Shown in pieces: positions 1-64,000 of a stretch of 64,000 nt of DNA (positions are counted from its first letter, which is position 1; the number at the start of each line of letters is the position of its first letter). The position numbers and the translations under genes are program-made. This stretch comes from Nitrospirota bacterium. GTDB lineage: Bacteria > JACPQY01. The notes under the pieces were generated by a model. The model did no database searches and had not been told where the DNA came from. It was given only the letters and a program-made list of their open reading frames with translations. The stretch is taken from positions 104,888 through 168,887 of the forward strand of contig JACPAV010000007.1 of the NCBI GenBank assembly GCA_016180645.1. Reading direction: 5' to 3'.

Positions 1-759
1 GAACTGGATGTCCTGCTCGACCGCCACGTTCCCTTTGAGGTCGAGCGACATGGCCGGCTGAAACGATAAACCGGCATGGAGCGGGCCACGGGCGTACCGC
101 ACACCGGCGATGAGGGAAGGACTGTTGATGGCGTCCGCCTTCATGCTGAAAAATCCATCGTTCTCGGGATGGTCCTTGGCGTCCAGTGCCAGCGTATAGG
201 CCTGTTCAAATTCGGTGTAGACATACGTGAGGAGCGCGTCCAGTCCGAAGCTGAGGCCTTTGATCGGCTCGTAGGCGGCCCCGAGACCGTAGAAGACCTC
301 GCCGATCTCTGAGTCGATCACCGCATATCTCTGCGGCCCGATTTTGTCGAACTTGTATCCTCCGGAGAGCGGCGTGATGAGACCGCCGGCAAGTTTGAAT
401 TGTTCGATGCCGAAATCATGGGCAATGACCGCCGAAGGGACGTAGAAAAAGAAGGGTGACTGGTTGTGTACGGGATCGAACGTGACCTTTCCGCCCTCCT
501 CCGGGGCCCTCTGAAAATCGGCCTTCGTGTTGAGCATCGAGAGGCCGAGGAACACCTCGTTGCCCAACGAGGTCAGCGCGGCGGGGTTGTAGTAGAAGGC
601 CGTGAGATCGGTGGGCTTGGCGACAAAGGCCCCCCCCCGGCCGAAGGCGCGGGTGCCAGTGTCGGGAACGGTGTAGCCTGCGGACTTCGCGTCTGAGGAG
701 GATAGAAGCGTCAAAACAAGGGCAAGAACGGCAGGACGGACTCTGAAGAACCCGCTCAT
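1..759 (-). CDS. FadL/OmpP1/TodX-family outer membrane transporter, partial
   Basis: Predicted outer-membrane beta-barrel for uptake of long-chain fatty acids or other hydrophobic compounds. I translated the reverse strand from ATG at 757-759 and the frame stays open for 253 codons to the window edge, so the C-terminal part and stop are missing; the family is usually 400-470 residues. A hydrophobic signal peptide (about residues 1-30, VLALVLTLLSS core) is followed by a GRGGAF segment and an FYYNPAAL motif, typical of the FadL N-terminal hatch. Alternating polar/hydrophobic strands with aromatic ends follow. It is divergent from the next gene. The acyl-CoA genes elsewhere in the window fit fatty-acid uptake, but the substrate cannot be read from sequence. 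Confidence 0.82.
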   Translation of the reverse strand, partial: MSGFFRVRPAVLALVLTLLSSSDAKSAGYTVPDTGTRAFGRGGAFVAKPTDLTAFYYNPAALTSLGNEVFLGLSMLNTKADFQRAPEEGGKVTFDPVHNQSPFFFYVPSAVIAHDFGIEQFKLAGGLITPLSGGYKFDKIGPQRYAVIDSEIGEVFYGLGAAYEPIKGLSFGLDALLTYVYTEFEQAYTLALDAKDHPENDGFFSMKADAINSPSLIAGVRYARGPLHAGLSFQPAMSLDLKGNVAVEQDIQF

Positions 760-819
760 GGACGGCAGTTTAGCCCCCGCCCTTGCAAAAGCACAGCAAA
801 ATGTCTACATTTTTCGACC

Positions 820-1134
820 ATGGGGAGAGACAGCGAAGATTCGGGAGGGGATCGAAGAGGTCTCCTGAAGAAAGCCATCTCGGCGGGCTTGGGCACTCTG
901 TCTGTCACGGAGGGCGCCGTGCGAGGGATGTTGAAGGAGGGGAAGATGCCCAGGCAGATCATCGGCGCCGCCGTGGGAACCGTGGAGAGGGCGCAGAAAG
1001 AGTTTGTGACCCTCCTGGCGAAGGAAATCGGCGAGTACTTCAAACATCTCAACGTGGCGGAGGAAACGAAGAAGGTCTTGGATGGCATGGAGATCACCGT
1101 GACCCTCCGTTTCAACCGCAAGAAGGGAAAGTAA
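820..1134 (+). CDS. Small helical protein of unknown function
   Basis: A 104-residue protein I cannot assign to a named family with certainty. It is mostly amphipathic helix, charged at both ends (N-terminal GRDSEDSGGDRR, C-terminal NRKKGK), and has no signal peptide or membrane segment. The layout of a helical region, an amphipathic stretch and a short beta-like tail (ITVTLRF) recalls small phasin-like or polyhydroxyalkanoate-granule-associated proteins, but this is a shape similarity only. It lies 18 bp upstream of the HNH endonuclease gene on the same strand, so the two may be co-transcribed. Confidence 0.6.
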   Translation: MGRDSEDSGGDRRGLLKKAISAGLGTLSVTEGAVRGMLKEGKMPRQIIGAAVGTVERAQKEFVTLLAKEIGEYFKHLNVAEETKKVLDGMEITVTLRFNRKKGK

Positions 1135-1152
1135 ACCGGGCATCGAAATTTC

Positions 1153-1752
1153 ATGCTGAACAGCGCCGTTCTCGTCCTGAACCGGTCCTACATGGCCATC
1201 GACATCACGACGGCCAAGAAGGCCTTTGTCCTTCTCTACAAAGGCATCGCGGCGGCGGTGGACGACGACCTGCGGACGTTTGATTTCGATTCATGGCGAG
1301 ATGTGGCGGAGTCCGACTTGGCGAACGGTCTGGGTACCGTTTCCGGCGTGATCGCCATTCCGAAAGTGATCCTTCTCCAAACCTACAGCAAGATTCCCCG
1401 TCGCGAAGTTCGGTTCAACCGATTCAACCTCTACATGCGGGACGAAAACTCCTGCCAGTACTGCGGCGAGAAACTCCCTAAGAGCGAGCTTACGCTGGAC
1501 CACATCGTGCCGCGTTCGAAGGGCGGGCGGACGACCTGGGAGAATGTGGTGTGCTGCTGCATTCCGTGCAATCTAAGGAAGGGCGGGCGGACCCCTCAGG
1601 GCGCGCACATGAGACTTATGCGAAAGCCGATCAAGCCCGCCTGGTGGCCGACCTCCAAGTTCAACGCCAATCATTTCCTCCGGAAGGAATGGCTGCCCTT
1701 CCTCAGCATGGTGGATGCGGCGTACTGGAATACGAAGCTGCAAGAGGACTAG
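1153..1752 (+). CDS. HNH endonuclease
   Basis: A 199-residue protein with a C-terminal HNH nuclease domain (about residues 95-150). A CQYC pair is followed by LTLDHIVPRSKGG, then ENVVCCCIPCN. These give the metal-binding DH, the HNH asparagine and two zinc-knuckle cysteine pairs. The N-terminal 90 residues (LNRSYMAIDITTAKKAF) match the family of stand-alone bacterial HNH proteins annotated simply as HNH endonuclease. These are widespread chromosomal genes of unknown biological role, not tied to restriction. No methylase is adjacent. It ends just inside a palindromic intergenic repeat that separates it from the patatin gene. Confidence 0.9.
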   Translation: MLNSAVLVLNRSYMAIDITTAKKAFVLLYKGIAAAVDDDLRTFDFDSWRDVAESDLANGLGTVSGVIAIPKVILLQTYSKIPRREVRFNRFNLYMRDENSCQYCGEKLPKSELTLDHIVPRSKGGRTTWENVVCCCIPCNLRKGGRTPQGAHMRLMRKPIKPAWWPTSKFNANHFLRKEWLPFLSMVDAAYWNTKLQED

Positions 1753-1840
1753 CGGTCAGCCCTCAGCTTTCAGCGGTCAGCTTCAAGGGAAACGGGAAAG
1801 ACATTTTCAGGCTGAAAGCCGAATGCTGAGCGCTGAGAGC
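1751..1840. repeat. Imperfect inverted repeat between HNH and patatin genes
   Basis: This gap is built from short variants of AGCGGTCAGC / AGCTTTCAGC on the left and their complements GCTGAAAGC / GCTGAGCGCTGAGAGC on the right, separated by about 25 bp. The arms AGCTTTCAGC (about 1776-1785) and GCTGAAAGCC (1811-1820) are complementary except at the last base. It looks like a dispersed intergenic palindromic element of REP type that could fold in RNA or act as a weak transcript boundary. No second full copy was seen in the window. Confidence 0.55.
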
Positions 1841-1848
1841 TTTCTGCA

Positions 1849-2757
1849 ATGAAGATCGGACTGGCTTTGGGCGGCGGAGCGGCGCGCGGCCTCGCCCACC
1901 TCGGCATCATCAAAGTCCTCAAAGAAGAAGACATCAAGATCGACGTCGTCGTGGGGACGAGCATGGGCGCGATCATCGGCGCGCTCTACGTCACCCAAAC
2001 CGACATGAGCGACATCATCGAGAAGGTCAAAACGTTCCTCACCGGTCCGCTCTTCCACAAGATCCGGCTGGACTTCTTCAAGCAGCAGATCAGCGATCAA
2101 AAGGGCGGTTTTCTCAAAGGCATTACAGCGGCCCTCAAAAAGGGGGTGGTCTACACCGCTTCCATGAGTCGGCAATCGTACGTGCGGAACGACTTGTATA
2201 TGGACGTCATGTCCAGTGTGTTGCCTGACGTCCTCATTCAAGACATGCGCACGCCGTTCGCAGCGGTGGCGACCGATTTGGTGTCGGGCGAGGAGGTGAT
2301 CCTCAAATCCGGCTCTCTCCGGCCCGCGATCGCCGCCAGCTCGGCCATTCCGGGTCTCATGCCTCCGATCACGATCGACGGAAAAATGCTGGTGGATGGC
2401 GGATGGATCGATCAAGTGCCCGTTCGCCCGACGTACAAAATGGGCGCTGATTTTGTCATGGCCGTAGACGTGGGGGAAGAGTTGGATCGCGTTCCGGAGC
2501 TGGATCGAAGCTTGGATATCGTTACGCGGGCGAACTTCGTGGCTCGGAAACGACTCATGCGGCTCCTTTCGGAGGAGGCGGATCTCCTACTACGCCCCGA
2601 AATGAAGGAAATTCACTGGGCTGATTTTTCCCAGTTGGAGAACGCGATCAAAATGGGCGAGCAGGCGGCCCGAGAGAAAATCGATGCCCTCAAGGAACTC
2701 ATCGGACGAACGAAAGTGAAGAAATTCTTCCAAACCTTCAATCCTTGGAAAGATTGA
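1849..2757 (+). CDS. Patatin-like phospholipase (RssA type)
   Basis: A 302-residue cytoplasmic-looking serine lipase of the patatin family, with a Ser-Asp dyad. The oxyanion loop GGGAARG is at residues 8-14, the nucleophile elbow is GTSMG with Ser38, and the catalytic Asp is in DGGW (about residue 183). There is no signal peptide. A hydrophobic and basic C-terminus (KVKKFFQTF) could touch membranes. It overlaps the start of the downstream pseudouridine synthase by 13 bp, suggesting translational coupling. Family knowledge supports acyl-ester hydrolase activity on phospholipids; the substrate is unknown. Confidence 0.92.
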   Translation: MKIGLALGGGAARGLAHLGIIKVLKEEDIKIDVVVGTSMGAIIGALYVTQTDMSDIIEKVKTFLTGPLFHKIRLDFFKQQISDQKGGFLKGITAALKKGVVYTASMSRQSYVRNDLYMDVMSSVLPDVLIQDMRTPFAAVATDLVSGEEVILKSGSLRPAIAASSAIPGLMPPITIDGKMLVDGGWIDQVPVRPTYKMGADFVMAVDVGEELDRVPELDRSLDIVTRANFVARKRLMRLLSEEADLLLRPEMKEIHWADFSQLENAIKMGEQAAREKIDALKELIGRTKVKKFFQTFNPWKD

Positions 2758-3710
2758 CGGTTGCTCGCCGCGTTGAAGCTGCCCCGTCCCCCTCGATTCG
2801 AATTGATCAGTGGCTGCTCGTTGAGCTGAAGCTGGCCTCGCGGTCCGCCGCCCAGAAACTTCTTCGAGAGGGCGCCGTGCAGGTCAATGGACGGTCGGTG
2901 AAGGCGAGCCACCTCATGAGACTGGGAGACCAGGTGAAAGTGGTTCTTCCAGAAGCCGGGCACGTCGGCGTGGAGCCGGAATCGGTGCCGTTGGAGGTCA
3001 TCTACACAGATGACGATCTCGTCGTGGTGAACAAGCAGCCTGGCGTGGTGGTCCATCCGGGGGCCGGCTCGAATAAAGGAACATTGGTGGCGGGTCTCCT
3101 CCATCGGTTCGGCTCCCTGGCCTCCCCTGGTGGCCCGTTACGGCCCGGCATCGTTCACCGTTTGGATCGGGGGACCTCCGGAGTAATGGTGGTAGCCCGG
3201 AGCGAGCGCGCCTACTACGATCTCATCCGTCAATTCCGGGACAGAGAAATTCAGAAAGAATACTGGGCGCTGGTGTGGGGAACGATGAGGGGGCGCGGGG
3301 CGTTGGACGCTCCCATTGGACGCCACCCCACGCGACGGACCGTCATGAGCGTAAGCGCTGCCGGGCATGGAAGGCCGGCACAGACCGAATGGGGGGTAAT
3401 CGATTCCAGTGACTCATTTTCCCTCGTTCGCCTCAAGCCGAGAACGGGCCGGACCCATCAGATCCGGGTCCATCTCAGCTACTTGAAGCATCCCATCGTG
3501 GGTGATCCCGTGTATGGAACCCGGGTGGCAGGGGGACTTTCTCGGAAGTTGGAGGCCGGCCATCCGGTACTCAGAGTGGATCGTCCACTTCTCCACGCAC
3601 GTCGACTCTCGTTCCGGCATCCGGCGAGCGCTGAAGGGCTGACTTTCGAAGCCCCGGTGCCGGAGGATTTCAGTCGGGTGGTTGAAGCAGTCGGATTGAA
3701 GTCTTTGTAG
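2745..3710 (+). CDS. RluD-family 23S rRNA pseudouridine synthase
   Basis: A 321-residue RluA/RluD-family enzyme that isomerises uridine to pseudouridine in 23S rRNA. An N-terminal S4 RNA-binding domain (about residues 18-70, RIDQWL...SRSAAQKLLREGAVQVNG) precedes the catalytic domain. The signature HRLDRGTSG contains the catalytic Asp141, and the GRTHQIRVHL motif follows. The TTG start at 2745 overlaps the patatin gene; a second TTG at 2754 is possible. The S4 domain favours RluD over RluA/RluC, but the exact target positions are inferred. It faces the lipid-kinase gene with a 6-bp gap. Confidence 0.93.
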   Translation: MERLTVARRVEAAPSPSIRIDQWLLVELKLASRSAAQKLLREGAVQVNGRSVKASHLMRLGDQVKVVLPEAGHVGVEPESVPLEVIYTDDDLVVVNKQPGVVVHPGAGSNKGTLVAGLLHRFGSLASPGGPLRPGIVHRLDRGTSGVMVVARSERAYYDLIRQFRDREIQKEYWALVWGTMRGRGALDAPIGRHPTRRTVMSVSAAGHGRPAQTEWGVIDSSDSFSLVRLKPRTGRTHQIRVHLSYLKHPIVGDPVYGTRVAGGLSRKLEAGHPVLRVDRPLLHARRLSFRHPASAEGLTFEAPVPEDFSRVVEAVGLKSL

Positions 3711-3716
3711 GCGCCG

Positions 3717-4643
3717 TCACGGAGAGACGAAACTGAGGCTGGGCCCGAGCTCGACATTCAATTTGGTCCCGGCCGTGAGCATCTCGCCGTCCAGAATAAG
3801 GGGCTGCTCCTGCGGAGTTTCGATCTCCACCTTCTGCGTGATGTGTTCCCAGAATCGATCATCGGGAATAGGCATTCCGCGGTGGAGACGATAGAGGAAG
3901 CGAAAGTAATACGGCAGGGGGAAGCTGGCCAGGCGTAGATGAAAATGATGCGGTTTCTCGAGGGCGCGGGGCACGAGGAGAAAGCCGAGCGGGTAACGCG
4001 TGATCGTGCCGGCCAGGAGGGCGGTGAAGTGTTTCTCCGCGACGGGTCGTCCATCGACCTGAACCGCGGCTTCGAACGGCTCCGCGATCCAGCGGGCAAA
4101 CTCCGATCCGGTGGCCACGGAGAGGGCCCCGCGGCCGATGATGCTCATGACCGTTCTGGCCGCCCCCCCACCTTTGTAGTACACGCTCATCAGCTTCGTT
4201 GCGAACCCGAGGCCGAACATGAAGGCAAAGTGCTCGTTCACTTTCAGCATCGGCCTTTCCACCGAATCGATCGGTTCATCGTGCCGGAGCTTGTGGACGA
4301 GGGCGCGAAGATAGGAACGTCCCATCCCGCGGAGTCCGAGGGCTGTAATGATCGTATTCATCGTGCCGCCCTTCACCAGGGCGAACAGGGGAAGAGGCCG
4401 CCCCTTCCATTCGTGAATGACGGTGGTGATCGTTTTCTGAATGGAGCCGTCTCCGCCGCAGATGCCGACGATCTCGCACTCGCGTCGCCGAAGGTCGGCG
4501 ATGACTTCTTCAAGATGGGTGAGGTTCTCGCTGACGATGAAATCGCCGACGGGTTTCACGATCGACCGGTACCGGTACATCCTCCATGGGAATTTCCGGT
4601 TGCGCTTGGCCTTCGGATTGTAGATGAGGGCGAACCGTCTCAC
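3717..4643 (-). CDS. Diacylglycerol/sphingosine kinase-like lipid kinase
   Basis: A 308-residue protein with the DAGK catalytic domain. The N-terminal NPKAKRN matches the first conserved block, CGGDGS (GGDGS at about residues 63-67) is the nucleotide-binding motif, and KGGTMN (about 91-96) replaces the usual GGTxN. The C-terminal half is beta-rich, as in YegS-like kinases. It would phosphorylate a lipid hydroxyl using ATP, but the acceptor (diacylglycerol or another lipid) is not predictable. There is no signal peptide. The start codon lies 21 bp from the divergent small nucleotidyltransferase-like gene. Confidence 0.9.
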   Translation of the reverse strand: MRRFALIYNPKAKRNRKFPWRMYRYRSIVKPVGDFIVSENLTHLEEVIADLRRRECEIVGICGGDGSIQKTITTVIHEWKGRPLPLFALVKGGTMNTIITALGLRGMGRSYLRALVHKLRHDEPIDSVERPMLKVNEHFAFMFGLGFATKLMSVYYKGGGAARTVMSIIGRGALSVATGSEFARWIAEPFEAAVQVDGRPVAEKHFTALLAGTITRYPLGFLLVPRALEKPHHFHLRLASFPLPYYFRFLYRLHRGMPIPDDRFWEHITQKVEIETPQEQPLILDGEMLTAGTKLNVELGPSLSFVSP

Positions 4644-4664
4644 GGATCGTTCTTAGCAAGGGGT

Positions 4665-4919
4665 GTGCGGCTTGACAAGCGGTTAGTTGTAGAACGAGTG
4701 GCGGTAACCGGCTCGCTGCTCCATCCGATGCGGTTCGGCTCAGGTTCGGACCTCGATTTGATCGTGTGGGGGTTGCCCAAGGGGAAATACCTGGAGGCCC
4801 TCGACCTTGTCTGGATGGAGCTGACCCCGCTTCTTGGGAAGGTCGGTCCGCTCGCCAGGCAAGCGGAGGCCGAGGTGACCTCCTTCCGGACATTCGTCCG
4901 CGCGCTGGCTTCCGACTGA
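4665..4919 (+). CDS. Small nucleotidyltransferase-fold (MNT-like) protein
   Basis: A short frame of about 84 residues that I delimit with GTG at 4665; the start is uncertain. It reads GS (residues 16-17), then FGSGSDLDL with the D-x-D pair at about 29-31. This is the pol-beta nucleotidyltransferase signature seen in minimal nucleotidyltransferases and MntA-like antitoxins. No HEPN-type partner gene (HepT) is next to it. The neighbours are a lipid kinase and an XRE regulator. It may add nucleotides to protein or RNA, as in the MNT family, or be a lone relic. Confidence 0.6.
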   Translation: MRLDKRLVVERVAVTGSLLHPMRFGSGSDLDLIVWGLPKGKYLEALDLVWMELTPLLGKVGPLARQAEAEVTSFRTFVRALASD

Positions 4920-4951
4920 GCGCGCCCCCGGGGGGCAACCGTTTTCGTCGC

Positions 4952-5296
4952 CTAATGGCGCCTGCGCATGTTCAGAATGTTCCGCAGGATTTCCGAAATG
5001 GCAAGGGAATCGTCCGGAGAACAATGCTGGAGCATATCGTACACCTGCACGGAGGGATCCCGTTGAACTTTGGCTTCCACGGGCCAGGGGAAATTGAAGA
5101 GTTCTTTGGGAGAACTGCCCAGCGCGTTGGACAGAGCTTCCAGCGCTTCCAATGAAGCCGATTTCCGCCCGCCCTCGATCGCGTTCACGTGGCTCCAAGA
5201 AAGACCGGCCTTCTCGGCCAGGCCTTCCTGAGTCATCCCCTTCAGCTTCCGCAGGCGCTGTATTCTTTTGCCGAGCGCCCTCCTGATCTTTCCCAT
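4952..5296 (-). CDS. XRE-family helix-turn-helix regulator
   Basis: A 114-residue cytoplasmic DNA-binding protein. Residues about 8-65 form a Cro/C1-type helix-turn-helix (RIQRLRKLKGMTQEGLAEKA, then SWSHVNAIEGGR). The C-terminal tail is helical and probably dimerises. ATG at 5294-5296 was chosen because GGAGG lies 4 nt upstream and the helix-turn-helix starts almost at once; the frame runs much further upstream but without plausible protein sequence. The gene is divergent from the envelope module that starts at 5505, and the 208-bp gap contains a promoter-like sequence, so it is a candidate regulator of that module. Confidence 0.85.
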   Translation of the reverse strand: MGKIRRALGKRIQRLRKLKGMTQEGLAEKAGLSWSHVNAIEGGRKSASLEALEALSNALGSSPKELFNFPWPVEAKVQRDPSVQVYDMLQHCSPDDSLAISEILRNILNMRRRH

Positions 5297-5377
5297 CGGA
5301 CCTCCATGTACCCTCCTGTAGACTGAATAGCCGACGAACCGGCGCGAGAACATATCCCAATAGGATGTACAATACAC

Positions 5378-5406
5378 TTGACACATTCCCACGGGGTGTG
5401 TTACGA
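5378..5406 (+). promoter_or_regulatory. Candidate sigma70 promoter of the envelope module
   Basis: TTGACA at 5378-5383 and TTACGA at 5401-5406 are separated by 17 bp, a consensus -35 box with a moderate -10 box, about 100 bp before the CsgG-like gene. A short dyad ATCC-N5-GGAT lies just upstream (about 5354-5367), where the divergent XRE regulator could bind. Seen by eye only. Confidence 0.45.
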
Positions 5407-5504
5407 GGTCGTAAAACGCGAAGTAACCGCCTTGCAGGGAGGGAAACGTAGACCAAGGGAGAAATGGAATGCGGTTGGATTTACGCAAGCAAAGGAGGAC
5501 ACGA

Positions 5505-6572
5505 ATGAACAAATTCAGCGAAGGCGCGGGTCTCCGGTTCTGGATGCGGGCCGCAGGGGTGGCTGTTTTGTGGATGGGCTTTGCCGGTTGCGCGGCGACC
5601 CTGAAGGTGGCTCGCATGAAACCCGCGGAGATCAATCTCGCGGCATTCAAAAAAATCGCCGTGGCGGACATCACGGGTGAAGGCGGACAAGAAATTGCGG
5701 ATACGATGAACCAGGCGCTGTTCGATTCCCAAAGATTCGAGGTCTTGGACCGGCAAAATCTTACCAAGATCATGAAGGAGCAGAATCTGGTGATCGGCGA
5801 AGCCTTCGATCCTTCCCAGTCGGTCCAGATCGGAAAGCTTTTGGGCAGTGCCGCGATGATCTTCGGCGGCGTGACGACGCGGAAGTACGACGAGAAGAAG
5901 ACGTATGAGGACAAACAGTGCACCCAGGTGGTGGGCGGACAGACGGTTACGCGCCCGTGCCGCGTGTACACCGTCACGGGAACGTGGAACGTCAACATGG
6001 GGCTCAAAGTCGTCGATACGGCCACCGGCAAGATGGTGGCCACCAAGGCGTTCAAGGAACAAGACTCCAAGAAGGTGAGCGCCACGGACGCCGTCCCGGC
6101 GATTGACTGGGACAAGGACGCCGTTTTCAGCGACATCCAGGGGAAAATTGTGGTCCAGTTCATGAAAGTGATCGCCCCCTACACGGAGATGGTGGACGTG
6201 GAGCTCTTCAAGAGCGGCGATCTGCCTGAGATGGAGAAAGGGATCAACTTCGGCAAGCGGGGTGAATGGGCGGATGCCATCGAGCAGTTCAGGACGGCCG
6301 TGGGCAAGGCCGACAACGATCCGAAGATCAAGAACAGCCTTCGGGCCAAGGCTCACTACGATCTTGGAGTTGCCCTCGGATACAGCGGCCAGTATGACGA
6401 AGGGTTGAAGGAACTCAAGAAGGCCAATGATCTCGAAGCCAGCGGGACTTTCGACAAGGAAATCGGACGGATCAAACAGTATAAGAAGGATGCGGAGAAG
6501 CTCAAGCAGCAGGGGGTGGGCGCCGAGTCCAGTTCCGTGCCTCCGCGCCCGAGATTCGTGGTGGCGGGGTGA
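5505..6572 (+). CDS. CsgG/HfaB-like lipoprotein with C-terminal TPR-like helices
   Basis: A 355-residue predicted lipoprotein. The signal peptide ends in the lipobox FAGC (Cys29). Residues about 45-220 resemble the CsgG/HfaB domain (FKKIAVADITGEGG, then RFEVLDRQNLTKIMKEQ, and LLGSAAMIFGGVT), the family that includes the outer-membrane curli secretion pore and many uncharacterised LPP20-associated lipoproteins. Residues about 250-325 look like TPR helices (EWADAIEQFRTAVGKA, AHYDLGVALGYSGQYDEGL). ATG at 5505 is chosen over an upstream start because of AAAGGAGG 8 nt before it. It is first in a + strand run of secreted proteins. No curli subunit gene is present, so curli secretion is unlikely. 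Confidence 0.82.
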   Translation: MNKFSEGAGLRFWMRAAGVAVLWMGFAGCAATLKVARMKPAEINLAAFKKIAVADITGEGGQEIADTMNQALFDSQRFEVLDRQNLTKIMKEQNLVIGEAFDPSQSVQIGKLLGSAAMIFGGVTTRKYDEKKTYEDKQCTQVVGGQTVTRPCRVYTVTGTWNVNMGLKVVDTATGKMVATKAFKEQDSKKVSATDAVPAIDWDKDAVFSDIQGKIVVQFMKVIAPYTEMVDVELFKSGDLPEMEKGINFGKRGEWADAIEQFRTAVGKADNDPKIKNSLRAKAHYDLGVALGYSGQYDEGLKELKKANDLEASGTFDKEIGRIKQYKKDAEKLKQQGVGAESSSVPPRPRFVVAG

Positions 6573-6576
6573 TCCG

Positions 6577-6804
6577 GTGACAACGTTGGGAAAGATCGGA
6601 TTGACAGGCTGGATCTCGGTGATGGGATTGTTTCTTGCGGCGTGCTCCGAGGATCCGTGCGACAAGGGCGCCTACAAGTGCGACGGAACGGTTCTCATGT
6701 ACTGCGGCTCGGACGAGTCGTGGTCGATCTCCAAGGACTGCGGTTCCGTCGGAAAGGGCTGCGCCTCCAAGTGCGCCTCAGGAGCGGCTTGCTGCATAGA
6801 CTAG
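6577..6804 (+). CDS. Small cysteine-rich lipoprotein
   Basis: A 75-residue lipoprotein starting at GTG 6577, 4 bp after the CsgG-like gene. The hydrophobic leader ends in LAAC (lipidated Cys22). The mature part carries nine more cysteines in a pattern like CDKGAYKCDG, MYCGSDESW and KDCGSVGKGCASKC. Such Cys-rich repeats are common in secreted proteins of Myxococcota and related groups and are presumably disulfide-bonded. No enzymatic motif is seen. The spacing suggests it is in the CsgG-like gene's transcript. The start is inferred from position; a longer in-frame version runs back into the upstream gene and is implausible. Confidence 0.68.
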   Translation: MTTLGKIGLTGWISVMGLFLAACSEDPCDKGAYKCDGTVLMYCGSDESWSISKDCGSVGKGCASKCASGAACCID

Positions 6805-6854
6805 CCCGGCGTACGCGGCCAAAATCACCTCCGCGGTATGGCGCCTGACACAGT

Positions 6855-8327
6855 GTGTCACGCAATACCCTCCTTCAATCCCTATTAGGGGCTGCGGTCG
6901 GGCTGGCAACAGCTTGTGCCGCAGCCCAACCTGTGTGGGTCTCCACCAATATCCACCCGGTATTTTCCACGCGGGAATACGTAATCGGGGTGGGCGCGGC
7001 TCCGCACACGCGAAGCGAGGAAAATGATCTGGCCCAGGCCGACTCCAACGCCCGCACGGAGATCGCCAAGCAAGTCCAAATCCGCGTTGAAGAGGTCATG
7101 TCCACGCGCCAACACGAGGCAGCCAGGGGAGAGGTGCGGACCGGCTCCTACGAAGTTTCCGTCCGGTCTCAGGAAAGCGTGGGTCTCACGTTGGAAGGCG
7201 TGAAAATCGTTGAGCGGTCCTTCGACAAGAAAGCCGGGCAGCACTACGCGCTGGCGGTCTTGCCGCGGGTCAGCACCTCTATCCGTCTGGCCGATCAGGC
7301 CGCTCAGGGTTTCCGTCAAGCCAAGGCAGCTTTGCGCGAGTCCGCGTTGCTCATCGACTCCGGCGACGTCGTGGGCGCCGCGCGAAGGCTGATCCTCGCG
7401 TCCGATGTTTACGAGAAGGCGGTTGGCCACGAATTGGTTTCTTCCGTCCTCGGACAAACAGGTTCGTCGCCCGATCGGGGCCCACCTCCCTTTCCCACTC
7501 TCATGGACTTGGTGGACAAGACGAAACTGGAGGTCGGGGCGGGTGACGGACAGGCGGGTGTGGCCGGAAGCCCGCTCCCTCGACCCATCCGTGTGCGCGC
7601 GGTCTACGCGGGAGCGGTTCCAGTGGCGCGGTTGCCCCTTGCCGTGGAGGCGCCCTCCGACGCGGCAAGCATAGAGCCGGGGATCCGAACCAACGCGAAC
7701 GGCGAGGCGGAAATTCGGGTCCTCAACGTCAGGAAAACGGGTAGAAGCGTAAACTCCGTCCCCGTTCGGGTGGCTTGGGACGATCTGGTGCAGGAGAGTC
7801 TGGGAGGCCGGCCGCCGTCCTGGATGGGGCGGCTCGGAGGCGGAACGGTCGCCTTCAGGTATCGGCTGCGAACCAAATCGGAAACGAGAGTCTTGGTTCA
7901 GACCTGCGTCTCGCGGGAGGATCGCGTCGTGTCGGATACCGTTCTGTTGCCGCGGCTGATGGGTGAATTCAAGAAGGCTGGGTTCCAGGTCCTGGAAGCA
8001 CCCGCTTCGTTGGGAGCATGGGGCGCATGCCCGAAACCGGATGATTTGAGTGCGCTCCGCGAGAGTTTCCGCGACAGGACCGATTTACTTGTTCTTGCCG
8101 TTGCCGCAACGTCCTTCGCGGGCGTGAGAGAGGCCGTGACCGTCCATCGCGCACACCTGTTCGCGGCGGCGTATGACCTGACCCGAGATGAAACCGTCGC
8201 CTCTCTCGAAGGAGAAGCCGCGGGAGGCGGGAACACACCCGAGCGGGCTGCCGACCGCAGCGTGAGGCAGGTGGCCGAAGACTTGGCGCCTGAACTGGTT
8301 CGGAAAGCCGTTGAAGGTCTGCGGTAG
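6855..8327 (+). CDS. LPP20-family lipoprotein with Ig-like middle domain
   Basis: A 490-residue predicted lipoprotein (leader ending ATAC, Cys21; start GTG 6855). Residues about 38-145 match the LPP20 family (YVIGVGAAP, then DSNARTEIAKQVQIRVEE), found in outer-membrane lipoproteins such as Helicobacter Lpp20 and often next to CsgG-like proteins. Residues about 240-320 look like a transthyretin/Ig-like beta domain (NANGEAEIRVLNV). The C-terminal third resembles a flavodoxin-like or CsgG-like alpha/beta region. It lies in a run with five other secreted proteins. The function is unknown; an adaptor or scaffold role in the outer membrane is an inference. Confidence 0.75.
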   Translation: MSRNTLLQSLLGAAVGLATACAAAQPVWVSTNIHPVFSTREYVIGVGAAPHTRSEENDLAQADSNARTEIAKQVQIRVEEVMSTRQHEAARGEVRTGSYEVSVRSQESVGLTLEGVKIVERSFDKKAGQHYALAVLPRVSTSIRLADQAAQGFRQAKAALRESALLIDSGDVVGAARRLILASDVYEKAVGHELVSSVLGQTGSSPDRGPPPFPTLMDLVDKTKLEVGAGDGQAGVAGSPLPRPIRVRAVYAGAVPVARLPLAVEAPSDAASIEPGIRTNANGEAEIRVLNVRKTGRSVNSVPVRVAWDDLVQESLGGRPPSWMGRLGGGTVAFRYRLRTKSETRVLVQTCVSREDRVVSDTVLLPRLMGEFKKAGFQVLEAPASLGAWGACPKPDDLSALRESFRDRTDLLVLAVAATSFAGVREAVTVHRAHLFAAAYDLTRDETVASLEGEAAGGGNTPERAADRSVRQVAEDLAPELVRKAVEGLR

Positions 8328-8406
8328 CAACCGGCATCGTCCTTCTTCCGCCGGGAGCTACTTTACCTCAAGGGCGTCGTTTGATATAAGGCGGATGGAG
8401 GTTACG

Positions 8407-8868
8407 GTGGGGAAAATAAACCGCTTGATCGTCCTCGCTCTCATCGCACTGTTCTGCGTTTCGTGGCCCGGCGCTGCCTTATCGGAGGAATCACCCAAGA
8501 AGTCGAAATCCGTTCTTGATGAAGCGCTTTCCAAGTGCCAGCTCATTCTCGACGGTCTGGAGAAGGGCGGAAAGGAAGAGCATCGTCGGACGTCGGTGAT
8601 CGGCGTGCGCGCTGGAAAGCCGGCGGGCGCACAGGAACTCTCGGACGATCCCGAGATCTCCGCGCTCCAAAAACAACTCAAGTCGGCAGGTGAGGCCGCC
8701 GCCCGGTTGCGGGGCGCCGTGGAAGCGAGTTCCGATCCGAAGTTCCGCGCCGATGCCTACAAGGCCCTCAGTGATCTCTATGGCTCGATGGCTGAGGCGG
8801 AGAAGCAGATCGCCGAGAAAACGGGCGCCAAGAAACAACCCGCCGATGGAGAAAGTGGAAAGCCGTAA
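8407..8868 (+). CDS. Secreted helical protein of unknown function
   Basis: A protein of about 153 residues with an N-terminal signal peptide (LIVLALIALFCVSWPGAA) and a charged, helical mature part rich in Lys, Glu and Ala (ISALQKQLKSAGEAAARLRG; YGSMAEAEKQIAEK), probably coiled coil. I chose GTG 8407 because GGAGG at 8397-8401 gives a 5-nt spacer; the ATG at 8395 overlaps that ribosome site and would only add four residues. It overlaps the downstream serine protease gene by 23 bp, so the two are probably translated together, and it may be a partner or inhibitor of that protease (inference). Confidence 0.68.
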   Translation: MGKINRLIVLALIALFCVSWPGAALSEESPKKSKSVLDEALSKCQLILDGLEKGGKEEHRRTSVIGVRAGKPAGAQELSDDPEISALQKQLKSAGEAAARLRGAVEASSDPKFRADAYKALSDLYGSMAEAEKQIAEKTGAKKQPADGESGKP

Positions 8869-9775
8869 CCGTTTCCTGCGTTCCTTCCTTCTGCTGGGAT
8901 TCATTCTTCTTCCCGGGAGCGCTTTTTCGCTCTCCCCCAAGGAGATTTACAAGAAGTCGGCGCCGTCCGTGGTGGCGATCCTGTGCTATGACCTCAAGGG
9001 GAGCGGCACCGCCGGCTCGGGGTTTCTGATCGATGAGAAGAGCCGCGTCCTTACGAATGCGCATGTGGTGATCGGCGGAAAAGGCGCTCCCTACGAGAAG
9101 ATCTGGGTGTACTTCAAGCCGGAATCGATCACGGGCAATCCCGACAAGGACCTTCGCAATCCGGTGAAGGCGAAGGTTGAACGTTTCGACGACAAGTTGG
9201 ACCTGGCCCTGCTGTCGCTCGAAAGTCCCCCCGCGGGAAGTTCTCCCTTGGCCCTGGCCGATCCCTCCTCCGTGGAGATCGGCGACTACGTGGCCGCCAT
9301 CGGCCACCCGGAGCAGGGCGGACTATGGACGCTGACCACGGGGACGGTGAGCACGGTGGTGGCGGACATGGAAGGGGTTCCCGGCAAGGACGCATTTCAG
9401 ACGGAGGCCAGCATCAATCGCGGCAATTCGGGTGGGCCTCTCTTGGACGAGAACGGGAACGTCATCGGGATTAACTCGCTGATCGTAAGGCAGGCCGCCG
9501 ACGGGCTGGCCATCACGGATGTCAATTTCGCGATCAAGTCCGGCGTGGCCCAGAAATGGCTCAACCAGGGCGGCCTGAACGTGGCCCTCACCCCAAAATC
9601 GCCTACGTCGGGAGAAGACCCGGCCTTCGTGAGGGCGGCGGCGTCCAAGGAGAAGATCACCACATCGAAGCAGCCGTTCCGCATCGAAACGGTGGTCGAG
9701 GCGCAACGAAAGAAAATCGAGAAAGAGATGTCCGACATGATGGACGAAATGCATCGAAGGGTCATCGAAGAGTAA
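8846..9775 (+). CDS. Secreted S1C-type (trypsin/HtrA-like) serine protease
   Basis: A 309-residue periplasmic serine protease. The signal peptide (SFLLLGFILLPGSAFS) is followed by a chymotrypsin-fold domain with the triad visible: His73 in LTNAHVV, Asp119 in LDLALL, Ser195 in GNSGGP. There is no PDZ domain after the catalytic part, unlike DegP/DegS; the C-terminal 75 residues are charged and probably helical (EAQRKKIEKEMSDMMDEMHRR). It overlaps the upstream helical secreted protein and is followed 13 bp later by the LPP20-DUF4384 lipoprotein with the ribosome site AAAGGAGG. Probable role: regulated proteolysis in the envelope, possibly with the caspase downstream. Confidence 0.88.
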   Translation: MEKVESRNRFLRSFLLLGFILLPGSAFSLSPKEIYKKSAPSVVAILCYDLKGSGTAGSGFLIDEKSRVLTNAHVVIGGKGAPYEKIWVYFKPESITGNPDKDLRNPVKAKVERFDDKLDLALLSLESPPAGSSPLALADPSSVEIGDYVAAIGHPEQGGLWTLTTGTVSTVVADMEGVPGKDAFQTEASINRGNSGGPLLDENGNVIGINSLIVRQAADGLAITDVNFAIKSGVAQKWLNQGGLNVALTPKSPTSGEDPAFVRAAASKEKITTSKQPFRIETVVEAQRKKIEKEMSDMMDEMHRRVIEE

Positions 9776-9788
9776 AGGAGGAATTCGA

Positions 9789-10907
9789 ATGAAGAGGAAA
9801 CTATGGACCGGTGTGCTGGCTTGCGGCCTGGCCGGTCTGATCTTGTCCGGCTGCGCCGAACCCAAGCCAAAGCCTGATACGCGCGAGAAGGCCAAACGCT
9901 CCCACGATGAACTCGAGCAGGAAGAAGAGCAGATGAAGGAACGGAAAAAAGAAGGCTCGCGCGATCATTCGAGGCTGGAGGAAGCGGCCCCCCCCCGTGG
10001 GGAGGTTGCTTCCCTGGTCCCGGCCCGCCCGCAGGATGCGGAAGCGGTGCCGGAAGCGGCCAGGAAGGCCGACCCGGCCGCTCCCGCGGCCCCGAAACCA
10101 ACGATGGCCGAGCCGTGCCGTTGGGTCGAGGCGGAGGGAGTCGTCGGGATGAGCGACCAGGACACACTCTACCAGGCGAAGGGCCGCGCGATTGCGGCGG
10201 CGCGGCAGGAGGCCATCAAGAACGTGCTCGGTTACGAAATCCGATCCCGCGATGCGGTTTTCCAACAAGAGTCGCTCCGGGGCGAGCAGACTTTGGTGGA
10301 AAGCCTCATCGTCAGCACGCAATACGGACTCATCCTCGATGAAGAGATTCTGGCGGCGGGACCCCTCCGGGATGGGGCGAAGTATCGCGCGAGAGTTCGA
10401 ACGTGCATCGCTCGACAACCGGAGAGAATGGACAAGGGATTTCGCGTGACGTTGGGCCTCAATCGGCAGACGTTCGTGGAAGGGGACGAGGCGGTGGTGG
10501 ATATGACGGTCACGCGGGATTCCTGTGTGTATCTGCTGAACGTGGACACGATGGGGAACATGAGCCTGGTGTTTCCCAACTCCGTGGCATCCGGGAACTG
10601 CGCGGTGGCCGGCAAGTTCATCCAATACCCCGATGCCTCGCTTCAACGGAAGGGTGTTCACCTGACAGCGGTCTTGCCTCAGGGGACGAGGACCTCAACC
10701 GAAACGTTGAAGATTATTGCCTTCAAGACGAAAATGGATCACTTGTTCTCCGATTCCCCCCCGGCCGTTGCATCGACAATCAACGTGAGTTTCGAGCGGC
10801 GAGAGCAACACAACACCGGGGCCTACGGCGACTTGGTTCGGAAGCTTGTCCTCGATGACGTCGAGTGGGTCGAAGATTCCGCCGCTTTTGTCATCCACGC
10901 GAAGTGA
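9789..10907 (+). CDS. LPP20-like lipoprotein with DUF4384 domain
   Basis: A 372-residue lipoprotein with lipobox LSGC (Cys22), then a charged linker of about 85 residues (EEEQMKERKKEGSRDHSR). Residues about 110-205 are LPP20-like (WVEAEGVVGMSDQDTLYQAK, RAIAAARQEAIKNVLGYEI). Residues about 215-310 match DUF4384 (FVEGDEAVVDMTVTRDSCVY then TMGNMSLVFPN), a beta-rich domain often fused or adjacent to bacterial caspases and kinases. A strong ribosome site AAAGGAGG precedes the ATG. The same pairing of LPP20 with an effector domain recurs in the caspase gene downstream, which supports a shared system. Confidence 0.8.
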   Translation: MKRKLWTGVLACGLAGLILSGCAEPKPKPDTREKAKRSHDELEQEEEQMKERKKEGSRDHSRLEEAAPPRGEVASLVPARPQDAEAVPEAARKADPAAPAAPKPTMAEPCRWVEAEGVVGMSDQDTLYQAKGRAIAAARQEAIKNVLGYEIRSRDAVFQQESLRGEQTLVESLIVSTQYGLILDEEILAAGPLRDGAKYRARVRTCIARQPERMDKGFRVTLGLNRQTFVEGDEAVVDMTVTRDSCVYLLNVDTMGNMSLVFPNSVASGNCAVAGKFIQYPDASLQRKGVHLTAVLPQGTRTSTETLKIIAFKTKMDHLFSDSPPAVASTINVSFERREQHNTGAYGDLVRKLVLDDVEWVEDSAAFVIHAK

Positions 10908-10944
10908 CGTTGCGGGTGTGGGAGGCCGGTGCTAATCTTTGGGT

Positions 10945-11034
10945 GTGGGAAAGATCGTCAGGAACCTGACCCTTACAAGGGACAAGGGGAGCGCCAAATT
11001 TGAATGTCTGCTGGACTCAGGGGCCGGCGTCTAA
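10945..11034 (+). pseudogene. Remnant of a retropepsin-like aspartyl protease (N-terminus)
   Basis: A 29-codon frame from GTG 10945 ends at TAA 11032-11034. It reads MGKIVRNLTLTR and then FECLLDSGAGV, where LLDSGA is the D-[ST]-G-A active-site turn of clan AA aspartyl proteases. Bacterial single-domain retropepsins of about 120-130 residues start in exactly this way. The frame stops right after the active-site turn, so this is a truncated copy. It sits between the DUF4384 gene and a nuclease-like gene, in a patch with other remnants. Confidence 0.45.
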
Positions 11035-11043
11035 GGTACTACC

Positions 11044-11544
11044 ATGAGGAAGCGGCGGGCGCCCTACAAAGCCGATCGGGTGAAAGCGCAGATCACCGAA
11101 ATCCGCGAGCGGGTTGCGTACCTGACCGACGGATGGGGGCGATTCGTGGAAGGATTGGTCCAGCCGTGCGTGCCGGAGTTGTTCAAGACATTGGGGATTG
11201 AGCTTTCCGAGACGGCCGAAAGCCGGAAGAAGCACAAAGACGACGACACCCTTGAGGTGGACGTATTGGCCGTGGGAGACGAGCACGTGGTGGCCGTGAG
11301 CGTTAAGACAACCCTATCGAGGAAAGATGATGTGGACGACCTTGAAAGGGACCTTGGACGTTTTTTTGACTTCTTTCCCGAGTACCGGGGCAGGAGACTA
11401 CTCGGCGCCATGGCGGGAATCACTGTAAGAGGCGGGGTGGACCGCTACGCCGAAAGCAAGGGATTTTATGTCCTCACTCCCGCTGGCCATGCGATGAAAC
11501 TCGCCAACTCCAAAGGCTTCAAGCCCAGGGTCTGGAATGCGTAG
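11044..11544 (+). CDS. PD-(D/E)XK-like protein, DUF3782-type
   Basis: A 166-residue protein of the type annotated DUF3782 or PD-(D/E)XK nuclease-like. It has an N-terminal helical segment (AQITEIRERVAYLTDGWGRF), then LEVDVLAVGDEHVVAVSVKT, where a D on one strand and the K of the next correspond to the nuclease core; the usual E-x-K is degenerate here (S-V-K), so activity is uncertain. There is no signal peptide, so it is the odd cytoplasmic gene in a module of secreted proteins. A truncated second copy of its 3' end lies 210 bp downstream, showing local duplication. Confidence 0.65.
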   Translation: MRKRRAPYKADRVKAQITEIRERVAYLTDGWGRFVEGLVQPCVPELFKTLGIELSETAESRKKHKDDDTLEVDVLAVGDEHVVAVSVKTTLSRKDDVDDLERDLGRFFDFFPEYRGRRLLGAMAGITVRGGVDRYAESKGFYVLTPAGHAMKLANSKGFKPRVWNA

Positions 11545-11575
11545 TATGGCGATCTTCCTCGCGCGTTCCCCGGCC

Positions 11576-11642
11576 GGTAGCCGCACCCTTTATGGGTGCG
11601 TCTTCAGGCGCGCTGGGCGCAGGCATAAAGCCTGCGGCTACC
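11576..11642. repeat. REP/BIME-like double hairpin
   Basis: The outer arms GGTAGCCGCA (11576-11585) and TGCGGCTACC (11633-11642) are perfect complements. Inside are two more hairpins, CGCACCC-TTTAT-GGGTGCG (11582-11600) and CGCAGGC-ATAAA-GCCTGCG (11618-11636). This is the layout of a bacterial interspersed mosaic element. It sits between the nuclease-like gene and its truncated copy. Confidence 0.72.
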
Positions 11643-11653
11643 TCGCGCTCTTA

Positions 11654-11754
11654 ATGTCGGCGGCCGTGGCCACAGGCTGTGCGCATCCCAAACCCATCCT
11701 GGACGACACCCGCCAGAGGACACGCGATGAACCCGGACGCTACCGACTACACTT
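11654..11754 (+). pseudogene. Possible lipoprotein N-terminal remnant
   Basis: From ATG 11654 the reading is MSAAVATGCAHPKPILDDTR, a lipobox-like leader (ATGC) with a short mature start, preceded in frame by LALL. The frame then runs directly into the duplicated nuclease fragment in another frame. I read it as the 5' end of a lipoprotein gene cut by the rearrangement. Weak evidence; it may be chance. Confidence 0.25.
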
Positions 11755-11898
11755 CTCGGCGCCATGGCCGGGATTACAGTGAAGGGCGGTGTGGACCGGT
11801 ACGCAGAGAAGAAAGGGTTTTACGTGCTGACCCCCGCCGGAAATGCCATGAGAATCGCGAACTCCAAGGGCTTCAAGCCGAGAATATGGGCCGGGTAA
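11755..11898 (+). pseudogene. Truncated duplicate of the nuclease-like gene's 3' end
   Basis: The 144 bp correspond to 11400-11544 of the nuclease-like gene. Translated, the copy reads LGAMAGITVKGGVDRYAEKK and ends FKPRIWAG; the parent reads LGAMAGITVRGGVDRYAESK and ends FKPRVWNA. The match starts sharply at CTCGGCGCCATGGC and ends at each stop codon (TAG in the parent, TAA here). Most differences are silent or conservative, so the fragment came from a second full gene that was under selection before it lost its 5' part. The following stretch, 11899-12019, holds nothing I recognise. Confidence 0.75.
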
Positions 11899-12019
11899 CT
11901 TCCGGACCGGTCGGCGTGGACCCCGAGGTGATTGAAATCGCGTGAGGGCCATGAAACTCTCAACTCCCATGGAGTCTGACCCGATGCCCACAATGTACAT
12001 GAGCAATGGAGGATTTCGA

Positions 12020-13555
12020 GTGGGTCGCTTGACGGCGAGGTTGCTGAAACGAGGGAAACTTCTTCAATTCCTCTTGGTGGTAACGATGTTCGGTAGGGTG
12101 GAGTACGTTCTCAGCGATGACAGCGGCAAGCCCTCGTGGGTGGAACGCGGCAGCGGGGCGTTCGTTGTTGCCGGTCAGAAGATATTCTACGGCGTAGGCG
12201 TAGTAGAGGGCATCAAGAACGCGAATATGGCACAAAAAACGGCTGAGAACAGGGCTCGTGCTGAACTCGCGAAAGTGAGCGAGAGCTATTCGGCATACCT
12301 CATGAGGAGGTGGGATCAAGTCTTGTCGGAGTACGGACAGTTCTCTCTCAGAAGAGGTCTTGAGGAAGCAATTCAGACCGCGTTCACTCAAGCGATTGCC
12401 GATGCGAAAATCGTGGATCGGTGGCAGGCAAATGAAGATGACGGTTCCGTGTGGGGTACGATAAAGAAGTCTCCCGTGTACGTGTTAACGGGTTTCAGTT
12501 TGGACGACGTACAGCGGTATGCGGCCAAGGAGTTCAATCGGTTGCTACTGTTTTCCAGCGAAAACCGAGAGGGTGCCAAGGGCCTTGGGAAGCAGTGGGA
12601 CAAAGCTTTCTCCGAGCTTCTCAAGGTGGATGCTGCACACAGGTTGACCGGGGAGTCTCATGTCGGTGAAGGCGAGTTCACCACTCCTGCGTCCCCGCAG
12701 TCATCCTCAGCACTGCGTGCACAAACGAGCGCGATCACCCCGGTCGGATCTGAAGTCGACTCCCCACCTGGAGTTCGCGTGAAGGCGGCTGGCTCGTTCT
12801 GGGCGCTTATTGTGGGGATCGAACACTATCCGAGTCTGCCTGCGGTCGATTTTGCACAACAGGATGTGACCGCCATCAAGCAGTACCTGACGACCACCAT
12901 GGGATTCCCGGAGGAAAACGTTGTTATGCTCACTGACTCCAATGCGACGAAATCCGGAATCCAGAAGTACTTGAACGAGTGGCTGCCGCGCAATACGAAC
13001 GCGAAGTCGCGCATCCTGATCTTCTTTGCCGGTCATGGCGCGCCGGAAACCGAAACAGGAGACGCGTATCTTGTCCCGTATGACGGCGATCCCAATTTCC
13101 TCAAGACCACGGGAATCCTTCTCAAGGACTTCTACACGGCCATCGAGGCTCTTCCGGCCAAAGATGTCATCGTATTGACTGATGCCTGCTTCTCAGGCGC
13201 GGGCGGCCGTTCGGTGCTGGCCAAGGGTGCGCGACCACTCGTGACGAAGGTTGACACCGCCCTGCCCCCGAGCTCCAAGATTCTCTCCATCGCCGCCGCT
13301 TCCGGCTCCGAGATCACCGCCTCTTACGAAGAAAAGGGGCACGGACTCTTCACGTATTTTCTTCTCAAGGGTTTGCGAGGCGATGCGGACAAAGATCAGG
13401 ACGGGTGGGTGACGGTGGCCGAGGCTTACGACTACCTCAAGCCGAACGTCCAGAAGATGGCCCGGCGGCAAAACCGCGAGCAGACGCCACAACTGCTCCC
13501 CGGCCTCGATGCGCTTGGGGTGAAAGCCAAACTGAAACTGGCCAAGGTGAAGTAG
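12020..13555 (+). CDS. Secreted LPP20-caspase (C14 peptidase) fusion
   Basis: A 511-residue protein with a signal peptide or N-terminal anchor (LLQFLLVVTMFG), an LPP20-like region (about residues 38-180, PSWVERGSGAFVVAGQKIFY) and a C14 caspase domain (about 259-500). The dyad is His339 in FFAGHGAP and Cys390 in LTDACFSG. Near the end, DKDQDGWVTVAE (residues 457-468) fits the EF-hand calcium loop. GTG 12020 was chosen because GGAGG lies 7 nt upstream and the signal peptide follows; starts at 11942 or 11951 would put a polar tail in front of it. Its export is the notable point: most characterised prokaryotic caspase effectors are cytoplasmic. Probable role: calcium- or signal-gated proteolysis in the envelope. 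Confidence 0.88.
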   Translation: MGRLTARLLKRGKLLQFLLVVTMFGRVEYVLSDDSGKPSWVERGSGAFVVAGQKIFYGVGVVEGIKNANMAQKTAENRARAELAKVSESYSAYLMRRWDQVLSEYGQFSLRRGLEEAIQTAFTQAIADAKIVDRWQANEDDGSVWGTIKKSPVYVLTGFSLDDVQRYAAKEFNRLLLFSSENREGAKGLGKQWDKAFSELLKVDAAHRLTGESHVGEGEFTTPASPQSSSALRAQTSAITPVGSEVDSPPGVRVKAAGSFWALIVGIEHYPSLPAVDFAQQDVTAIKQYLTTTMGFPEENVVMLTDSNATKSGIQKYLNEWLPRNTNAKSRILIFFAGHGAPETETGDAYLVPYDGDPNFLKTTGILLKDFYTAIEALPAKDVIVLTDACFSGAGGRSVLAKGARPLVTKVDTALPPSSKILSIAAASGSEITASYEEKGHGLFTYFLLKGLRGDADKDQDGWVTVAEAYDYLKPNVQKMARRQNREQTPQLLPGLDALGVKAKLKLAKVK

Positions 13556-13577
13556 GGTCGTGACGTGATGGCCCGCC

Positions 13578-13849
13578 ATGCAACGAGTAGCCTACCAGGA
13601 GTTTGAGGCGAGCGAGATCTACTGCCCGAAGTGCGGGCGGGCGATGCCGGTCAGGAAGAGGCTACTGCTCGCGCTCCCGGAAGGGGACAAGTTCGACCCA
13701 TGGAGGGGTCTGTACTTGCGCGCGCGCGGGCCAGGACGGCACGCTTCGATCGATCGCGCAAGTGCGATTATGTCTGCTCGCAGTGCGGCTCGCCGGTGGG
13801 GTCCAAGTTGGACAAGTCCGCCGGGCCGGTGAGATTCACCCGGCGGTAG
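13578..13849 (+). pseudogene. Zinc-ribbon protein gene split by a 71-bp repeat
   Basis: The frame from 13578 begins MQRVAYQEFEASEIYCPKCG, and continues to LPEGDKFD, typical of a small zinc-ribbon protein. It then runs into a repeat. After the repeat a different frame gives YVCSQCGSPVGSKLD and ends VRFTRR at 13849. Removing 13697-13767 joins the halves exactly as GDKFD-YVCSQCG, giving a protein of about 66 residues with two CxxC pairs. The inserted 71 bp is not a multiple of three, so the gene as it stands makes only a half-ribbon with a foreign tail. Both junctions carry the bases CGA. Confidence 0.72.
13697..13767. repeat. 71-bp palindromic repeat, copy inside zinc-ribbon gene
   Basis: It begins CCCATGGAGGGG and ends CGCGCAAGTGCGA. 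The internal arms ACTTGCGCG and CGCGCAAGT are perfect complements. It aligns over its full length with two tandem units after tRNA-Lys (24471-24613): shared blocks are CCCATGGA-GGG, GTACTTGCGC, CGCG-GCCA-GA and ATCGCG--GTGCG. It has disrupted the host gene. Confidence 0.72.
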
Positions 13850-13874
13850 CCGGCCCCCCCCCCCCCCATCCCAA

Positions 13875-13955
13875 CCTTCCCCCTCCAGGGGGGAAGGAGA
13901 AGGGGCGAACCTCCAAGTTCGCCCATCACAGGAGGGAGCATCTGAAGATGCTCCC
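13875..13955. terminator. Three consecutive hairpins between convergent genes
   Basis: Three stem-loops follow a run of C residues: CCTTCCCCC / GGGGGAAGG (13875-13897), GGGCGAAC / GTTCGCCC (13903-13924) and GGGAGCATC-TGAA-GATGCTCCC (13934-13955). All have perfect arms of 8-9 bp. They lie between the + strand zinc-ribbon gene and the - strand lipoprotein gene and could stop transcription from both sides, though no U-tract follows. They also look like REP-type repeats. Confidence 0.5.
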
Positions 13956-14019
13956 CTACGTCAAGGAGGTCCCGGGATTGGTCCCAAGCGAAGTAAGAAG
14001 CCTCTTGGGGCGCTTGGCC

Positions 14020-14712
14020 CTACTGGGCGTAGATCGTGACCAGAGAGACCGACTGGTCGTATACCCCTACGGTGCTCGTGCCTAGTGCGCTCCCGTCCGA
14101 TCCGGTTGCCGTGATCGTCGCTTTCCCCACCGGCAGACCGAAGAAAATGAATCGACCCGAAGCGTCGGACGATTTGGCCTGCAAGTCGGGAACCAATCCC
14201 GCGAAGTAGATAGGGGAAAGGCCGGAGTCAACGGCGGCCTTGGCGCCGAAAATGCCTTTTTCCTCGCCATCGACGACCCGCACGACGGACCCGGCCAGCA
14301 CACCAACGCCTGCGGGTACTCCGGAGGCGCCCAGCAGGGTCAGCATGGTGGTGGCCAGTGAGGTGTTCACCAAGTAGAACGTTCTCCCGGTCAGGTCGCT
14401 TTGGATGGGGGAGCCGCCGACGTGGAAGGTGAAGGTCGGCTTCCCAAGATAGCTATCGGAGGCCAATACGGCCAGGGTCACATCCGTTCCTTGGGGAACG
14501 CCCTCAATCTTGATGGCTCCTCCGGCCCCCGATGTGGCTGTGATCCCCATCGGCTGGTCGAAATTGAGGAGATCCACCGTGGCGCCTTGCACCGCGGTTC
14601 CGATCGAGAACACCTCGACCTTTCCTTCGATCGATTGGGTGGCCGCTTTGTCATCGCCACATCCGGCCAAGAGACCTGCAAAGAGCGCCGCAATCCAAAC
14701 ATGTTTGTTCAT
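14020..14712 (-). CDS. Lipoprotein with two carboxypeptidase-regulatory-like beta domains
   Basis: A 230-residue lipoprotein (lipobox LAGC, Cys18). The mature part has two beta-sandwich segments of the CarboxypepD-regulatory type. The first is about residues 27-100 (SIEGKVEVFSIGTAVQGATV, then AIKIEGVPQGTDVTL). The second is about residues 145-225 (VVRVVDGEEKGIFGAKAAV, then GRFIFFGLPVGKATI). There is no catalytic motif. It is the last gene of the YCF48-RND-DUF1302-acylase-DUF1329 run, 17 bp after DUF1329, and is probably an outer-membrane lipoprotein with a binding or structural part in that system. Confidence 0.78.
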   Translation of the reverse strand: MNKHVWIAALFAGLLAGCGDDKAATQSIEGKVEVFSIGTAVQGATVDLLNFDQPMGITATSGAGGAIKIEGVPQGTDVTLAVLASDSYLGKPTFTFHVGGSPIQSDLTGRTFYLVNTSLATTMLTLLGASGVPAGVGVLAGSVVRVVDGEEKGIFGAKAAVDSGLSPIYFAGLVPDLQAKSSDASGRFIFFGLPVGKATITATGSDGSALGTSTVGVYDQSVSLVTIYAQ

Positions 14713-14729
14713 AATCCACCTCCGCCTTT

Positions 14730-16121
14730 TTATTTTCCGTAATTCAGAAAATTGCTGGATGAAAAGAGCGACGGCTCGATGGCGATGCTGAACACCGTCG
14801 GGTTGATTTTCGCCTCGACCCGGCTCGACACCGATGCCCGGTTTCTTTTCTCATCCACCACAAATGAAATTTCAGCCGCCGCAGCGGAAATCTTTCCGTC
14901 CGGCGATTGGTAGTAACTCTGGTTCAGCACCTGGGTCCGCCAGAAATCCCCGCCCCGGTCCCATCCGAGCTTCATGTGAACTCGGTTCGTCTCCCGGTCG
15001 ATGACGAGCAGTTGACGGCCGATGCTGTAGTATGGATCCTTCGATGTCCCCTCGACGATGTAGACCGGCCGTTTCACGAATACCCAGTTGAGGGGCCACC
15101 ATGCGGCCAGACCGGATTTGGGATCGTCATAGCCCCAGCGAACGGCGTAGCGCGGTTGCTCGAAGGCGCGTGCTCCGTACTTCCCGGCTGCCTTTCCCTT
15201 CCGGGGAAAAGTGACTGTCTGTCCTTGTGCCTCGGCCGCTCCGGGCTCCTTCCCTCGCGCGGCACTTCCCCCGTCCTGGGGGTCGTCCGGCAGGTACGCC
15301 AGCAGCATGTCCTTCTGCTCGATGAGCTTCCACTTCATGAACTCGATCTTGCCCGAATATCCGTTGAGGTCGTCGAGAATAAAATCCGTCGGGCCGATGG
15401 GGTCGGATCGGTTGGCGGAACTCGTCCGGCGAACGCGGCGAATCGAGGGTGAGTAGGCCCACGTCGTGTCCCACTTCCCTGCCTCCTGCCACCGCCAGGT
15501 GAGCGTGACCGTCCCGAAGAGGTCGGCCGGTGCGAGATACAACGCGTTCTCCATATAGGAGAGGCCCTTCGCGGCGCCCTTCACCTCGTGCGAGGCAAAA
15601 TCCACGTTCATGCGCGCGACCTTTCCGATCACCTCCACCTCCACCGCGGTTCCCTTCAGGGTACGCAGAACAAACATGGCTTCTTGCGAATCGTTCTGGA
15701 ATTCCGTGGCATAGAAGTTCCAAAGGATCTTTGTTCCGGCGTCCGGATCGGAAGGGTCGAGGTCGGGGAAGGGGAGCCCGTAGGGTAGATTTTCACGCTT
15801 CCCCGAATCGGCGGAGATGAGCCCTCCCTCCTTGTCCAGCTTGAATTTTCCCTTGTTGGCCTGAGAAGCATCGTAGAATCCCTTGGCGTAAACGGTTCCC
15901 AGAGAGCCGGATTTCATTTCTCCGATCGTGAGGGCGTAGCTCCCCGCGGCCACCCGCTTGGCGACCGACTCGGGAACATGATCGGCGTAGGCCGATACAT
16001 TGGACTTGTCGATTTTCGAGCCGGGCGAAAGTTCAGCGGCGAATGCGGATCCGCCCATCGCATATCCTGAGAGCAGTGCCATCGCCATGGCCCAAGACAG
16101 GCCTCTTTCTTGAAATGTCAT
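14730..16121 (-). CDS. DUF1329 family periplasmic protein
   Basis: A 463-residue exported protein. The signal peptide (AMAMALLSGYAMGGSAFA) is followed by a DUF1329-like beta-rich domain (FQNDSQEAMFVLRT; GLSYMENALYLAP; WAYSPSIRRVRR; DFILDDLNGYSGKI; VIDRETNRVHMKLGWDRG), which resembles the LolA/outer-membrane lipoprotein-sorting fold. ATG at 16119-16121 is preceded by AGGAGG 8 nt upstream. It starts 1 bp after the acylase gene ends. DUF1329 and DUF1302 genes are often neighbours in proteobacteria. The fold suggests carriage of a lipid or lipoprotein across the periplasm, as LolA does; this is inference. Confidence 0.85.
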   Translation of the reverse strand: MTFQERGLSWAMAMALLSGYAMGGSAFAAELSPGSKIDKSNVSAYADHVPESVAKRVAAGSYALTIGEMKSGSLGTVYAKGFYDASQANKGKFKLDKEGGLISADSGKRENLPYGLPFPDLDPSDPDAGTKILWNFYATEFQNDSQEAMFVLRTLKGTAVEVEVIGKVARMNVDFASHEVKGAAKGLSYMENALYLAPADLFGTVTLTWRWQEAGKWDTTWAYSPSIRRVRRTSSANRSDPIGPTDFILDDLNGYSGKIEFMKWKLIEQKDMLLAYLPDDPQDGGSAARGKEPGAAEAQGQTVTFPRKGKAAGKYGARAFEQPRYAVRWGYDDPKSGLAAWWPLNWVFVKRPVYIVEGTSKDPYYSIGRQLLVIDRETNRVHMKLGWDRGGDFWRTQVLNQSYYQSPDGKISAAAAEISFVVDEKRNRASVSSRVEAKINPTVFSIAIEPSLFSSSNFLNYGK

Positions 16122-16122
16122 G

Positions 16123-19059
16123 CTACTTGCCTCCTGCGGGTTCAAGAACGAGAAGCTCGGCGGCGGCCGCGCGAACCTCCTCGCGGGTGAAGGGGAATTT
16201 CTTGTATTCGTTGGCCCACCAGAGCTCCCTGAGCTGATTGCTGTAGAATCGGCTTCGTGGGTGGGCGACGTTGCCCCCGGGAAGCGCGGTGTAGGCTTCG
16301 GGTCCATCCGGTTTCATTTCCACCACGATCCGATAGGACGGCCCGCTGCCGTAGGAGAACTTGGACTGCTGCTTCGAGGACATGAGGTCGAGACCGGGGT
16401 CGGAAGCATCCACCACAAACTGGCCACCAGGGCGGGGAAAACCTTTTAGGCCGAGCTTTGCGAAGATCGGATCCGTGGGAGACGGAATGCTGAACATCTC
16501 GGCGCTGTCGCCCTCCACGCTCTCACTGTCGGCGAGGTGACGCACGGTGAGGGTGTGAATTTTCCCCCAGAGCCACTGGCTGACCACCGAAGTTCCGAAT
16601 TTTGCGGTCAGACCCTCAATCGCCTCCTTATAGGCGCGTAGCGCGATGTCGCTACGGGTTTCGACGTCCGGTGTGCCCCAATCGTCCCAGAAGACGCTGG
16701 ATCCCGTGCTTCCATCCCCTGTGTTCTGGCATGCGGTTCCGGCGTCCGCGTCAACCGCATCACATTTCTTACGGAAGGTGATGTTGTAAAGCGCCCGCGC
16801 GTACTGTTGGCTGCCGAACGACTCGCCGCCGAGCTGGTCGTCAAACGTGAAATGCGCCAAGTTGGAAATCCACGCGTGGAAGATGGACGTGGCCACGGAG
16901 CTGGAAATGACCTGGGAATCCTGAGCCAGTTGGAGATCTCCCGTATCGGAGTCATACTTGTAGCCGGATGGGCTTGAGCATTTCCATCCGTCCACGTAGC
17001 TATATGCCGCCAGTCCCGTCTCGCCGAGCTGTGCCTTCTTCGGCCCAACGGAATCGGTCAGGACTTTGAGGAAATCGTCGCAGAGGAGCAGATACGTATC
17101 ACCCTGAATCTCCTTCATCTCCTTTATGGAAACCTTTCCGGTATTGCGGAGAACCTCGTCGATTCGCCCGGTGATTCGAGCTGCCCGGTAGCCCGCGTCA
17201 TAGAACGAGCCGTGGTAGTAGTCTTTGGTTGAAGTGGGCTGGTTGTTGGCCGTGGCGATGTAGCCCGTGTCGGGGTTTCTAAGCTTGGGGAGCCTGGCTT
17301 CATCGATGAATCCCTTCCAATCGCAGCTCCCGTCGCCGGGTAAGGGGAGGTAGAACGGAGAGGCGCACTTGGCGGAATCCCGATCGGGAACGAGGGCATT
17401 GGGGAACCAGCCGATGTTGTCATTTGAATCGATCACCACCTGGTTCTGCGCGCCCACTTTGAAGTTCTTCACGGCCGCCTCGAAATCGTCGATGCCCTTT
17501 GCCGTGAGGTATCCCTTGAAGGCGCGAAGTTCAAAAGTCGGGTCAAACCCGGTCCAGCGGACGGTCACGAGCGAGGTCGCCACTCCCTGTGCATCCCTCA
17601 CGACCCGAACGACGGGGCCATGTCCCTCCACCTCATACGTGAAGAAGTTGGACATGACGCATCGGCTCAGTGCTTCTTCATAGGTCGGGGGACTGTACGT
17701 GACCAGCATGTCGTCCAATCGGCTCTTGACCGACTTGGGGAGCGCGCATTTGCCTTCCGGACTTGATCCCGGCGCGAAAATGAGCGTGTCCTGATTCGCT
17801 TTCAACGGCCGATCGGCTCCCTGGAATTTCACGGTCCACTTGTCGGGTGAACCGTCCGCCTTGGTGAGCGTCTCGACATAGAAATCGGTCACATCGTAAC
17901 CCACCACCGTTTCCCCCCACGCGATTTTCTGGTTGAAACCGATGGCGATCCCGGGCGCGAGCGGGAACATGACGCCGGCCACGTTGAGGTCGCCGCCCTG
18001 CGTCTCCGTGTTGAGGTGGGCTTCGTGGAAGACGGAAGGTTGCTGAAGGGAGAGGTGGGGATCGTTAGCCAGCATCGGATACCCCGATTCGGTCTTGAGT
18101 CCGCGCACGACCCAATTGTTCGACGTCGGATTGAGCCCGGTGAGTTTCCGGAGGTTGTTGATGTACGAATCGAGGCCGTCAAACCCGGCGGTCGGCAGGG
18201 GGCCCGGCGCGGGACCATCCACGCCCTTCGCGTCGCGCCTTGCGGCCGACGATCGGGCAGGGGTCTTCTCAAACTTCCCGAACGACCCGGGCTTGGCCAC
18301 GATGGCATTTCTGAGCGGCGTGGTGACGAAGAGGTCCTGCATGTAGCCCAGCGCGGTCTTGCTCGCAGCGGTCGCGTCGGCCTCGACCTTACGATTGACC
18401 AGCTCCTTGACGAGGAAGGTATTGATGCTCTCATACCTGGTCCCTTCGCCCCCCTCGTTGTCGAAGCTCAAGAGGAAAGTCATCAGGCGCGCGAAAGCAA
18501 GGGAGTCGAGCGGCGACCAACCGGGATCCCCGTCTCGGGCGTTCAGAAGGCTGCCGTACAAGAGCTTCGGATCGCTGATGCCTTGGGCAAGAAATTCGAG
18601 AGGCATCTCTTCGGGGTTCATGGACTTGAGGTAGGCATTCACGCCGTCCGCGTACCGCTGCAAGAATCGGTTTTCCTCTGGGGTCATGTCACCGCTTCGA
18701 AAGAGCGCCTCGGCCACCTTGTAGTATCGGAACATCCGCGCCTGGATGTCGTCGGCGACCATGCTGCCCCCGAGGAGAATCGCCAGTTCCCCGGTGGCGG
18801 CCGCCCTCTGGATGATCATCTGGAACAGCCGATCCTTGGCATGGATGTAACCCTGCGCGAAGGCGACGTCGCCCTCGGATTTTCCGTAGATATGGGGAAC
18901 GCCGTAGACATCCCGAACGACTTCGACGCGTGCGTCCAGCCCCTTGGCGGAGACTCTTTCATTCACGGCCATGTCGAACAGGGCGCCTTCCCCGAGCGTC
19001 TTCTGGCTGCATGCGGAGAGGATCAGGCCGGCCGCCAAGACAGTAGCGCGACGTCTCAT
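16123..19059 (-). CDS. Penicillin acylase family (Ntn-hydrolase) lipoprotein
   Basis: A 978-residue member of the penicillin/acyl-homoserine-lactone/aculeacin acylase family, normally matured by self-cleavage into alpha and beta chains. The leader ends in LSAC (Cys17), so it is a lipoprotein. The alpha region has VYGVPHIYGKSEGDVAFAQG. The predicted nucleophile Ser313 begins SNNWVVRG, followed by GYPMLANDPHLSL, the usual family block. The residue before Ser is Thr, not the usual Gly. Family length is about 750-850, so this is long. It hydrolyses amide bonds of acylated amines; an acyl-amide lipid or signal molecule is a reasonable guess given the export genes around it. Confidence 0.9.
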   Translation of the reverse strand: MRRRATVLAAGLILSACSQKTLGEGALFDMAVNERVSAKGLDARVEVVRDVYGVPHIYGKSEGDVAFAQGYIHAKDRLFQMIIQRAAATGELAILLGGSMVADDIQARMFRYYKVAEALFRSGDMTPEENRFLQRYADGVNAYLKSMNPEEMPLEFLAQGISDPKLLYGSLLNARDGDPGWSPLDSLAFARLMTFLLSFDNEGGEGTRYESINTFLVKELVNRKVEADATAASKTALGYMQDLFVTTPLRNAIVAKPGSFGKFEKTPARSSAARRDAKGVDGPAPGPLPTAGFDGLDSYINNLRKLTGLNPTSNNWVVRGLKTESGYPMLANDPHLSLQQPSVFHEAHLNTETQGGDLNVAGVMFPLAPGIAIGFNQKIAWGETVVGYDVTDFYVETLTKADGSPDKWTVKFQGADRPLKANQDTLIFAPGSSPEGKCALPKSVKSRLDDMLVTYSPPTYEEALSRCVMSNFFTYEVEGHGPVVRVVRDAQGVATSLVTVRWTGFDPTFELRAFKGYLTAKGIDDFEAAVKNFKVGAQNQVVIDSNDNIGWFPNALVPDRDSAKCASPFYLPLPGDGSCDWKGFIDEARLPKLRNPDTGYIATANNQPTSTKDYYHGSFYDAGYRAARITGRIDEVLRNTGKVSIKEMKEIQGDTYLLLCDDFLKVLTDSVGPKKAQLGETGLAAYSYVDGWKCSSPSGYKYDSDTGDLQLAQDSQVISSSVATSIFHAWISNLAHFTFDDQLGGESFGSQQYARALYNITFRKKCDAVDADAGTACQNTGDGSTGSSVFWDDWGTPDVETRSDIALRAYKEAIEGLTAKFGTSVVSQWLWGKIHTLTVRHLADSESVEGDSAEMFSIPSPTDPIFAKLGLKGFPRPGGQFVVDASDPGLDLMSSKQQSKFSYGSGPSYRIVVEMKPDGPEAYTALPGGNVAHPRSRFYSNQLRELWWANEYKKFPFTREEVRAAAAELLVLEPAGGK

Positions 19060-19117
19060 GACGGATCCCTCTTCTTGCTCCCCCTCCGCTTTGCTTCGGG
19101 GACGACGATAGGATTCC

Positions 19118-20923
19118 TCATGGGGTCTTCTCGCGTCGCCAATACTCTGCGATCTGATCGATGAACAAATCCATCCGGATCATGAAGTTGTCGCGGTCCC
19201 GCAGGAACCCGATGCCGGAGTAGGCTCCCGCGATCCGGTCATACTCAAACCGGAACTTGAAAGGCGCGATGAGGTATTCGACGGCCGGCTGGAGGAGATA
19301 CGAGAGCGAATCGAACTCCCCGTATTCGGCGATCGTGGCGAACGAGGGGGCCAGATAGCCTCGACCCAGCGTGTATCCGGTCTGGATCAGGAAGGTGGAT
19401 TTGTAGCCATTCACCTTCATTCGAACGAATCGCGGCTGCGAGAGGGTCTGGTCTCCCTTTCCCGGAACGGTCAGTCTGGCGACGAAGGCGTCCTCCTGCA
19501 CGCTGAACGAAGCGCCCTTCTGGAGATCGGCCCAATGTTCCCCAATGACCTGGGCGGAGATGAAAAATGTCTGGCGGGGATTGAGCGCCCGAATCCACTG
19601 GTTGTGATCCGCGCCCAGCGCCCACTTCACCACATCGGAGCGCGGGAGCGTCCCTTCGCGCCCGGATTCCAGGACGGCCTTCTGCCGGGCGAGGACATCG
19701 GTGAGGGCAACCGGATCGACTCGCCGGGTTTCGTCCAGCTCGAAGGTGGGCGCGAGAAGCGGGATGTTGGTTTCGGGGAGAAAGTAGGGGTGATCGTAGA
19801 GAAGCGCCGTCTCTCCGCGCAGGATCGTGTAGGGAGAGAAAGGGACCGGGCCCGAAACCGTGGCGCCGGTAATCATGATTTTCGGGTAGGCCAGTTCGAG
19901 AAACGGGGTGCCCTTGGGATATTCCTTGTCGATGATGGGGGCCGTGGACGAAATCGCCGTCTTGATCTGCTTCGTGAGCGACGTATCGAAGGCGAGTCGT
20001 GGTGTGGGCGATTCGGGATAGGTCCAGTAGTGGGCCGTGGTGTAGCTCATGTCGCCGGCGTTGAAGAGCAGACGGCCGCCTGTGCGCGCATCGTCCCATC
20101 GGTTCTTGGAGAGGAGCCGGAGCGAGAGGGGGGATGGGGGACCGGTAATGACCGACCACGGGCCTTCCTGTGGAACGGTGGGACCGGGCGTCAGGGCCGG
20201 GAGAGGCTCGTAGAACCCTTCCAGGGCGACGTTGTAAACCGGACCGGCCGAGCCGACATCGTACGATCCCTTGAGCATGACGGATGGCACGCGCCGCTCG
20301 TCCAGCGGGGTGAGGAATCCTCCGAAGGTCTGGTCGAGCGGATTGATAATGTCCAGAATGCGGAAGACGTCGGCCTCGCCCCAGGAGAGGTTTTGTTTTC
20401 CGATTCGGACGTTGAGATGGCGGAACGCGCGGAAGTCGCCGTAGACTTCATGGATTCGCGATTTCTGCCGGAGATTGTTGCGGACCGGCTCTGGGATGGT
20501 GTCCGTGAAGAGCTTCGGGCCGTAATCGTAAATGCCGTCGTACTCCACTCGCACGCCGAAGAAGAACTTGACCTGATCGATGGCGAGCCGCTCGTCCAGC
20601 ATCTGGAGCGAGGGCGTGACGCTTCCCCGCTTGGACATGTCGATGTTGAGCTGGGGTTCCAGATAGTAGCGGTTCTGGAGAAGCGAGTAGGCCTCCATAT
20701 CGAACGTCGGCACGAAGGTCTGTTGGGGCGATTGCGGATCGCGCAGATCCAGCAGGGTGTACCCTTTTCGGAATCCTTCCGGCTCCTGCGCGAGGAACCG
20801 CGCCTGTGTGTAGGTTTTGAGGGTGACCTGCACGGCCCGATCTTCATCGAGGAAAACGACGGCTCCTGCGGTAGTGGAGTGAGCCGCCAAGACCAACAGC
20901 GCCATAGCGAACGTTCTCTTCAT
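19118..20923 (-). CDS. DUF1302 family outer membrane protein
   Basis: A 601-residue predicted outer-membrane beta-barrel. A signal peptide (MALLVLAAHSTTAGA) is followed by long stretches of alternating beta-strand pattern. The block RIGKQNLSWGEADVFRILD followed by IINPLD is characteristic of DUF1302. The C-terminus (FLRDRDNFMIRMDLFI) has the strand-like, aromatic pattern of barrel ends. Its start overlaps the RND gene's stop as ATGA, so translation is coupled. It is a candidate outer-membrane conduit for the RND exporter. Confidence 0.87.
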   Translation of the reverse strand: MKRTFAMALLVLAAHSTTAGAVVFLDEDRAVQVTLKTYTQARFLAQEPEGFRKGYTLLDLRDPQSPQQTFVPTFDMEAYSLLQNRYYLEPQLNIDMSKRGSVTPSLQMLDERLAIDQVKFFFGVRVEYDGIYDYGPKLFTDTIPEPVRNNLRQKSRIHEVYGDFRAFRHLNVRIGKQNLSWGEADVFRILDIINPLDQTFGGFLTPLDERRVPSVMLKGSYDVGSAGPVYNVALEGFYEPLPALTPGPTVPQEGPWSVITGPPSPLSLRLLSKNRWDDARTGGRLLFNAGDMSYTTAHYWTYPESPTPRLAFDTSLTKQIKTAISSTAPIIDKEYPKGTPFLELAYPKIMITGATVSGPVPFSPYTILRGETALLYDHPYFLPETNIPLLAPTFELDETRRVDPVALTDVLARQKAVLESGREGTLPRSDVVKWALGADHNQWIRALNPRQTFFISAQVIGEHWADLQKGASFSVQEDAFVARLTVPGKGDQTLSQPRFVRMKVNGYKSTFLIQTGYTLGRGYLAPSFATIAEYGEFDSLSYLLQPAVEYLIAPFKFRFEYDRIAGAYSGIGFLRDRDNFMIRMDLFIDQIAEYWRREKTP

Positions 20924-23217
20924 TTAGTCTGGGACCTCCCTGGAAGGATCATTTTGGCCAAGACCGGTACAAAGATCAATGCTCCAATGTAGTTCAAAAT
21001 CATGAGGAGGGCCAGCAAAAGCGCCATTTCGGATGTGAACTTGAGCGGGGTGAATACCCAAAAGATGACCCCGGCCACGAGCGTGGTGGCGGTGAAGAGG
21101 ACCGCCTTGCCCGTGGTCTGGATGGTGGTACGGTAGGCATCGAGGAAGTGGGCCCCCTTCCCCAACTCCTCTTGAAGGCGTTCGTAGACGTAGATGCCGT
21201 AGTCGATGCCCACCCCAATCCCCACGGCGGCCACGGGGAGCGAGTTGATGTTCATGTCGATCCCGCCGAGGTACATGAACGCCTCGGACAGAAATTGGGA
21301 TAGGAGAAGAGGGGGGACGAGGATGAAGGCGGCGCGCAATGACCGATAAAAGAACAGGACCAGGAGGAATGTCGTGCTGAGAACAACGCCGAGGATGAGC
21401 CAATACGACCGTTCGACCTCTTCATTGACCGCGGCCAGGACGCCGAGGAGGCCGCCGGCCAGTCTGAACTTGATCTCGGCGGTGCTCATCTCCTTTGCGA
21501 GGCGCTGTGCTTCGGCCACGATCTTCTCGATGATTCCCGCCGAAAAGTCGGTGTAGAAAAGCGTGACCGTGGCGTCCTTGAAATCGGTGCTGAACAGGCT
21601 TTGGAGTTCCCGGCCCTGCGAGAGGGGGAACGCGATGGCGCCGACGTCGCTCTCGCGGTACGGGAGGATCTCCCAGTTGGGATCGCCCTCCCGGAAGAAC
21701 ATGTAGACGCGACTGACCACTTGCGTCAGCGTGATCGAGCCGGAGGCGTTCGTCGCCTCCTTCAGGCGCTCGGCGAAGCGATCGATCGTCCGGAGATTCT
21801 CGATCTTTTTCACGGCTCCCGCCTGATCGCCCTCGACGATGACGACGAACCGGTTGGAGCCGGCGAAATTCTTGTTTACGTGCTCGGTGGCGACGTTGTA
21901 GGGGTGGTCAGCGGGCAGGATGGCCGCGCCCGGCATGAGGTTGCCCACGCGGAGCCGGGTGCCCACAATTCCCCCGCCCACGATGAGGACGATGAACAGA
22001 ACGAACATGGCCTTGATTCGCCGTTCCCCGGCCAGAATGCGGATCTCGATGCGGGCCAGGAGGTCGTAGAACTTGCGCGAGGAAAAATAGGGCTTTGATC
22101 CCGGAGGGGGGAAGAGAGAAAGCAGCACCGGCGACACCGTCAGCACCCCGATGAGAATGCTGCCGATCCAGAAGCTGGAATAGACGGCGAGTTTCCACAT
22201 CAGAGGAATGCCGGAGACGGCGATCGTCAGAATGCCGAGTCCATCGGTGATGATCGACAGGAGGGCCGGGCGCATGAGGGGTTTGAATGAACCTTGGACG
22301 GCCGCCACCTTGTTCGGATACTTCCCGAAGTCGGTGTAGTAACGCTCCATGATTTGCACCGAGTGGCTGAGGGCCCTCGCGGAGAGGAGGAGCGGGACGA
22401 CGAGGAGGAGCGGATCGATGGCGAGTCCGACCAGGCCCGCCATGCCGAGGCCCCACTCGGCGGACACCAGCGCGGCCACGAATGGAATGACCACCCCTTT
22501 CCCGTCGCCGAAGAAAAAGAACAGCATGAGGAGCAGTGCGGCGGCCGTAATCGCGAAGACCATGTGGATTCGCGGCATGTAGTGGTGAATCCACGAGTAC
22601 AGGGCGGGAAAGCCCGTGATGTGAATTTCGGTGGAAGGGGAGGTGAACTTGGACTGGAATTCCTGGAGTCGGTCCCCGAGGTAATGGAAGTCGAGTTCCT
22701 CTTCCCAGAGACCCACGACCAACAAGGTTGATCGCCCATCTTCCGAAACGATGAACCCCTTGACCCCTTGATTGCGTTCGATGTTGAGCCGGATTTCATT
22801 GGAATCTTTTTCGTCCTTGGGGAGCGATTCGACGATCGGGGCCGAAGCGACGGAGAACCCCCGCACTCGGAAACCGCGGACGGAGGGGTGTGTCAGCGAA
22901 ATCACCTGGAAGGGGTTGACCCCCTTCGTATCCATGAGGAACCGCGTGGCTTCATCGAGCTTCCGCATGAACGGCGGGTCGACCACGTGGCCTTCCTTGT
23001 TTTCCATCACGACGAGCAGGAGATTGGCCGTGCCGAAGAGCTTCCGGAACTCCCGGTAGACCTTGATGAAGGGATGGCGGGGCGGATACAGCTCGAAAAA
23101 ATTCGTGTGAATGCGAACGCGGCTCAGTTCGTAGCCGAAGAAGATCGTGCCGAGGATGGCGAAAGCGAGGGCGGCCACCCGGTGGCGGAGAACGAAAGCG
23201 AGGTAGCGCGCCGTCAT
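20920..23217 (-). CDS. RND/MMPL-family transporter (HAE-3-like)
   Basis: A 765-residue inner-membrane transporter. One N-terminal membrane helix (ALAFAILGTIFFGYEL) is followed by a periplasmic region (about residues 35-200), then a bundle of helices (IHMVFAITAAALLLMLFFFF, VVPLLLSARALSHSV), a second periplasmic loop and a second bundle (DMNINSLPVAAVGIGVGIDY, LVAGVIFWVFTPL). The GIDYGIYV motif, with Asp in a membrane helix, is the proton-relay type of motif seen in MMPL and sterol-sensing-like RND proteins. ATG 23215-23217 overlaps the upstream stop as ATGA. Relatives move lipids or hopanoids, so lipid export is likely; the cargo is unknown. Confidence 0.9.
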   Translation of the reverse strand: MTARYLAFVLRHRVAALAFAILGTIFFGYELSRVRIHTNFFELYPPRHPFIKVYREFRKLFGTANLLLVVMENKEGHVVDPPFMRKLDEATRFLMDTKGVNPFQVISLTHPSVRGFRVRGFSVASAPIVESLPKDEKDSNEIRLNIERNQGVKGFIVSEDGRSTLLVVGLWEEELDFHYLGDRLQEFQSKFTSPSTEIHITGFPALYSWIHHYMPRIHMVFAITAAALLLMLFFFFGDGKGVVIPFVAALVSAEWGLGMAGLVGLAIDPLLLVVPLLLSARALSHSVQIMERYYTDFGKYPNKVAAVQGSFKPLMRPALLSIITDGLGILTIAVSGIPLMWKLAVYSSFWIGSILIGVLTVSPVLLSLFPPPGSKPYFSSRKFYDLLARIEIRILAGERRIKAMFVLFIVLIVGGGIVGTRLRVGNLMPGAAILPADHPYNVATEHVNKNFAGSNRFVVIVEGDQAGAVKKIENLRTIDRFAERLKEATNASGSITLTQVVSRVYMFFREGDPNWEILPYRESDVGAIAFPLSQGRELQSLFSTDFKDATVTLFYTDFSAGIIEKIVAEAQRLAKEMSTAEIKFRLAGGLLGVLAAVNEEVERSYWLILGVVLSTTFLLVLFFYRSLRAAFILVPPLLLSQFLSEAFMYLGGIDMNINSLPVAAVGIGVGIDYGIYVYERLQEELGKGAHFLDAYRTTIQTTGKAVLFTATTLVAGVIFWVFTPLKFTSEMALLLALLMILNYIGALIFVPVLAKMILPGRSQTK

Positions 23218-24299
23218 GGGGAGACCTTCACGACGGTTCCTTTTTGGCCGGCGAACAAGCACGAGCCATCCGGGAGGACCAGCGCCTTGCGGAACCACAG
23301 GGCATCGTAGTCCGGATTTCGAACGCGGTCCCACGCACGGCCCTCATCGAAGCTGAAAGCCATGAGACCATCGGAACCGGTGAGGCAGATCGTGCGCCCT
23401 TTCGCGTCGCCATCGAATATGGCGTTGTCACCGATGGGCAGTTCGATTTTCTCAACGCGGGGGAACGTTCGGGGCTTGCCGAAGTGAAGCTTGAAGAGGG
23501 TTCCGAGGGAGCCGCCGGTCCATAACACTTTTCCGTCTCCGGTGACGAAGAACAGCGTCGGACCTTCCTCGGCTTCGGCGTCCTCCGGTGACGCGGAAGA
23601 AGATTTCTGGAGGGCCATGTCGTGGAACGTCTTTCCGCCGTCCTTTGATTCGAAGAGTTTTCCTCTCTCCGCAGCCACGTACAGCGTTCCATCATCCAAC
23701 GCCAGGATGTCGTTCAGGATGACGTCGTTCCTTACGAAGAAATCGTGACCCGAGTCGGAGAGGGTGGCTGCCGCCTGGGGCGGTATCTCGCTGCCCTTGC
23801 CGTACGACTCCCCCGAACCGGGATCGGCAACATCGCGCGTGAGCACGGGAACGCCCATGAAATCGGGGCCGAATTTCACTTCGAGCGGCTGCTCGACCCA
23901 GGATTTCCCGGAATCCTCCGAACGGAGAAGGGTGCCCCAATCTCCGACGGCGATCAGGCGGGTATCAGAGACAACGCCGATGCTCAGCAGATGATAGGAA
24001 GATGGGGTCTGGTTGCGGGACCACGTTCGCCCGCGATCGCGACTCAGGAACATGGAGCCGCCTTCACCGGCAACGGCCATGAGATCACCGTGCCTATCGA
24101 TGGCCGTGATCAATCCGTCCCCGAAGTAGTTGCAGGACTCCTGCTTCGGTTCGAGTTGGATCCGGCAGACGGCGCCGCGCTTGCCCGTTGCCCAGAAGTC
24201 GTTCCCGCCGGCCGGGGAAAGCGAATGGATGTCCCTGGGGAATTGGAAGCTGGTTGTTGAGAACTGCAATAGGGCGAGGACTCCCAGCCAGACGTGCAT
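23214..24299 (-). CDS. YCF48/BNR-repeat beta-propeller protein, exported
   Basis: A 361-residue protein with a short signal peptide (VWLGVLALLQFSTTSF) and repeated BNR/YCF48 blocks: FLSRDRGRTW (about residues 84-93), LLRSEDSGKSW, LFESKDGGKTF and AFSFDEGRAW. These Asp-box motifs mark a beta-propeller of the photosystem II stability factor HCF136 type. In non-photosynthetic bacteria such proteins sit beside RND transporters and DUF1302/DUF1329 genes, as here. It is the first gene of the operon and probably acts as a periplasmic assembly or binding factor for the exporter. Confidence 0.83.
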   Translation of the reverse strand: MHVWLGVLALLQFSTTSFQFPRDIHSLSPAGGNDFWATGKRGAVCRIQLEPKQESCNYFGDGLITAIDRHGDLMAVAGEGGSMFLSRDRGRTWSRNQTPSSYHLLSIGVVSDTRLIAVGDWGTLLRSEDSGKSWVEQPLEVKFGPDFMGVPVLTRDVADPGSGESYGKGSEIPPQAAATLSDSGHDFFVRNDVILNDILALDDGTLYVAAERGKLFESKDGGKTFHDMALQKSSSASPEDAEAEEGPTLFFVTGDGKVLWTGGSLGTLFKLHFGKPRTFPRVEKIELPIGDNAIFDGDAKGRTICLTGSDGLMAFSFDEGRAWDRVRNPDYDALWFRKALVLPDGSCLFAGQKGTVVKVSP

Positions 24300-24334
24300 G
24301 AGTGATTCATAGGCCGGGTGGCCGCAAAGTTCAA

Positions 24335-24367
24335 GGGATTAATCCCATGGAAGTGCGTATTGCACTT
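24335..24367. promoter_or_regulatory. Palindromes in front of tRNA-Lys
   Basis: GGGATTAATCCC (24335-24346) is a perfect 12-bp palindrome, and AAGTGC-GTATT-GCACTT (24351-24367) is a perfect 6-bp inverted repeat that overlaps the -35 box of the tRNA promoter. Either could be an operator or a processing signal; nothing in the sequence tells which protein would bind. Confidence 0.35.
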
Positions 24368-24388
24368 TGGCCTCCCCGCCTGTATAAA
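24360..24388 (+). promoter_or_regulatory. Sigma70-type promoter of tRNA-Lys
   Basis: TTGCAC (24360-24365) and TATAAA (24383-24388) are separated by exactly 17 bp, and the mature tRNA begins 14 bp after the -10 box. Spacing and sequence fit a housekeeping promoter. Confidence 0.7.
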
Positions 24389-24401
24389 AAACGGGCTTTT
24401 G

Positions 24402-24470
<69 letters not shown>

Positions 24471-24474
<4 letters not shown>

Positions 24475-24613
24475 TGGAAGGGCACGTACTCACGCGCCCG
24501 CGAGCCAGGATGGTGAGCGCCGGGCCAATCGCGCAAGTGCGGCCCAGGACGGGCACGTACTTGCGCACACGCGAGCCACGATGGTGAGCCACAGGCCAAT
24601 CGCGTGTGTGCGG
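24471..24613. repeat. Two tandem units of the ~71-bp palindromic repeat
   Basis: Unit A (24471-24542) begins with the last bases of tRNA-Lys, CCCATGGAAGGG, and ends CGCGCAAGTGCGG. Unit B (24543-24613) begins CCCAGGACGGG and ends CGCGTGTGTGCGG. They share GGGCACGTACT, CGCGAGCCA-GATGGTGAGC and CCAATCGCG. In unit B the arms GCGCACACGCGA and TCGCGTGTGTGC pair at 11 of 12 positions, and the variable bases change on both sides compared with the copy at 13697, which points to a conserved stem. Nothing else is recognised in 24614-24780. Confidence 0.72.
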
Positions 24614-24780
24614 TCCATGCCACAAGACGGTCTCCAACCGACCCGCGTTGCCAACTCCATGGATTTGAGCTACATACCGCAGGGTAAGCTGAAGCATGAA
24701 ACGACAACGGCCAAAGGGGGGAGCGGAATCCCGGTCAATCCAGCATGTCAGTCTCCTGGGTCGGGCGGCGGCAGCCATCC

Positions 24781-26790
24781 ATGAATAACTTTGGCGAGAA
24801 GGTCAATTTCATCTGGTCGGTGGCCGACCTGCTGCGCGGGCCGTACAGGCCGAACCAGTACAAGGACGTGATGCTGCCCCTGACCGTTCTCCGGCGGCTG
24901 GATTGCGTCCTGGAACCTACAAAGGCGAAAGTCCTAGAGAAGCTGAAGAGTCTCCAGGGCGGCAAAGTGAAAAACGTCGAGCCGATTCTGTGCCGCGTCG
25001 CCGGCGTGCCGTTCTACAACACCAGCCGGTTCTCGTTCGAGAAGCTGAAGGGCGATCCGAACAATGTCGCCGCCAATCTCACCCACTACATCAAGGGATT
25101 CTCCAGCCGCGCCCGGGAAATCATCGAGCATTTCGGGTTCGAGGAGCACATCGCCAAGCTCGACAAGGCGGATCGCCTTTTCCTCGTCGTCTCGAAGTTC
25201 TGCGAGATCGATCTCCACCCGGACAAGGTGCCGAACATCGAAATGGGCACGATCTTCGAGGAGCTGATCCGAAAGTTCAACGAGGCGTCGAACGAGGAAG
25301 CAGGCGACCACTTCACGCCCCGCGAGGTCATCCGACTCATGGTGAACCTGCTCTTCCTGCCGGACAACGACGTGTTGACCACCAAGGGCATCGTCAAAAC
25401 CCTTTATGATCCGGCGGCTGGAACGGGTGGAATGCTCTCCGTGGCCGAGGAGTATGTGCGTGAACTGAATCCGGACGCCCGACTGGAGGTCTTCGGTCAG
25501 GACTTCAACCCGCAAGCCTACGCTATTTGCGGGTCGGACATGATGATCAAGGGGCAGAGCCTCGACAACATCCGATTCGGCGACAGCTTTACCCAGGACC
25601 ATCATGCGGGCAGAAACTTCGACTACATGCTCGCGAATCCACCTTTTGGCGTGGAATGGAAACCGCAGGAGAAGGTCATCCGCAAGGAGCACGAGGAACA
25701 GGGATTCGGCGGACGCTTTGGAGCGGGACTGCCGCGCATCAACGATGGATCGTTCCTGTTCCTCCAGCACATGATCGGCAAGATGAAGGAGGCGAAGGAG
25801 GGCGGTACGCGGTTGGGGATCGTCTTCAACGGCTCGCCCCTTTTCACAGGGTCGGCGGGATCGGGCGAGAGCGAGATCAGAAAATGGATCATCGAGAACG
25901 ACTGGCTGGAAGGCATAGTCGCCCTCCCGGACCAGCTTTTCTACAACACCGGCATCTACACATACCTGTGGATTGTCACGAACCGGAAGGAGAAGAGTCG
26001 GCGCGGGAAGATCCAGCTTGTGAATGGGACGACATTTTTCTCGAAGATGCGCAAGAGCCTCGGACAGAAACGGCATGAGATCGGCGAGTCCCATCGCAAC
26101 GAGATCACGCGCCTCTATGGTGAATTCAAGGAGGGGGAATTCGTCCGCATTTTCGACAATCCGGATTTCGGATACCGCCGGATCACCGTGGATCGCCCGC
26201 TCCGGCTTAATTTCGCGGTTACTGAAGAACGAGTGGCCCGTCTGCGGGAAGCCTCGGCCTTCATGAGCCTTGCGGCGAGCCAGAAAAAGGACAAGAAGCT
26301 CAGGCTGGCGAAGGAGGGGGCGGGGCAGGAAGAGCAGAAGCTCATTCTGGCAATTCTCAAGAACAAGATGGACACCTCCACCTTCAAGAATCGCGAGGAA
26401 TTTCTCGGAAGACTCAAGCAGGCGTTCACAGACGGCCACTGGACGGTCGGCGGCCCGCTGATCAAAGCCGTCCTGGAATCCCTTTCCGAGCGGGACGAAA
26501 GCGCCGAAATTTGCCAGGACTTCAAGGGGAATCCCGAACCCGATCCGGAACTGCGCGACTACGAGAATGTTCCCCTCAAGGAAGACGTGACGGAGTACAT
26601 GAAGCGCGAAGTCCTCCCTCACGTTGCTGATTGCTGGGTTGACGAGTCGAAAACCAAGATCGGCTACGAGATCAACTTCAACCGGTATTTCTACAAGTAT
26701 GCACCTCCGCGTCCGCTCGCGGAAATCGAGGCGGACCTGAAGAAAATCGAGGGCGAGATTGCGGCAATGCTGGGGGAGACGTCCGAATGA
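24781..26790 (+). CDS. hsdM: Type I restriction-modification DNA methylase (HsdM)
   Basis: A 669-residue N6-adenine methyltransferase subunit of a type I system. The N-terminal helical HsdM domain (FIWSVADLLRGPYRPNQYKD) is followed by the catalytic domain, with SAM-binding motif I DPAAGTGGML at about residues 210-219 and catalytic NPPF at 286-289. It is longer than the common HsdM of about 500 residues; the extra C-terminal part (about 480-669) is charged and helical. ATG 24781 has only a weak ribosome site. Its stop overlaps the RAYT gene as ATGA. The matching S and R subunits are 6 and 9 kb downstream. Confidence 0.95.
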   Translation: MNNFGEKVNFIWSVADLLRGPYRPNQYKDVMLPLTVLRRLDCVLEPTKAKVLEKLKSLQGGKVKNVEPILCRVAGVPFYNTSRFSFEKLKGDPNNVAANLTHYIKGFSSRAREIIEHFGFEEHIAKLDKADRLFLVVSKFCEIDLHPDKVPNIEMGTIFEELIRKFNEASNEEAGDHFTPREVIRLMVNLLFLPDNDVLTTKGIVKTLYDPAAGTGGMLSVAEEYVRELNPDARLEVFGQDFNPQAYAICGSDMMIKGQSLDNIRFGDSFTQDHHAGRNFDYMLANPPFGVEWKPQEKVIRKEHEEQGFGGRFGAGLPRINDGSFLFLQHMIGKMKEAKEGGTRLGIVFNGSPLFTGSAGSGESEIRKWIIENDWLEGIVALPDQLFYNTGIYTYLWIVTNRKEKSRRGKIQLVNGTTFFSKMRKSLGQKRHEIGESHRNEITRLYGEFKEGEFVRIFDNPDFGYRRITVDRPLRLNFAVTEERVARLREASAFMSLAASQKKDKKLRLAKEGAGQEEQKLILAILKNKMDTSTFKNREEFLGRLKQAFTDGHWTVGGPLIKAVLESLSERDESAEICQDFKGNPEPDPELRDYENVPLKEDVTEYMKREVLPHVADCWVDESKTKIGYEINFNRYFYKYAPPRPLAEIEADLKKIEGEIAAMLGETSE

Positions 26791-27386
26791 AATACGGCCG
26801 CCGGTCCGTCCGCTTGCAGGGCTACGACTACGCCCAATCCGGCGCGTATTTCGTGACGATGTGCGCGCAGGGGAGGGAATGCCTTTTCGGTGACGTGGTA
26901 GACGGCGACATCGTGTTGAATGACGCGGGACGAATCACGGAACGATGTTGGTTGGCAATTCCGGCCCATTTCCCCCATGTTCAATTGGACGTATTCGTCG
27001 TTATGCCCAACCATCTTCATGGGGTCTTGTTGATCTACGACATCCCCGCCGCATCGGCCGTATCCGTAGGGGCGAAAAATATTTCGCCCCTACAATCCGA
27101 CAAATCCGCCGGCCAACGGCCACGTGGGACATCGAAAACCATCGGTTCGGTCATTCGTGGATTCAAAATCGGCGTGACCAAATGGTTCCGGCAAAACACC
27201 TCGATCCACATGGTGTGGCAACGCAATTACTACGAACACGTCGTTCGCAACGACGACGAATTGAACCGCATCCGGGAATACATCGTCAATAACCCGGCGC
27301 AATGGGAAATGGATCTGGAGAATCCAGCTGCGGGAGCGATCCGGCGGGTTGTCCCAACGGAAAGGCCGTGCGAAGACGCACAATGA
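26787..27386 (+). CDS. REP-associated tyrosine transposase (RAYT, Y1/IS200-like)
   Basis: A 199-residue Y1 (HUH) transposase of the REP-associated group. MPNHLHGVLL (about residues 73-82) supplies the His-x-His metal motif, and a catalytic Tyr is expected in the later helix around NYYEHVVRNDDEL, followed by RIREYIVNNPAQW, a RAYT hallmark. Domestic RAYTs are single-copy genes thought to spread REP palindromes. A perfect 28-bp palindrome is inside the coding frame (27066-27093) and another spans the stop codon. The gene overlaps the hsdM stop, so it is likely translated with it, which is an unusual place for a transposase. Confidence 0.9.
   Translation: MKYGRRSVRLQGYDYAQSGAYFVTMCAQGRECLFGDVVDGDIVLNDAGRITERCWLAIPAHFPHVQLDVFVVMPNHLHGVLLIYDIPAASAVSVGAKNISPLQSDKSAGQRPRGTSKTIGSVIRGFKIGVTKWFRQNTSIHMVWQRNYYEHVVRNDDELNRIREYIVNNPAQWEMDLENPAAGAIRRVVPTERPCEDAQ
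27066..27093. repeat. Perfect palindrome inside the RAYT gene
   Basis: The arms GTAGGGGCGAAA (27066-27077) and TTTCGCCCCTAC (27082-27093) are exact complements around AATA. The insert is read in frame as SVGAKNISPLQ, at a loop between the HUH half and the tyrosine half. This is a REP-type hairpin, the kind of sequence RAYTs act on. Confidence 0.8.
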
Positions 27387-27398
27387 CACATTGTGCGT
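27376..27398. repeat. Perfect palindrome across the RAYT stop codon
   Basis: The arms ACGCACAATG (27376-27385) and CATTGTGCGT (27389-27398) pair fully around ACA; the TGA stop at 27384-27386 lies inside it. It could be the RAYT recognition hairpin, a transcript end, or both. Confidence 0.7.
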
Positions 27399-27422
27399 AT
27401 GCGAAGTACACCCCGCCCATTC

Positions 27423-27438
27423 ACACCAATATTAGTGT
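27423..27438. promoter_or_regulatory. Candidate operator of the HigBA-like pair
   Basis: ACACCAATATTAGTGT is a 16-bp near-palindrome with one mismatched pair. It ends 9 bp before the toxin start. Toxin-antitoxin operons of the HigBA type are usually repressed by the antitoxin at such a site. Confidence 0.4.
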
Positions 27439-27447
27439 TGACACATC

Positions 27448-27801
27448 GTGGAGTTCAGCGTAGAGTTCTACGAGTCGCCCGCGGGCCGATGTCCGGTTCG
27501 GGAGTTCCTTGAGGAATTGAGAACGGACGACCCGGATGACTTTGCAGCGGTAATGGCGGGACTCGTGAAGCTCCGGCAAAGGCGGAATCACCGGCCGCCG
27601 ATTTCGAAGCCGGTGGGCGGGGGATTATTCGAACTGCGGCATGTGGGCAAGTTGAATTCGAGAGTGATGTACTTCTTTGTGAGGGGACGGCGGATTGTGA
27701 CTGTACACGGGATACGCAACAAGGCGCGAGACATCTCCCCTCGTGATCGGGTGGCGGCATTGGAGCGGATGAGAGACTGGCGGGCGAGGAACGAAGCATG
27801 A
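27448..27801 (+). CDS. HigB/Gp49-like toxin (RelE superfamily)
   Basis: A 117-residue protein of the phage Gp49-like/HigB group of mRNA-cleaving RelE-fold toxins. The N-terminal VEFYESPAGRCPVREFLEEL and the central GGLFELRHVGKLNSRVMYF are typical of the group, as is the late IRNKARDISPRD basic stretch with the Arg/Lys residues that act in catalysis. The GTG start at 27448 has no obvious ribosome site. The stop overlaps the antitoxin ATG as ATGA. The toxin-first order matches HigBA. It lies within the cargo of the type I island. Confidence 0.87.
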   Translation: MEFSVEFYESPAGRCPVREFLEELRTDDPDDFAAVMAGLVKLRQRRNHRPPISKPVGGGLFELRHVGKLNSRVMYFFVRGRRIVTVHGIRNKARDISPRDRVAALERMRDWRARNEA

Positions 27802-28139
27802 AAAAGACGAATTTCGACATCTATTTGGAAGAACAGATGAGAGACAAGGCTTTTGCGGCGCGGTTCCGTCGGGCGGGTGAGGCGTGGGACGTGGCCCTCC
27901 AGATTGCGGCGCTTCGGAAAGAGGCGGGTCTTTCGCAGAAGGAACTTGCCAAACGACTCCGCACGACCCAGCAACAGGTCAGTCGCTTGGAGTCGACGTC
28001 CTACGAGGGTCATTCGCTCAGCATGCTCCGCCGGGTTGCGGCGGCGCTGGACGCCCGCGTCCGGGTGGTCCTCGAGCCGGCCCGCTCCCGCGGGCACACC
28101 ATCCTTGCAGAGCGGCAGGCCAAATATGGAATCCGGTGA
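27798..28139 (+). CDS. HigA-like XRE antitoxin
   Basis: A 113-residue helix-turn-helix protein. The N-terminal part (NFDIYLEEQMRDKAFAARF) is the toxin-binding type seen in Gp49-linked antitoxins. Residues about 40-95 are an XRE domain (IAALRKEAGLSQKELAKRLR, then QQQVSRLESTSYEGHS). It overlaps the toxin by 4 bp. It would neutralise the toxin and repress the operon through the upstream dyad. Confidence 0.88.
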   Translation: MKKTNFDIYLEEQMRDKAFAARFRRAGEAWDVALQIAALRKEAGLSQKELAKRLRTTQQQVSRLESTSYEGHSLSMLRRVAAALDARVRVVLEPARSRGHTILAERQAKYGIR

Positions 28140-28187
28140 GACCGAGGGTTGAGGGGGCGGTGTGATGAGAAAGAGAAGGCAAGGCCT

Positions 28188-29693
28188 ATGACGGAACCGA
28201 CGGTCATATGTCCAAAGTGCAAGCACGAGTTCAAACTCACGGAATCGCTGGCCGCGCCGCTGCTCGCGTCCCTCCGGCAAGACTACGAGAAACGACTGGC
28301 ACAGAAAGATGAGGACTTTACCAAACGAGAGGGCGATCTGCGGCAGCGGGAAGAAGCGCTGGAGAAGGCCAAGCATGGGGTGGATGAACAGGTCTCCCAG
28401 AAACTGCGGCAGGAACGCGCCAAGATTGCCGCCGAGGAGGCCAAAAAGGCCAAGCTGGCGCTGGGTTCCGACTTGGAACAGAAGACGAAGGAGGTAGAGG
28501 ACCTTCAGGGAGTTCTCAGGAGCAAGGACGAGAAGCTGGCCGAGGCTCAGAAGGCACAGGCTGACTTGATTCGTCTGAAGCGCGAGGTAGATGAAGCCAG
28601 GCGGGAAGCAGAACTGAAGGTGCAGGAGGGGATTCAGGCGGGCCTTGCTGGCGAGCGCGAAAAGGCGCGGAAGGAGGCCGAGGGACGGTTGAATATCAAG
28701 ATGGCGGAGAAGGACGAAGCCGTCGCTTCTCTGCGGAAAGAAATCGAGGATGCCCAGTCAAAACTTTCCGAGGCGCAAATGGCCCAAGCTGAATTCGTCC
28801 GAAAACAGCGGGAGCTTGATGACGAGAAACGCAAGCTGGACCTGACGGTTGAGGAGCGATTGCGGGACGGCGCGGCGGGAATTCGCGAGCAGGGCCGCAA
28901 GGAAGCTGAAGACCAACTCAAGCTCAAGGTTGCCGAGAAAGAGCAGACCATTACCTCCATGCAGAAACAGATCGAGGACCTCAAGCGTCGGGCCGAACAG
29001 GGATCGCAGCAACTCCAGGGGGAAGTCCAAGAGATCGAACTTGAGCAACTTCTGCGTGCCAAATTCCCGCAGGACGATATCGAGCCTGTAGGCAAGGGCG
29101 AGCGGGGTGGCGACATCATGCAGAGGGTTGTCGGCCCACTCGGCCAGCCGTGCGGTTCGATCCTATGGGAGTCGAAACGGACCAAGAACTGGAGCGATGG
29201 CTGGCTCGCGAAGCTCCGGGAGGACCAGAGATCCGCCAAGGCGGAAATTGCGGTGATTGTCAGCCAAGTTCTTCCGAAAGGTATCGATTCCTTCGATTTG
29301 ATCGATGGCGTTTGGGTTGTCCATCCTCGCGCGGCGCTTCCGGTTGCCATGGCATTGCGCCAGACCTTGATCGAAGTCGGGCTGGCCCGCCAGGCTTCCG
29401 AGGGGCAGCAGACGAAAATGGGAATGGTCTACGAGTACCTGACCGGCCCGCGATTCCGCCAGCGCGTTCAAGCCATCGTCGAGGCGTTTTCCAACATGAA
29501 AGAAGATTTGGACAAGGAGAAAAAGGCCATCACGAAACAGTGGGCCAAACGCGAAGAGCAAATCGACCGCGTCATGCAGGGCACCGTCGGCCTGTACGGC
29601 GACCTCCAAGGCATTGCGGGGAAAACCTTGCAGGAAATTGAAGGGCTTGATCTCCCAGTCCTTAATGCACTGACTCCAGATCCGGGAGAATAA
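28188..29693 (+). CDS. DUF2130 protein: coiled coil plus PD-(D/E)XK-like domain
   Basis: A 501-residue protein. It starts with a zinc-ribbon-like CPKCKHEF, followed by a coiled coil of some 240 residues rich in Lys, Glu and Gln. The C-terminal half is the DUF2130 domain, with GDIMQRVVGP and ILWESKRTKNWSDGW, where E-x-K fits a PD-(D/E)XK nuclease-type core. Proteins of this family are found near restriction systems and on mobile elements; the biochemical role is not established. The start at 28188 is chosen by the conserved CPKC; upstream in-frame codons look non-coding. It follows the HigBA pair by 48 bp. Confidence 0.84.
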   Translation: MTEPTVICPKCKHEFKLTESLAAPLLASLRQDYEKRLAQKDEDFTKREGDLRQREEALEKAKHGVDEQVSQKLRQERAKIAAEEAKKAKLALGSDLEQKTKEVEDLQGVLRSKDEKLAEAQKAQADLIRLKREVDEARREAELKVQEGIQAGLAGEREKARKEAEGRLNIKMAEKDEAVASLRKEIEDAQSKLSEAQMAQAEFVRKQRELDDEKRKLDLTVEERLRDGAAGIREQGRKEAEDQLKLKVAEKEQTITSMQKQIEDLKRRAEQGSQQLQGEVQEIELEQLLRAKFPQDDIEPVGKGERGGDIMQRVVGPLGQPCGSILWESKRTKNWSDGWLAKLREDQRSAKAEIAVIVSQVLPKGIDSFDLIDGVWVVHPRAALPVAMALRQTLIEVGLARQASEGQQTKMGMVYEYLTGPRFRQRVQAIVEAFSNMKEDLDKEKKAITKQWAKREEQIDRVMQGTVGLYGDLQGIAGKTLQEIEGLDLPVLNALTPDPGE

Positions 29694-29694
29694 T

Positions 29695-29883
29695 ATGATG
29701 GCCTTGCTTATTGACATTCTCGCCTGGGGCACGGCCATCCTCACCGATTGGCAGCGAGATGCAATGCGTCGCCTGTTCCAGAAACAAGATCTCGATGCGC
29801 AAGATTCCGATGACTTGTTTGCCATGCTGAAGTCTGCACGTGGGACACCCGATCCTCAGAACCGCCACTCCATGTTTCTTTAG
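29695..29883 (+). pseudogene. N-terminal remnant of an AAA-type ATPase gene
   Basis: A 62-residue frame that reads LTDWQRDAMRRLFQ then DLDAQDSDDLFAMLKSARGT. This matches the common N-terminal helical segment of large ATP-binding proteins found in defence loci (W-Q-R-D-A-[LM]-R-R-L pattern followed by a second short helix pair). It then ends at a stop with no Walker A motif. The full-length relatives are several hundred residues long. The Dam-ParB-PRTase cassette begins 36 bp later, so insertion of that cassette may have removed the rest. Confidence 0.5.
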
Positions 29884-29919
29884 AGAGGTGGAAATCTGGT
29901 CACGATTCAAGACCGGAAA

Positions 29920-30936
29920 ATGTTGTTTCTCCGGAATTGTGATATACATTACACTGGTGGTGTCGTAGTGAACCACATTGCGGCTCGATCTTGCCAGCCA
30001 ACTCCGCGAATGCACGGAAATGGTGGGCACATCTTAGATCAGGGGTTGTTGGAAGCGGGGTCACTCTCTCCCCACATTGCGCCGTCGCGCCCGTTTCTTC
30101 GTTGGGCCGGATCGAAGCGGTGGCTCTTGAGGCAGATTGTTCATATCCTGCCACGCCAGTTCGGTAGATACCACGAGCCATTTCTCGGGTCCGGCGCGCT
30201 CTTCTTCTTTCTCGGACCCCAGCGAGCGTTGCTGACTGATAAGTGTAGCGAATTGATTGATGTCTACACGATGATCAGGCATGAGGTGTCCACCATCATT
30301 CGATACTTGAGACCGATGAAGCCGAACCGCGACCTGTTCTACGCCATTCGCAACCAGCCGAGCCGGGGCAGGCTGAAGCGAGCAGCCGAGTTCCTGTATC
30401 TCAACAAAACCTGCTGGAATGGGCTGTACCGCGTCAACTCGGAGGGACGGTTCAACGTTCCGTACGGGATGCCCAGAACGGACTTCATCGCGGACTTCGA
30501 AAATCTCCGTGCATGCTCCCAGGTCCTTGAGAGGCCCGGAGTGAAGCTCCGGTCCTGTGATTTCGAGGCCGCCTTGGTGAACGTGAAGGCCGGCGATCTG
30601 GTTTACCTTGATCCGCCATACGTTACGCGGCACAACAACAACGGCTTCGTCGATTACAACGAAACTCTCTTCTCCTGGGAGGATCAGAGACGCCTAGCCA
30701 CGCGCGCGCGGCAGATCGCAAATGCTGGGGCCTATGTAATCGTGACCAACGCCAACCATCGAGAGGTTGTGGAGCTTTACCAAGGCTTCAAGAGCCGTAC
30801 TCTGACACGGTCTTCGACTCTGGCCTCTGACTTCAAGTGCCGGGGTCGAGTGAAAGAAGCCCTCCTGTACTCTCCGAATTGCGGGGAGGGACGTAGATCA
30901 CCGTGCCGAAGGGTTCTTGGAGGCAGCGATGACTAG
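29920..30936 (+). CDS. Dam-family N6-adenine DNA methyltransferase (D12 class)
   Basis: A methyltransferase of the Dam/D12 class, up to 338 residues. The N-terminal motif is FLRWAGSK (residues 59-66 from ATG 29920), followed by EPFLGSGALFF for SAM binding and the catalytic DPPY at 231-234. The core is complete. The start is uncertain: GTG 29968 and ATG 30010 would remove a non-conserved N-terminal tail, and a TATACA box at about 29943 favours a later start. The gene ends inside the next one (8-bp overlap). It would methylate adenine in a short site; the site is not predictable. No cognate restriction enzyme is adjacent; ParB-like and PRTase-like genes follow. Confidence 0.88.
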   Translation: MLFLRNCDIHYTGGVVVNHIAARSCQPTPRMHGNGGHILDQGLLEAGSLSPHIAPSRPFLRWAGSKRWLLRQIVHILPRQFGRYHEPFLGSGALFFFLGPQRALLTDKCSELIDVYTMIRHEVSTIIRYLRPMKPNRDLFYAIRNQPSRGRLKRAAEFLYLNKTCWNGLYRVNSEGRFNVPYGMPRTDFIADFENLRACSQVLERPGVKLRSCDFEAALVNVKAGDLVYLDPPYVTRHNNNGFVDYNETLFSWEDQRRLATRARQIANAGAYVIVTNANHREVVELYQGFKSRTLTRSSTLASDFKCRGRVKEALLYSPNCGEGRRSPCRRVLGGSDD

Positions 30937-31900
30937 ACGGACCAAGGCCCTTGTTCCCGAGCCGGTCGGTGTCAAGACCCTCCGGACGAACCAGCTCCAG
31001 CCGAATCCGCACAATCCTAGGATGCTCTTCGACAAAGCGCCGATGAAGACGCTCCAAGATTCAATTGGTCAGGTCGGAATCCTGGTGCCGCTCACTGTCT
31101 ACCAGCGCAGGTCGGACCGGCAATTCATCATCTTGGACGGCCAGCGGCGGTGGATCTGCGCACAGAAGGTCGGGCTGCCGACGGTGCCTGTAAATCAGGT
31201 CGCCGAGCCAAACCTGGTTCAAAACATAGTGACGATGTTTCAGATCCACAAGCTGCGCAAAGATTGGGAGCTCATGCCGACGGCGCTCAAACTTGAAGTC
31301 CTCATAACGAAGCTGCAGGAGAAATCAGATCGCAAGCTGGCGGAACTGACGGGTCTGGATATCGCCGTCGTAACCCGTTGTAAGAAGCTGCTTTCGTACT
31401 CAAAGGAGTTCCAGGATCTGATGCTCGACCCAGACCCGGAAAAGCGCGTCAAGGCAGATTTCTTCATCGAGCTGTTTCCAGTCCTCCACGACAGGGTGGT
31501 CAAGAAGATGTCACAACGCTCCCAAGGCCCCCTCGTTCGCAAGATGCTCGCGAAGCATCAAAGCACCGAGGGGGGTATCAGGGCAGTCACAGATTTCCGC
31601 AAGGTCAAGCAGCATTTGGCAAACGCACGGAAGGCAGGCAAGGTCTCGGTAATCGCTCGCAGGTTTAAAGAGTTCGCCGAGAAGGTGGAGCTGAGTCCTG
31701 ACCACCTGGTGATTCCGGCGGCTAACGTGTCAGCCCAGGCAAGATCACTTCACGGCAAGGTCGAAAAACTCCAGGAAGCACTTGCAGGCCTTGACGTCGA
31801 GGCATACGTCGGCGAGGAAGCACTATGGGGCGCAATCGAGTCGCTACTTCGCACGGTTCGCAAATGCCTAGCGGTTGCAGGACGAAGGACCAATGAATGA
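30929..31900 (+). CDS. ParB/Srx-domain protein
   Basis: A 323-residue protein with an N-terminal ParB/sulfiredoxin-like domain (about residues 20-110): LQPNPHNPRM, then QVGILVPLTVYQ and FIILDGQRRW, which replaces the usual GERR box. A helix-turn-helix-like segment follows (LAELTGLDIAVVTRCKKLL), then a helical C-terminus. ATG 30929 has GGAGG 5 nt upstream and overlaps the methylase end by 8 bp. There is no ParA and no parS-like site, so partition is unlikely. The ParB fold can bind CTP or act as a nuclease. Its stop overlaps the next gene's ATG as ATGA. Confidence 0.82.
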   Translation: MTRRTKALVPEPVGVKTLRTNQLQPNPHNPRMLFDKAPMKTLQDSIGQVGILVPLTVYQRRSDRQFIILDGQRRWICAQKVGLPTVPVNQVAEPNLVQNIVTMFQIHKLRKDWELMPTALKLEVLITKLQEKSDRKLAELTGLDIAVVTRCKKLLSYSKEFQDLMLDPDPEKRVKADFFIELFPVLHDRVVKKMSQRSQGPLVRKMLAKHQSTEGGIRAVTDFRKVKQHLANARKAGKVSVIARRFKEFAEKVELSPDHLVIPAANVSAQARSLHGKVEKLQEALAGLDVEAYVGEEALWGAIESLLRTVRKCLAVAGRRTNE

Positions 31901-32724
31901 GAACACCCAAAGATCGCGGGAAACCAGTCGACGCTGGCCGTATGAGATCTTGGCTGGACCGGTTCGACGGCTATCGAATTGCGGTGACAGATCAGCGAAT
32001 CAGCGCTTGGCTCCAGCGCTTTAGACGAGATGATACTGATCTCGGAGCAAGGCTCCTCGACGCGGTCATGTTCCTCAGGTCCGAGGACATGGAGGAGGCA
32101 CTGCGCAAGCTGGTGGACCATCTACCGGGTTGGGATAAAAGTCACGCGCGCCGGGAGGGGAAGTGGCGTTTCCTAGCCTTCTCAATCAGCGCTGGCGAGA
32201 GTGGAGATACGATGCTCCACAAGTCACGAACCGCCCTCGGACTGACTGGCGGTCGATACGATCAACTATTCATCCACAAGGCCGATCTGCTCAAAGAGGA
32301 GCTTGGCTGCGACGACAGCGTAGTTTTCTTTGATGACTTTGCCGGGACGGGTCGGCAAGCTTGTCGTGCGTGGCATGAAACCCTTGCGGAGTTACTTCCC
32401 GGAAGCCCAAGGGCGTATTTGGTCCTTGTTGCAGCTGGGGAGCGGGCCGTTGATCGCATTGCTCAGGAGACAGGATTGAAGGTCGTGACAAAACATGTAC
32501 TCGGCGTTGGTGATGACATTTTCTCAGGGGAATGCGAGCATTTCAGCCGAACGGAGAAAGAACGCCTGGTTGAGTATGGAAAGATAGCGGCTCGAAAGAT
32601 GCCACGAGGCTACGGGGACTGTGGCTTCGTGATCGTGTTGGCTCACAAGACTCCGAACAATTCGATCCCAATCCTTCATGCCAATCACGGTCACTGGAGA
32701 GGATTATTCCCGAGGCACGGATAA
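31897..32724 (+). CDS. Phosphoribosyltransferase-like protein of defence type
   Basis: A 275-residue protein with a PRTase core. The PRPP-loop motif VVFFDDFAGTGRQ lies at residues 142-154, with the two acidic residues followed by T-G as in type I PRTases. An N-terminal helical domain (about 1-110) and the GGRYDQLFIHK segment precede it. This matches what I know as the PRTase-CE group found in biological-conflict loci, though I cannot confirm it by search. It is coupled (ATGA) to the ParB-like gene and through it to the Dam gene. It is not a nucleotide-salvage enzyme by context. Reaction and substrate are unknown. Confidence 0.68.
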   Translation: MRTPKDRGKPVDAGRMRSWLDRFDGYRIAVTDQRISAWLQRFRRDDTDLGARLLDAVMFLRSEDMEEALRKLVDHLPGWDKSHARREGKWRFLAFSISAGESGDTMLHKSRTALGLTGGRYDQLFIHKADLLKEELGCDDSVVFFDDFAGTGRQACRAWHETLAELLPGSPRAYLVLVAAGERAVDRIAQETGLKVVTKHVLGVGDDIFSGECEHFSRTEKERLVEYGKIAARKMPRGYGDCGFVIVLAHKTPNNSIPILHANHGHWRGLFPRHG

Positions 32725-32810
32725 CCGACAACTCGCCACCGGCAGCGCTTCAAGTGCTCAATCCTCATCCGCTGGGAGTCAGACATATTGCTTGCCGATC
32801 TGATGATGCC

Positions 32811-34100
32811 ATGAACTGGCGAGCGTATCCTGAAACCAAGCCGTCCGGCTTGGAGTGGCTGGGGGAGATTCCATCAGGCTGGCGGACCATGCGGCTCAAG
32901 TACTGCGCTTCCCTCGTCAACGAGAAAACAGATGGATTCGCCTCGGAATTGCCATACACCGGGCTTGAACACATCGAGTCCTGGACCGGAAAACGGGTTC
33001 AGACGGGTGAAAAACCGGAAGCTGAAGGGCAGGCAAGCAAGTTCTGCGGGGGAGACCTCCTCTTTGGGAAATTACGACCGTATCTGGCCAAGGTTTTCCG
33101 TTCCGACGAAAGCGGCATCTGCACCGGAGAGCTGTTGGTCTTGCGGACGAAGAACGTCAGCCGTGACTACCTTTTCTACTATGTACTGGCACGGGATTTC
33201 ATTTCAATCGTTGACTCCTCCACCTATGGGGCGAAGATGCCCAGGGCAAGCTGGGAATTCATCGGAAATCTTCCAGCACTTGTTCCTTCTGACAATGAGC
33301 AACGCGCGATCGCGGCGTTTTTGGATCGGGAGACGGGGCGGATTGATGGGCTGATTGAGAAGAAAGAGCGGCAGATCGAACTCCTACAGGAAAAACGCGC
33401 GGCTGTAATCACCCATGCCGTGACGAAGGGCCTCGATCCGAAGGCCCCCATGAAAGATTCCGGCATCGAGTGGCTGGGAGAGATTCCGGCGCATTGGACT
33501 ATTCGTCAACTTAAGTACGTGGCCACGTTTCAGAGAGGACATGATCTTCCAGATTCAGTGCGAGCGGAGGGGGCAGTCCCCGTCGTTACGTCTGGGGGCA
33601 TTTCCGGGAGTCATGATGAATACCGCGCAAAGGGACCCGGAATCGTAACGGGTCGGTACGGGACGATTGGCACGATTTACTATGTCGAGGATGACTTTTG
33701 GCCGCACAATACGACGCTATATTGTAGCAATTCGCGAGGCAACAATATGAGGTTTCTCTGGTACCTGCTTCAGAATATCTCCGGCTTTTTTCTTCTCAAC
33801 GCAGGAAAATCAGCGGTTCCGGGCGTAGACCGCAACGACCTGCATCCCATACCCGTAGCAATTCCTGTGGATGTTGACGAACAGAAGGAGATTGCAGGAT
33901 TTCTCGACAGGGAGACGGTCAAGGGTGACGCCCTTTGTAAACGGATCGATGAATCCATTGCTGTTCTCCGCGAATACCGGACGGCGCTCATCTCGGCCGC
34001 CGTGACCGGCAAGATCGATGTGCGGCCAGCGGACGGGGCACTCAGGAATCTGAACCAAGCCGATGAAGATGGACAAGACGTAACCGTGGTGGGAGAATAA
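32811..34100 (+). CDS. hsdS: Type I restriction specificity subunit (HsdS)
   Basis: A 429-residue specificity subunit with two target-recognition domains in tandem. Each begins with a similar block: SGLEWLGEIPSGWRTMRLKY (about residues 10-30) and SGIEWLGEIPAHWTIRQLKY (about 220-240). Each is followed by a coiled conserved region (AIAAFLDRETGRIDGLIEKK; EIAGFLDRETVKGDALCKRI). It determines the bipartite recognition site of the HsdM/HsdR complex. ATG 32811 was chosen because conserved sequence starts shortly after it. It lies 6 kb from hsdM and 1.9 kb from hsdR. Confidence 0.94.
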   Translation: MNWRAYPETKPSGLEWLGEIPSGWRTMRLKYCASLVNEKTDGFASELPYTGLEHIESWTGKRVQTGEKPEAEGQASKFCGGDLLFGKLRPYLAKVFRSDESGICTGELLVLRTKNVSRDYLFYYVLARDFISIVDSSTYGAKMPRASWEFIGNLPALVPSDNEQRAIAAFLDRETGRIDGLIEKKERQIELLQEKRAAVITHAVTKGLDPKAPMKDSGIEWLGEIPAHWTIRQLKYVATFQRGHDLPDSVRAEGAVPVVTSGGISGSHDEYRAKGPGIVTGRYGTIGTIYYVEDDFWPHNTTLYCSNSRGNNMRFLWYLLQNISGFFLLNAGKSAVPGVDRNDLHPIPVAIPVDVDEQKEIAGFLDRETVKGDALCKRIDESIAVLREYRTALISAAVTGKIDVRPADGALRNLNQADEDGQDVTVVGE

Positions 34101-34105
34101 AGATC

Positions 34106-34513
34106 ATGGCGATCAGAGTGATAGACGTAGAGAGAGCCAAGGCTCAAAAGCTTCTTGCCAAGGCTCATCTCCTGCGCCAATGGCAAGAACGTAGGCCACG
34201 GGCGGGCATTCGGATGAGTTTGGATAAGACCTTCGTCCTCCCTAGAGGACATCAGAGAATTCAGTTCCGGCCTGACGTGGTGGTGCAGGACCAGAAGGGA
34301 GCCATACACGCCTTTTATGAGATTAAAACGGCGATACCCCATTCCACCGATCTCCGCCTGGCGGCCAGGCAGCTACAGTCTTATTCGCAAATGGCGCCGC
34401 ACGCCATATGTGGAGTAGTGTTGCCCTCAGAGGCTCTTCAGGATTCGTCCATTCAGCAAGTGATCGCCGAAATCAGGGAGCGTTCCCCAGGATTCGAGAT
34501 TTGGTCCATCTAG
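34106..34513 (+). CDS. PD-(D/E)XK-like small protein in the hsd locus
   Basis: A 135-residue protein. The central block QFRPDVVVQD, then AIHAFYEIKTAIPHST, gives D (about residue 56) and E-x-K (about 72-74), the spacing of a PD-(D/E)XK core, followed by a helix (RLAARQLQSYSQM). The fit suggests a nuclease or nuclease-like binding protein. It starts 5 bp after hsdS and precedes the HEPN-like gene by 4 bp, so the three genes are likely one transcript. I do not recognise a named family. Confidence 0.6.
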   Translation: MAIRVIDVERAKAQKLLAKAHLLRQWQERRPRAGIRMSLDKTFVLPRGHQRIQFRPDVVVQDQKGAIHAFYEIKTAIPHSTDLRLAARQLQSYSQMAPHAICGVVLPSEALQDSSIQQVIAEIRERSPGFEIWSI

Positions 34514-34517
34514 CTGA

Positions 34518-35105
34518 TTGAATCCACTCCTTCAGGAATTCACGTCCAACCTGACGAAGCAAGTCAGTCTGTACCAAAATATCCTGAATATGACGGGAGA
34601 CAGGGCCAGTCCGGCCGTGAGGGCGTTCATTGCCGCGTCGCATTTGGTATTCATCTTTGGAATCTACGACGCATTCCTGCACCAATTGGTCTGGCGAAGG
34701 CGAGCGCGAAAGCCCATTGTGGCCGGAAAACTCAGCCAATCGCCGGAATTGTTTGCCAAGACTACGCTTTTCAATCCAAGGCGGATCCCCAAGGTGCTGA
34801 AGCCCTACTATCCTCCACCACCGCTCAAATGGAGCCACACCCTTGCCGACCTGATTTCACTTCGCGGTGTAGTGGCCCACGCCGGAGGAAACCCTGCACT
34901 CTTGTCGGATGATGGCAGGAAGCTGTACAAGGAGACATTCGGGGGAACCATCCATGCAGGAGACGTTCTATTGACTCGCATACCTCATTCCGTGCAGGGG
35001 ACAAGGAGAACTGTTGTTCCGCCACTCGGCACGACGCGTATTGACCTTGCCGAACGATGTCTCTTGGTTTTGGCGGAGTTTTACGACAATAAGCTCCTTC
35101 GCTGA
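34518..35105 (+). CDS. HEPN-like protein in the hsd locus
   Basis: A 195-residue helical protein. LISLRGVVAHAGG contains the R-x4-H motif (Arg116, His121) of HEPN ribonucleases, placed in a predicted helix after a long helical N-terminus (AFIAASHLVFIFGIYDAFLH). HEPN proteins often act as RNA-cleaving effectors in toxin-antitoxin and abortive-infection systems. The start at TTG 34518 follows the PD-(D/E)XK-like gene by 4 bp. The match is to the short motif and helical shape only, so the assignment is tentative. Confidence 0.5.
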   Translation: MNPLLQEFTSNLTKQVSLYQNILNMTGDRASPAVRAFIAASHLVFIFGIYDAFLHQLVWRRRARKPIVAGKLSQSPELFAKTTLFNPRRIPKVLKPYYPPPPLKWSHTLADLISLRGVVAHAGGNPALLSDDGRKLYKETFGGTIHAGDVLLTRIPHSVQGTRRTVVPPLGTTRIDLAERCLLVLAEFYDNKLLR

Positions 35106-35143
35106 TTGCTCTTGGACCAGATCGACGTGCGCGGGGCAGTCGG

Positions 35144-35734
35144 GTGAAGCGGAGGAGAAGGCCCGTCGTCGTTGTCCTCGCCGGGCCAAACGGCGCGGGA
35201 AAATCGACCGTCGGGCCGAGGTTGTTGAAAGAAACGCTCCGGGTGGTGGAGTTCATTAACACCGATACCATCGCCTTGGGACTTTCCGCTTTCCGGCCCG
35301 AAGGGGCGGCCATCGAGGCAGGGAGGGTGATGTTACGCAGATTCGAGGAGCTTGCCCATAAACGGGAAAACTTTGCCGTCGAATCGACGCTCGCGGGGCG
35401 CACGCTCGCCCCTCGTCTGGCCGGGTTGAAGAAAAGGGGCTACAAGATTCACATCATTTTCATCCGGCTCGCGAGCGATGCACTCGCCATTGAAAGAGTC
35501 GCTGACCGTGTGAGGTCCGGGGGGCACAATATCCCCATAGACGTCATCCGACGACGGTACCGCCGAGGTCTCCGGAACTTCTTCCATTTCTACATGCCCC
35601 TTGCCGATGACTGGCGGCTATACGATAATTCTGGTCCAGTGGGTCCAAGGCTTGTGGCATTCGGAAGGAAGAAACTCAAGATCCACGTGATGGAGCCGGC
35701 TGTTTGGAGAATAGTGGAGGAAGGCGCGTCTTGA
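35144..35734 (+). CDS. Zeta-toxin-like P-loop kinase
   Basis: A 196-residue AAA_33/zeta-type kinase. Walker A is AGPNGAGKST (about residues 13-22), followed by EFINTDTIA (the substrate-side Asp) and ENFAVESTLAGR. The latter resembles the conserved block of zeta toxins that phosphorylate UDP-N-acetylglucosamine. The terminal helices are basic. Chromosomal versions of this size are common and may not all be toxic. It starts at GTG 35144 and its stop overlaps the TTG start of a small basic protein, its likely partner. Confidence 0.82.
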   Translation: MKRRRRPVVVVLAGPNGAGKSTVGPRLLKETLRVVEFINTDTIALGLSAFRPEGAAIEAGRVMLRRFEELAHKRENFAVESTLAGRTLAPRLAGLKKRGYKIHIIFIRLASDALAIERVADRVRSGGHNIPIDVIRRRYRRGLRNFFHFYMPLADDWRLYDNSGPVGPRLVAFGRKKLKIHVMEPAVWRIVEEGAS

Positions 35735-36003
35735 GCAGGAACAACGTTGATATTGACCGAATCTTTTCTGAGGGGAAGCTGATTGATAGGGCACTCCGGG
35801 ATGGCGTGCGGGCCGCCATGATCCGGCACAAGCAATTGGGGCTGCCTGTCGTGGACTTTCAGGACGGGAAGATTGTGCTGGTCCCCCCGCAGAAGATCGA
35901 CACCCTGCTTAGGGCGTCCAACGGCAGGAAGGTCAAACGCGCAACCCGCCACCGTCGCCGCAAGGCTCAGCCCGCGCCTCGCCGGTCGGCCAAACGGCGG
36001 TAA
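35731..36003 (+). CDS. Small basic partner of the zeta-like kinase
   Basis: A 90-residue protein from TTG 35731, overlapping the upstream stop (TTGA) with GGAGG 10 nt before it. Residues 1-65 are mixed (NNVDIDRIFSEGKLIDRALR; LPVVDFQDGKIVLVPPQKID). The last 25 residues are highly basic (KRATRHRRRKAQ). Small genes of this type often follow zeta-like kinases and may be antitoxins or substrate adaptors. No classical epsilon antitoxin fold is recognised. The tail could bind nucleic acid or ribosomes. Confidence 0.58.
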   Translation: MSRNNVDIDRIFSEGKLIDRALRDGVRAAMIRHKQLGLPVVDFQDGKIVLVPPQKIDTLLRASNGRKVKRATRHRRRKAQPAPRRSAKRR

Positions 36004-36021
36004 TCCGCGAGGGGAGGCCCC

Positions 36022-39000
36022 GTGCCGGGGCAACACACCGAGAAAGCGTTCGAAACCGCCATCGAAGACTTCCTCGTCTCCGGGGGCGGGTACAGTAAGG
36101 GCGACAAGTCGGCGTACGATCCTGCGCGGAGCTTGTTCCCCCAAGAGGTCTTGGGATTCATCCGCGAGACTCAGCCCAAGGAATGGGAGTACCTCAAGAA
36201 TCTCCAAAAAGAGAAAGCCGAAGAGATTCTTTTTGATGACCTCTGCCGCGCGCTCGACTCAAATCAGGAAGGCTGCCTCTCCGTGCTCCGGCACGGGTTC
36301 AAGTGCTTCGGAAAGCTGTTCCGCGTGGCGTATTTCTCTCCGGCCAGCGGTCTGAATCCGGAAATCCAGAAGCTCTACGATGCGAACCGGCTGACGATCA
36401 CCCGTCAGGTCGTCTATTCAAGCCGGCACGGGAATTCAATTGATGTCGCGTTGGCGCTGAATGGGATTCCCGTCGCCACCGCCGAACTTAAGAATCCCAT
36501 GACCGGCCAGAACTGGCGTCACGCCATCCACCAGTACAAGAGCGACCGAGATCCTGCCGATCTGATCCTTCAATTCAAGAAGCGGGCGCTGGTCCACTTT
36601 GCGGCGGACCCGGACGAGGTCTACATGACCACCCGCCTCGCGGGCGGCAATACCCACTTCCTGCCCCTCAACCGGGGCCATAACAACGGCGCGGGGAACC
36701 CGGAAAATCCCACGGGGTGGAAAACGGCCTACCTCTGGGAGGAAATCCTGGAGCGGCACAGCTTTCTGGATATTCTCGCGCGATTCGTCCATCTCCAGGT
36801 CGAAGAGAAGAAGCTGGGCGGGAAGACCGTCAAACGAGAGAGCATGATTTTCCCACGCTACCACCAGCTTGATTCGGTCCGGCGGCTGGTTGCGGACGTG
36901 CGCCGGGAGGGGGCGGGGACGAACTATCTTGTCCAGCATTCCGCGGGGAGCGGGAAGAGCAACTCCATTGCGTGGCTCGCCCATCGGCTGTCGAGCCTCT
37001 ACAACGAGAAGGACGAGAAGGTGTTTGACTCGGTGGTGGTGGTGACGGATCGGGTTGTTCTGGACCAGCAGCTTCAGAACACGATCTATCAATTCGAGCA
37101 CAAGCAGGGCGTCGTCCAGAAGATCGACGTCGATTCCGAACAGTTGGCGAAGGCGCTCTCCGCCGGAGTCCCCATCGTGATTACGACGCTTCAGAAGTTT
37201 CCTTTCGTGACCGAGAAGATCGGCGATCTCCCCAAACGGAAGTACGCCGTCATCATCGACGAAGCGCACAGCTCGCAGGGCGGGGAGACGGCGGCTGATC
37301 TGAAGGGTGTTCTCGGCGGCGCGGCCATCAGGGAGGAAGCGCAGAAGAAGAAGGAAGAAGAGGGGCTGACGGACTACGAGGAGGAGGTCTTGCGGACGAT
37401 GGCCAAACGTGGTCGCCAGCCGAACATCAGCTTCTTCGCCTTCACGGCCACGCCCAAATACAAGACGCTCGAAGTCTTCGGTCGTCCAGGAGCGTACGGA
37501 AAGCCTCAGCCATTCCATCTCTACAGCATGCGCCAGGCCATCGAGGAACGCTTCATCCTGGACGTTCTCAAGCACTACACGACTTACCAGACCTACTACC
37601 GCCTTGTGAAATCCATCGAGGACGATCCCAAGGTGGACAAGCGCAAGGCAGCCCGCGCGCTTGCACGGTTTATGAGCCTGCACCCGCACAACATCGCCCA
37701 GAAGACGGAGGTTATGGTCGAGCATTTCCGCCATTTCACGATGCACAAGATCGGAGGCCGCGCGAAGGCCATGGTGGTCACGTCCAGCCGCCTCCATGCC
37801 GTGCGGTACAAATTGGAATTCGACAAGTACATCAAGGAAAAGGGCTACAGGGGCATCAAGACGCTCGTCGCTTTCTCCGGAAGGGTGATCGATCCGGATG
37901 TACGGGGGATGGAGTTCACCGAGGAGGGCATGAACATCGATGCCAAGGGGAATCGAATCCGTGAGAAGGAACTCCCGGAGCGGTTCGGGACGGATGAATA
38001 TCAAGTGCTTCTCGTGGCGGAGAAGTTCCAGACCGGGTTCGACCAGCCGTTGCTGCACACCATGTACGTGGACAAGCGACTTGCGGGAATCCAGGCCGTT
38101 CAGACCCTATCGAGGCTGAATCGGACATGCCCCGGCAAGGAGGACACCTTCGTGCTGGACTTTGTGAACGACCCGAAGGAGATCCAGGATGCGTTTCAAC
38201 CGTATTACGAGCAGACGCTTGTGGGGGAGCGCGCCGAGGCGAAGCAACTCTACGAACTTCAGGCCAAGCTGAACGCGCATCAAATCTATCACGCGGAGGA
38301 AGTCGAGGAGTTTTGCAAGGCGTTCTATCGTCCCGCGCGGGAGCAAACCCCCGCCGATCATGCCCGCATGAACGCGTGTCTCGATCCCGCCGTGGGACGA
38401 TTCAAGGAACTCGAGGAGGACAAGCGGGAGGAGTTCCGGAAAACCTTGATCGCGTATCGGAACCTGTACGCGTTTCTGTCGCAGGTGATCCCGTTCCAGG
38501 ATTCGGACTTGGAGAAGCTCTACACGTACATCCGATTCCTTCTGGCGAAGCTTCCGAGGGAGGATCGGGGTCCCGTCTACGACTTCGAGGATGAGGTGGC
38601 GCTCAAGTACTACCGGGTCCAGAAGATCGGCGAGGGTTCGATCAAGCTGGATGCGGGGAAGCAAGCGCCCATCTCCGGGCCGACGGAAGTCGGAACGGGA
38701 GTGGTCCGGGGAGTCCAGATCGAGCTGTCGAAATTGATCGACATCTTGAACGAGCGATTCGGGACGGAGTTTAAGCCGGGCGATCAACTATTCCTGGACT
38801 CGATCAAGGAGGACGCAGTGGGCAACTCCAATTTGAGGCAGGCGGCATTGGCTAACACGATGGAGAACTTCGGATACGTCTTCCTGAAGGCGCTCGAAGG
38901 ATTGTTCATCGACCGGATGGAACAAAATGAGGAGATGACGGCGCGGTTCATGAACGACGGGGAGTTCAAGGAGGTGATCGGGAAACACCTCTTGAAGGAA

Positions 39001-39537
39001 GTCTACCAGCACATCCGGTCACAGGGATCGAAAGGGCAAGCGGAGGTCCTGCCATTCCGGCGCGTGACGCCCTCGGAGAAGGACAAGTACCGGACTTGCC
39101 TGCCGTTGGTGCCGCTTCAGGCCGCCGCGGGCGCATTCAGTGGATCGCAGGCGGTTTCGCCGCAGGATGGCGAGTGGGTGGAAATTGATTCGGGGCACAA
39201 GTTGAGGCTGGGCATGTTCGTGGCGCAGGTGAAAGGTCGTTCCATGGAGCCGCGCATCCCGGATGGCGCATACTGCCTGTTTCGCGCTCCTGTGGAGGGC
39301 TCCCGGCAGGGTCGGACTGTGCTGGCGCAGCATCGCGACATCCACGACCCCGATTCCGGCGGGCAGTACACCGTCAAACGGTATACCAGTCGCAAGGTGG
39401 CGGATGGCGCGGGTGGCTGGCGGCACGTCGAGATCGCCCTCCAGCCTGAGAACAAAGATTACGCCCCCATCATGCTGAAAGCCGACGACGAAGGTTCCAT
39501 CTCCGTCATCGCCGAACTTTTGGAAGTGCTCAAGTAG
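36022..39537 (+). CDS. hsdR: Type I restriction subunit R (HsdR) with C-terminal S24 peptidase domain
   Basis: A 1171-residue translocase-nuclease. The N-terminal PD-(D/E)XK nuclease has Asp141 in SIDVALALNG and ELK (Glu155, Lys157). The helicase has Walker A SAGSGKS (Lys312) and DEAH (413-416), then VTSSRLHAVRYK and LLVAEKFQTGFDQP. After the usual helical C-terminus, residues about 1050-1168 form an S24/LexA-type peptidase domain. VKGRSMEPRIPDGAY carries the nucleophile Ser1074 and YTVKRY the general base Lys1119, a 45-residue gap as expected. LexA-like self-cleavage could control the nuclease (inference). The start GTG 36022 has GGGAGG 4 nt upstream. Confidence 0.95.
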   Translation: MPGQHTEKAFETAIEDFLVSGGGYSKGDKSAYDPARSLFPQEVLGFIRETQPKEWEYLKNLQKEKAEEILFDDLCRALDSNQEGCLSVLRHGFKCFGKLFRVAYFSPASGLNPEIQKLYDANRLTITRQVVYSSRHGNSIDVALALNGIPVATAELKNPMTGQNWRHAIHQYKSDRDPADLILQFKKRALVHFAADPDEVYMTTRLAGGNTHFLPLNRGHNNGAGNPENPTGWKTAYLWEEILERHSFLDILARFVHLQVEEKKLGGKTVKRESMIFPRYHQLDSVRRLVADVRREGAGTNYLVQHSAGSGKSNSIAWLAHRLSSLYNEKDEKVFDSVVVVTDRVVLDQQLQNTIYQFEHKQGVVQKIDVDSEQLAKALSAGVPIVITTLQKFPFVTEKIGDLPKRKYAVIIDEAHSSQGGETAADLKGVLGGAAIREEAQKKKEEEGLTDYEEEVLRTMAKRGRQPNISFFAFTATPKYKTLEVFGRPGAYGKPQPFHLYSMRQAIEERFILDVLKHYTTYQTYYRLVKSIEDDPKVDKRKAARALARFMSLHPHNIAQKTEVMVEHFRHFTMHKIGGRAKAMVVTSSRLHAVRYKLEFDKYIKEKGYRGIKTLVAFSGRVIDPDVRGMEFTEEGMNIDAKGNRIREKELPERFGTDEYQVLLVAEKFQTGFDQPLLHTMYVDKRLAGIQAVQTLSRLNRTCPGKEDTFVLDFVNDPKEIQDAFQPYYEQTLVGERAEAKQLYELQAKLNAHQIYHAEEVEEFCKAFYRPAREQTPADHARMNACLDPAVGRFKELEEDKREEFRKTLIAYRNLYAFLSQVIPFQDSDLEKLYTYIRFLLAKLPREDRGPVYDFEDEVALKYYRVQKIGEGSIKLDAGKQAPISGPTEVGTGVVRGVQIELSKLIDILNERFGTEFKPGDQLFLDSIKEDAVGNSNLRQAALANTMENFGYVFLKALEGLFIDRMEQNEEMTARFMNDGEFKEVIGKHLLKEVYQHIRSQGSKGQAEVLPFRRVTPSEKDKYRTCLPLVPLQAAAGAFSGSQAVSPQDGEWVEIDSGHKLRLGMFVAQVKGRSMEPRIPDGAYCLFRAPVEGSRQGRTVLAQHRDIHDPDSGGQYTVKRYTSRKVADGAGGWRHVEIALQPENKDYAPIMLKADDEGSISVIAELLEVLK

Positions 39538-39632
39538 GTTGGGCCGCTTTGAATTCGTCCAGTGGCGGCTCGTATTACGGAGAACCCGCGAGGCTCAGTT
39601 GTCCATGGATGGGGACCTGCGGGCCTTCCCCG

Positions 39633-41423
39633 TCAGACAAGGAGGTTCAAGCGGCCGTTCGAATCGAAGTCGGAGCGGAGTTTTTCAAAATCTTCCCGTG
39701 CGAGGGGATGGTACGTTGCGTCGTTGCGGCGGCGGAAATAGATGACCTCGGCGCGTTCAGGATGAAAATAGCCCGCCTTCAGCTCGCGCACGATGATCTT
39801 GTGGGTTTCGGTCAGAGGGAAAGTGTTCACAATTCGAATGAAGTCGGGGAACCATTTCCGATCCCGACCGTTGCGGCTGACTTCGCGTTCGCAATAGTCG
39901 AAAAAGGCCTGGGGATCGAAGGCCCGGCCGTCCTTGAGCTGAATCGCGGCCATGACCCATTCATCACTCACCGGATTGGGGACACCATAGGCGGCGGCTA
40001 GATACACGTCCGGGAAACCGCTCACGAGATCCACGACACAATCGGCGCTGAAGTTCTCGCCGTCTTTTCGAATCCAATCATCGGTCCGCCCGACAAAGTA
40101 GAGATAGCGATGGCCGTTGATCAGCCGGATCATTCCCAAGTCGCCGGATCGGTAGAGGCCATCGGAGAATTTCTTCTGCGTGGCGGCCTCATCCCCGTGA
40201 TAGCCTTGGAAGAGTCCGGTAGGTGTACCCCCTCGCACGATCTCTCCCACCGCTTCCGCGTAGTTGAGTATATTTGCGCTCCCATCGAATTCAGCGGGGG
40301 GGCACGTTGCACCGCTCCCGTTTCGGATGAAGACGTTTTCGTCGGTAACCTCACCTACGCTGTCGATGGGGTCTCCTGGTCGGCAACACGTGGCGATTTC
40401 CGCCTCGGTGCTTCCGTACATCTCGTAGAAGTGTTCGAGTCCGAGCCATCGGATGAACTTGATGCGCTGCTTGCCGCTGGCGCCGGTTCCGAGGGCGAGG
40501 CGGAGCTTCCGGCGGGGATGGTCCCGCACCTCGCGGAGGATGCGGGATTCGTCGTCTCCGTATTTCTTTGCGATGGCTTCCAGGATGTATTGGACCGGCT
40601 GGCCGACGTAGTTCCAGTAGGTGGCGCCATGGTTGAATATGTCGTCCAGGTAGGCTGAAGCGGAGAACTTTTCCCGGAGAATGATCTTCGCCCCGACCGC
40701 ATAGGCGGGCATCCAGTTCAGGTAATGCGCGTTGGAGTGGAAGAGCGGCATGCAGATGTAGCCGACGTCGTCAGGTTTGAGTCCGATCAGGTTGGCCGTG
40801 TAGGCCCCGATGGCGCGTAGCTTTCCGTGGCTGTTGAGGATCCCTTTGGGGAGGCCGGTTGTGCCGGAAGTATAGATCACCATCCAGGGAGTAGAAGCGT
40901 CGACTGGAACATCCGGCGGTTCTTCCGCCGCCGATCGGAGGCTGGATCGAAGGGAGGAAAACCTTGACTCAATCGTTCCGCCGGGGCCCGCGAGCAGGAG
41001 AGACTTGGCGGCGAGATCTGGGCTATTTGCTCTTGCCTTCTCAAGGACCGGCCGGTGAGTGTCGTCGGCCACGAGGATATCGGCGCCGCTTTTCTCGATG
41101 ACGCGTGCGAGTGTATCGCCTCCGAGACCGGTGTTGATGGCGAAGAGTGTGCCACCCGAGAAAGCGGCTCCGCCGAAGAGATACAGGTAGTCGAGGCTAT
41201 TGCGCATCAGCGCAGCCACCTGCGGTGGCTTCGAGGAGTCCCGCCGTGCGGCGAGGAGCATGTGGGCCCACAGGCAGGAGGTCCGGAGGTAGTCCGCGTA
41301 GGTTACGGTCTGATCTCCAATTTGCACCATGACGCGCCCCGCGGATTCGGGATCGGTCCCGCGCTGAATGACCAACTCATTAAAGGTGAAAGGAGAGACC
41401 TGCATGATCCACGATCGTACCAT
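39633..41423 (-). CDS. Acyl-CoA synthetase (AMP-binding), fatty-acid-transport type
   Basis: A 596-residue ANL-superfamily ligase that activates a carboxylic acid to acyl-AMP and then acyl-CoA. The AMP signature is IYTSGTTGLPKG, followed by FYEMYGSTEAE, the YRSGDLG motif and VGRTDDWIRKDGEN. The variant DDWIRKDGEN and the long C-terminus resemble FATP/very-long-chain synthetases. There is no signal peptide. ATG 41421-41423 is preferred to an upstream TTG. It is divergent from the FAD oxidoreductase gene with 83 bp between the two starts. The substrate is unknown, with long-chain or cholate-type acids likely. Confidence 0.9.
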   Translation of the reverse strand: MVRSWIMQVSPFTFNELVIQRGTDPESAGRVMVQIGDQTVTYADYLRTSCLWAHMLLAARRDSSKPPQVAALMRNSLDYLYLFGGAAFSGGTLFAINTGLGGDTLARVIEKSGADILVADDTHRPVLEKARANSPDLAAKSLLLAGPGGTIESRFSSLRSSLRSAAEEPPDVPVDASTPWMVIYTSGTTGLPKGILNSHGKLRAIGAYTANLIGLKPDDVGYICMPLFHSNAHYLNWMPAYAVGAKIILREKFSASAYLDDIFNHGATYWNYVGQPVQYILEAIAKKYGDDESRILREVRDHPRRKLRLALGTGASGKQRIKFIRWLGLEHFYEMYGSTEAEIATCCRPGDPIDSVGEVTDENVFIRNGSGATCPPAEFDGSANILNYAEAVGEIVRGGTPTGLFQGYHGDEAATQKKFSDGLYRSGDLGMIRLINGHRYLYFVGRTDDWIRKDGENFSADCVVDLVSGFPDVYLAAAYGVPNPVSDEWVMAAIQLKDGRAFDPQAFFDYCEREVSRNGRDRKWFPDFIRIVNTFPLTETHKIIVRELKAGYFHPERAEVIYFRRRNDATYHPLAREDFEKLRSDFDSNGRLNLLV

Positions 41424-41506
41424 CCCTGTGGGGGAGAACCCAATCAAACCTTGCCAAAAGGCTTGTCACGAGGATGCCTTGGAGTACACTCCGTGCGAGG
41501 CAAGAA

Positions 41507-43045
41507 ATGGCGCGAGCATTCGACGCGATCGTGATCGGGACCGGCATTGGCGGCCTCACGGCGGGTCTGTCCCTCCAACGCGCCGGACGAAGCGTCCTAC
41601 TTCTCGAAGCCGGAAAGCAGTTCGGTGGGATGCTCAATCCGTTCGCGCGGAAGCACTATCATTTCGACGTGGGCATCCACTATGTGGGCGAGGCGGGTCC
41701 CGGCCAGACGATGCGCGGGGTACTCGATTCGCTCGGCCTTGAGGAGATTCGATTTCGTGAGATCAATCCCGACTGCATAGACCGGTATGTGTTCGATGGC
41801 TACGAGGCAAAGCTTGTGAAAGGCATCGACCGCTGGGGCGACCTCCTTGTGAAGGATTTCCCAAAGGAAGAAGTCGCGATCCGCCGGTTTCTGGATCTCA
41901 TGAGGGGCTGCGAGACACTCTCGAAGGCCGCCATGAAACGGCCCACGCTGGCGGAGGCGGTCCGCGTGCTCAAGATGTCCGGAGACTTGATTCCCTTGTT
42001 CACTCGTCCGTACTCGGATCTTCTCGCCCGCTATTTCAAGGATCCGGTTCTGCGAAACGTGTTCGCGGGCCCGGGCGGCGACATCGGCGTGCCGCCCAGC
42101 CGCGCGAGCGCCATCACCTCCATTGTTCTCCTGACGCACTATCTGGGCGGCGCGTACTATCCCGTCGGCGGGAGCGGCGCCATGCGCGACGCCTATGTGA
42201 CCGCACTGGAGAAACACGGAGCGGAGTTGAAGCGAAACGCGTTGGTTCGTCGGATCGAGGTCCTCGGCAAACACAAGTTCGCGGTCGAAACGGAGAAGGG
42301 AGAACGCTTCGAAGCGCGTTCGGTGATTTCGAACGTGGACGTGAAAAACACCGTCGAAATGATCCATGGGAAGAAACCGAGCTACCGAACGCGACGGAAA
42401 GCCAAGAGCATCCGCCCCAGCCTGGGATCGTTCTGCGTGTATGTGGCGACCGATCTCGATGTTTCGAAGTCCGGCGTCACCGACGCCAACATTTGGCACT
42501 ACGGAACGAATGACATCGAGGCGCTCTATCAAACGGTCTATGACAATCGGATTCCGGAAAAGCCATTTTTTTTCCTCACCTCGCCCACGTTGAAGGACCC
42601 GGAGTCCGAGCGCGCGCCCGCGGGTCACCAGATCGTGGAGTTCATCACCTTTGCGCCCACGGAACCGTTCAAGCCGTGGTTCGAGAAGCCGGCCATGAAG
42701 CGGGGTCCGGCGTATGGCGCGATCAAGGAGGAGATCGCTGAGAAGGTCCTGGAGAGTGCCGAGCGGTATGTGCCGGGACTGCGTGATCACATCGTATTGA
42801 AGGAGAGCGCGACCCCGGCCACGGTCTGGCATTTTGTGCGCGGACGCGAAGGGGGCATCTACGGTCCCGAGCACAGTCCCGATCAGACGACGTTCCGCAG
42901 ATTCACTACTCAAATAGGGATACCGGGGCTTTACCTCGCCGGCGCCAGCGTGCTCGGGGCGGGGATCATGCCGTGCCTGATCAGCGGGATGATGGCCTCG
43001 AAGGCTTGCATGAAGCATCTGGGGCGCCAAAAGGCCGGTGCATAA
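41507..43045 (+). CDS. FAD-dependent oxidoreductase (phytoene dehydrogenase/retinol saturase type)
   Basis: A 512-residue flavoprotein. The N-terminal GTGIGGLTAGLSLQRAGRSV is the Rossmann FAD motif, and LLEAGKQFGGM is the following strand and loop. The C-terminal GLYLAGASVLGAGIMPCLIS holds the second FAD contact typical of carotenoid desaturases and retinol saturases. It would oxidise or reduce C-C bonds of an isoprenoid or fatty compound. ATG 41507 was chosen because the FAD motif starts 8 residues later; the ribosome site GAGG is weak. It overlaps the next gene, an alpha/beta hydrolase, by 8 bp. Confidence 0.9.
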   Translation: MARAFDAIVIGTGIGGLTAGLSLQRAGRSVLLLEAGKQFGGMLNPFARKHYHFDVGIHYVGEAGPGQTMRGVLDSLGLEEIRFREINPDCIDRYVFDGYEAKLVKGIDRWGDLLVKDFPKEEVAIRRFLDLMRGCETLSKAAMKRPTLAEAVRVLKMSGDLIPLFTRPYSDLLARYFKDPVLRNVFAGPGGDIGVPPSRASAITSIVLLTHYLGGAYYPVGGSGAMRDAYVTALEKHGAELKRNALVRRIEVLGKHKFAVETEKGERFEARSVISNVDVKNTVEMIHGKKPSYRTRRKAKSIRPSLGSFCVYVATDLDVSKSGVTDANIWHYGTNDIEALYQTVYDNRIPEKPFFFLTSPTLKDPESERAPAGHQIVEFITFAPTEPFKPWFEKPAMKRGPAYGAIKEEIAEKVLESAERYVPGLRDHIVLKESATPATVWHFVRGREGGIYGPEHSPDQTTFRRFTTQIGIPGLYLAGASVLGAGIMPCLISGMMASKACMKHLGRQKAGA

Positions 43046-44309
43046 CGTGAAAGACCGAAAGACGTCGCCGGAGGACTCGCGATCCACGATTGTCTCGCGC
43101 ATCGCTCACGAGGCCTACCAGCATGCGCCACGGATTCTGCCCAAGGGCCCGTGGTGGAGATACCTCGAAAGCAACTTCAGCGAACGGCCGGAAGGGTTTG
43201 AGCTGAAATTCCGCGACCTGTGGCGTGTGGAAGCCACGGCCGCATCCGACGTCTTCATCCGTACTGCCGGCGCCTCGCTGATTGGAGCACTGGCCCTTCC
43301 CATCGGCTACCACCCCTTCAAGATCCGAGAGATGTTTCGAGATCGGGACTTTTATGAGTTGATGGCGGATAGCGGCGACCCGCAACAATTCTTTCACGAG
43401 CCTCCAAAGGACCACCCGATTCGGAGGGAAACGCCGCGGTGGCCGTACTTCCGTCCGGAAGGGGGGGTGTGCGAGGACCTCAGCTTTGAGAGTCCTTTCG
43501 AACCGGTGAATCCGCACCTTCGGAAGAGCTACCTCAGCATTGGGGAGAACCGGATCGCCCGCGCGAGGTATTGGAGACACAACGAAGGGCCGAGGCCGAC
43601 GATCATCGCGGTGCACGGGTTTTTTGCCGACCCCTACTGGTTGAACGAGTGGTTCTTCGCCTTGCCGTGGTTCTATCGCAAAGGGTGCGACGTGCTGCTG
43701 TACACGCTGCCCTTCCACGGTCGAAGACAGTCAAAGTTTTCTCCTTTCAGCGGGCACGGTTTTTTTGCCTACGGGCTTTCCCATATGAACGAGGCTTTCG
43801 CGCATGCCGTGTACGATTTCCGGATCCTGATGAATTTTCTTGAGCGCGAGATGGGTGCGAAGAAGATCGGCGTGACAGGGGTGAGCCTGGGGGGATACAC
43901 GTCGGCCATCCTGGCCTGTGCCGAACCGCGCCTCCAGTTCTCCGTTCCCAACGTGCCGGTGGTGAGCATTGCGGACCTCGTGTTGGAATGGGAACCGGTG
44001 GGGAAGGCCGTGCGGCTGATGCTCTTCGCGCTTCGGAGGTCGGTGAAGGACATCCGCCACATGCTGGCCGTGCACTGCCCTCTGACCTACCGCCCGGTGC
44101 TCCCCAAGAACCGGTTGATGATCATCGGCGGCGTGGGCGACCGGTTGGCCCCTCCCAAGCATTCGCGTCTCCTTTGGGACCATTGGGGCCGCTGCCGCAT
44201 CCACTGGTACCCCGGCAGCCATCTGCTTCATCTCGACAAAGGCGACTACCTCCGCCAGATGGCGAAGTTCCTCACCGAGATCCGATTCTTGGAGCCTAGC
44301 CACCGTTGA
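43038..44309 (+). CDS. Alpha/beta hydrolase (ABHD18-like)
   Basis: A 423-residue hydrolase. The N-terminal 170 residues are unlike ordinary hydrolases. The catalytic core has AVHGFFADP (oxyanion region), GVTGVSLGGYTSA (nucleophile Ser in G-V-S-L-G), the Asp in GGVGDRLAPP and His in GSHLLHLDK. The pattern and size resemble the ABHD18/DUF2048 group. It starts with GTG 43038 inside the FAD-oxidoreductase gene, so the two are translated together and presumably act on the same lipid. There is no signal peptide. The substrate is unknown. Confidence 0.85.
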   Translation: MHNVKDRKTSPEDSRSTIVSRIAHEAYQHAPRILPKGPWWRYLESNFSERPEGFELKFRDLWRVEATAASDVFIRTAGASLIGALALPIGYHPFKIREMFRDRDFYELMADSGDPQQFFHEPPKDHPIRRETPRWPYFRPEGGVCEDLSFESPFEPVNPHLRKSYLSIGENRIARARYWRHNEGPRPTIIAVHGFFADPYWLNEWFFALPWFYRKGCDVLLYTLPFHGRRQSKFSPFSGHGFFAYGLSHMNEAFAHAVYDFRILMNFLEREMGAKKIGVTGVSLGGYTSAILACAEPRLQFSVPNVPVVSIADLVLEWEPVGKAVRLMLFALRRSVKDIRHMLAVHCPLTYRPVLPKNRLMIIGGVGDRLAPPKHSRLLWDHWGRCRIHWYPGSHLLHLDKGDYLRQMAKFLTEIRFLEPSHR

Positions 44310-44382
44310 TGTGTGGGGAGCTCCTGAGCCGGAAGCCGGAGTTCCTTGACTGAAAGCCGTGGGGTAAGAACCTATCAGGGTT

Positions 44383-44685
44383 ATTGAAGACTACCGCGGG
44401 GCGAGTGTCCGACTTACCGATGAACGCCTCAAACACATCCTCGGTCATCCCGAAATGGCCGGCATGGAGGGCGAAATTGGAGAAGTTCTCAAGGCACCGG
44501 AAAAGGTCCTTCAGTCAGCGACGGATGAGCACGCCCACTTGTTCTACCGGCATCTTGAACGGACGAACCTGGGCGGAAAGTGGCTATGCGTTGTGGTAAA
44601 GTATTCCGGTGATGACGCCTTCGTCTTGACGAGTTACTTGACCGACAAGCCGAAGAAAGGAGAGCAACTATGGCCCAAAAAGTGA
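44383..44685 (+). CDS. BECR-fold toxin-like protein with no canonical start
   Basis: The conserved reading begins VIEDYRGASVRLTDERLKHI and continues to LVTS-type end VLTSYLTDKPKKGEQLWPKK. Protein-like sequence runs upstream of the first ATG (44455) for some 25 codons to an in-frame TAA at 44365-44367, with no ATG, GTG or TTG in between. A near-cognate ATT at 44383, preceded by AGGG, is the best full-length start; otherwise the gene is 5'-broken and only the 76-residue form from 44455 is made. The fold resembles small RelE/barnase-like (BECR) or DUF4258-type proteins. It overlaps the DUF2283 gene by 16 bp, the common toxin-partner layout. Confidence 0.6.
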   Translation: MEDYRGASVRLTDERLKHILGHPEMAGMEGEIGEVLKAPEKVLQSATDEHAHLFYRHLERTNLGGKWLCVVVKYSGDDAFVLTSYLTDKPKKGEQLWPKK

Positions 44686-44906
44686 AAATCTGGTTCGATC
44701 CGGAGGGGGATTACCTTGAGGTGCTTTTTTCGGACCGGCCGGGATTCATGCGTGCGACGCAGAACGACGCGGTCATGGAGAGGGTGGACAAGCAGGGCAA
44801 CATTCTCGGTTTCTCGATCATGAAAGTCAGCCGCTTGAAAGGCGAAGCTCCCCTCGTTGCGAATCTCTCCGGCGGTCCGATGCACGATTCAAGACCTGTC
44901 CCTTAA
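44670..44906 (+). CDS. DUF2283 protein
   Basis: A 78-residue protein with the DUF2283 pattern: KIWFDPEGDYLEVLF then DAVMERVDKQGNILGFSIM. These are small beta-rich proteins usually encoded next to DUF4258 or other BECR-like toxins and thought to be antitoxins. ATG 44670 has AGGAGAG a few bases upstream and overlaps the toxin-like gene. It is followed by a converging yjbQ fragment. Confidence 0.85.
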   Translation: MAQKVKIWFDPEGDYLEVLFSDRPGFMRATQNDAVMERVDKQGNILGFSIMKVSRLKGEAPLVANLSGGPMHDSRPVP

Positions 44907-44936
44907 GTTGTAACCATGCAAGGCTGGAGTTGAGAC

Positions 44937-45068
44937 CTACTCGCCGATGATTTTGACGAGGACGCGTTTCTTGCGGCGGCCGTCGAACTCGGCATAGAAA
45001 ATCTGCTCCCACGGGCCGCGGAGGCTGCTTCTGTAGAGCGAGGGATGCGGCTGTGGTAGGGTCGAGAC
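44937..45068 (-). pseudogene. 3' remnant of yjbQ (UPF0047, thiamine phosphate synthase-like)
   Basis: The reverse strand ends [18 protein letters not shown] then VLVKIIGE before a TAG stop at 44937-44939. This is the C-terminal strand pair of the YjbQ/UPF0047 family (G-x-W-Q-x-I-[FY]-x-x-E-F-D-G-P-R). Upstream in this frame the sequence changes to unrelated residues where the acyl-CoA dehydrogenase gene begins on the other strand. Only about 35-40 of the usual 130-140 residues remain, so the rest has been replaced. Confidence 0.7.
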
Positions 45069-46226
45069 GTGGATTTCGGCGTCCCGGATCAGCTGAAGGA
45101 CATTCGCGCAGCCGTGCGGGATCTGTGCAAACAGTTCCCGGGGGAGTACTGGCGCGGTCTGGAACCGGACCGATACCCTGAAGCATTCGTTTCCGCTCTC
45201 ACGAAACATGGCTGGCTCGCGGCCCTAATCCCACAGCCGTACGGCGGCGCCGGTCTGGGACTAACCGCCGCGAGTGTGATTCTCGAAGAGGTGAATGCAT
45301 CCGGCTGCAACGCGGCGGCATGTCACGCCCAGATGTACATCATGGGCACACTGCTTCGTCACGGGAGCGAAGAACAGAAAAAGAAGTTCCTTCCGAAAAT
45401 CGCCTCCGGTGAACTGAGACTCCAGGCGTTCGGTGTCACTGAACCCACCGTGGGTTCAGATACCACCAAAATCCAGACGACCGCGGAACGGACGGGCGCC
45501 GGCTATGTCATCCGGGGACAGAAGATCTGGACCTCCCGCGCGGAATATTCCGATCTCATGCTGCTCCTGGCACGAACGACGCCGCTCGACAAGGTGAAGA
45601 AGAAGACGGAAGGGCTTTCCACGTTTCTCATCGACATGAAAGCCGCGGGGAAGAAGATGACCATCAAGCCGATCAAGACGCTGATGAATCATTCCACTAC
45701 GGAAATCTTTTTCGACGGAGTGGAAATCCCGGCGGACGCGTTGGTCGGCGAAGAAGGGAAAGGGTTCAAGTACATCCTGGACGGGATGAACGCCGAGCGG
45801 GTGCTCATTGCAGCTGAGTGCATCGGCGATGGACGGTGGTTCATCGAGAAGGCGGTCAAATATGCCTCGGAGCGGGTTGTCTTTGGCAAACCGATCGGAG
45901 CCAATCAAGGCGTGCAGTTCCCGATAGCGCGCGCGCATGCGGCCATCGAGTCGGCAGACCTCATGCGATACAAGGCGGCGTGGCTGTTCGAGAAGGGGCA
46001 ACCGTGTGGGGCGGAGGCCAATACGGCGAAGCTTCTGGCATCTGAAGCCTCCTGGCAGGCCGCGAATGTCTGTCTCGATGCGCATGGGGGTTTCGGTTTT
46101 GCGCAGGAGTACGACGTGGAGCGGAAGTTCCGCGAGACACGGCTGTATTCGGTCGCGCCTATCTCGAACAATTTGATTCTGGCGTACTTGGGGGAGCATG
46201 TGCTCGGGCTTCCGCGTTCGTATTGA
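45069..46226 (+). CDS. Acyl-CoA dehydrogenase
   Basis: A 385-residue FAD enzyme that makes the alpha,beta double bond in an acyl-Co[15 protein letters not shown] and [11 protein letters not shown] are the FAD-contact blocks, and [14 protein letters not shown] is the late helix. The usual C-terminal catalytic Glu (Y-E-G-T position) is missing, the sequence there being VAPISNNL. Instead Glu243 in [11 protein letters not shown] lies at the helix-G position that supplies the base in isovaleryl- and long-chain acyl-CoA dehydrogenases. GTG 45069 is the start; its 5' end abuts a yjbQ remnant, suggesting a recombination junction. It is followed by a CoA-transferase gene 90 bp downstream. Confidence 0.92.
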
Positions 46227-46250
46227 GGGATCGGGAGGCCAGGGGTCCAT

Positions 46251-46278
46251 GAGATTGCTTCGCTGCACTCGCAATGAC
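46251..46278. repeat. GAGATTGC...CGCAATGAC dispersed palindrome, copy 1
   Basis: GAGATTGCTTCG-CTGCACT-CGCAATGAC lies between the acyl-CoA dehydrogenase and CoA-transferase genes. The arms ATTGC and GCAAT pair. Longer and inverted copies are found at 50145-50191 and 51761-51862. Confidence 0.6.
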
Positions 46279-46316
46279 ATTGGGGACGCCGGTCACAATC
46301 TTACTCGGCAGTCTTT

Positions 46317-47513
46317 ATGAGCCGGCCGCTAGACGGGATTCGCGTCCTGGATCTGACAACCTCCATAGCGGGACCGTATTGCACTTTGATTCTGGGAGCG
46401 CTCGGCGCCGACGTGATCAAGATCGAGCACCCTGAGCGAGGCGACGACACGAGAAGTTGGGGACCCCCGTTCTGGAACGGCATCAGCGCGGCGTATCTCT
46501 CGATGAATGCGAACAAGAAATCACTGGCGGTGGATCTCAAGAAGCCATCGGGCCGGGACATCGTGCTGCGCCTTGCGGAGAAGGCCGACATCTTCGTACA
46601 GAACCTACGTCCCGGTGAAGTGGAGAGGCTTGGACTTGGATTTGATGTGGTGAAGAGTCGAAATAGCCGGGTGATCTACTGCTCGATCGGGGCCTACGGC
46701 GATCGCGGCCCGCTGAAAGACCAACCGGGGTACGATCCGCTGATGCAGGCTGCGGCGGGAATCATGAGCGTCACGGGTGAACCGGAGCGCCCACCGTCGC
46801 GAGCAGGGGTATCTGTGGTGGATCAAGGGACGGGGATGTGGGCCGTGATCGCCATCCTCTCGGCCCTCCGGGTACGGGACACCGCCGGAGCGCAGCACGT
46901 CAAGACTTCGCTTTACGAAGTGGCGGTCAATTGGCTCGCGTTTCAGATTGCGGGCTATTTGGGTACGGGAAACACGCCCAGACCCATGGGCTCGGCGCTG
47001 GGCTTGATCGCGCCCTACGAGGCGTTCCAAGCAGGTGATGGATGGCTCATGCTGGCTGCGGGGAACGATCGACAGTTCGCAGCCCTGTGCAGGTTGCTCG
47101 GAATGGAATCTTGGGTTTCCGACCCGCGGTTCAAATCGAACCCTGATCGGGTGGCCCATCGGGCCGTTTTGTCGGCATCCATAGCGGACAAGATTCGGGG
47201 TGAGGCCGTTCAGGTGTGGCTGGAACGTCTGCGTGGCGCCGGCGTTCCTGCCGCCCCGGTTCAGGACATCGCGCAGGTCGTGTCCCATCCCCAAACCGAA
47301 GCGACGGAAATCCTCAAGGCGCTGCCGCATCCCAAGATTCCAGAACAACGACTGGTCCGATTTCCTCTGGATCTGGGCGGGGTCTCCGTCGATCATGTAT
47401 CTCCGGCGCCCTCGCTGGGAGAGGATTCGGCAGCCATTCTTGCGGCGGCCGGATATTCACCGGCTGAAACCCAACTTTTCATTTTGGAAGGGGTCGTTCG
47501 TGGAGATTCTTGA
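46317..47513 (+). CDS. Family III (CaiB/BaiF) CoA-transferase
   Basis: A 398-residue CoA-transferase that moves CoA between acids through an aspartyl-CoA intermediate. The N-terminal LDLTTSIAGPYCTLILGALG then VIKIEHPERGDDTR is the CoA-binding block, and Asp169 in SVVDQGTGMWA is the catalytic residue, at the same number as in CaiB. Its stop overlaps the following acyltransferase-like gene by 14 bp. With the dehydrogenase upstream it suggests metabolism of a branched or cyclic acid. The acceptor and donor are unknown. Confidence 0.93.
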   Translation: MSRPLDGIRVLDLTTSIAGPYCTLILGALGADVIKIEHPERGDDTRSWGPPFWNGISAAYLSMNANKKSLAVDLKKPSGRDIVLRLAEKADIFVQNLRPGEVERLGLGFDVVKSRNSRVIYCSIGAYGDRGPLKDQPGYDPLMQAAAGIMSVTGEPERPPSRAGVSVVDQGTGMWAVIAILSALRVRDTAGAQHVKTSLYEVAVNWLAFQIAGYLGTGNTPRPMGSALGLIAPYEAFQAGDGWLMLAAGNDRQFAALCRLLGMESWVSDPRFKSNPDRVAHRAVLSASIADKIRGEAVQVWLERLRGAGVPAAPVQDIAQVVSHPQTEATEILKALPHPKIPEQRLVRFPLDLGGVSVDHVSPAPSLGEDSAAILAAAGYSPAETQLFILEGVVRGDS

Positions 47514-48663
47514 GCTTGACGGCCGCAGTTGGTTGCGCGAGTTCTTTCAGATCCAGTTGGAGGTCTACCGGAACGATGCGAATTTCGTGGCCCCGCTTAG
47601 AGTCGAACGAAAACACTTCTTCAACCCTGAGAAGAATCCCTTTTTCAAGCATGCCGAGTGCAGCTACATCGTGGCTCGGGAAGGAAATCGGCCCTTGGGG
47701 TGCCTGATCGCCTTCATCGACCGGGCCTTCGCAAACTTTCACAAGGAGGACACGGCCCACTTTGGGTTTTTCGAAACCACGAACGATCCCAAAGTCTCCG
47801 GCGCCCTCATAGGGGCAGCTCTCGATTTCGCAAAGAGGAAGGGAATGAAAACACTGAGGGGCCCGTTCAATTTCTCGACCAATCATGAGTGTGGACTCCT
47901 CGTTGACGGATTCGGTTCAACGCCCATGATTCTTATGACCTACAATCCCGCCTACTACGTAAAGCTGTTGGAGGCTGAAGGCTTGACCAAGGCGATGGAT
48001 CTTCTGGCCTACCGGCTGGATGCGAAACCGCTGCCCCCTGCGCTTCGCTCCGGGGACGGCGAGGTGAATCGCCATGGGACCCTCGCGCCGCCCGAACCCT
48101 TGAAAGCGGTCGCGCAGAGTGTCGGGCAGAAGCAGGGCGTCCGTGTTCGCAATATGCGAAAACGGGAGTTCGACACCATCGTCGATTTCTTCGGCGAGGT
48201 GTACAACGACGCGTGGAGCAAGAACTGGGGATTTGTGCCGATGGACCGTGAAGAGTTCCGATTCGTCGCGTGGGGCCTGAAGTACTTTCTGGATGAGGAC
48301 CTGTGCTACTGGCTTGAACTGGACGGCAAGCCGATCGGCCTTTCGATTACCATTCCCGATTACAATGTGCCCCTGCGCCCAATGCAGGGGAAGATCCTGC
48401 CCTTTGGGCTGCTGAAGTTCCTTGCGGCCCGAAAGCGGATAAATTCAGCCCGTGTGTTCGCCCTTGGTGTGAGGAAGGAGTTCCACGATCAAGCCTTTGC
48501 CTCATTGCTGTACCTCAAGACGTGGGAAGAAGTGTTGAAGCGCGGCTACGAATGGGTCGAGATGTCGTGGATTTTGGAATCCAACCCCCGCATGCGCCGC
48601 GCCATCGAGATGGCCGGCGGGAAGGTTTACAAGACCTATCGGGTATTCGAGCGAAAGGTCTGA
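47500..48663 (+). CDS. GNAT-like acyltransferase family protein, two-domain
   Basis: A 387-residue protein of the type annotated GNAT family N-acetyltransferase. The N-terminal half contains DANFVAPLRVERKHFFNPEK and NPFFKHAECSYIVAREG, then FGFFETTNDPKVSGALIGAA and KTLRGPFNFSTNHECGLL. A second GNAT-like half carries VFALGVRKEFHDQAFASLLY and WILESNPRMRRAIEMAGGK. GTG 47500 has GGAAGGGG upstream. It overlaps the CoA-transferase gene, so it probably works in the same acyl pathway, perhaps as an N- or O-acyltransferase; the substrate is not known. Confidence 0.8.
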   Translation: MEILELDGRSWLREFFQIQLEVYRNDANFVAPLRVERKHFFNPEKNPFFKHAECSYIVAREGNRPLGCLIAFIDRAFANFHKEDTAHFGFFETTNDPKVSGALIGAALDFAKRKGMKTLRGPFNFSTNHECGLLVDGFGSTPMILMTYNPAYYVKLLEAEGLTKAMDLLAYRLDAKPLPPALRSGDGEVNRHGTLAPPEPLKAVAQSVGQKQGVRVRNMRKREFDTIVDFFGEVYNDAWSKNWGFVPMDREEFRFVAWGLKYFLDEDLCYWLELDGKPIGLSITIPDYNVPLRPMQGKILPFGLLKFLAARKRINSARVFALGVRKEFHDQAFASLLYLKTWEEVLKRGYEWVEMSWILESNPRMRRAIEMAGGKVYKTYRVFERKV

Positions 48664-48751
48664 TTGCGCTTGGGAGGTCGCCCGGGGATCCCGTTTGTCG
48701 GGGTTGACGAATACACATTGAACTGGCATTCTATACACACGGGAAGGAGAG

Positions 48752-48961
48752 ATGGCGATGCGGACGAATATCGTGATCGATGACAACTTGATGGCGCGAG
48801 CTCAGCGCGCGGCGGGACTCCCCACGAAGAGGGCTACCGTCGAAGCGGGTTTGCAGCTCCTTCTTCAGATCAAGGCACAAGAAGGCCTACGTCGGTTGAG
48901 AGGGAACATCCGCTGGATCGGCGACTTGAATCGGATGCGCAGGTCTCGTTCGGAGCGCTGA
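48752..48961 (+). CDS. VapB-type antitoxin
   Basis: A 69-residue protein with the VapB/type II pattern: MRTNIVIDDNLMARAQRAAG (ribbon-helix-helix) then KRATVEAGLQLLLQIKAQEG and a flexible basic tail that would lie over the toxin's active site. GGAAGGAGAG precedes ATG 48752. A TTGACG and a TATACA occur upstream but 22 bp apart, so no good promoter can be called. Its stop overlaps the start of the PIN-domain gene. Confidence 0.88.
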   Translation: MAMRTNIVIDDNLMARAQRAAGLPTKRATVEAGLQLLLQIKAQEGLRRLRGNIRWIGDLNRMRRSRSER

Positions 48962-49365
48962 TCCCGCTGGTTATCGTTGATACGACGGTCTGGATCGACT
49001 ACTTCCGGGGAACGCCAACTCCTCACACACGGTGGCTTGACCTTGAACTTGGACGTCAGCGACTTGGGATTACCGACCTCATTTTATGTGAGGTGCTCCA
49101 AGGCATTCCGGACGATCGGACCTTCGATCGGGTGCGGGGGGAGTTGACTTCGCTCGAAGGGTTCGCGACGGGTGGGATGGATTTCGCGATGGAGGCCGTC
49201 AGAAACTACCGTCGGCTCCGTGCCCACGGGAAGACCGTGCGCAAGACGATGGACGTGTGGATTGCCACTTTCTGCATTCGTGAGGGACATTCACTCCTTC
49301 ACAACGACCGTGATTTCGACGCGTTCGAGCGTTTTCTGGGCCTCTCCGTCATCCATCCCGACTAA
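48958..49365 (+). CDS. VapC-type PIN ribonuclease toxin, non-canonical start
   Basis: About 135 residues. The first strand LVIVDTTVWIDYFRG gives the first PIN aspartate, ITDLILCEVLQG supplies the conserved Glu, and MDVWIATFCI and HNDRDFDAF the later acidic residues. No ATG, GTG or TTG occurs between the in-frame upstream region and the first strand. CTG 48958, overlapping the antitoxin stop as CTGA, is the most likely start; ATC 48961 with GGAG 5 nt upstream is possible. The first GTG (49093) is after the catalytic Asp and would give a dead protein. So the toxin is either made at low level from CTG/ATC or is inactivated. Confidence 0.78.
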   Translation: MIPLVIVDTTVWIDYFRGTPTPHTRWLDLELGRQRLGITDLILCEVLQGIPDDRTFDRVRGELTSLEGFATGGMDFAMEAVRNYRRLRAHGKTVRKTMDVWIATFCIREGHSLLHNDRDFDAFERFLGLSVIHPD

Positions 49366-49416
49366 CGCCTACTGCGCGGCGGAGACCCCGATGGGGGCCG
49401 CTCCGGACTCCTGTCC

Positions 49417-50070
49417 TCACGCGGCACTACCCCATCCTTGGGGGGCGCATGTTACGCCGGTGCCGCCGAGGCCGCAGTAGCCCATGGGGTTCTTGGCGAG
49501 GTACTGCTGGTGGTAGTCCTCGGCGTAGTAGAACTGCGGTGCGGACAGAATCTCAGTGGTGATCGCCCCGTATCCGGCGGTCTTGAGCGCGCGCTGGAAA
49601 TCGTCGCGTGAAGCTTCGGCGGGGCGCTTCTGCTCCGGCGAGTAGGCGTAGATTCCGGATCGGTACTGGGTACCGACATCATTGCCCTGACGCATGCCCT
49701 GGGTGGGATCGTGACTTTCCCAGAAGATTTTGAGGAGGTCGGTGTACCGAACCGCGGCGGGATCGAAAACGACTCGCACCACTTCCGCGTGGCCGGTCCG
49801 TCCGGAGCAGATTTCCTCGTAGGTGGGATTCGGGGTGTGACCTGCGGCGTATCCGACGGCAGTGGAATAGACGCCAGGAGCCGACCAATACTTTTTCTCG
49901 GCGCCCCAGAAACATCCCATGCCGAACATGGCCAACTCCTTGCCGGGAAACGGCGGCGAGAGGGGATTCCCGTTGACATAGTGACGGGAAGGCACGCGCA
50001 TGGGTTCTGTCCTCCCCGGCAGGGCTTCATCCTTCGACGGCACTCGCAATTTGTTTGACTTGCCAAACAT
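49417..50070 (-). CDS. msrA: Peptide-methionine (S)-S-oxide reductase
   Basis: A 217-residue MsrA that repairs oxidised methionine using thioredoxin. The catalytic GCFWGAE has Cys53. It is followed by [25 protein letters not shown] and the late [12 protein letters not shown] segment. The C-terminal GYCGLGG has a resolving cysteine position. There is no signal peptide. GGGAGGC lies upstream of ATG 50068-50070. It stands alone, without an MsrB gene nearby. Confidence 0.96.
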
Positions 50071-50144
50071 GGTGTTGCCTCCCTCGATGAATGGGTGAAG
50101 GTGCAGGGCCGAATGTTACTGGAGAAGTCCACAATGACGGGCGG

Positions 50145-50191
50145 GAGATTGCCACGTCATCCGCCTTCCGGCGGATTTGACTCGCGATGAC
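50145..50191. repeat. GAGATTGC...CGCGATGAC dispersed palindrome, copy 2
   Basis: GAGATTGCCACG leads into the perfect hairpin ATCCGCC-TTCC-GGCGGAT (about 50159-50176) and ends CTCGCGATGAC. It is the same family as 46251-46278 with a longer centre. It lies between msrA and aroD. Confidence 0.6.
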
Positions 50192-50208
50192 CTCCGCCTC
50201 GGTCGTGG

Positions 50209-50922
50209 CTACAATCTTCGCGCGATGTCGCGGAAGTTGGGGAGAGAGTACTGGCCGGGAGCGGTGGGGGAGTCGAGGTAGGCGTAGGCCCAGCGGGAGC
50301 CGAAGAGGGGCGCGAGAAGACGCAGAGGCCGGGCGAGGTCGCCCATCGGAATGGCGACGAGGGGTGTCTTTCGGTTTTTCAAGGCGAAATTGAGGAGGCG
50401 GAGCGCGTCCTCCAACGAAGCCGCGTGACATGCGATTTTCACAACGTCGGCTTTGGCGGACTTGGCCTTCTTGAGCCACGAGATGAGCACCGAATCCGGG
50501 GGCGTCCTCTTGAAATCGTGAACCGAAACCACCAGCGTCTTCTTCCGCTGTGCGCAGAGGGCAGCGACTTTTCCGGCGATCAGAGAAGCCAGTTCAACGT
50601 CGATCCCTTCGACTTCCTCCGCCAGGCAGTCGAAGAGAAAATACCGCTGCTTGTCGTCCAGCGATTTCGATAGTGGTCCGCCCCCTTCCTTGTTGGAGCG
50701 AACCGTCAGCAGGAAGGGGCACGGAAGAACGGCCTTGAGTGATTGAACCATGCGAAGGTATTCCGGGAGCGGTTTCGGATCGAAATGGTCGAGCCGAACT
50801 TCCACGAGGTCCGGCCCCCATGAACGCCACGTGGGAAACATCTTCTCAGTGCCCTTCCCCGTGTACACCCCGGCCACAGGAAACTGGACATTGAACGTGA
50901 AGCGCCCTATCGTGGTGGCCAT
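50209..50922 (-). CDS. aroD: Type I 3-dehydroquinate dehydratase
   Basis: A 237-residue class I enzyme of the shikimate pathway, which dehydrates 3-dehydroquinate through a Schiff-base lysine. The visible residues are the DLVEVRLDHF Glu/Asp block, LVVSVHDF (catalytic His), ADVVKIA (Schiff-base Lys at about residue 161) and SPTAPGQYS, a Gln-containing loop of the family. It is cytoplasmic. The pathway's kinase aroK is 12 kb away in the same window. It is a single gene with no other aro gene beside it. Confidence 0.93.
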   Translation of the reverse strand: MATTIGRFTFNVQFPVAGVYTGKGTEKMFPTWRSWGPDLVEVRLDHFDPKPLPEYLRMVQSLKAVLPCPFLLTVRSNKEGGGPLSKSLDDKQRYFLFDCLAEEVEGIDVELASLIAGKVAALCAQRKKTLVVSVHDFKRTPPDSVLISWLKKAKSAKADVVKIACHAASLEDALRLLNFALKNRKTPLVAIPMGDLARPLRLLAPLFGSRWAYAYLDSPTAPGQYSLPNFRDIARRL

Positions 50923-50977
50923 GCGGGAAAGGTTAGCACTACTCCGCCGCTTTTCGTAGGTCCGGTCTCAGGCGAAC

Positions 50978-51736
50978 ATGCAGAGCAAAATCAGTTTCAA
51001 GAACTCGAAGAACCAGTTGCTTTCGGGCGTGGTTCACGTGGGGAGCGAGGGGAAGAACCGGCCGTGGGTGATCTTGTGTCACGGCATGTTTTCCAGCAAG
51101 GAGGGGCGGAAAGCGAGGGCGCTGGCGGAGCGGTGCGAGGGGGCCGGATTGAACGCACTTCGGTTTGACTTCACTTCCTGCGGGGAGTCGGAGGGTGAAC
51201 CGGGGCTGATCCTTTACGGCCAACAGGTGCGTGATGTTTCCTCCGCGGTCGATTTTCTCGAGGACGGGTATACCCCTTCGAGGTTGAGTTTGGTCGGTTC
51301 CAGCATGGGTGCCGCCACGGCGATCCTCCATGCGGCTCGGAGACCCTACAAGCTCGCCTGTGTCGTCCTCATCGCCTCGCCATCCAGCACGTTGCAGTAT
51401 GTAAACGACTTCATGTCCGAGGATCAGGTTCGGGAATGGAAGAAGACCGGGATGTGGGAGTCCGGCGCGAACCGTGTGCGTTACGAATTCGCGGATGATG
51501 CGCGGCCATTCAATATTCTGGAGTCGGCCCGCCTTCTCCATCTCCCCACGCTGGTCCTCCACGGGAGCGGCGACGAGCTTGTTCCGCTGAAGTGCGCCCA
51601 GGAGATCTATGCCGCGCTGCCGAAGACGCGCAGTCTGACCATTCTGAACAAGGCGGACCACCAGTTCACGAAGGAGGAAGATCGTGAAAGGGTGGTGAAG
51701 CTGACCGTGGAATGGTGCCGGACGTTCGGGGCGTAG
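50978..51736 (+). CDS. Alpha/beta hydrolase (serine aminopeptidase-like)
   Basis: A 252-residue hydrolase. LCHGMFSSKEG is the oxyanion region, LVGSSMGAATA the nucleophile elbow (Ser109 in G-S-S-M-G), HGSGDELVPL the acid (Asp) and KADHQF the His. There is no signal peptide. The family includes esterases, thioesterases and lysophospholipases of the Hydrolase_4 group. It is divergent from aroD. The substrate cannot be read from sequence. Confidence 0.92.
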   Translation: MQSKISFKNSKNQLLSGVVHVGSEGKNRPWVILCHGMFSSKEGRKARALAERCEGAGLNALRFDFTSCGESEGEPGLILYGQQVRDVSSAVDFLEDGYTPSRLSLVGSSMGAATAILHAARRPYKLACVVLIASPSSTLQYVNDFMSEDQVREWKKTGMWESGANRVRYEFADDARPFNILESARLLHLPTLVLHGSGDELVPLKCAQEIYAALPKTRSLTILNKADHQFTKEEDRERVVKLTVEWCRTFGA

Positions 51737-51760
51737 TCGGTTGTTCTGCAAATGATTGTA

Positions 51761-51862
51761 GAGATTGCTTCAGTCCGGGCCAGGATGCCCGTCCTTCGCA
51801 ATGACGCTTGCTGGGAGTCGTTGCGAGCGAAGCCCCGCTTAGCGGGGCGAAGCGAAGCAACC
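51761..51862. repeat. Inverted pair of the GAGATTGC dispersed palindrome
   Basis: The first copy, GAGATTGCTTCAG...CTTCGCAATGAC (51761-51805), is followed 12 bp later by a second in the opposite orientation, GTCGTTGCGAGCGAAGCCCCGC-TTA-GCGGGGC...AGCAACCTC (51818-51862). The pair resembles a BIME. It fills most of the 167-bp gap between the hydrolase and FliL-like genes. Confidence 0.65.
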
Positions 51863-51903
51863 TCGATCCCTGATACTCCGCCGACTCTTTTTCTTCGGAG
51901 CGT

Positions 51904-52374
51904 TTACTCGATGACGAATTCGGTGAAGTAGACTTTCTTGAGACCGCGGGGCGGGAGCGTGTTCCGGATCGCCTCGAAGATGGCGTAGCGCAAGTCATCG
52001 CGGGCGAAGGAGTTGAGGAGGTCGTTGGAAGATCGGTCGGCCAGGATCAGAATGATGTAGTCCTGGTATTCGTGCATGCGCCCCTCGGCTTCCCTCCGGG
52101 TTTCCGGGGAATCCAGATCGAGTACAACCACCAGTCTCAGCTTCTGACGGTCCGTCAGCGTGCCGGTGGTCGGAGGCAGGGTGAGGATCGTGGGGGCGTT
52201 CGTGGCGGCCGCTTCCGGGGCCTCGATTCCGCTCGGAACGAGGGCGGCCGCCGCTCCAAGCGGCACCTCTGCGGACTTCGTCGAGGCCGCCGATTTTTCA
52301 GGCGGTGTTCCCGGTTTCTTGCAGGAAGGTGCAAGGAGGAGCGCGGCAAGCGCGGCCACCGACCAGATTTTCAT
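51904..52374 (-). CDS. FliL-like lipoprotein
   Basis: A 156-residue lipoprotein (leader AALAALLLAPSC, Cys18) with an Ala/Pro-rich linker and a C-terminal FliL-like domain (about residues 80-156). It has LRLVVVLDLDSPETRREAEG, then YIILILADRSSNDL, and finishes LKKVYFTEFVIE; the V-Y-F-T-E-F-V ending is a FliL hallmark. FliL normally has one membrane helix and supports the flagellar stator; here it is lipidated and no flagellar gene is seen. ATG 52372-52374 overlaps the DUF2851 stop. It may support another envelope motor (inference). Confidence 0.75.
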   Translation of the reverse strand: MKIWSVAALAALLLAPSCKKPGTPPEKSAASTKSAEVPLGAAAALVPSGIEAPEAAATNAPTILTLPPTTGTLTDRQKLRLVVVLDLDSPETRREAEGRMHEYQDYIILILADRSSNDLLNSFARDDLRYAIFEAIRNTLPPRGLKKVYFTEFVIE

Positions 52375-53840
52375 GAGCGGGCAATCTCCATCAATGAGGA
52401 GGGTATGGGGCAACGCTCGCATCCGTCAAGCCCTTTCGAGCAGAAATCTTCGTAGATGCGGTGGAGCCCCTGCTGGAAGCGGGCCGAACGGAGCAAGGGA
52501 TTTCCTTTGGCTGCCGGAGTCCGGAGGGAACGCCCCCCTCGGGTGAGCGAACTTCCGAACATCCGCCTTACTGCGGCCCTCTCGATGCGGTTCTCCGGAA
52601 GGCGCGGTGTGACTTCAAAAAGGGCATGCGCGGCCTTCTCGCGCTCGATCGAATTCTCATGGCGCGCCCAAGCCGAGGCGAACGGGAGCAGAAAATTCAG
52701 AAGGAGAATGTCCCGCGTATCGGCTCCGATTCGAGGAGCCGAAATCCCATGGCGACTCACACTCTGAAGGAGGGCGCACTTGGCCGGGCGAGGGATAAGC
52801 ATCCCGAGTCCTTCCCGAAGGCGCTGAAGGCCCTTCCGAGGCGATTCGGCGGGATCGAGGGCTCGGATCATCTGTTCGAGAACCAGCCAACCCCGATCCA
52901 GAAACAGCGTAAGGAGCGTGTGCGTGATGAAGGCCACGCGGCGAGGATGGGAAAGGCTGGGTCGGGCGCTTCGGCGGGGGGATCCATCCAATCCGGAACG
53001 AAGGGCTCCCATCAGAAGTCTCTCCGTGCGCTCCTCCGCCGGGAGGGGACCGCCCTCCATAAGGGCGCGGAGACCGACATTTCGACATGCGAGGGCGGCG
53101 TGCAGGTAGGTTTCGCGAAAACCGCCGAAGCCCCAGTTCTCCACCCATGAGCAGACGAAGGCTTCGGAGAGGGAAGCCGACTCGCCAATCCAGCGTTGCG
53201 CGCGGCGGATTTTCGTCTCGAACCGCGCATCGGCGGCCTTCGAGATCCAATCCATCATCTTTTTCCGGGCAGGGCCCGCGTCGGCGATGTGCGGGTGGCA
53301 GAAACCCAAAGCCGAAGGGGAACGCCCCGGATAGTGCTCGGGATCGATTTCTCCCACAAGATCTTCAAGAGGTCGTACCAGACATTCCTCCAGTATGGCT
53401 TGCGGGATCGCCTTGTCCGAAAAATTGCGCGGCGGGGAAGAGCCGGATCCCCTCCATAGGGCCGCGTGCAGCACAACGCCGTTGTAGGCCTTGTCGGCCC
53501 CGTGACCGTGGGTCTTCCAGTCGCCTGCCCGGAGGTGCAACTCCACATCGCCCGTAACCTGTCGCTCACCGATCCTCAGCCGCGCCTGGGTGAAGTCCGG
53601 TCCCGGACCGACGTTCCAGAATCCGGGAAACTCGACCACGATGCGATCACCGCCCTCGGAGGCGAGGAGCCGTGGGATGAAGAGCTGGTCGTACCAGAGG
53701 CACCGAAGAAAACTTTCAGAGACGGGGGGCCGCGCTTCTCCGGTCCGTGACGTCTCGCGGAGCTCGGATGGCTGGGGCGCGTAGCGGTGGACCCACTCTT
53801 CGTACTCTGCGGCGTAGTTGACCTGGGAGTGGGGGGCCAT
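52371..53840 (-). CDS. DUF2851 family protein
   Basis: A 489-residue cytoplasmic-looking protein. FWNVGPGPDFTQARLRIGER and TGDVELHLRAGDWKTHGH are characteristic of DUF2851. The helical C-terminal half has FGGFRETYLHAALA and a repeated RLR/GLG pattern, with a Cys pair near the end (GLDGCERCPI). The function is unknown for the family. It overlaps both neighbours (TGATG with hisE, ATGA with the FliL-like gene), so its synthesis is tied to them. Confidence 0.85.
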   Translation of the reverse strand: MAPHSQVNYAAEYEEWVHRYAPQPSELRETSRTGEARPPVSESFLRCLWYDQLFIPRLLASEGGDRIVVEFPGFWNVGPGPDFTQARLRIGERQVTGDVELHLRAGDWKTHGHGADKAYNGVVLHAALWRGSGSSPPRNFSDKAIPQAILEECLVRPLEDLVGEIDPEHYPGRSPSALGFCHPHIADAGPARKKMMDWISKAADARFETKIRRAQRWIGESASLSEAFVCSWVENWGFGGFRETYLHAALACRNVGLRALMEGGPLPAEERTERLLMGALRSGLDGSPRRSARPSLSHPRRVAFITHTLLTLFLDRGWLVLEQMIRALDPAESPRKGLQRLREGLGMLIPRPAKCALLQSVSRHGISAPRIGADTRDILLLNFLLPFASAWARHENSIEREKAAHALFEVTPRLPENRIERAAVRRMFGSSLTRGGRSLRTPAAKGNPLLRSARFQQGLHRIYEDFCSKGLDGCERCPIPSSLMEIARS

Positions 53841-54163
53841 CAGCGGTCCGTTTTCGACTTACCCCTTCTCTTGCCTTTCCGGGCTTCCAGCTCCTTCAAG
53901 ATGTCCTCGATGCCGACGTTTTCCGCGGCCATGAGCACAAGGATGTGGAACCAGAGGTCGGCCAATTCGGAAATCAGCCTCCTCCTACGCCGCGTGAGCG
54001 AGGCCAGGGCGGTTTCAAAAGCCTCCTCGCCGATTTTCTTGAGAATTTCCACGCGGCCTTTCCTGATGAGCGATGCCACGTAGGACCCTTCAGGCAGGGT
54101 GCGCTTACGGGCCTCGATGACGTTCGTCAATTCAATAAGAGTGTCGAACCTACCTCGCTTCAT
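53840..54163 (-). CDS. hisE: Phosphoribosyl-ATP diphosphatase
   Basis: A 107-residue protein with the HisE/MazG-like fold: FDTLIELTNVIEARKRTLPE, then SYVASLIRKG, KKIGEEAFETALA (metal-binding E-E-x-x-E) and ELADLWFHILVLM. It hydrolyses phosphoribosyl-ATP in histidine synthesis. It is separate from HisI and other his genes. It overlaps the spermidine-synthase-like gene by 14 bp and the DUF2851 gene by 1 bp. Confidence 0.93.
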   Translation of the reverse strand: MKRGRFDTLIELTNVIEARKRTLPEGSYVASLIRKGRVEILKKIGEEAFETALASLTRRRRRLISELADLWFHILVLMAAENVGIEDILKELEARKGKRRGKSKTDR

Positions 54164-57100
54164 CGAGCCTCCTCATCACGTATCGGGCCGTCATATTTCT
54201 GGCGTTCAGCTCCAGTGCGCTCCGTGCCAGTTGCACGGCCTGAGTGGTCTTCCCCGCCTCCAGAAGAGACAGAGACGCCATGGCCAGAAGCTCATCGTTG
54301 GATCTCTTCATCCCACCGGCTTCCTGTACGGCGCGGAGAAAATACGTGGCCGCCGCATCGTGCTCGCCGTACCGCCATGCGATTTCCGCCAACCGTCTCC
54401 AGTTCGGCAAGCGATCGGTGGCCAGCCGTGGTATGGCGGCTGCCACTTGGTTGAGCGCTTCTACCATCGATCCTCGCTGGGTCCATGATACGGCGTTTTC
54501 GGCTTCTTTGAACAGCATCTCAATGAACGTCTGGACCAGCCAGCGGTCTTTCCAGTCTTCGGGGGACGCCTTCAGGTGCTTGCGGAGGATCTCCATTGCC
54601 TTCTCCGGACGGTTGATGGCGTTGTAGAAGCCGATGCGGTACCGATCCTGCGCGTAGTTGGGGTGGGGGGAAAGCTCCTCCATGGTCCGCATGAGCACGG
54701 AGGCGATCTGCCCGGTTTCCGCGCCTCGTGATAGGTAGTACTGGAGGATCGAGGTCAGGTCGCTTTCCCTCAGTGGATGTTGTTGAGTGTAACGGGCGAG
54801 GAAGAGGCCGCTCCGATCGAGTGATCGCATCCGGGCATCATGATTCCGAAGGGCCGTCGAGGTGGCCCCGGAGTAGAAGTTGCGCGCCGCAGCGTAGTCG
54901 AGAAGCGGGGCGTCGTCCGTGTGCACCGGCCGGTCGCCCGAAACGAGGAATCGAAACGCTTCTTCCGGAAGGGCTTGGAGGGCGAGGAGCGTTGCCGGTT
55001 CGGTCACCTGAATGCGACCGAGGTCTTCGCGAATGGCGGCGTTGTCGAATTGGGCGCGAAGGTGGTCGAAGTCCATCCCGATCGAGCGATTTGATCCGAT
55101 AAGCAGAAGGTCGGTGGCCAGGGTGTTCCATACCGTTACATGGGGGAACACCGATCCGAAGGTGTTCAGGATGATGGAGAGAGTCGGGTCGTCCATTTCG
55201 TACAGGTGGAACCATTGCACCATCAATCCGCCCGACCGCAGATGATCTCGGGCGGACTCGAAGAATTCCTTTGAGAAGAGGCCGGCCACACCCGCCATCC
55301 ACGGATTGGACGGCTCGCTGATGATGAGGTCGAACCGACCGGGAGAAAGCTTCAGGTATGTCTTGGCGTCCTCGACGTGGACGTGAAACCGGGGATTCGA
55401 GTGCACGAATCGGTTGTGCTGTTCGAAGCCGCGGGAAGCCTCCACCACGGCGGGAGAGATCTCAACCTGATGCACCGAGGTTCCCGGATACAGGAGGACC
55501 GAGGAGGCGGTGATCCCGCTTCCCATTCCCACGACCAGGACGTCCTCGGTGCGGGGCTTGATGAGCATCGGGATGTGCGCGCTAAGGAGTTCAGTCGGTA
55601 GATCGGCATAGGAGGAGGCGTCGGTCTTGGCGCCCACCTTCAGACTGATCTCTCCATTCAAATCCCGGACGAGGGAGACGGAGCCGTTCGAGTCGTCCTT
55701 CAAGTACAGGACTTGACCGGCCCGGACGCTTTCTTCCCGCCATTTGTTCACGGGCAGAGGCGGCGGTGCGCCGCGGAACCGGTATGGCCCGGACTGCAAG
55801 GCCATGGGACTCCAGTGGACAGCCCTCATTCCCAGAGGGACCACCACGAGAACGACGGCGCCCCCGGCCGCGAACGGGAGCGTAAAACGCGAAATCGCGC
55901 TCGCCCAAAGGAGCAGGCCGGCGCCCAAATTGAGGGCAATCACCACTTCAACGGCCGGTTCGATGCCGAGCCACGGGATGAAGAGAAGAGCAGCGACCAA
56001 TGCCCCGGAGAGATTGCCCGCCGTATTCCAAAACAGGACATTGCCGACCCGCCTGCCGAGCGATTCGGGCGCGCGGGCGGTTGCCGAGGCGGCCAGGGGG
56101 AACGTCATCCCAATCAGTACGGTGGGCACGAACATCACAGCGACCAGTCCGATGAAGGTCAAACCGTTGTACAACCAGAAACTGGGGGCGCCCGGCTGAA
56201 GCAGCATACGGAGCTTGGCAAAATAGAACGGGAGATCTTGAAACAAAGGGTAGAGGAGGAGCAGGCTGGCGCCGATTCCGAATTCAGCGATCATGAAAAC
56301 ACGCAGAGGATCCATCTTTCGCAGTGCCGGAGCCCCGACCGCCAGGCTGCCCAGCGCGATGCCGAGGATGAACGTGGCCAGCATGATCGAAAACGCGTAG
56401 ACGGAAGACCCGAGCGAAAGCCCGATGATTCTGGCCCAGAGCACTTCGAGCGCGAAGGACGCGAAGCCCGAGATGAAGATGCCCGCCAGTGCGACGGCCT
56501 GCCGGCCCGTGCCGTAGTCGGGTTCGCTGGACGGTTCCGGGGGGGGGGGAGGTGTTCTGCGGACCGCTCCCACAATCGTCCTCCTGAAGCCCATGACGAG
56601 GAGGCCGACCGCGATATTGGCAAAGGAGCCGACATGCATCGAAAGGCTCAAGCCGATCGTTTCAATGAGTACGAATCCGGCCAGGAGGGTTCCGGCCACG
56701 GCTCCAATCGTATTGGCCGCGTTCAACCAACCGGCGGTCTTTCCCACCGCTGTGCCGGCCGGCCGGCACAGGCGGACAAGCACCGGGATCGTTCCGCCCA
56801 TGAGGAACGTCGGGATCAGCATGGTGAGGATTGAGAACGCCGCCTTGAGAAGCGTCACGGCGCCCGGCCATTCTTCGTACCATCGTTCTCCGATGATCGT
56901 GTAGGCGGTGCCTAGTCGTGTGAATATTTCAGGATAGAGACCGCAGTAGAAGCCGATGAGGATCTCGATCCACGCGTAGACCGTCAGGAGGTCGTACGTA
57001 TTGGCCGGTGCGGCCTTGGACCCCAGCCGATCCGCCCATCGCCCGAGCGTGGCACTGCCCAGCGCGATGCCGCCCATGAACACGGAGAGCACGATGGCCT

Positions 57101-57224
57101 GTGCATGACTGGTGTGGCCGAGATACAGATACAGAAATCGCGCCCACAGAGTTTCGTAGAGCAAGCCGGCGAATCCCGAGAGCAAAAGGCAGAAGCAGAG
57201 GAGGGGAAAAACGAAGTAAGGCAT
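54150..57224 (-). CDS. Membrane spermidine-synthase-like protein with TPR-like tail
   Basis: A 1024-residue protein in three parts. Residues about 1-480 are a membrane domain with some 12-14 helices (LLSGFAGLLYETLWARFLYL, then a second similar block SGFASFALEVLWARIIGL), an MFS-like or permease-like repeat. Residues about 540-780 are a spermidine-synthase/methyltransferase fold (VLVVGMGSGITASSVL, VHQVEISPAVVEASR, FDLIISEPSNPWMAG). The last 150-200 residues are helical with TPR-like pattern. Many bacteria have such fused MFS/SpeE proteins of unknown activity. It is the first gene of an overlapped operon with hisE, DUF2851 and a FliL-like gene. Confidence 0.87.
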   Translation of the reverse strand: MPYFVFPLLCFCLLLSGFAGLLYETLWARFLYLYLGHTSHAQAIVLSVFMGGIALGSATLGRWADRLGSKAAPANTYDLLTVYAWIEILIGFYCGLYPEIFTRLGTAYTIIGERWYEEWPGAVTLLKAAFSILTMLIPTFLMGGTIPVLVRLCRPAGTAVGKTAGWLNAANTIGAVAGTLLAGFVLIETIGLSLSMHVGSFANIAVGLLVMGFRRTIVGAVRRTPPPPPEPSSEPDYGTGRQAVALAGIFISGFASFALEVLWARIIGLSLGSSVYAFSIMLATFILGIALGSLAVGAPALRKMDPLRVFMIAEFGIGASLLLLYPLFQDLPFYFAKLRMLLQPGAPSFWLYNGLTFIGLVAVMFVPTVLIGMTFPLAASATARAPESLGRRVGNVLFWNTAGNLSGALVAALLFIPWLGIEPAVEVVIALNLGAGLLLWASAISRFTLPFAAGGAVVLVVVPLGMRAVHWSPMALQSGPYRFRGAPPPLPVNKWREESVRAGQVLYLKDDSNGSVSLVRDLNGEISLKVGAKTDASSYADLPTELLSAHIPMLIKPRTEDVLVVGMGSGITASSVLLYPGTSVHQVEISPAVVEASRGFEQHNRFVHSNPRFHVHVEDAKTYLKLSPGRFDLIISEPSNPWMAGVAGLFSKEFFESARDHLRSGGLMVQWFHLYEMDDPTLSIILNTFGSVFPHVTVWNTLATDLLLIGSNRSIGMDFDHLRAQFDNAAIREDLGRIQVTEPATLLALQALPEEAFRFLVSGDRPVHTDDAPLLDYAAARNFYSGATSTALRNHDARMRSLDRSGLFLARYTQQHPLRESDLTSILQYYLSRGAETGQIASVLMRTMEELSPHPNYAQDRYRIGFYNAINRPEKAMEILRKHLKASPEDWKDRWLVQTFIEMLFKEAENAVSWTQRGSMVEALNQVAAAIPRLATDRLPNWRRLAEIAWRYGEHDAAATYFLRAVQEAGGMKRSNDELLAMASLSLLEAGKTTQAVQLARSALELNARNMTARYVMRRLDEAR

Positions 57225-57342
57225 GGGGCGATTGTAGGCACGGCAGGCATGCAGTGCAACCGGATGGAATGGATGAGAGATGTGGACTGCGCGAGTCCTT
57301 CAATTTTACTTTACTGGAGGGGGGCGCTATCGTGAATTCGGT

Positions 57343-59432
<2,090 letters not shown>

Positions 59433-59436
<4 letters not shown>

Positions 59437-61145
59437 GTCAACTCAGGGCTTGGCACCGTGCGCCGGGTGCAGAGCCGCGCACCGCTCCATTTTTCAAGAA
59501 ACTCAACGCCTTCATCCTTCGCGACGGAGAATTCAGCCTCTCCACCTTCGTGGATCTCGTGGCGGACGTGTATGGGGAGCGGACGGTCCTATTTCTGGAA
59601 GGACCATCGGCCTGTTTTTCGGCCAAGACGCTGTCCTACAACGAGGCGCGGAGATTCGTGGAGCGCGCAGCGGGGGCCTTGGCCGGGCGCGGCGTGAAGA
59701 AAGGCGACCGTGTGGTCCTCTTCATGGGCAACTCCGTCGAACTGGGGCTCCTGGCCTTCGCCGTCATGCGCCTGGGCGCTGTGGTCATCCCCGTCAACGC
59801 TCAGTATCGAAGCGCTGAAGTGGATTACATCATCACACACAGTCGGGCCGGCACCGTGATTACGGATGCGACCACCCGCTCAAGCGTCTCGCCCGGTGCG
59901 CCCGGTTTGACCGCCGTCCGGAATTGGCTGGACCTTGATCCGAAGGCGCCTTCGCCGTTCGAATCTCTCTCCTCACTCCTGGCCGCGGCCGCTCCGGCGC
60001 CCCCCGCACCCCTCGCGGACGATGATCCCGTGGGCATTTTCTACACATCCGGCACGACGGGGCATCCCAAAGGGGCGGTGCTGACCAACAAGGGCTTCAT
60101 GTTCCACATCCGCCGGAGCCTCCGGATGGGTACGCTGATTCCGAAGCGCAACATCCATGCGATCCTCCATGCCCTTCCGCTCACCCACATCATGGGATTC
60201 TTGGTCTTCATGGCCTTTTTCTGCTCGGGCAGTCCGATAGTGTTCCTGGGTGGATTTGAAGCCGGAAAGGCGATCGAGGCGATCGAGCGATACGGGATCA
60301 CCCTGTTCGTCGGCGTCCCCGCGATGTACGGGATGATCCTTCAGGAAAAAATCCCCAACGGCGCTCTCCAAACCATGCGGGTCATGGTCTCGGCGGCGGA
60401 TGTTCTCCCACCGGAGTGGGCCGAGCGGATTCGCCAACTGGCCTCCCGACCTTTCCTCGGACTGTTCCGCAAGAGGCCGATCTTCGCCGAGTTCTACGGT
60501 CAGGTGGAGACGACCGGTGTCACGTGCGCCAAGTTGAGCCTTCCGTTCGTAAAGTACGATGCGGGATGCGTCGGCCGGCGGATGCCGGGGGTCGAGGTCA
60601 AGATCATCGGGGCGGACGGGAAGGAAGTGAGGAAAGGCGAAGTGGGAGAGGTCGTCGTGAAGGGCGACAATGTGCTCCAAGGCTATTGGGGCTCGGCGGA
60701 GCAAAAAGATGTGTTCACGGCGGACGGATGGTTCCGAACGGGCGATCTGGCGAAGAAGGGAAGTCTTGGGTTTTTCTATTTTGTGGATCGGGAAAAAGAC
60801 ATGATCAAGAGCGGAGGCTATTCGATCTTCACGCGCGAGGTGGAGGAGTTGCTCATGAGTCACCCTCAGATCCTGGAGGCGAGCGTTTTCGGGATTCCCC
60901 ATGCGGTTAAGAAAGAAATCCCGGTGGCTGCCGTGAGGCTCAAGCCCGGCGAATCCGTCGCGGGAGAAGAGATTGTCGAATGGGCGAAGCAGCATATCGC
61001 GCCGTACAAGTCTCCGCGGAAGGTGGTTGTCGTCGATGATTTTCCCAGGGGATCGACGCAGAAAATTCTGAAGAAGGAACTGAAACGTCTGTATGCGCAC
61101 CTGGGTGAGGCGCTGCGGGAAGAGGCGGCGGCAAAGGCGTCGTGA
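59433..61145 (+). CDS. Acyl-CoA synthetase (AMP-binding)
   Basis: A 570-residue ligase. [20 protein letters not shown] is the AMP motif, [12 protein letters not shown] an acceptor-binding block, [12 protein letters not shown] and [20 protein letters not shown] the hinge region, and [12 protein letters not shown] contains the catalytic Lys. The N-terminus is longer than usual by about 30 residues. ATG 59433 overlaps the YyaL-like stop, and its own end overlaps the UbiB-like gene, so all three are one transcript. Class is long- or medium-chain acyl-CoA ligase; the substrate is unknown. Confidence 0.93.
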
Positions 61146-62443
61146 CGGACAGCTATCTCGCCACCCATCCGCGCCTTCGCCTCCTGACCGTGGCCGGCGT
61201 CCTCGTCCGGATGTATGCCCGGACGTGGGGAATCCGGCCGCTCAAGCCCGCTCTCGGGCGCGACCGCTATTGGGAGGTCAAGAAAGGCGTGGCGCGGCGC
61301 AACGGACGGATGCTGTACAAAAACATCCTTCGACTCAAGGGACTGTTCATCAAGGTGGGACAGTTTTTATCGGTGAGAGTCGATCTGCTGCCCAAGGCCT
61401 ATACACGCGAACTGACCAAGTTGCAGGATCAAGTGCCGGCGGCGGACTACGCGCAGATCCGCCGACGCGTTGAGGCCGAATTGAAGCAGCCCATCGAGAA
61501 GGCCTTCAGGGAGTTCCGGCCCGTTCCCATCGCCGCCGCCTCGCTGGGGCAGGTGCATGAAGCCTGGCTGCACGATGGGACGCGCGTGGCCGTCAAGGTG
61601 CAGTACCCGGGCATCGAGGATGTGGTGAACTGCGACCTCGAAATCCTCCGACTGATCATGAAATGGTACGCCATGTTCCGGAGGGAATTTCAGAGTACAT
61701 TCCTCCTCGAGGAATTTCGTCAGCATGTTTCGCGGGAACTGGACTATGTACAGGAGGGGAAGAGCGCGGAGCGCGTGGCGCGGAATTTCGGAGACGACTC
61801 GCGCGTGGTGGTGCCCAAGGTCATCTGGTCCCACACGACCCTGAAGGTTCTCACGCTGGAGTTCATCGAGGGGATCAAGATTACGGACAGGGATCGGATC
61901 CTGGCGGCCGGATACGAAATGGCCGATATTTCAAAGCTCCTGATGGACTGCTACTTCCGCCAGATCTTCCGCGATGGATTCTTTCACGCCGACGCCCATC
62001 CCGGCAACCTTTTCATCGTGCCGGGGCCGAAACTCGCACTTCTGGATTTCGGCCTCTCGAAAGAAATGGACCCCAAGTTCCTGCCGAATTTCATCGGGTT
62101 GGCCGCCGCCATCTACGGGAAGGATCCGAAACAGGCGTCGGAATGCTTCCGTGAACTGGGGCTGCGGGTCCTGAATCAGAAAGAAGATACCTTTCTGGAA
62201 TTCTCGGAGTTCATCATCAAGAACATGGATGACGTGATTTACAAGAACCCCAAAAAAATCGACTACCAGAGCATCATGGATCAGGTGCTGGAGATGGTTC
62301 GGACGCATCCCGTAGTGAACATCCCGAGTGATTTCGTACTTCTCGGACGACTCCTGGGCCAGCTCTCCGGCATCGGGCGCCAGCTTGGGGTGAGCGTGAA
62401 CATGCAGGAAGTCCTCCTCCCTCATCTGGCCGGCGCGCGGTAA
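61142..62443 (+). CDS. ABC1/ADCK/UbiB-family atypical kinase
   Basis: A 433-residue protein-kinase-like fold of the UbiB family. Visible are KGLFIKVGQFLSVRVDLLP (the KxGQ motif), IAAASLGQVHEA (the Ala-rich loop in place of the Gly-rich loop), VAVKVQYPGIED, the DAHPGNLF motif and LLDFGLSKE (the DFG-like metal site). Relatives support ubiquinone or other lipid-soluble metabolite synthesis, binding ATP with ATPase activity. There is no C-terminal membrane helix pair as in UbiB. GTG 61142 overlaps the acyl-CoA ligase stop. Confidence 0.92.
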   Translation: MTDSYLATHPRLRLLTVAGVLVRMYARTWGIRPLKPALGRDRYWEVKKGVARRNGRMLYKNILRLKGLFIKVGQFLSVRVDLLPKAYTRELTKLQDQVPAADYAQIRRRVEAELKQPIEKAFREFRPVPIAAASLGQVHEAWLHDGTRVAVKVQYPGIEDVVNCDLEILRLIMKWYAMFRREFQSTFLLEEFRQHVSRELDYVQEGKSAERVARNFGDDSRVVVPKVIWSHTTLKVLTLEFIEGIKITDRDRILAAGYEMADISKLLMDCYFRQIFRDGFFHADAHPGNLFIVPGPKLALLDFGLSKEMDPKFLPNFIGLAAAIYGKDPKQASECFRELGLRVLNQKEDTFLEFSEFIIKNMDDVIYKNPKKIDYQSIMDQVLEMVRTHPVVNIPSDFVLLGRLLGQLSGIGRQLGVSVNMQEVLLPHLAGAR

Positions 62444-62448
62444 CCGCA

Positions 62449-62512
62449 GTACCATGTTGCTGAAGTCTTTGAGCAGATATGGAATCCGTTTCCAGTGTTG
62501 GCAACATGGTAC
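62449..62512. repeat. 12-bp perfect inverted repeat before aroK
   Basis: GTACCATGTTGC (62449-62460) and GCAACATGGTAC (62501-62512) are exact complements, 40 bp apart. They lie in the gap between the UbiB-like gene and aroK. Long spacing argues against a simple terminator; a small mobile-element relic or a regulatory site is possible. No other copy was seen. Confidence 0.6.
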
Positions 62513-62580
62513 ATACGCCCCGCCGCCATGCAGAGTGTCGAAATGAGAGCGGGGCTACCGTACCGCGCGCCAGCGTGTAA

Positions 62581-63150
62581 TTGCTCAATCAACTCCTCAA
62601 CGCGGTACTAGACTTGGCAACCCTGATCGGCGTCGGCTCCAACGTAATCTTCACCGGTTTCATGGGGGCCGGGAAGACCACTGTGGGAGGCATCGTGGCC
62701 GCGCGGTTGGGGCGGGCTTTCCACGACGTTGACGTCCTCATCGAAAAGGATTCCGGGATGAGTATCAACGACATTTTCGACCGACGGGGCGAGGCTTTTT
62801 TCCGGGACGAGGAAACCCGCATGCTCACCCGGTTGGAATCAGCGGAGCAGGCCGTGATGGCCACGGGAGGCGGGATCGTCCTGCGCGAGGAAAACTGGGC
62901 GATCATGAGGCGGATGGGAAAAGTGGTGTCCTTGCTCGCGTCGGCCGACGTGCTCTATGAGCGCGTGAAAGACCTTGCCCATCGGCCCCTCTTGAAAGTG
63001 GTCCACCCCAAGGATGAATTGGTCCGGTTGCTCGGCCTCCGGGCGCCGCTCTATCGGAAGGCGGATCTGTTGATCGATACGGATCGGCGCACCCCCGAGG
63101 ATGTGGCCGCCACCGTGCTGCGCGAACTGGGTCTTCTGCCGAAATCCTGA
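62581..63150 (+). CDS. aroK: Shikimate kinase
   Basis: A 189-residue enzyme that phosphorylates shikimate with ATP. Walker A is GFMGAGKTTVG (about residues 26-36), the shikimate-binding DVDVLIEKDSGMSI and FRDEETRML follow, and MATGGGIVLREENW is the GGG loop. It ends with RAPLYRKADLLIDTD. The TTG start at 62581 is unsupported by a ribosome site; a later TTG at 62614 would still leave the P-loop intact. It lies 12 kb from aroD. Confidence 0.92.
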   Translation: MLNQLLNAVLDLATLIGVGSNVIFTGFMGAGKTTVGGIVAARLGRAFHDVDVLIEKDSGMSINDIFDRRGEAFFRDEETRMLTRLESAEQAVMATGGGIVLREENWAIMRRMGKVVSLLASADVLYERVKDLAHRPLLKVVHPKDELVRLLGLRAPLYRKADLLIDTDRRTPEDVAATVLRELGLLPKS

Positions 63151-63190
63151 AAACGAAATCTTTATTTAGGCGTGCGGGAGATCGAACCCC

Positions 63191-64000
63191 TCATGACGAT
63201 GGGACGTCTTCTTCAATCGCTCGGAACTGCCCCAATGCGGATTCGAGGTCATCGGCGATCTCGGCAGCGATGACGCCCGGGGAGGGAAGATTCGCCCACT
63301 CTTCGAGAGATTCGTCCTTCAGCCAGAAGATGTCGAGGTTGGCCTTGTCCCGCTTGATGAGTTCGTCGTAGGAGAAGGACTTGAACCGTTCGCTCTCCTT
63401 GCGTTGGTGACGGTTCTTCGGGTTGAAGCAGCGAACGAAATCGTTCAAGTCCTCGCGTTTGAGCGGGTTCTCCTTGAGCGTGAAGTGCATGTTCGTCCGG
63501 AGATCGTGGATCCAGAGCTTTTGCGTCCAGGGCTTTTCGCCGGCAGGTTTTCGGTCGAAGAACAGGACGTTCGCCTTCACGCCTTGCGCGTAGAAAACCC
63601 CGGTGGGCAGACGCAGCAGGGTGTGAACGTCCGCCTGATGAAGGAGCTTCCGGCGAATCGTTTCCCCGGCGCCGCCTTCGAAGAGGACGTTGTCGGGGAC
63701 AACAATCGCCGCCCTGCCGTGCTGTTGGAGCAAGGTGAACACGTGCTGGAGGAAATTGAGCTGTTTGTTGCTCGTTGTCGCCCAGAAATCGTCCCGATGG
63801 ATGGTCAGGCTTTCGCGCTCGGCGCGCCCCTCGTCGTTCACAATGGTTACGCTGCTCTTTTTCCCGAAGGGCGGATTCGTTAGGACCATTTCGTAGTGGC
63901 GTCCGCCCTGGTCCGCCAGGGCATCCCGGACATCGATGGGAACCTTGTCCGCGCCATTCCCGCCGATGCCGTGAAGGAGCAGGTTCATGCAACAGAGCCG
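63191..64000 (-). CDS. hsdM: Second type I restriction DNA methylase (HsdM), partial
   Basis: The last 269 or so residues of an N6-adenine methylase; its 5' part lies beyond the right edge. The sequence has LLLHGIGGNGADKVPIDVRD and MVLTNPPFGKKSS (catalytic NPPF), then FWATTSNKQLNFLQHV, RLPTGVFYAQGVKANVLFF and SFSYDELIKRDKANLDIFWL, all typical of the HsdM C-terminal half. It differs clearly from the HsdM at 24781, which has GVEWKPQEK after NPPF. It converges with aroK 40 bp away. The partner hsdS and hsdR genes are presumably outside the window. Confidence 0.93.
   Translation of the reverse strand, partial: RLCCMNLLLHGIGGNGADKVPIDVRDALADQGGRHYEMVLTNPPFGKKSSVTIVNDEGRAERESLTIHRDDFWATTSNKQLNFLQHVFTLLQQHGRAAIVVPDNVLFEGGAGETIRRKLLHQADVHTLLRLPTGVFYAQGVKANVLFFDRKPAGEKPWTQKLWIHDLRTNMHFTLKENPLKREDLNDFVRCFNPKNRHQRKESERFKSFSYDELIKRDKANLDIFWLKDESLEEWANLPSPGVIAAEIADDLESALGQFRAIEEDVPSS

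Follow-up and report, generated by a model that had tools for sequence, protein, structure and literature searches.

A DprA-PRTase pair protects against the phages T7 and lambda, and in shosTA the antitoxin role is played by DprA homologues (PMC9122126). In retron III-A a PRTase is combined with a winged helix protein (PMC12548924). PD-lambda-5 includes a predicted methyltransferase, is protective in E. coli against most phages tested (PMC9519451), and is regarded by its authors as a compacted prophage system that unites restriction-modification and abortive infection (RM+Abi; Vassallo et al. 2022, PMC9519451). On plasmids, PRTases of the PRTase-CE family occur in systems with an ORC-CDC6-like ATPase (PF24390 with PF24389).

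The locus analysed here lies in a window of 64,000 nucleotides, the whole stretch of DNA examined, from a Nitrospirota bacterium. It encodes a Dam-family adenine methylase, a ParB-family protein and a PRTase-CE protein. With ShosTA, which is mobile and anti-phage, it shares the pairing of a DNA-binding partner with a PRTase effector. However, the partner in ShosTA is DprA instead of ParB, no methylase is described there, and the PRTases are likened by description. Retron III-A also has a DNA-binding partner, and the window PRTase matches the PRTase_III-A models of PADLOC (2.8e-25), but the partner in the cassette is a ParB and a methylase is added. Pfam and PADLOC scans of the neighbouring island proteins recognized no reverse transcriptase, and an Rfam scan at gathering thresholds returned only a tRNA. 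The resemblance to PD-lambda-5 is found in the window methylase, which matches PD-Lambda-5_B of PADLOC weakly (2.1e-7) and generic methylase models far better, and in the ParB of an alphaproteobacterial relative of the cassette (L158, see below), whose N-domain matches PD-Lambda-5_A at 8.5e-4 over 52 residues only. The A model covers about 470-490 aa, whereas the cassette ParB has ~320 aa and is accompanied by a separate effector gene. PD-Lambda-5_A gave no match to the window ParB at E 0.1, and PADLOC holds no model matching this protein.

The plasmid systems use the same PRTase family as the cassette, and those of L085, L086, L088 and L089 have a neighbouring gene annotated as, or matching, an N-6 DNA methylase. 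They differ in their sensor, an ORC/CDC6-like ATPase with a protein of ~310 aa, and their PRTases are only 20-25% identical to that of the window. Since PRTase-CE is paired with such an ATPase on plasmids as well, it appears to be an effector common to more than one system. The plasmid system with an adjacent N-6 methylase is carried by many Klebsiella plasmids. A description of the trio itself was not found in PADLOC or in the open-access papers searched, in line with the preliminary description of the locus, whose author knew of none.

The cassette and the surrounding island

The relevant features of the window are as follows.

24745-26790, + strand: hsdM of the type I restriction-modification system that holds the cassette (PF02384, 3e-55; PADLOC MTase_I, 3.7e-294)
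28149-29693, + strand: intact DUF2130 gene, context (PF09903, 2.1e-79, profile positions 2-253 of 255)
29695-29883, + strand: N-terminal remnant (~62 aa) of an AAA-family ATPase (tblastn to plasmid AAA ATPases, E 2e-8)
30046-30936, + strand: D12-class (Dam-family) DNA adenine methylase, given from its likely start (PF02086, MethyltransfD12, E 7.9e-45; TIGR00571 dam, 218.5 bits against a cut-off of 114.85; DPPY and FLGSG motifs intact)
30929-31900, + strand: ParB-family protein with ParB_N domain, HTH region and helical C-terminus (PF02195, E 4.7e-13; TIGR00180 at cut-off)
31897-32724, + strand: PRTase-fold protein of the PRTase-CE family, putative toxic effector (PF24390, E 1.5e-37, 130 bits against a cut-off of 27, profile positions 1-253 of 253)
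32754-34100, + strand: hsdS (PF01420, 1.3e-18; PADLOC Specificity_I, 1.9e-107)
36022-39537, + strand: hsdR (HSDR_N and SWI2_SNF2 domains)

The Pfam matches bear out the three genes that the preliminary description had named. Its single operon also stands: the methylase and ParB genes overlap by 8 bp (30929-30936), the ParB and PRTase genes by the 4 bp ATGA (31897-31900), and the effector gene comes last. ParB starts at ATG 30929, with GGAGG upstream. The methylase frame is open from ATG 29920, the start given earlier, but in homologues only 10-25 aa precede FLRWAGSK, and in the list of candidate starts TTG 30046/30049 is preceded by AGGGG. Because of the homologue lengths and this upstream motif, the gene probably starts at TTG 30046/30049 and 29920 is too early. 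The absence of ParA from the cassette was also correctly noted; a parAB pair of the genome is located elsewhere, on contig C19, where a ParA-like ORF with KGGVGKT lies beside a ParB with GERR and ENLQRVDL. No parS-like or common inverted repeats were found upstream of the operons.

As described before, the cassette precedes hsdS within a type I restriction island, with hsdS 30 bp downstream, hsdM upstream and hsdR further downstream. The truncated ATPase was also correctly recognized: it lies directly upstream of the cassette, between the DUF2130 gene and the methylase ORF, and is in frame with the latter but ended by a stop. Insertion of the cassette as a unit had been proposed as well. Neither a GC break nor a flanking repeat was found at the cassette ends, so this proposal rests on gene content and on the apparent mobility of the cassette at other loci. 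HigBA-like and zeta-toxin-like genes occur in the same stretch. Translations read by eye place a RAYT-like transposase and a HigB/HigA-like pair at 26787-28139, between hsdM and the cassette. The HsdR-like protein carries a C-terminal Peptidase_S24 domain of the LexA/UmuD type (Pfam 4.5e-8, aa 1034-1162); such a fusion is unusual and might tie restriction to the SOS response. A tRNA-Lys gene (24402-24474) directly upstream of hsdM could mark where the island integrated; a repeat of its end (at least 12 nt) was searched for at 30-50 kb and not found.

The PRTase and the ParB relative

The PRTase belongs to the conflict-effector family PF24390, and the FFDDFAGTGRQ loop pointed out earlier corresponds to its PRPP-loop, VFFDDFAGTG; the pattern xDDFxx[TS]G is present in 7/7 PRTases of the trio loci. 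Its AlphaFold2 model (pLDDT 92, pTM 0.88) matches a phage PRTase-CE protein best in the viral structure library (TM 0.69 on query), and the best PDB matches are uracil and orotate phosphoribosyltransferases, with a loose fit (TM about 0.3-0.35 on query). A ComF or nucleotide salvage enzyme, the identity that the preliminary description had held to be incompatible with a system, is ruled out by family: the PF24390 match covers the full profile, and neither PF00156 nor ComF matches at E 0.1.

The ParB shares ParB_N and an HTH with the ParBs of ParABS systems, Noc and KorB, which are also its best Foldseek matches (the model has a pLDDT of only 66). It differs from them in more than the missing ParA. 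Together with ten relatives found by searching, it splits from 17 canonical ParBs with a support of 100/100; the branch of L133 is very long, and its position inside the clade is unsure. The motif ENxxRxDL is changed throughout the clade to an xIHxxRxxW-like sequence (MFQIHKLRKDW in the window protein), such that Ile-His replaces Glu-Asn in 11/11 members, while Glu-Asn is present in 17/17 control ParBs; G[EQ]RR, by contrast, is retained. The Glu-Asn pair of ParB coordinates Mg-CTP. Because this pair is replaced, the clamp chemistry of the clade may differ from that of canonical ParBs. For the same reason, the CTP use suggested for this protein is less certain than the preliminary description implied.

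Recurrence of the trio and exchange of its parts

Besides the window, the trio was found at six other independent loci, so it is not peculiar to this island. The seven loci are spread over bacteria of several phyla and contigs of a viral collection; three of the six are viral-collection contigs, two are alphaproteobacterial, and one comes from a genome of the phylum to which a Bryobacterales MAG belongs. The gene order of the window is kept in five of the six (L120, L125, L129, L130 and L131/L132). L120 came from a search of 385 alphaproteobacterial genomes, and L125, whose PRTase is 22% identical to that of the window, from searching the phylum of this MAG with ParB. When 2.9 million viral contigs were scanned with a ParB alignment, all four matches carried the full trio in window order; L131 and L132 are near-identical and were counted as one locus. 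In L130 the trio is flanked by an endolysin gene on one side and an integrase on the other. In the sixth locus, from Jiella pelagia (L093), ParB (5e-99) comes first, directly followed by the PRTase (39% identity) and then by a D12 methylase of another kind; this locus was among the 14 relatives obtained with a three-sequence PRTase alignment against about 85,000 species genomes. Seventeen canonical ParB loci (2.2-3.6 kb each), examined as a control, held no relative of the methylase or the PRTase. Judged from these loci, the recurrence of the trio is far beyond chance.

The ParB clade is sporadic, with occurrences in 3/318, 2/347, 1/248, 1/297 and 0/321 genomes of five sampled groups. In the family of G148 it was found in 1/60 genomes, which was the query genome itself. 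The phylum of the window has two genomes in the collection, and sampling was therefore drawn from other phyla. In the 318-genome sample, clade members gave E values of 1e-50 to 1e-140 and so stood well clear of canonical ParBs (about 1e-20 to 1e-23). Scans of viral and genome contig collections with the single PRTase sequence returned nothing; with close relatives absent there, alignments were needed for searching, and a nine-sequence PRTase alignment was too diverse for this use. A scan of viral contigs for DNA encoding DDFAGTG gave 80 loci, none with a relative of the PRTase, ParB or methylase. Nor did searches of annotated phage, plasmid and E. coli collections, at the sensitivities applied, find the trio. 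From its gene order and distribution, the trio is best described as a compact, recurring and horizontally scattered unit.

A methylase is present in every trio locus, but not the same one. The window has a canonical Dam-like enzyme, 33-39% identical to other Dam-like methylases and about equally far from each; most loci have a second D12 group, and the Jiella enzyme belongs to a ~410-aa D12 group together with those of L158 and L160. The methylases of L120 and L130 are 55% alike, their ParBs 32%. By these comparisons the methylase is exchangeable among loci, and in Jiella it is replaced outright. Over the seven loci, pairwise ParB distances correlate with PRTase distances (r=0.96, n=7, exact permutation p 0.003) and far less with methylase distances (r=0.31). 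ParB and PRTase thus seem to diverge in step while the methylase does not, a pattern that is suggestive rather than strong, as there are only seven loci and they fall in two clades.

Four further ParB relatives (L126, L133, L158 and L160) lack the PRTase, and each lies near a DNA methylase. In the alphaproteobacterial L158 the order methylase-ParB is followed by an Mrr-like nuclease (Mrr_cat, 3e-4), and the third gene of L160, from the phylum of an Acidimicrobiaceae MAG, encodes an Mrr-like nuclease that shares 25.7% identity with that of L158 (E 1e-20). For the Mrr-type ParB, a viral scan returned no relatives. L126 has a 282-aa protein with the motif IHDRYIIS in the third slot; a PLD-type nuclease was considered for it, but family matches gave this no support. 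In L133 (Bacteroidota, 6937-8801), the most distant member, ParB is followed by a DUF4062-like protein (Pfam 0.0024, below cut-off), and the two genes are inserted between an EcoO109I endonuclease and the C5 methylase that belongs to it. Since the methylase is swapped and the effector in relatives is an Mrr-like nuclease or another protein, Dam-ParB-PRTase appears to be one version of a wider methylase-ParB-effector arrangement. The trio proposed earlier does recur as a unit, but, as far as sequence comparison tells, only ParB is its constant part, the methylase and effector being variable. The number of members is small, seven trio loci and four ParB relatives without PRTase.

Possible functions

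All parts of the cassette come from known families, and their logic resembles that of known systems. The reading that we favour, with a confidence somewhat above even, is that of a mobile anti-phage or addiction module centred on a dedicated ParB-like protein, with an exchangeable methylase and effector and a toxic PRTase. The defence role is a prediction from gene families and context. The methylase would mark the DNA of the cell itself, and ParB, through its HTH and clamp-like N-domain, would restrain the PRTase as long as the DNA is properly marked. The DNA-bound state of ParB would be altered by invading DNA that is unmodified or rearranged, or if the module is lost. The PRTase, once freed, could consume PRPP or a nucleotide, or modify its target, and growth would stop. 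Either the phage would fail (abortive infection) or the module would be retained (addiction). PRTase toxicity, restraint by ParB, methylation as a self mark and abortive infection are all inferred. PRTases kept in check by a DNA-binding partner have precedents in ShosTA and retron III-A. The phosphoribosyl-based signalling offered as an alternative in the preliminary description found no support.

Restriction-modification systems and toxin-antitoxin pairs can persist by post-segregational killing. The cassette could do the same if the methylase, ParB or both counteract the PRTase or nuclease as antitoxin, and would then play no real part in phage defence. Such addiction without defence is possible, though on balance we consider it unlikely. 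It would fit a compact overlapping operon with the effector last, the HigBA-like and zeta-toxin-like genes in the neighbourhood, the scattered distribution and the precedent of the DprA-PRTase pair, which combines toxin-antitoxin and defence functions. Against it, there are three genes rather than two, and the conservation of DNA methylation in every trio suggests discrimination of self from non-self; L130, moreover, lies beside phage accessory genes, a placement typical of superinfection-defence cargo.

Considerably less probable is the reading that the trio serves mobile elements as an epigenetic or regulatory module, in which Dam and ParB would govern replication, segregation or expression and the PRTase would supply or salvage nucleotides. 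ParB and methylase genes are indeed common in phages, fusions of ParB and methylase exist in phages (PHROG 498, matched at 2.1e-8; PMC5512222), and synthesis or sensing of a nucleotide has been proposed for the PRTase domains of invasive elements. Yet a ParA partner is missing, the PRTase falls in a conflict-effector family and not a salvage family, a nuclease occupies the same slot in relatives, and the window copy lies inside a chromosomal island of restriction-modification and toxin-antitoxin genes. We give the least credence to a form of restriction-modification in which ParB would be a specificity or loading subunit and the effector would directly attack foreign DNA that lacks methylation, or the nucleotides of that DNA, while the cell survives. 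The versions with an Mrr-like nuclease share the methylase-ParB arrangement, which agrees with such a scheme, but no DNA-cleaving activity is known for the PRTase fold, so the scheme cannot by itself account for the window version.

Within the favoured reading of a ParB-centred anti-phage or addiction module, a bolder proposal can be made, which we hold only tentatively: the repurposed ParB with its Ile-His pair would be a hub that senses DNA methylation and licenses swappable effectors (PRTase, Mrr-like nuclease and others), making up a new, scattered class of immune or addiction systems. There is a fair chance that this hub defines a class of its own. If this is right, a ParB-centred family would be added to modular immunity, and a partition-protein fold with a changed nucleotide pocket would have been recruited to monitor DNA methylation. 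PRTase effectors, whose mode of action in retrons is reported as unknown, would gain another sensor beside DprA, retron msDNA with the winged helix protein, and ORC-like ATPases. It would also give a reason for the presence of PRTase-CE genes near DNA methylases.
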